Shown here piece after piece: positions 1 to 14,983 of a stretch of 14,983 nt of DNA (its first letter is position 1; each line of letters opens with the position of its first letter). The position numbers and the translations under genes are program-made. Origin of the DNA: an uncultured Clostridia bacterium (GTDB lineage Bacteria > Bacillota > Clostridia > Oscillospirales > Acutalibacteraceae); contig CAMJYF010000011.1 of the NCBI GenBank assembly GCA_946409885.1, positions 1 through 14,983 of the forward strand, written 5' to 3'. The notes under the pieces were generated by a model. That model searched no databases, was not told the origin of the DNA, and saw only the letters and a list, made by a program, of their open reading frames with translations.

Positions 1-61
<61 letters not shown>

Positions 62-73
62 ATGCCGCAAAAG

Positions 74-150
74 TGGCGACCCGGATCGGGCTCGAACCGA
101 CGACCTCTAGCGTGACAGGCTAGCGTTCTAACCAACTGAACTACCGGGCC
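74..150 (-). tRNA. tRNA-Asp (GTC)
   Basis: The full cloverleaf reads on the minus strand. Acceptor GGCCCGG pairs with CCGGGTC (one G-U), the D arm is GTTC/GAAC, and anticodon stem CTAGC/GCTAG encloses loop CTGTCAC, giving anticodon GTC (Asp). The T arm carries GGTTCGAGCC. Discriminator G is followed by an encoded CCA at 74-76. The gene lies 4 bases after tRNA-Val in the same orientation. Confidence 0.97.
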
Positions 151-154
151 ATTA

Positions 155-230
155 TGGTGGGAACAACAGGGCTCGAACCTGTGACCCCTTGCTTGTAAGG
201 CAAGTGCTCTCCCAGCTGAGCTATGCTCCC
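155..230 (-). tRNA. tRNA-Val (TAC)
   Basis: The full cloverleaf reads on the minus strand. Acceptor GGGAGCA pairs with TGTTCCC (one G-U), the D arm is GCTC/GAGC, and anticodon stem CTTGC/GCAAG encloses loop CTTACAA, giving anticodon TAC (Val). Discriminator A is followed by encoded CCA at 155-157. It is the first gene of the cluster. Its 5' end is about 45 bases downstream of the -10 element at 275-280. Confidence 0.97.
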
Positions 231-274
231 ACAACGTGGAGCGTGTCCCCCTCGCTGTCCCTTGCGGCTTATCC

Positions 275-303
275 AATATACTACATTTGAACCGGTTTGT
301 CAA
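275..303 (-). promoter_or_regulatory. sigma-A-type promoter of the tRNA cluster
   Basis: On the minus strand a perfect -35 TTGACA (298-303) is separated by exactly 17 bp from -10 TATATT (275-280). It points at tRNA-Val and should drive the Val-Asp-Phe cluster. The near-consensus hexamers fit a strong stable-RNA promoter. The assignment rests on sequence only. Confidence 0.88.
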
Positions 304-333
304 GAACTTTTTTCGGTTTTTTTGGATTTTTTA

Positions 334-600
334 TTATGGTTCCAGAACGCAATTTTCCGCTGCCACTCTCCTCTCCGCCAGCCGCTCCATAACGCGGTCC
401 GCCAGCGCCTCGTTGCTTTCGCCCGTCACCTTCGGTTCGTTGTACTGCCGCACCACCTTCATCAGGGCCGCGCGCTGCGGCCACCGCCCGCCTGTCTTCT
501 TCTGTCAGACCGGTAAAGGTTCCCCAATACGGCTTACCGGAGCACGCCGCATCTTCGGCAAACTGCCCGACGGAACCGTTGTGCCGGCCCTCCCACTCCC
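334..600 (-). pseudogene. probable decayed gene remnant, unknown protein, frameshifted
   Basis: This stretch has no intact gene, but two minus-strand frames look protein-like and fit end to end. The upstream part (about 600 to 470) reads as YWGTFTGLTEEDRRAVAAA. The downstream part (about 470 to 337) is in another frame and includes ALMKVVRQYNEPKVTGESN, then ALADRVMERLAERRVAAENC, ending in tandem TAA stops at 331-336. A single small indel in the GC run around 466-478 would join them into one helical, charged C-terminal region. The upstream end dissolves into the heptamer array at 603-735 and no start codon or RBS is visible, so the 5' part is missing. I do not recognise the family. It could instead be chance coding-like sequence in GC-rich DNA. 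Confidence 0.35.
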
Positions 601-602
601 CA

Positions 603-735
603 CTCTCCGCACTCCGCTCTCCGCACTTCGCTCTCCGCACTTCGCTCTCCGCACTCCGCTCTCCGCACTCCGCTCTCCGCACTCCGCTCTCCGCATTCCG
701 CTCTCCGCACTCCGCTCTCCGCATTCCGCATTCCG
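603..735. repeat. heptanucleotide tandem array, 19 copies
   Basis: Exactly 133 bp, or 19 head-to-tail heptamers with no gaps. The units are CTCTCCG alternating mostly with CACTCCG, with variants CACTTCG (two) and CATTCCG (three, the last two adjacent at 722-735). The alternation makes a 14-bp higher-order unit. On the minus strand the units read CGGAGAG, CGGAGTG and CGGAATG. Because 3 x 7 nt is a whole number of codons and no unit contains a stop, several frames stay open through it and give spurious low-complexity ORFs. It lies between the tRNA cluster and the cotJ operon, and its right end is almost next to the candidate cotJ promoter. Only the 7-nt period is seen, with no CRISPR-like spacers. 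Confidence 0.95.
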
Positions 736-738
736 CTC

Positions 739-765
739 ACGCATTCGCCCGTCCCGCATAGTATA
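739..765 (+). promoter_or_regulatory. candidate sporulation (sigma-K/E-like) promoter of cotJABC
   Basis: GCATAGTATA at 756-765 matches the sigma-K -10 pattern CATANNNTA exactly. An AC pair at 739-740 sits 16 bp upstream of the CATA, as expected for the short sigma-K -35. No sigma-A promoter is evident here. In Bacillus subtilis cotJ is known to be a mother-cell operon under sigma-E. The -10 seen here fits the sigma-E consensus less well, so the exact sigma factor is open. Confidence 0.4.
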
Positions 766-766
766 C

Positions 767-787
767 TTCGGAAGGCTTCCTTCCGGA
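767..787 (+). other. leader hairpin / inverted repeat upstream of cotJA
   Basis: CGGAAGG (769-775) and CCTTCCG (779-785) pair around a CTT loop. A further U-A and U-G pair extend the stem to 9 bp. No U-run follows, so it is not a typical terminator. It lies just downstream of the candidate -10, near the expected transcription start, so it could be a 5' stabilising hairpin or an operator. Either role is inference. Confidence 0.5.
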
Positions 788-814
788 ATACGCTATGAAA
801 GGAGTATGGGATCA

Positions 815-1000
815 ATGAAAGACACCGGCAAGAACGACTATTATTTCGGCGTTTCCCCGCTGCCGGAAGATACCGTCACCACGATGGCTTACGTTCCTTT
901 TCAGACGGACCGGGATATGTTCGATGAGGACACCGCCCTTTGCAAGGGAACTTTATTCATAAATCTCAACAAACCTTTTTGCAGGGGCGCTTTGAAATGA
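815..1000 (+). CDS. cotJA: spore coat-associated protein CotJA
   Basis: A 61-residue protein of the CotJA family, a small spore-coat component made in the mother cell and encoded with CotJB and CotJC. The family signature is visible in the middle and end: MAYVPFQ, then a short acidic stretch, then ALCKGTLFINLNKPF. I chose ATG 815 because AAAGGAG at 798-804 lies 10 bases upstream. The in-frame ATG at 806 is only one base from that RBS. An open frame continues upstream into the heptamer array, but it has no RBS and is just the stop-free repeat. The stop overlaps the cotJB start (ATGA at 997-1000), so translation is probably coupled. The tail after KPF is very short (CRGALK). Confidence 0.9.
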   Translation: MKDTGKNDYYFGVSPLPEDTVTTMAYVPFQTDRDMFDEDTALCKGTLFINLNKPFCRGALK

Positions 1001-1248
1001 GCAAACGGGAAACGCTTCTGCGCAGGCTCTCCGCCGCCCAGTTCGCGCTGTGGGAGCTGCACCTGTACCTGAACACCCACCCCACCGACCTGGAGGCCCT
1101 GGCCATGCACGAACAGTATGAAGTAAAATGCGCCAGGCTCCGCGGCGAATATGAGGAAAAATACGGTCCCCTTTCCCCCATGAAGGGCGAAGGCGCGCAA
1201 TGGCTGCAAAACCCCTGGCCCTGGGACCCCACGGAGGATGACGGCTGA
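997..1248 (+). CDS. cotJB: spore coat protein CotJB
   Basis: An 83-residue protein matching CotJB. It has an N-terminal helical segment LLRRLSAAQFALWELHLYLN, the THPTDLEAL motif, the REYEEKYGPLSP-like core (here RGEYEEKYGPLSP) and the Trp/Pro-rich end WLQNPWPWDP. CotJB is known only as a small spore-coat component of the cotJ operon, and no enzymatic role is established. Start ATG 997 overlaps the cotJA stop by four bases. The stop TGA (1246-1248) shares its final base with the ATG of cotJC (1248-1250). The tight overlaps suggest stoichiometric, coupled translation of all three products. Confidence 0.93.
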   Translation: MSKRETLLRRLSAAQFALWELHLYLNTHPTDLEALAMHEQYEVKCARLRGEYEEKYGPLSPMKGEGAQWLQNPWPWDPTEDDG

Positions 1249-1847
1249 TGTGGCAATATGAAAAGAAACTGCAATACCCCGTAAAGATCAAAAACCCCAA
1301 CCCCAAGCTGGCGCAGATCATCATCACCCAATACGGCGGCCCCGACGGCGAGCTGGGCGCCTCCCTGCGCTACCTCTCCCAACGCTTTGCCATGCCATGG
1401 GCGGAGCTGAAAGGCCTTTTAACGGACATAGGGACGGAAGAGCTGGGCCATCTGGAAATGATCGGCGCCATTGTTTACCAGCTGACGCGCAATCTTTCCA
1501 TGGAGCAGATCAAAGCCGGCGGGTTTGACGCTTACTTTGTGGACCATACCACGGGCGTATACCCCTCCTCCGCAGCAGGCGTGCCTTTCACGGCGGCCTA
1601 TCTGCAGAGCAAGGGCGACGTGCTTACCGACCTGCATGAGAATCTGGCGGCGGAACAGAAGGCCCGCACCACCTACGACAACATTCTGCGGTTCGTGGAC
1701 GACCCGGACGTGGCGGACCCCATCAAATTCCTGCGGGAACGGGAGATCGTCCACTACCAGCGCTTCGGCGAGGGGCTGCGGCTGGCCACCGACCGGCTGG
1801 ACAGCAAGAACTTCTACGCCTTCAATCCATCCTTCGATAAAAAATAA
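1248..1847 (+). CDS. cotJC: CotJC, manganese catalase-family spore coat protein
   Basis: A 199-residue protein of the CotJC branch of the ferritin-like manganese catalases. Candidate dinuclear metal ligands are visible: Glu35 in GGPDGELGA, the EELGHLEM motif (Glu65, His68), a second-helix Glu in AAEQKART, and a C-terminal EREIVHYQRFGE with the E..H pattern. Family knowledge suggests hydrogen peroxide breakdown or protection at the spore coat. It is about two-thirds the length of full manganese catalases, as expected for CotJC. It starts inside the cotJB stop and is followed 24 bases later by a strong terminator, so it is the last gene of the cotJ operon. Confidence 0.93.
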   Translation: MWQYEKKLQYPVKIKNPNPKLAQIIITQYGGPDGELGASLRYLSQRFAMPWAELKGLLTDIGTEELGHLEMIGAIVYQLTRNLSMEQIKAGGFDAYFVDHTTGVYPSSAAGVPFTAAYLQSKGDVLTDLHENLAAEQKARTTYDNILRFVDDPDVADPIKFLREREIVHYQRFGEGLRLATDRLDSKNFYAFNPSFDKK

Positions 1848-1871
1848 CAGGATCTGTCACAGATCCCCGCG

Positions 1872-1904
1872 ACGGCAGCAGGCAACCGCCCGCCGCCGTT
1901 TTTT
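1872..1904 (+). terminator. rho-independent terminator after cotJC
   Basis: A 12-bp stem with two A-C mismatches (arms 1872-1883 and 1888-1899) and loop AACC, followed by six T to 1904. A second small hairpin, GGATCTG-TCA-CAGATCC, precedes it at about 1850-1866, just after the cotJC stop. Together they separate the cotJ operon from the SPFH operon. Confidence 0.85.
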
Positions 1905-1949
1905 GTCGCCGCCGCCCTATGGCTTCCATGATTTTTTACAAAATAAAGA

Positions 1950-1978
1950 TTGAATTTCACGCCTAATAATGTTAGAAT
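1950..1978 (+). promoter_or_regulatory. sigma-A-type promoter of the SPFH/ATPase operon
   Basis: -35 TTGAAT (1950-1955), a 17-bp spacer and -10 TAGAAT (1973-1978), in the AT-rich gap between the cotJC terminator and the next gene. The RBS GGGGGAAAG (1999-2007) and TTG start at 2014 follow. The next three gene junctions are short and show no other promoter, so it probably drives all four genes. Confidence 0.75.
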
Positions 1979-2013
1979 TAAAATATCTGTTTTGAAACGG
2001 GGGAAAGAAACAC

Positions 2014-3900
2014 TTGAAACGGCAAAAAGACGTCAGAACGTATCTTTTCCCGTGGGTACTGCTGACCGCGACGACCTTCTTTTTTTACGCAATCGAGGAG
2101 TATTCCGGGTACTTGTACGTCTTTGAACAATTCCTTACTATATGCAAATACTTTTCGTACGTTTACGCGCTGATCCTGCTGACGGAGTTTTTCCGCTACC
2201 GGATGGAGCATCCCGGCAAAAAAAGCGCGAAAAAGCATACAAAGCGCGCCGCCTTCCGCAGACGCAAAAAGGACCTGGCGGAACCGCCCGCCGCCGCGCC
2301 GGCGGAAACCGCGGAGACGACCGCCCCGGAAGAGGAACAGAAGGAAGAGGGACAAGCCCCGTCCGTCAAAGGAAAATGGCTGACCCGCGAGCGCCGGCTG
2401 ACGCTGCTGACGGCCGTACATATCGGCCTGCTGCTTTTCCTGCTGATCCGCTTCGGCCGGGTACAGTTCCCGGCGTTTTACGTGGGCACCATCAGCGGCA
2501 GCGGCACAGGCATCATCTTCATCGGCATCTGCCTGCTGGCGGCGGTGGTCTATTTTCTGATCGGCGGCTGGCTGAAGGGGCTCCCCAAAAAGCCCGGCAG
2601 CGCCACGGCGCAGGGGCTGGTGTTCTGCTGCGGCGTCATCTTCGCCCTTTCCGCGCTGTTCTTTACGCTGGATTATATGCTGCAGCTCAACTGCCTGCGC
2701 CTGCTGGTGTGGATCATCCGGGGGCTGTCGCTGGCCGTGATCGCGCTGTTCGCGGCCGGTCTGGCAGTAGGGCTCATCAAGAAAAACCTGCTGACGGATT
2801 TCGATTACCTCTTCCTGCTGAACCTCTATAAAGACGGCAAAACCAAAAACGTGGCTGATTTTTTGGAAGAACACACGGGGCTTTCCGTCAAATCCCTGTG
2901 GAGCATCCGCTACGCCGTCAGCCTGCTGCCTGCGGCCGTACTGTCGCTTGGCGCGGTGGTGCTGCTGGCCACCTGCTTTTACAAGGTGGATCCCCAGCAG
3001 CAGGCCGTCGTTTACCGCTTCGGTCAGATCAGCGACGCTTCCCCGGTGGGCTCCGGTCTGCACGTCAAGCTGCCCTGGCCCATCGACAAGGCGGAAATCT
3101 ACGATACGCAGCGGGTGAAAGAGGTGCTGGTGGGCTACGAAAAACAGCAGTCCGTGGATAACCTCTGGAACCAGGCCCATGGCGGAGAAGAATATAAACT
3201 GCTGCTGGGCAACGGCAACGAGCTGGTCTCCGTCAACATCAAGATCGCCTACGTGATCGACGATCTGCGCCGCTATGTGACGGCCTTTTCCTCCCCGGAG
3301 GACATCCTCACCGCCAAAGCCTATGAGATCATCCTCAGCAAAACGGTCTCCACCGATCTGGATACCTTCCTCAGCGTGGACCGCAGTGGCCTCTCCGCCG
3401 AGATCGCCAAGGACCTGAACGAGTTCTGCAGCGCTTCGGAGATCGGCCTGCGGGTCAACGGCGTTACCCTGGAAAGCATCCATCCCCCCATTGATATCGC
3501 CTCCGTCTATCAGGGCGTGGTCAGCGCGGGTGTGCAGAAAACAACGCTGATCACCAACGCGCAGGCCACGGAAGCGGAAAAGGTGGCCGCCGCCGAACAG
3601 GAGGCCAATACGCTGATCCTGGCGGCAAAGCAGGACCAGACGAAGCGCGTATCCGACGCGGAATATGAGATCTCCGGCTTTCTGGCCGCGGCCGAAGCCT
3701 ACCGGAAGCACCCCGGCGCCGTCACGCTGGCCAAATATCTGGATACCTTTGAGACCGTGGTTTCCGGCAACAAGGTCTACGTTTTTATCGGCGACCACGA
3801 CCTGACGGATTATATGATCAACTTTTCCGGCAACACCACCGTGGTGAACAATTCGGATCTGATACTTTCTTCCAAGCCCGCCAAAAGCGAGGCCAAATAA
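2014..3900 (+). CDS. polytopic SPFH/band-7 membrane protein (HflK-like, extended N-terminus)
   Basis: 628 residues with a TTG start, supported by GGGGGAAAG 7 bases upstream. Two hydrophobic segments (about 10-27 and 40-57) are followed by a long charged linker (about 60-125, rich in K/R, then A/E/P). Four more hydrophobic segments follow (about 128-250), then a cytosolic-looking stretch containing NVADFLEEHTGLSVKSLW and a seventh membrane segment (about 302-322). From Lys324 the protein is a typical SPFH domain: KVDPQQQAVVYRFG, a GLHVKLPWPID motif, and an Ala/Glu-rich coiled coil (VAAAEQEANTLILAAKQD). The C-terminal region resembles HflK, but ordinary HflK has one membrane segment and about 300-420 residues. 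It is the first gene of a four-gene operon, 27 bases before an hflC-like gene. Its function is unknown. A scaffold or modulator role for a membrane complex is inferred from the SPFH family. Confidence 0.85.
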   Translation: MKRQKDVRTYLFPWVLLTATTFFFYAIEEYSGYLYVFEQFLTICKYFSYVYALILLTEFFRYRMEHPGKKSAKKHTKRAAFRRRKKDLAEPPAAAPAETAETTAPEEEQKEEGQAPSVKGKWLTRERRLTLLTAVHIGLLLFLLIRFGRVQFPAFYVGTISGSGTGIIFIGICLLAAVVYFLIGGWLKGLPKKPGSATAQGLVFCCGVIFALSALFFTLDYMLQLNCLRLLVWIIRGLSLAVIALFAAGLAVGLIKKNLLTDFDYLFLLNLYKDGKTKNVADFLEEHTGLSVKSLWSIRYAVSLLPAAVLSLGAVVLLATCFYKVDPQQQAVVYRFGQISDASPVGSGLHVKLPWPIDKAEIYDTQRVKEVLVGYEKQQSVDNLWNQAHGGEEYKLLLGNGNELVSVNIKIAYVIDDLRRYVTAFSSPEDILTAKAYEIILSKTVSTDLDTFLSVDRSGLSAEIAKDLNEFCSASEIGLRVNGVTLESIHPPIDIASVYQGVVSAGVQKTTLITNAQATEAEKVAAAEQEANTLILAAKQDQTKRVSDAEYEISGFLAAAEAYRKHPGAVTLAKYLDTFETVVSGNKVYVFIGDHDLTDYMINFSGNTTVVNNSDLILSSKPAKSEAK

Positions 3901-3927
3901 CGCACAGACAGATCGGAGGGTCTACAA

Positions 3928-4806
3928 GTGAAAAAATGGATCAAATGGGTTTCGGCCGTTCTGCTGGCCGCTATCATCTTCGTTTACGGCTTCTGCTTTA
4001 CCGTTCGGGAGGGCAGCTACGCCATCGTTTCCCGTTTCGGCGAGGCGCGCAAGGTCTGTACCGACGCGGGGCTTTACCTCAAGCTCCCCTCTCCTTTTGA
4101 AAAGGTCATCACCTTTGACGCGCGAAGCCAGTATATGGATTCGGGCTATACGGAAACGCTGACCAACGACAAGAAAAATATCATCCTGCAGACCTACGTC
4201 ATCTGGCATATCAGCGACCCGCTGAAGTTTTATACCAGCGTGGGGGATTCCCAGAACGCGACGGTCTATCTGAACGACCTGACCTCCAACGTCAAAAACG
4301 GCGTCATGGGCAGCTATGAGCTTTCGGCGCTGGTTTCCACGGATCTGGACAATATAAAGATCGATGAGATCATCCGGGAAATGAAAACGCAGATCGCGGA
4401 AAAAGCCGAAAAGGACTACGGCATCCATGTGGAGGAGGTGCGCATCAAGCGGATCGCCCTGCCGGAGGACAACCTGCAGAGCGTGCTGGAGCAGATGATC
4501 GCCGACCGGGAAAAGCAGGTGACAAAGCTGCTTTCCGAAGGCAAGCGGGACGCCGCCCAGATCACCAGCGAGGCAGACGCCAGGGCAGCGGAGATCGTGG
4601 CCAACGGCCAGAAGGAGGCCGCCAAGATCAACGCGGAAACGGAAAAGAGGATCGCTGAGATCTACGGCGAAGCCTACGACGCCAATTCCGAGCTGTTCAT
4701 CTACCTGAAAAAGCTGATCGCGCTGGAAAATTCCGTTTCGGCGGATACCGTCATCATCATGAACGCGGAAGATTCCGCCTTTGACATTCTTTCCGCCGGC
4801 CAGTAA
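3928..4806 (+). CDS. hflC: SPFH-family protein, HflC-like
   Basis: 292 residues with a GTG start. GGAGGG at 3915-3920 lies 7 bases upstream. One N-terminal membrane anchor (about 7-25) is followed by the SPFH domain: REGSYAIVSRFGEARKV, then GLYLKLPSPFEKVITFDAR. Next come IILQTYVIWHISDPLKFY and the HflC-type RIKRIALPEDN with MIADREKQ, then a coiled coil of repeated EA/AAEI units and the C-terminal block SADTVIIMNAEDSAFDIL. In known systems HflC pairs with HflK and modulates the FtsH protease. No ftsH lies in this window and the neighbours are two other SPFH genes and a P-type ATPase, so the partner here may differ. Length is normal for HflC. Confidence 0.88.
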   Translation: MKKWIKWVSAVLLAAIIFVYGFCFTVREGSYAIVSRFGEARKVCTDAGLYLKLPSPFEKVITFDARSQYMDSGYTETLTNDKKNIILQTYVIWHISDPLKFYTSVGDSQNATVYLNDLTSNVKNGVMGSYELSALVSTDLDNIKIDEIIREMKTQIAEKAEKDYGIHVEEVRIKRIALPEDNLQSVLEQMIADREKQVTKLLSEGKRDAAQITSEADARAAEIVANGQKEAAKINAETEKRIAEIYGEAYDANSELFIYLKKLIALENSVSADTVIIMNAEDSAFDILSAGQ

Positions 4807-4842
4807 GCCGCCGCGCAGACCGCAATAAAGGACGCGATTGAT

Positions 4843-5811
4843 ATGAAAAAGAAAAGCATCGAAATCTTTGAGGGCTTTCTCAATTCCGGCATCCGGTACT
4901 TTAAATGGGTATTGGTGGTGGCGGCGGCCGTCATTCTGCTGACCGGCGTTTACAAGGTGGACAGCAGCGAGGTGGCCGTGGTGCTGCGATTCGGGGCCAT
5001 CACCGGGGATACCCGCGAAGACCAGATCAAGCAGCCGGGGCTGCATTTCTCTCTGCCGAACTTTATCGACGAGGTGGTAAAGATCCCGGTGGAACGGATC
5101 CAGGAGCTTTCCGTCGGCACGCTTTACGGCACCGGCGCCACGGTGGGCAACCCGGTGCAGAACAACGGCTACGCCATTACGGGCGACAGCAACATCGTCA
5201 GGATGGACGTGGTGCTGAAATATAAGATCAGCGACCCGGTGGCCTACGCGCTGCGGGTAAACGACCTTTCCGCCACCCTCAACGGGATCATCACCGGCGA
5301 AATGACCGCCATGATCACCAGGACCGCCGTGGACGACGTACTGACCACGGAAAAATCCGCCCTCACCTCCCAGACCATGAAAAACGCGCAGGCCGTCATC
5401 GATACCACCGGCCTTGGCGTAACGCTGACCAACATAGAGCTGACGATCATCACCCCGCCCGCGGAGGCCATTGACGCATTCAACAAGGCGACCACCGCCT
5501 CCGTGCAGAAGCAGACGCTGATCCAGCAGGCAAAGGACTACGAGGAATCGGCCATTCCGGCGGCGGAGGCCACCTCCAAAAAGCTGGTGGACGACGCCAA
5601 CGCGGCCCAATCCGCCGCGGTGGCGAAAGCGACCGCCGTAGCGGAGGAATTCAACGGACTGTTCCAACAGTACACCCGCAACCCGGAAGTGATCAAAAAC
5701 GGCGTGTTCCGCACCAGGGTCAGCAAGGTGCTGCAGCAGAGCGGCGCCACCATCGTGACGCCCCAAACGGAGGGCGGAACCACGCGGGTGGTCCTGCCGA
5801 ATATGCGATAA
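4843..5811 (+). CDS. hflK: SPFH-family protein, HflK-like
   Basis: 322 residues. AAAGGA at 4827-4832 precedes ATG 4843. A single membrane segment (about 22-38) is followed by VDSSEVAVVLRFGAITG, GLHFSLPNFIDEVVKIP, a DVVLKYKISDPVAY strand pair and the HflK-like ELTIITPPAEAIDAFNKAT. A short Ala-rich coiled coil and a basic C-terminus ending in RVVLPNMR follow. The proline pair after the last strand is typical of HflK. An insertion-like loop (GTLYGTGATVGNPVQNNGY) sits between the second and third SPFH strands. It lies 36 bases after the hflC-like gene and 29 bases before the ATPase. It is clearly a third SPFH paralogue rather than a duplicate of the first, which has a different N-terminus. Confidence 0.85.
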   Translation: MKKKSIEIFEGFLNSGIRYFKWVLVVAAAVILLTGVYKVDSSEVAVVLRFGAITGDTREDQIKQPGLHFSLPNFIDEVVKIPVERIQELSVGTLYGTGATVGNPVQNNGYAITGDSNIVRMDVVLKYKISDPVAYALRVNDLSATLNGIITGEMTAMITRTAVDDVLTTEKSALTSQTMKNAQAVIDTTGLGVTLTNIELTIITPPAEAIDAFNKATTASVQKQTLIQQAKDYEESAIPAAEATSKKLVDDANAAQSAAVAKATAVAEEFNGLFQQYTRNPEVIKNGVFRTRVSKVLQQSGATIVTPQTEGGTTRVVLPNMR

Positions 5812-5840
5812 GGCCAATACTTACACCGGGAGACAACTTT

Positions 5841-7802
5841 ATGAAAAAAATCGATCATATGGCGGAGGAATCCCTGCGGGAACAATCCACCACCTATATT
5901 TCCGAAAAGGATAAGAAACGGCTGTCGGGGTCGATCGCCTCCTCCGCGGCGGCGCTGGTCTTTTTTGCCGCGGGGCTGATTTTCGGCCGCGTTTATCCGG
6001 ATCAGACGGTGATCTCCGAGCTGATCTATCTGGTCAGCGTGCTGATCATCGGCATTCCCGTGCTGACCACCGCCGTCAAGGGATTTCTGCGGCGGGACGT
6101 AAGCGCCTCCATGGAGATCCTGGTTTCCGTGGCCATGGTGGTGGCTGTGCTGGACGGCCAGTTCGTCGTGGCGATCCTCATCCCCGTCATTCTGACCGTC
6201 GTGCATTTCTTTGAGGAAAAGAGCATTATGGGCGGGCGGGACGCCATCGAGGGACTGAAAAAGATGCAGGCCCAAACCGCGCTGCTGTATCAGGACGGCA
6301 AGGAGCGGGAGGTGGACGCCAAATCCCTGCAGCCGGGGGACGTGATCCACGTCAAATCCGGCATGTCGCTGCCCATCGACGGCACGGTACAGATGGGCGA
6401 GGCCAACATGGACCAGAAGTCCCTGACCGGCGAATCCCTGCCCAAAAGCGTGGGCGTGGGCGATAAAGTCTACGCGGGCACCATGAACATCGACGGCCTG
6501 CTGACCGTGCGGGTGGACAAAGCCTACGTAGATACCTCCTTCAACCGCATCGTGCGGCTGCTGGAAAACGCGGAAAACATGACGCTTCCCGAAACGCGCC
6601 TGGTGGACCGCTTCATGAAATACTATATTCCCTTCGTGCTGGTGGTGGCGGCGCTGATCTGGTTCTTCACCAAGGATATCTCCAAGGCCATCGCGGTGCT
6701 GGTGGTCAGCTGCCCCTGCGGGTATATGCTGGTCTCCTCCGCGCCGATCATCGCCGCGCTGGGCGCCGCCAGCAAACGGGGCGTACTGATCAAAAACCCC
6801 GCCTTTATCGAAAAGCTGACGGACGCGGATTCCTTCCTCTTCGACAAGACGGGTACCATCACCAACGGTACGCTGGAAGCGGTGGATACGGAGCTGTTCG
6901 CGGCAAAGGACCGGGAAGAGCTGCTTACCACCGCCGCGGCCGTGGCCCACGGCTCGCTCCACCCCACCTCCAAAGCCATCGTCCGGCTGTGCGGTGAGCT
7001 TCCCTACGACAGTGATTATATCATCACCGAACCGGCGGGCAACGGCGTTTCCGGCACAAAGGGGAAAGATACCGTCATTTTGGGCAGCCGCCGTTATCTG
7101 AACAGGCTGGGCTGCCGCCTCCCCCGGGAGGACGCGGACAGCGGCTCCACCACCTGGGTGGCCAGAAACGGCAGCGTGCTGGGGTGCATCGTGTTCCGCG
7201 ACGTACTGCGGGAAGACGTGTCGGAAGCCTTTGACGCGCTGCGCGGCATCGGCGTGAACAAGATCTCCGTCCTGACCGGCGACAACAGAGCGGAGGCGCG
7301 GAAGATCGCGGAGGCCGTCCGCGTGGACGCCATGCACAGCGAGCTGCTGCCCGAGCAGAAGCTGGAGATGCTGAAAAAGGAAAAGGAAGACCACACCGTT
7401 GCCATGGTGGGCGACGGCATCAACGATTCCCTGGCGCTGAACGAGGCGGATATCGGCATCGCCATGGGGGCCATGGGCTCCGACACGGCCATTGAAAGCG
7501 CCGATATCTCCCTGATGAACAACTCCCTGATGAACCTGCCCTTTGTGGTGCTGCTGGCCCGCAAGACGAAGGAGATCATCAATCAGAATATCATCATTGC
7601 TTTTCTGACCAGCTTCGTGATGATCTTTCTGGCGGCCATGGGGCTCATCTCCCCCATCGTCGGCGCGTTTCTGCACAACGCCGGCGCGTTCATCGTGCTG
7701 TTCAACAGCGCCAGAGTGGTCAAAGCCGATTACGACCCGAAAAAAGCGGCAAAGGAAAAACAGGAAGCGGAAACAGCACCCTCCGAAGGCGGACAGGCCT
7801 GA
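5841..7802 (+). CDS. P1B-like cation-translocating P-type ATPase, atypical
   Basis: 653 residues. GGGAG about 8 bases upstream supports ATG 5841. All P-type ATPase hallmarks are present: TGES at 196-199 (actuator), phosphorylated Asp335 in DKTGT, a P1B-type HP pair at 374-375 in the nucleotide domain, and GDGINDS at 524-530. About four membrane segments precede the actuator, then a pair around 255-310, and two at the C-terminus ending in GAFLHNAGAFIVLFNSARVV, where P1B pumps carry metal-site residues. The membrane motif is SCPCGYMLVSSAPI with CPC at 291-293. The usual CPC-A-L-x-x-x-T-P pattern is changed, with Ser-Ser where Thr-Pro is expected. There is no N-terminal CXXC or His-rich metal domain. 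The transported ion cannot be named. It is the last gene of the SPFH operon, which suggests a pump held within an SPFH assembly (inference). Confidence 0.9.
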   Translation: MKKIDHMAEESLREQSTTYISEKDKKRLSGSIASSAAALVFFAAGLIFGRVYPDQTVISELIYLVSVLIIGIPVLTTAVKGFLRRDVSASMEILVSVAMVVAVLDGQFVVAILIPVILTVVHFFEEKSIMGGRDAIEGLKKMQAQTALLYQDGKEREVDAKSLQPGDVIHVKSGMSLPIDGTVQMGEANMDQKSLTGESLPKSVGVGDKVYAGTMNIDGLLTVRVDKAYVDTSFNRIVRLLENAENMTLPETRLVDRFMKYYIPFVLVVAALIWFFTKDISKAIAVLVVSCPCGYMLVSSAPIIAALGAASKRGVLIKNPAFIEKLTDADSFLFDKTGTITNGTLEAVDTELFAAKDREELLTTAAAVAHGSLHPTSKAIVRLCGELPYDSDYIITEPAGNGVSGTKGKDTVILGSRRYLNRLGCRLPREDADSGSTTWVARNGSVLGCIVFRDVLREDVSEAFDALRGIGVNKISVLTGDNRAEARKIAEAVRVDAMHSELLPEQKLEMLKKEKEDHTVAMVGDGINDSLALNEADIGIAMGAMGSDTAIESADISLMNNSLMNLPFVVLLARKTKEIINQNIIIAFLTSFVMIFLAAMGLISPIVGAFLHNAGAFIVLFNSARVVKADYDPKKAAKEKQEAETAPSEGGQA

Positions 7803-7842
7803 CGCGCGGGCGTACAGGAAAGAAAACAGAAACAAAAAAAGA

Positions 7843-7880
7843 CGCGGGGCGCTGCGTAAAACAGCAGCCCCGCGGTTTTT
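7843..7880. terminator. bidirectional terminator between ATPase gene and upp
   Basis: CGCGGGGCGCTG (7843-7854) pairs with CAGC-A-GCCCCGCG (7862-7874, one bulged A) around loop CGTAAAA. The plus strand continues into TTTTT (7876-7880). On the minus strand the stem is followed by TCTTTTTTT (from 7842 leftwards). It therefore can end both the plus-strand ATPase operon and the convergent minus-strand upp gene. Confidence 0.9.
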
Positions 7881-7893
7881 ATTTCTCTTATGT

Positions 7894-8523
7894 TTATTTG
7901 GTGCCGAAGATTCTGTCGCCGGCGTCTCCCAGACCGGGCACGATATAGCCGTGGTCGTTCAGGTGATCGTCCAGCGCGGCGCAGTAGATGTCCACGTCGG
8001 GATGGGCCTCCGAAAGGGCCTTCAGGCCTTCCGGAGCGGCGATGATGCACATGAACTTGATGTTCTTGGGGCCGCGCTTTTTGATCTGGGTGATGGCGTC
8101 GATGGCGGAACCGCCGGTGGCGCACATGGGGTCCACCACGATGACGTCGCGCTCGCCGATATCATGGGGCAGCTTGCAGTAATACTCCACGGGCTGCAGG
8201 GTCTCGGGGTCACGGTACAGACCGATATGGCCGACGCGGGCGGAGGGGATCATGGCCGTCATGCCGTCCACCATGCCCAGACCTGCGCGCAGGATGGGAA
8301 CGATAGCCAGCTTTTTGCCGGACAGCTTTTTGACCTTCGCCATGGCGACGGGGGTCTCCACTTCCACTTCCTTCAGCTCCAGATCGCGGGTGGCCTCATA
8401 GCACATCAGCATGGCGATCTCCCCGATCAGGGCGCGGAATTCCTTGGAGGCGGTGTTTTTATCTCTGAGGATGGAAAGTTTGTGTTGAATGAGAGGATGG
8501 TTGGTAATCGTGATATTGGACAT
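7894..8523 (-). CDS. upp: uracil phosphoribosyltransferase
   Basis: 209 residues, the usual length for Upp. The cytosolic enzyme makes UMP from uracil and PRPP (pyrimidine salvage). Visible motifs are ILRAGLGM (77-84), YYCKLP (115-120), the PRPP-binding loop [10 protein letters not shown] (131-140) and the C-terminal uracil-binding region [17 protein letters not shown]. In the PRPP loop many homologues have Leu where Cys134 is found here. I chose ATG 8523 rather than an in-frame ATG at 8544 because AAAGGAAG lies about 8 bases upstream of it and the protein then begins as known Upp proteins do. It has its own promoter at 8556-8584, downstream of rpiB. Confidence 0.97.
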
Positions 8524-8555
8524 CTTTTCTGCTTCCTTTCCCACTGTTTGATTCC

Positions 8556-8584
8556 ATTATATTACAGCGCCGCGAAAAATGCAA
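8556..8584 (-). promoter_or_regulatory. sigma-A-type promoter of upp
   Basis: On the minus strand -35 TTGCAT (8579-8584), a 17-bp spacer and a perfect -10 TATAAT (8556-8561), between the rpiB stop and the upp start. The predicted transcript has a leader of roughly 25 bases, too short for a PyrR-type attenuator. upp can therefore be expressed separately from the tsa-rpiB genes. Confidence 0.82.
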
Positions 8585-8599
8585 GATAAGAATCCATAT

Positions 8600-9037
8600 T
8601 TACGCATTTTCTATTTCGGTGATCTGATCCACCCGTCTCTGATGGCGGCCGCCCTCAAAGGGCGTATTCAGGAATACCTCCACCAGCTCCAGCGCGGCGC
8701 CGGGGCCGATGACCCTTGCGCCAAGACACAGGGCGTTGGCGTCGTTGTGGGCGCGGGTATACTTGGCGCTGAAATAATCCGAGCAGCAGGCGGCGCGGAT
8801 TCCCTTCACCTTGTTGGCGGCAATGGAAATGCCCACGCCCGTGCCGCAGCAGAGGATGGCCTTTTCACACTGGCCGGCCACCACCAGGTCGCAGGCCTTT
8901 TTTGCCTGATAGGGGTAATCCACGGAATCGGTGCTGTAGGCGCCGCAATCCGTATAGGGGATCTGCTTTTCCGCAAGGTATTTTTTGATTTCCTCTTTCA
9001 GCGGGTAACCCGCGTGGTCGCTGCTTAACGCAATCAT
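8600..9037 (-). CDS. rpiB: ribose-5-phosphate isomerase B
   Basis: 145 residues of the RpiB/LacAB family. It interconverts ribose 5-phosphate and ribulose 5-phosphate in the pentose phosphate pathway. Visible motifs are SSDHAG (5-10), the active-site Cys64 in CCGTGVGISIAANK, and RAHNDANAL (His98), which helps ring opening in the family. GTG-I/V-S-I-A-A-N-K favours RpiB over the galactose-6-phosphate isomerase subunits. The ATG overlaps the tsaB stop by four bases (ATGA), and an AAGGAG RBS lies inside the end of tsaB, so the two are translationally coupled. Confidence 0.96.
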   Translation of the reverse strand: MIALSSDHAGYPLKEEIKKYLAEKQIPYTDCGAYSTDSVDYPYQAKKACDLVVAGQCEKAILCCGTGVGISIAANKVKGIRAACCSDYFSAKYTRAHNDANALCLGARVIGPGAALELVEVFLNTPFEGGRHQRRVDQITEIENA

Positions 9038-9759
9038 GTTCCGTTCTCCTTTTCTTTGGTTTCGTTTTTCTTTTTCAATTCCCGTTCCGCCTGGGACAGC
9101 CGCAGGTAGACCGGCTGCAGCTCTTCCCCGCCGCAGGGGGCGATACCTTTATGATAGCGGTTCCATGCCGCGAACGCAACCCCAGAAGCGTGCTGGAACC
9201 GATAGATTTCGGAAAATCTCACAACGCTGTCGAATTGCGGCGAAAGGTATGAGAACGCCACGTCGGTTCCGTCTCCCAGCAGCAGGATCTTTCCGGCATA
9301 TGCCTTCAGCCGCTCCGCCAGCTCCGACAGCAGCAGCGGAGCATCCTCCGAAAGGCGGATGATCTCCCCCTTTTCCTTGCGGAACTGGGCCGTATACACC
9401 TGCTGGCAGCGGGCGTCCATCACCGGGCAGATCACGCAGTCCTCCGCGTCAGCGCAATAAGCCAACGCCTCCAGGGTGGAAACCCCGTAACAGGGCGTGT
9501 GCCGCGGAAAACTGAGCCCCTTCACCGCCGACACGCCGATGCGGATGCCGGTGAAGGAGCCGGGGCCGTGCGCCACGGCGAAGGCGTCCACGTCGCCCAC
9601 TGTCAATCCCGTTAAGGACAGCACGGAATCGACCAGCGTCATCAGCGTCTGGGAATGGGTCAGCCCCGCGTTGAGATAGCACTCTCCCGCCAGCTTCCCG
9701 TCCCGCAGCACCGCCGCGCCGGCCGCCACGGCGGAGGTCTCCACACCTAATATCACCAT
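9034..9759 (-). CDS. tsaB: tRNA threonylcarbamoyladenosine biosynthesis protein TsaB
   Basis: 241 residues of the TsaB/YeaZ family, an ASKHA-fold, inactive paralogue of TsaD. With TsaD and TsaE it makes t6A37 in ANN-decoding tRNAs. The N-terminus MVILGVETS, the HGPGSFTGIRIG motif (64-75) and KGL after it are typical. The C-terminal YLR segment is followed by a Lys/Glu-rich tail (KKKNETKEKENGT), whose codons also carry the rpiB RBS. ATG 9759 directly abuts the tsaE stop, with GGAGGTGA inside the end of tsaE as RBS. No tsaD or rimI is present in the window, although they often follow tsaB. Confidence 0.95.
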   Translation of the reverse strand: MVILGVETSAVAAGAAVLRDGKLAGECYLNAGLTHSQTLMTLVDSVLSLTGLTVGDVDAFAVAHGPGSFTGIRIGVSAVKGLSFPRHTPCYGVSTLEALAYCADAEDCVICPVMDARCQQVYTAQFRKEKGEIIRLSEDAPLLLSELAERLKAYAGKILLLGDGTDVAFSYLSPQFDSVVRFSEIYRFQHASGVAFAAWNRYHKGIAPCGGEELQPVYLRLSQAERELKKKNETKEKENGT

Positions 9760-10185
9760 TTAAAAGTCACCTCCGCTGACTGTGATCACCCGGTCGTCCG
9801 GGCCTTCCCCCTGCGCGATCTCCACAAGGACCGTATTGTCCGGCAGGGCGCTTTCCACGTTCTCGCTCCACTCGATAAACAGAACGCTGTCGTCGTTCAG
9901 GTAGTCGAAGAAGCCGGTGGAATACAGGTCGTCCCACCCGGTGACGCGGTACATATCAAAATGATAGAGATGGGGCGAACCGCCGTAATCGTGCACCAAC
10001 GCGAAGGTGGGCGAGCTGACGAAGGAATCGTTGCCGTAAGCCCGCAGCGCGCCGCGCACAAAGGCAGTTTTTCCCATGCCCAGGCCGCCTTTGAAGGCGA
10101 CGACGGAGCCGGGGCGGATGCTGCGGCAGATTTCTTCGGCGATTTCGCCGGTCTGTTGTTCGGACGCAGAGTAAAATGTTTTCAT
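9760..10185 (-). CDS. tsaE: tRNA threonylcarbamoyladenosine biosynthesis ATPase TsaE
   Basis: 141 residues of the TsaE/YjeE family. Its P-loop is GGLGMGKTA (33-41), followed by SSPTFALVHDY and the family's HFDMYRV and FIEWSENV blocks. TsaE is known to bind the TsaB-TsaD complex and drive cycling of t6A synthesis by ATP hydrolysis. I chose ATG 10185 because the protein then begins MKTFYSAS, with GGAAAG about 9 bases upstream. In-frame ATGs at 10191 and 10251 would add sequence unlike the family. It is the first gene of the tsaE-tsaB-rpiB unit. I see no convincing promoter in the 149-bp gap shared with the divergent SEDS gene. Confidence 0.94.
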   Translation of the reverse strand: MKTFYSASEQQTGEIAEEICRSIRPGSVVAFKGGLGMGKTAFVRGALRAYGNDSFVSSPTFALVHDYGGSPHLYHFDMYRVTGWDDLYSTGFFDYLNDDSVLFIEWSENVESALPDNTVLVEIAQGEGPDDRVITVSGGDF

Positions 10186-10245
10186 TGGCATTCTTTCCGG
10201 AAGAGGGACCGCGGCGATTTTCCGCTGGTTTCCCTGAATTATGGG

Positions 10246-10274
10246 TTGCAATAAACAAAGAAAAAAGATATAAT
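10246..10274 (+). promoter_or_regulatory. sigma-A-type promoter of the SEDS gene
   Basis: -35 TTGCAA (10246-10251), a 17-bp A-rich spacer and a perfect -10 TATAAT (10269-10274). Transcription would start near 10281. This rules out the longer open frame that begins upstream and supports ATG 10335 as the start. Confidence 0.85.
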
Positions 10275-10297
10275 GAAGATATTATCGGAAAAGGAAT

Positions 10298-10320
10298 CGC
10301 GGGAGGAACGCCCTGCCGCG
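10298..10320 (+). other. leader hairpin enclosing a Shine-Dalgarno-like sequence
   Basis: CGCGG-G-AGG (10298-10306) can pair with CCT-G-CCGCG (10312-10320), giving nine positions with one G-G mismatch around a 5-base loop. It buries GGGAGG (10301-10306). That RBS-like sequence is 28 bases before the only sensible start codon, too far for normal use. The hairpin may be a translation control element or chance GC pairing. Confidence 0.4.
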
Positions 10321-10334
10321 TCACAATAAGAAAA

Positions 10335-11510
10335 ATGCTGAAAAAAAACAGATTCGGGGAGCTGCTCCGGGAAACGGACTGGATCTTACTGCTGCTTTGC
10401 GCCGCGGCCTCCGCCTTCGGCGTGCTGATGGTACACAGCGCCACCATTGTGGATATCGAGGGCGGCGCGCCGTTTTCCCGTGATACGCGCACCATGCTGC
10501 TGGCGGTGCTGATGGGGCTGGCGGTGGCCGTTGGGGTATCGCTGATCGATTTTCACCTGATCAGCCGCCTGTATCCCCTGATCGGCGCGGTCAGCCTGCT
10601 GATGATGCTGGTGCTGTTCATCCCCGGCGTGGGCGTCGGCCCGGCGGAACGGCCGGACGTCAAAACGTGGATCAGCATAGGGGGATCCGGCCTGTACTTC
10701 CAGCCGTCGGAACTGGTCAAGATCGGCTTCGTCATCACCTTCGGTATGCATCTGGAAACCGTATCCGACCGTCTGAAAGAGATCCGGCAGCTGATTCTGC
10801 TGTGCGTCCACGGGATGATCCCCGTCGGGCTGGTCATTCTTTCCGGCGACCTTGGCAGCGCCCTGGTCTTTATGGCCGTCTTCATTGCCATGATGTTCTG
10901 CGCCGGCGTGCAGCTGCGCTACTTTTTCATCGGCGCGGCGGCGGTGATCGCCGCCATTCCGGGGGTGTGGTATTTTCTGTTTTCCAACACGCAGAAGGAA
11001 CGCTTTCTCGGGCTGTTATACCCCGATCTGTATGAGGACATCATGTACCAGCAGAACTACGGCATGGAAGCCATCCGCCACGGCGGCCTGCTGGGGCAGG
11101 GCCTGTTCAAAGGAACGTATACCCAGGCGGGGCTGGTGCCCGAAAGCGAAAACGACATGATCTTCACCTGCGTGGGCGAGGAGCTGGGGCTGATCGGCTG
11201 CGTGGCCTGCCTTTTGCTGCTGCTGGCCATCTCGGTGCGGATCATCCTGGTGGGGCGTAAATCCCTGCTCCCCTCCGCCGCGCTGATGTGCTACGGCATG
11301 GCGACCATCGTCTCCTTCCAGGTGATCGTCAACGTGGGCATGTGTTTGAAGATCCTGCCCGTCATCGGCATCACGCTGCCGTTTTTCAGCGCGGGCGGCT
11401 CCTCCAACCTCTGTCTTTACATCGGCGTCGGCCTGATCCTGAGCATTTACCGCTTTAACGGCGACGGAGACGTGGTGAACCTGCGGCTGACCGATTTCGG
11501 AGAGGCGTAA
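10335..11510 (+). CDS. rodA: SEDS-family peptidoglycan glycosyltransferase (RodA/FtsW/SpoVE family), RodA-like
   Basis: 391 residues with about ten membrane helices. SEDS proteins polymerise lipid II glycan strands with a partner class B PBP. Visible signatures are WISIGGSGLYFQPSEL, the loop VPESENDMIFTCVGEELG with the likely catalytic Asp274, and TLPFFSAGGSS (347-357), where most members have SYGGSS. The wording of the last motif and the rather short N-terminus lean to RodA, but FtsW or the sporulation paralogue SpoVE cannot be excluded without comparison. It is transcribed alone, divergent from tsaE. Its RBS is poor: only AAGAAAA lies just upstream of ATG, while GGGAGG sits 28 bases away in a hairpin. 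It runs convergent to pcrA with a 31-bp gap holding only a weak imperfect hairpin. Confidence 0.88.
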   Translation: MLKKNRFGELLRETDWILLLLCAAASAFGVLMVHSATIVDIEGGAPFSRDTRTMLLAVLMGLAVAVGVSLIDFHLISRLYPLIGAVSLLMMLVLFIPGVGVGPAERPDVKTWISIGGSGLYFQPSELVKIGFVITFGMHLETVSDRLKEIRQLILLCVHGMIPVGLVILSGDLGSALVFMAVFIAMMFCAGVQLRYFFIGAAAVIAAIPGVWYFLFSNTQKERFLGLLYPDLYEDIMYQQNYGMEAIRHGGLLGQGLFKGTYTQAGLVPESENDMIFTCVGEELGLIGCVACLLLLLAISVRIILVGRKSLLPSAALMCYGMATIVSFQVIVNVGMCLKILPVIGITLPFFSAGGSSNLCLYIGVGLILSIYRFNGDGDVVNLRLTDFGEA

Positions 11511-11541
11511 GCGCACGAAAACGCCGGACTGCCGATTTCGT

Positions 11542-14085
11542 TTATGATTCCTGCGAGCTGTCCTCCACCGTCAGGCGGGCGGCGTTGGCCATCAGCTTTT
11601 TGGTGCCGCAGGTATCAAACGCCACCTCCAGCAGCATATCGTTGCCCAGCTTCACAGCGCTGAGCACCAATCCTCTGCCGAATTTGCGGTGAACCACCGT
11701 ATCGCCGGTTTTAATGGCAACGGACGCGCCAGAGGGTTTCTGCCCGACGGTGCGTTCCGGCATTTTGAAAGGCGTTGAAGGCGCGTCAGGCGCCGGATCG
11801 GCTGTTTTTTCCGCGCGGCGTCCGCCTTCCCCGTAATAACGGTCCGTGTGACCGGAGGAACGGCTGCCGTAGATCCCGTACCGTCCGCCGCTGTTGCCGT
11901 AATAGGAACCGGAACCGTAAGAGGAACCGCCATAGGAGGAGCCTCCGTAAGAGCCGCCGCCGAAGGAAGCGCCCCCGTAATAGGAATTGCCCTGGCGTCG
12001 CGGGGACAGGTCCTCCACCAGCTCCGCGGGGATCTCATCCAAAAACAGGGAGGGCGGGTTCATGGAGGTGCGCCCGAACTGCAGGCGGGAATAGGCGCTG
12101 AGCAGGTACAGGCGCTTTTTGGCCCGGGTGATGCCCACATAGGCCAGCCGCCGCTCCTCCTCCAGCAGCCCCGGCTCGCTGAGGGACTGGGCGGAGGGGA
12201 ACACGTTGTTTTCCATGCCCACCAGAAACACGTTGGGGAACTCCAGCCCCTTGGCGGAATGCAGCGTCATCAGCGTGACGCTGTCCAGAGAAGCGTCGTA
12301 ATTATCGATATCGGAGAGCAGCGCCACCTCTTCCAGAAAGCCCTCCAGGGTGGCCTCCTCCCCGTTTTCCTCTTCATAACGGGCAATGGTGGAATAGAGC
12401 TCGTCCAGGTTGGCAATGCGGTCCTCGGCAGTGTCCGGGTCCAGCTGCAGCGACTGCACGTAGCCCGTGTCGTTCATCACCTCGCGGAACAGGTCCGCCA
12501 GGGAGCGGCTCGCCCGGCGGGCGGAAAAATCCTCTATCATCACCGTAAACAGCTTCAGCTTTGCCGCGCTGCGGGACAGGGCGGCGTATTCGTCCGCCTG
12601 ACGCATCACACTGAAAATGCTCTCCCCCAACCGGGAGGCGATCTCCGCCGCGTTGTTCACGGTGGTTTCGCCGATGCCGCGCTTGGGCTCGTTGATGATC
12701 CGGCGCAGGCGCACATTGTCGTGGCGATTGGCCACCACGCTCAGGTAGGCCAGGGCGTCGCGGATCTCCTTGCGATCGTAGAACCGGTGGCCGCCGATGA
12801 TGCGGTAGGGCACGCCGGCCCGCACCAGCGCCCGCTCCACGTTGTTGGACTGGGCGTTCATTCGATACAGCACGGCGTAGTCGGAAAAAGATGCCCCTTC
12901 CGCGGAGCCGTCCATAACCGTATCCGCCACGAACTCGCTTTCCGCCACATCGTCCGCGCACATTTTGCGGATGATCTTCTCTCCCCTGCCGTTGGAGGTC
13001 CACAGATTTTTCCCCTTGCGCTCGCTGTTGTTGGCGATCACCGCGTTGGCGGCGTCCAGAATATTCTGGGTGGACCGGTAGTTCTCCTCCAGCCGGATCA
13101 CTTTCGCACTGGGGAACTGCTCCTCAAAGCTGAGGATGTTCTCAATGGTGGCCCCCCGGAAGCTGTATATGCTCTGGTCGTCGTCGCCCACCACACAGAG
13201 GTTCTGATGGCCGCCCGCCAGCAGGCTGACCAGCACGTACTGGGCATGGTTGGTATCCTGATACTCGTCCACCATGATGTAACGGAAGCGGTTGCGGTAG
13301 TATTCCAGCGCTTCCTCATCGGTCTGCAGCAGGCGCACGGTGTTGACGATGATATCGTCAAAATCCATGGCGTCCGCCTGGCGCAGGTTATCCTGATACA
13401 GGCGGTAGATCCGGGCGATATCCACCCGGCGCGCGTCGCTGCCCGCGTTCTGCCCGTACTGCTCCACGGAAACCAGCGCGTCCTTGGCGCGGCCGATCTC
13501 GTTCATCACGGACTTCACCGGCAGCTGCTTATCGTCCAGATGCAGCACCCGCTGGCAGTCCTTGATCACCCGTTTGGAATCATCCGTATCGTAAATGGTA
13601 AAGTGGGAGGTATAGCCGATACGGTCGGCATAGCGGCGCAGCATGCGCACGCAGGCGGAATGGAAGGTGCTGGCCCAGATCTCGTTGGCCTCCTCCCCGA
13701 TGGAGGCCGCCAGCCGGTCCTTCAGCTCGTTGGCCGCCTTGTTGGTAAAGGTGATGGCCAGTATCTGCCAGGGCTTGGGCGCGTCCACCCGCAGCAGCCC
13801 TTCGATTTCCGGATACACGGAGGCGTCCCCGGCCAGGTAACGGCGCAGCAGCCCCTCCGGTTCCTCCGTGAACCCCGTAAACACTTTCTCCGAATGGTAG
13901 GCGTTGCCGTATTTGATCAGGCAGGCGATGCGGTTGACGATCACCGTGGTCTTGCCGCTGCCCGCGCCCGCCAAAATAAGCAGCGGCCCGTTTGCGGTGG
14001 TCACTGCTTCAAACTGCATCTCGTTGAGACGCGAAAAATCTTTTCTGATGATCTGCTTTCGCAGTTCCGTCAAACTCTGTTCCAT
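11542..14085 (-). CDS. pcrA: UvrD/PcrA-family superfamily 1 DNA helicase
   Basis: 847 residues. A 3'-5' DNA helicase acting in repair and removal of protein roadblocks. Motifs in order: Q motif LNEMQFEAV (20-28), Walker A AGAGSGKTT (39-47), motif Ia ITFTNKAA (111-118), DEYQD (273-277), QSIYSFRGA, GLEFPNVF and ITRAKKRLYLL. The C-terminus GDTVVHRKFGRGLVLS...VAFD is the Tudor-like domain that in PcrA contacts RNA polymerase. Two oddities are seen: about 42 extra residues (61-103) between Walker A and motif Ia, and a Gly/Ser/Tyr-rich linker (about 699-755) before the C-terminal domain. I chose ATG 14085, one base after the stop of the divIVA-like gene. An in-frame start at 14145 would add 20 unfamiliar residues within that gene. 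The RBS is weak (GGTGTGA), so coupling is likely. Confidence 0.95.
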   Translation of the reverse strand: MEQSLTELRKQIIRKDFSRLNEMQFEAVTTANGPLLILAGAGSGKTTVIVNRIACLIKYGNAYHSEKVFTGFTEEPEGLLRRYLAGDASVYPEIEGLLRVDAPKPWQILAITFTNKAANELKDRLAASIGEEANEIWASTFHSACVRMLRRYADRIGYTSHFTIYDTDDSKRVIKDCQRVLHLDDKQLPVKSVMNEIGRAKDALVSVEQYGQNAGSDARRVDIARIYRLYQDNLRQADAMDFDDIIVNTVRLLQTDEEALEYYRNRFRYIMVDEYQDTNHAQYVLVSLLAGGHQNLCVVGDDDQSIYSFRGATIENILSFEEQFPSAKVIRLEENYRSTQNILDAANAVIANNSERKGKNLWTSNGRGEKIIRKMCADDVAESEFVADTVMDGSAEGASFSDYAVLYRMNAQSNNVERALVRAGVPYRIIGGHRFYDRKEIRDALAYLSVVANRHDNVRLRRIINEPKRGIGETTVNNAAEIASRLGESIFSVMRQADEYAALSRSAAKLKLFTVMIEDFSARRASRSLADLFREVMNDTGYVQSLQLDPDTAEDRIANLDELYSTIARYEEENGEEATLEGFLEEVALLSDIDNYDASLDSVTLMTLHSAKGLEFPNVFLVGMENNVFPSAQSLSEPGLLEEERRLAYVGITRAKKRLYLLSAYSRLQFGRTSMNPPSLFLDEIPAELVEDLSPRRQGNSYYGGASFGGGSYGGSSYGGSSYGSGSYYGNSGGRYGIYGSRSSGHTDRYYGEGGRRAEKTADPAPDAPSTPFKMPERTVGQKPSGASVAIKTGDTVVHRKFGRGLVLSAVKLGNDMLLEVAFDTCGTKKLMANAARLTVEDSSQES
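11821..11991 (-). repeat. Gly-Ser-Tyr low-complexity repeat region inside pcrA
   Basis: The encoded residues 699-755 of PcrA are built of short YGG, SYGG and SYGS units, with a core such as GGGSYGGSSYGGSSYGSGSY. The DNA is imperfectly repeated (variants of CCGTAAGAGGAACCGCCATA on the plus strand), which points to growth by slippage. It joins the helicase core to the C-terminal Tudor-like domain. Confidence 0.85.
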
Positions 14086-14086
14086 A

Positions 14087-14722
14087 TCACACCGGCTTGC
14101 GCAAACCCTCGCTGTCATCGTCCGCGAAATCCGAACGGTAATCAAACTTTGCGCCGTTGTCCTTCACTTCCTCGCCGAACGCGGCCATGCGGCAGGTCAG
14201 GTCGCGCATGTTCCGCCGCAGCTCCGCCATGGTCCTGTCAAACAGTTCGGCCAGGTCTTTCATCTGCCGCTCGATCTCGATGGCCTCCGCGGAGGAGGCG
14301 GTCACCATCTCATAAGCGTCGTGGTACAAAACGCCCACGCGCTCATTGGCCTCTTTTACCAGCATTTCCGAAAAACGCTTGGCATCCATCATGGCGGCGC
14401 CCAGCTTTACCTCGGAGGATTTGGATTGACTGTCAAACTCCGCGCATCTGCGCTCCAGCGCGGCGCAGCGTCTGGCCTGCTCGTCCCGTTCTCTTGTCAG
14501 CAGGGCGACATCCTCCTCCAGCTTTTCAGCCGATTTCACCGCGTCCGCGTACCGGCTGCGCAGCCCATCGGCCTCGTTTTCCGCCTCCGCCAGCCTCTGA
14601 CGCAGCTCCTCCGCGTTTTTTTCACCGGCGGAGATCTTTTCCATCAGTTCGGAAATATAAGAGATGACGTCCTCTCTGTTGAAGCCCTTGAACGCAGAGC
14701 GGAAAGAACTGCTGTCTGCCAT
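14087..14722 (-). CDS. DivIVA-like coiled-coil protein
   Basis: 211 residues. The N-terminus contains RSAFKGFNREDVISYISELM, the pattern of the DivIVA/GpsB lipid-binding N-terminal domain. A long Glu/Arg/Ala coiled coil follows (about 28-105), then a helical region and an acidic C-terminus ending in SEGLRKPV. DivIVA-family proteins mark curved membrane at division sites and poles and recruit division or sporulation factors. Which role applies here is unknown. I chose ATG 14722 because GGAGG lies about 10 bases upstream and the promoter at 14775-14803 excludes the longer frame that starts at 14824. It is the first gene of a pair with pcrA, whose ATG is one base after this stop. Confidence 0.8.
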   Translation of the reverse strand: MADSSSFRSAFKGFNREDVISYISELMEKISAGEKNAEELRQRLAEAENEADGLRSRYADAVKSAEKLEEDVALLTRERDEQARRCAALERRCAEFDSQSKSSEVKLGAAMMDAKRFSEMLVKEANERVGVLYHDAYEMVTASSAEAIEIERQMKDLAELFDRTMAELRRNMRDLTCRMAAFGEEVKDNGAKFDYRSDFADDDSEGLRKPV

Positions 14723-14774
14723 AGAATCCTGTCCTCCAGCGGCGGATCTGATCGTTACCCGCATATTTTGCACT

Positions 14775-14803
14775 ATTCTATCATATCCCGACGGTAAATA
14801 CAA
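14775..14803 (-). promoter_or_regulatory. sigma-A-type promoter of the divIVA-like/pcrA pair
   Basis: On the minus strand -35 TTGTAT (14798-14803), a 17-bp spacer and -10 TAGAAT (14775-14780). It lies just after the terminator of the upstream minus-strand gene and gives a leader of about 45 bases to ATG 14722. No second promoter is seen before pcrA. Confidence 0.75.
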
Positions 14804-14813
14804 GTTTTCCGTC

Positions 14814-14847
14814 AAAAAAAACATCCCGGCGAGGGGATGTTTTTTTT
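14814..14847 (-). terminator. rho-independent terminator after the right-edge gene
   Basis: ACATCCC and GGGATGT pair around a 6-base loop and are flanked by eight A on one side and eight T on the other, so the hairpin works in principle in either direction. On the minus strand it follows the stop at 14867 by about 20 bases and precedes the promoter at 14775-14803. It therefore most likely ends the partial gene at the right edge. Confidence 0.9.
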
Positions 14848-14866
14848 GCGGGCGGGAAAACCGCCG

Positions 14867-14983
14867 TCAATGGAAGAAATCTCCGAAATAATCCTTGAAG
14901 TAATCGTCAAAATAATCCCGGAAGTAATCGTCGCCGTTCTGGGAGGGCGCCGTGGTCTCTTCTTCGACTACCGTATCGCCGCG
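14867..14983 (-). CDS. C-terminal end of an unidentified protein with DYF-repeat tail (partial)
   Basis: The last 38 codons of a minus-strand gene that continues beyond the right edge, stopping at TGA 14867-14869. The visible part starts RGDTVVEEETTAPSQNG, an acidic Thr/Pro linker, and ends with five tetrapeptides of form x-D-[Y/F]-F, then His. A perfectly placed terminator follows the stop, which supports real expression. The family cannot be told from the tail. Such an acidic-aromatic tail after a flexible linker suggests a C-terminal docking or membrane-contact peptide on a larger protein (inference). It is not part of the divIVA-like operon, because a terminator and a promoter lie between. 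Confidence 0.7.
   Translation of the reverse strand, partial: RGDTVVEEETTAPSQNGDDYFRDYFDDYFKDYFGDFFH
14873..14932 (-). repeat. 12-bp tandem repeat coding five x-D-[Y/F]-F units
   Basis: Five in-frame 12-bp units fill exactly 60 bp: DDYF, RDYF, DDYF, KDYF, GDFF. The two GACGATTACTTC units are identical at DNA level. The others differ mainly at the first codon and at third positions, so the repeat looks old enough to be under protein-level selection. Confidence 0.85.

Follow-up and report, generated by a model that had tools for sequence, protein, structure and literature searches.

Cages of SPFH proteins are common, but in bacteria few non-protease clients dedicated to them are known. The HflK/HflC-FtsH system of Escherichia coli resembles the gene module described here in that homologues of HflK and HflC are encoded together (module proteins 2 and 3 pass the respective NCBIfam cut-offs); the module differs in that a P1B pump and a third HflK, which is polytopic, are encoded with them. 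The dome of human stomatin around aquaporin-1 or UT-B, as presented in an excerpt of PMC12407830, is an earlier example of a transporter enclosed by an SPFH dome, although it consists of one SPFH species and its transporters are passive and unrelated. A further difference is that stomatin is regarded as cytoplasmic.

In Pseudomonas aeruginosa, the hmtA cluster (PA2434-PA2439) combines a P1B ATPase with three HflC/HflK-family genes in a zinc-responsive locus (PMC4542158 Table 2; PMC8531726). The locus reacts to lack of zinc (PMC4542158, PMC11761036), and its first gene has a promoter bound by Zur (PMC8531726); one study found hmtA mRNA to be constantly low, with no repression by zinc (PMC8531726). 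Excerpts of PMC10393844 and PMC8456098 report HmtA as an importer of zinc and copper, the former calling for confirmation of the import direction. The module belongs to the type that this cluster represents. Two ATPases labelled as P. aeruginosa, P0267 and P0280, group with the proteobacterial module pumps and match the clade signature at all 10 residues checked. The four-gene order lacks equivalents of PA2434 and PA2436. A literature search retrieved no paper on the conserved module, the hmtA cluster itself having been published as zinc-responsive.

Organisation of the operon

The window, the whole 14,983-nucleotide stretch of DNA analysed here from an uncultured Clostridia bacterium, contains the following features:

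1950..1978, + strand: promoter-like TTGAAT-17-TAGAAT with extended -10 TG (consensus scan only, 9/12 matches)
2014..3900, + strand: polytopic (long) HflK gene, TTG start, 628 aa
3928..4806, + strand: HflC-type SPFH gene, GTG start, 292 aa
4843..5811, + strand: short HflK-type SPFH gene, 322 aa
5841..7802, + strand: P1B-type ATPase gene without an HMA domain, 653 aa
7843..7882, + strand: intrinsic terminator, hairpin 7843-7874 then a U run (-26 kcal/mol, z -4.78)

The four ORFs, all on the + strand, are separated by 27, 36 and 29 bases. ORFs and profile scores agree with the preliminary description, which had read these genes as a polytopic SPFH protein, an HflC-like and an HflK-like protein and a P1B-like ATPase with the same gaps, and the hairpin and U run match the single terminator that it gave. 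This terminator also faces a convergent upp gene. A promoter had been placed ahead of the genes as well; a 9/12 site does lie there, but the consensus scan picks up 12 sites of this quality across the window where shuffles give 5.4, which makes the evidence for this putative operon promoter weak. The absence of FtsH stated in the same description holds for the operon, and ftsH was not found among the genes identified in the window, but the genome does encode FtsH (M41) on a separate contig.

Conservation of the gene order

The module is defined by the order long HflK - HflC - HflK - P1B on one strand. All four genes occur in this order at 55 of the 64 loci with a polytopic HflK; eight loci are cut by a contig end and one, L116, is odd. 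When the ATPase was used as the starting point, all matches lay inside the module, both in 295 genomes of the host's order (5/5) and in 378 Pseudomonadota genomes (10/10). Exceptions in detail among the Pseudomonadota are a split HflC in L226 and about 600 bases ahead of the pump in L229. The pump surveys scored the best three or four first-look candidates per genome, so solo copies could be missed; among these candidates there was no solo member of the ATPase clade. None of the 20 nearest other P1B pumps lies in such a module, and among the loci opened, neither ordinary hflKC pairs nor ordinary P1B pumps show such linkage. The SPFH-ATPase linkage is real, beyond chance, and looks exclusive. 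Since this ATPase subfamily sits beside the SPFH trio and the ordinary hflKC and P1B genes opened are unlinked, the partner of the SPFH set appears to be the pump. A neighbourhood survey of the ATPase had been proposed in the preliminary description, with the ion pump as the suggested SPFH partner: the subfamily adjoins three SPFH genes in two phyla, contigs permitting, bar L116, and synteny in two phyla makes the partnership well supported as a functional link.

Plasmid copies were named from Klebsiella, Rhizobium, Paraburkholderia and Burkholderia. All four plasmids opened have the four-gene order, and plasmid searches with the ATPase and with the long HflK match the identical 10 records. 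Flanking genes are variable, the commonest flanking family occurring at 16 of the 64 loci. The four proteins have correlated distances (r 0.875-0.946), a pattern that shared descent also yields.

The three SPFH proteins

Each of the SPFH proteins scores above the Pfam Band_7 cut-off of 23.6 bits (59.3, 95.4 and 92.1 bits for proteins 1, 2 and 3). Protein 2 scores above the NCBIfam hflC cut-off (TIGR01932; 152.7 versus 134.4 bits) and protein 3, the short HflK, above that for hflK (TIGR01933; 164.7 versus 159.4 bits), and hydropathy gives each a single N-terminal membrane helix. Protein 1, the long HflK, is HflK-like at 105.6 bits, under the hflK cut-off of 159.4. Five hydrophobic segments that lie ahead of its SPFH domain or at the domain's start exceed the hydropathy threshold, and its AlphaFold model (pLDDT 77.5) contains two further N-terminal helices under that threshold; the predicted membrane helices are probably seven. 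Besides these helices, the protein comprises a cytoplasmic LEEHTGLSVKSLW motif, the SPFH domain and a coiled coil. The motif E[SNGA]IHP[PAV] is found in 52/56 and 11/11 module long HflKs versus 0/86 other HflKs. Long HflKs of the two phyla give a profile match of 99.9% (E 1e-34) at columns 162-597, spanning the later membrane helices and the SPFH domain.

The helix arrangement of the long HflK membrane domain is ZnT1-like. Assignment of this domain to the CDF/ZnT zinc transporters was rejected, since 0/56 long HflKs carry the intramembrane HxxxD/DxxxD site in a hydrophobic stretch.

The P1B ATPase and its clade

Protein 4 passes the heavy-metal P-type ATPase model TIGR01525 (492.3 bits, cut-off 346.25) and carries the motifs TGE, DKTGT, HP, GDGIND and CPC; DKTGT, GDG(I/V)ND, HP and CPC are each present in 57/57 module pumps of the set examined. 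Conserved residues of the clostridial pump include Cys291, Cys293, His612 and Asn613. The module ATPases (61 clostridial and 11 proteobacterial) form one group with a support of 0.961 and no outsider among 56 other sequences; support is 0.931 with three more Pseudomonas sequences added. The window pump bears the clade signature P115, H122, S128, G131 and A301, of which P115, H122 and G131 are private to the group (72/72 module ATPases versus 0/56 others). The pump model places P115, H122, S128 and G131 in a predicted helix at 108-141.

One set of known P1B subgroups has its proline placed as CPC(x)6P. M4 and M6 read mostly SCPCGxMLVSSAP and HNxGAF in clostridial module pumps, and ACPCALVLSAP and HNxSTL in proteobacterial ones. 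At least 59 of the 61 clostridial pumps have CPCGxMLVSSAP or a near variant, while proteobacterial pumps retain x6. Under the x6 definition as generally understood, the clostridial pump was rejected as a member of the known CPC(x)6P subgroups, its proline being mostly shifted by two; the same shift, with HNxGAF in place of HNxSTL, mostly distinguishes it from P. aeruginosa HmtA. As pumps of the two phyla diverge in these metal motifs of M4 and M6, the transported ion may differ too. Compared with P1B ATPases of the CopA/ZntA type, the module pump lacks an HMA domain and has the private clade residues, and the clostridial M4 motif is mostly not CPC(x)6P.

Possible metal control

The system had also been suggested to be metal- or stress-responsive. 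For the metal, the support consists of the zinc responses published for the relative in P. aeruginosa and of Zur-type boxes upstream of 2/11 proteobacterial copies: of the 12 palindrome positions, none is mismatched in L226, one in L230, and 3 to 6 in the remaining nine. For the clostridial copies, a search of 64 upstream regions gave no good site of the Zur, Fur, PerR or CsoR type, and in lacking a good Zur-type site they differ from the hmtA cluster. Regulators of the MarR, CsoR, TetR and ArsR types, which do flank ordinary (control) P1B pumps, are absent from the 25 commonest families beside the module. Stress-responsiveness received no support in the present analysis.

Proposed function of the module

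Synteny and phylogeny establish the module, at the level of sequence, as a shared unit with conserved gene order, a separate ATPase clade and a polytopic HflK homologous across phyla. We propose that the four genes likely encode an HmtA-type unit, in which an outside-facing SPFH dome surrounds a dedicated zinc/copper-type P1B pump. By analogy with HflK/C structures, the long HflK, HflC and short HflK would co-assemble as a dome at the outer membrane surface of the cell, above the pump's outer mouth. Together with the membrane domain of the long HflK, the dome would surround the ATPase, as in stomatin-transporter complexes. The pump would move a zinc/copper-type ion at the cost of ATP, the ion and import direction being those suggested by P. 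aeruginosa HmtA. The dome would confine the pump to a closed patch of membrane and cap its outer mouth; ion access, pump oligomerisation or turnover would be controlled at the dome, instead of by FtsH proteolysis alone, and FtsH may have a role alongside the SPFH trio. The joint retention of the four genes in distant bacteria points to housing and control of the pump as the purpose of the cage. Occurrence of the cage gene set with one pump clade in two phyla, wherever examined, names the client ahead of experiment. The module, being suited to expression in common laboratory strains, could serve as a system for testing SPFH-dome control of transporters, and it suggests why a P1B ATPase has, unusually, been reported as a metal importer.

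More tentatively, the three different SPFH subunits, one of which brings a polytopic membrane domain of its own, might seal the pump in a private patch beneath the outside-facing dome, with the dome acting as a metal vestibule and the clostridial metal site rebuilt. The dome would then fix which ion reaches the pump and the net direction of transport, thereby accounting for the contested import by HmtA, and the rebuilt site (CPCGxMLVSSAP, HNxGAF) would imply another ion or another mode.

Alternatively, the pump may be an exporter filling a dome-enclosed outer compartment, providing metal for secreted metalloenzymes or safe release, in which case import by HmtA would not be transferable. CPC-motif P1B pumps normally export (excerpt of PMC10393844), the catalytic motifs are intact, clostridial copies carry no clear sign of zinc-starvation control, and a PCu(A)C copper chaperone gene adjoins the Paraburkholderia copy. 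We nevertheless regard export as rather unlikely, given the absence of the control pumps' MarR, CsoR, TetR and ArsR-type neighbours from the module's 25 commonest neighbour families and the reported rise in cell zinc and copper on HmtA overexpression (excerpt of PMC10393844).

The trio is also unlikely to act as a second FtsH regulator of the HflK/C type, with a dome that feeds surplus or damaged pump, its main proteolytic client, to the protease encoded elsewhere. Such a role would fit the HflK/C homology of the trio, the presence of FtsH in 10/10 genomes searched (six of which carry the module) and the naming of MgtA, a P-type ATPase, as an FtsH substrate in E. coli (excerpt of PMC13220708). 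Less FtsH was recovered when three residues of E. coli HflK, including R185, were jointly changed to alanine (PMC13220708, same excerpt). The R185 position is basic in 15/19 and 6/7 canonical HflKs, but in only 2 among 55 listed of 56, and 0/14, module short HflKs; it is basic in 11/14 proteobacterial long HflKs, a point in favour of the FtsH role. The R141 and E142 positions vary in canonical HflKs too and do not discriminate. Finally, the genes might share an operon with no joint action, having been joined once and moved since as a mobile block. The distribution is indeed patchy (1/5 sampled genomes of genus g34), and there are plasmid copies, one of them about 2.4 kb from a Tn3-family transposase. 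This reading is very improbable, however, as no solo member of the ATPase clade appeared among the best three or four candidates per genome and the gene order is retained down to 22% identity of the long HflK while the flanks change; transfer as a single block itself argues for joint use.

Organisation of the module

The four genes lie on one strand of the window, which is the complete contig C11 of the source genome (G000; completeness 69%), with gaps of 27, 36 and 29 bases between them:

2014-3900, + strand: long HflK (polytopic, HflK-like, TTG start)
3928-4806, + strand: HflC
4843-5811, + strand: short HflK
5841-7802, + strand: P1B ATPase (the pump)

The putative promoter is a consensus match, and the module ends in a hairpin (-26 kcal/mol, z -4.78) and a U run. 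A cotJB/manganese catalase pair flanks the module on one side and a convergent upp gene on the other. The pair (940-1847) is of spore-coat type, cotJB being directly followed by a short CotJC-like catalase of 199 aa. Between the tRNA genes and cotJB, a 14-base unit is repeated in tandem about 9 times with 95% matches (603-736). Very long antisense open frames, of 606 and 765 aa, on the - strand opposite the module genes (1978-3798 and 5538-7835) most probably stem from codon bias in G+C-rich DNA.

Conservation in Clostridia

Relatives of the long HflK were sought in one genome per species using two peptide patterns from this HflK family, an approach that misses distant forms. The scan returned 65 loci, of which one (L127) is an ordinary alphaproteobacterial hflKC and was set aside. 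The other 64 are labelled Clostridia, Clostridiales, Oscillospiraceae, Ruminococcaceae and similar, with one labelled only 'uncultured bacterium'. The operon of three SPFH genes and a P-type ATPase noted in the preliminary description is confirmed, and on firmer ground than first thought: all four genes are present, co-oriented and identically ordered, in 55/64 loci. In eight of the nine others (L063, L067, L073, L074, L078, L079, L084 and L119) the contig ends before the pump. In the ninth (L116:8986-11077) the long HflK is cut at residue 405 and joins the C-terminal part of the pump, from residue 346 onwards, within 2 bases; the junction contains no N run, and the fusion may reflect a misassembly or a deletion. 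Identities across the clostridial modules fall as low as 22% for the long HflK and 40% for the pump.

The flanks vary, the commonest flanking family being a BspA-type leucine-rich repeat protein (16/64 loci). These genes lie upstream, often two in tandem, the nearer ending a few bases from the long HflK frame (for example L108:7150-8205). Among 245 genomes surveyed in the class, the source genome and G059, from a different family, carry the module; G059 is the only carrier among five sampled genomes of its genus, g34. The G+C content of its module (L128, 0.411) is close to that of its flanks (0.381 and 0.424), so any transfer would be old or from a similar genome. Within the stretches fetched, no P1B gene was found near ordinary two-gene hflK-hflC in 19 loci (the class survey lists 28), nor near plasmid hflKC in seven loci opened (of 55 records).

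The module was also approached from the pump, scoring the best three or four first-look candidates per genome. With a limit of E <= 1e-180, profile A2, built on module pumps, gave five matches across 295 genomes from the order (922.6-1070.7 bits, source genome included), and all five sit in the module. Three of the four non-source matches are on contigs equal in length to those of loci from the long-HflK scan and are probably identical sequences, so this survey is a second search direction more than a set of new species. Across 398 genomes of the phylum, the two top scores were 1070.7 bits, for the source pump, and 522.3. Around 20 other pumps, 19 of them ranking next in the phylum list and one being the best non-module pump from the class survey, no SPFH gene was found in stretches extending some 5 kb or as far as the contig allowed.

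The module in Pseudomonadota and on plasmids

At E <= 1e-140, ten of 378 Pseudomonadota genomes have a pump match (519.1-543.1 bits), and each of the ten P1B pumps follows a long HflK (655-713 aa), an HflC and an HflK, in that order. In L226 the HflC frame is split into two adjoining pieces (L226:7714-8697), and in L229 about 600 bases precede the pump. SPFH genes thus adjoin the pump in 5/5 order and 10/10 Pseudomonadota matches, and the synteny across distant phyla that the SPFH-partner proposal called for is present, with the same gene order in the two groups.

Among named plasmids, searches with the pump (E <= 1e-110) and with the long HflK (E <= 1e-20) gave 10 records each, and the two sets coincide. 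The four opened, from Klebsiella aerogenes, Rhizobium tumorigenes, Paraburkholderia sprentiae and Burkholderia ubonensis, all carry the module in order. In the conjugative K. aerogenes plasmid (L208) the whole module and a gene for a Tn3-family transposase are about 2.4 kb apart, and genes for a PCu(A)C copper chaperone and for metal ABC permeases lie upstream of the Paraburkholderia copy (L237:1-3975).

Common descent of the pumps and long HflKs

A midpoint-rooted tree was made from 72 module pumps (61 clostridial, up to three of them doubles, and 11 proteobacterial) and 56 further P1B pumps. The module pumps form a single group without an outsider (support 0.961); all the ordinary pumps in the tree come from genomes of the window's phylum. 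P115, H122 and G131 occur in 72/72 module pumps versus 0/56 others, S128 in 72/72 versus 2/56, and A301 in 71/72 versus 0/56.

Profiles of the clostridial and proteobacterial long HflKs match at 99.9% (E 1e-34) over a stretch that takes in the later membrane helices and the SPFH domain, and the alignment pairs LEEHTGLSVKSLW with LQQRFGIDLRQVW just ahead of the last membrane helix. The motif E-[SNGA]-I-H-P-[PAV] is found in 52/56 clostridial and 11/11 proteobacterial long HflKs, and in none of the short module HflKs (56 and 11) or 19 canonical HflKs. Pairwise distances of the four clostridial module proteins are correlated (r 0.875-0.946, 1540 pairs), as shared descent alone could yield. The four genes are conserved as one unit in two phyla, and this unit has a pump clade and a polytopic SPFH protein of its own. 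Its components, like the P. aeruginosa cluster, were familiar from earlier work. In the literature searched, no description was found of the module as a conserved type, of a clostridial branch whose pump motif has been rebuilt, or of the polytopic HflK as the hallmark of the module.

Relationship to HmtA and the proposed mechanism

In P. aeruginosa, the PA2434-PA2439 cluster includes the P-type ATPase HmtA (PA2435), two HflC-family proteins (PA2437 and PA2438) and one of the HflK family (PA2439); for the five genes listed, PA2436 not among them, loss of znuA brings a 5.6- to 14.4-fold induction (PMC4542158). Proteins of the hmtA cluster become more abundant when zinc is lacking, significantly for PA2438 and PA2439 according to the authors (PMC11761036). 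According to a published report, HmtA takes up zinc and copper but neither silver nor cadmium (PMC8456098), an activity for which further analyses have been called for (PMC10393844). Two P. aeruginosa-labelled pumps, P0267 and P0280, belong to the proteobacterial module clade and have all 10 signature residues checked, and from the published neighbours we infer that they are PA2435.

A Zur-type palindrome, scored over 12 positions, lies at equal distance upstream of the first gene in L226, where it has no mismatch, and in L230, where it has one; the best matches in shuffled upstream regions of L226, L229 and L208 never had fewer than 2 mismatches, and the other nine of 11 proteobacterial copies have 3 to 6. 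Upstream of the clostridial copies no good zinc-starvation site was found, although weak matches of PerR-like and Zur-like type are mildly enriched there, and none of the neighbour families shown is a metal repressor that recurs. The clostridial pump motifs also differ from those of the proteobacterial module pumps. For these reasons, the ion and the direction of transport in the source organism may differ from those reported for HmtA.

By homology to HflK/C, the three SPFH proteins would form a dome on the outside of the membrane. This dome may enclose the pump, by analogy with stomatin domes, which are described as surrounding aquaporin-1 and UT-B (PMC12407830). The relationship to HmtA points to a zinc/copper-type ion as the substrate, and possibly to import.

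FtsH

The operon contains no FtsH gene, as originally described, but the source genome does encode FtsH outside the module. Joint replacement of R141, E142 and R185 of E. coli HflK by alanine is reported to reduce FtsH binding (PMC13220708). At the R185 position, a basic residue occurs in 15/19 clostridial and 6/7 plasmid canonical HflKs, in 2 of the 55 clostridial short module HflKs shown (of 56) and 0/14 proteobacterial ones, and in 1/56 clostridial and 11/14 proteobacterial long HflKs. The R141 and E142 positions do not discriminate between module and canonical HflKs. The R185 pattern hints that the short HflK may have lost its binding to FtsH. The full FtsH match of the source genome is on contig C86, and a second, partial M41 peptidase match lies in a 1125 aa open frame (G000:C44:803-1114).
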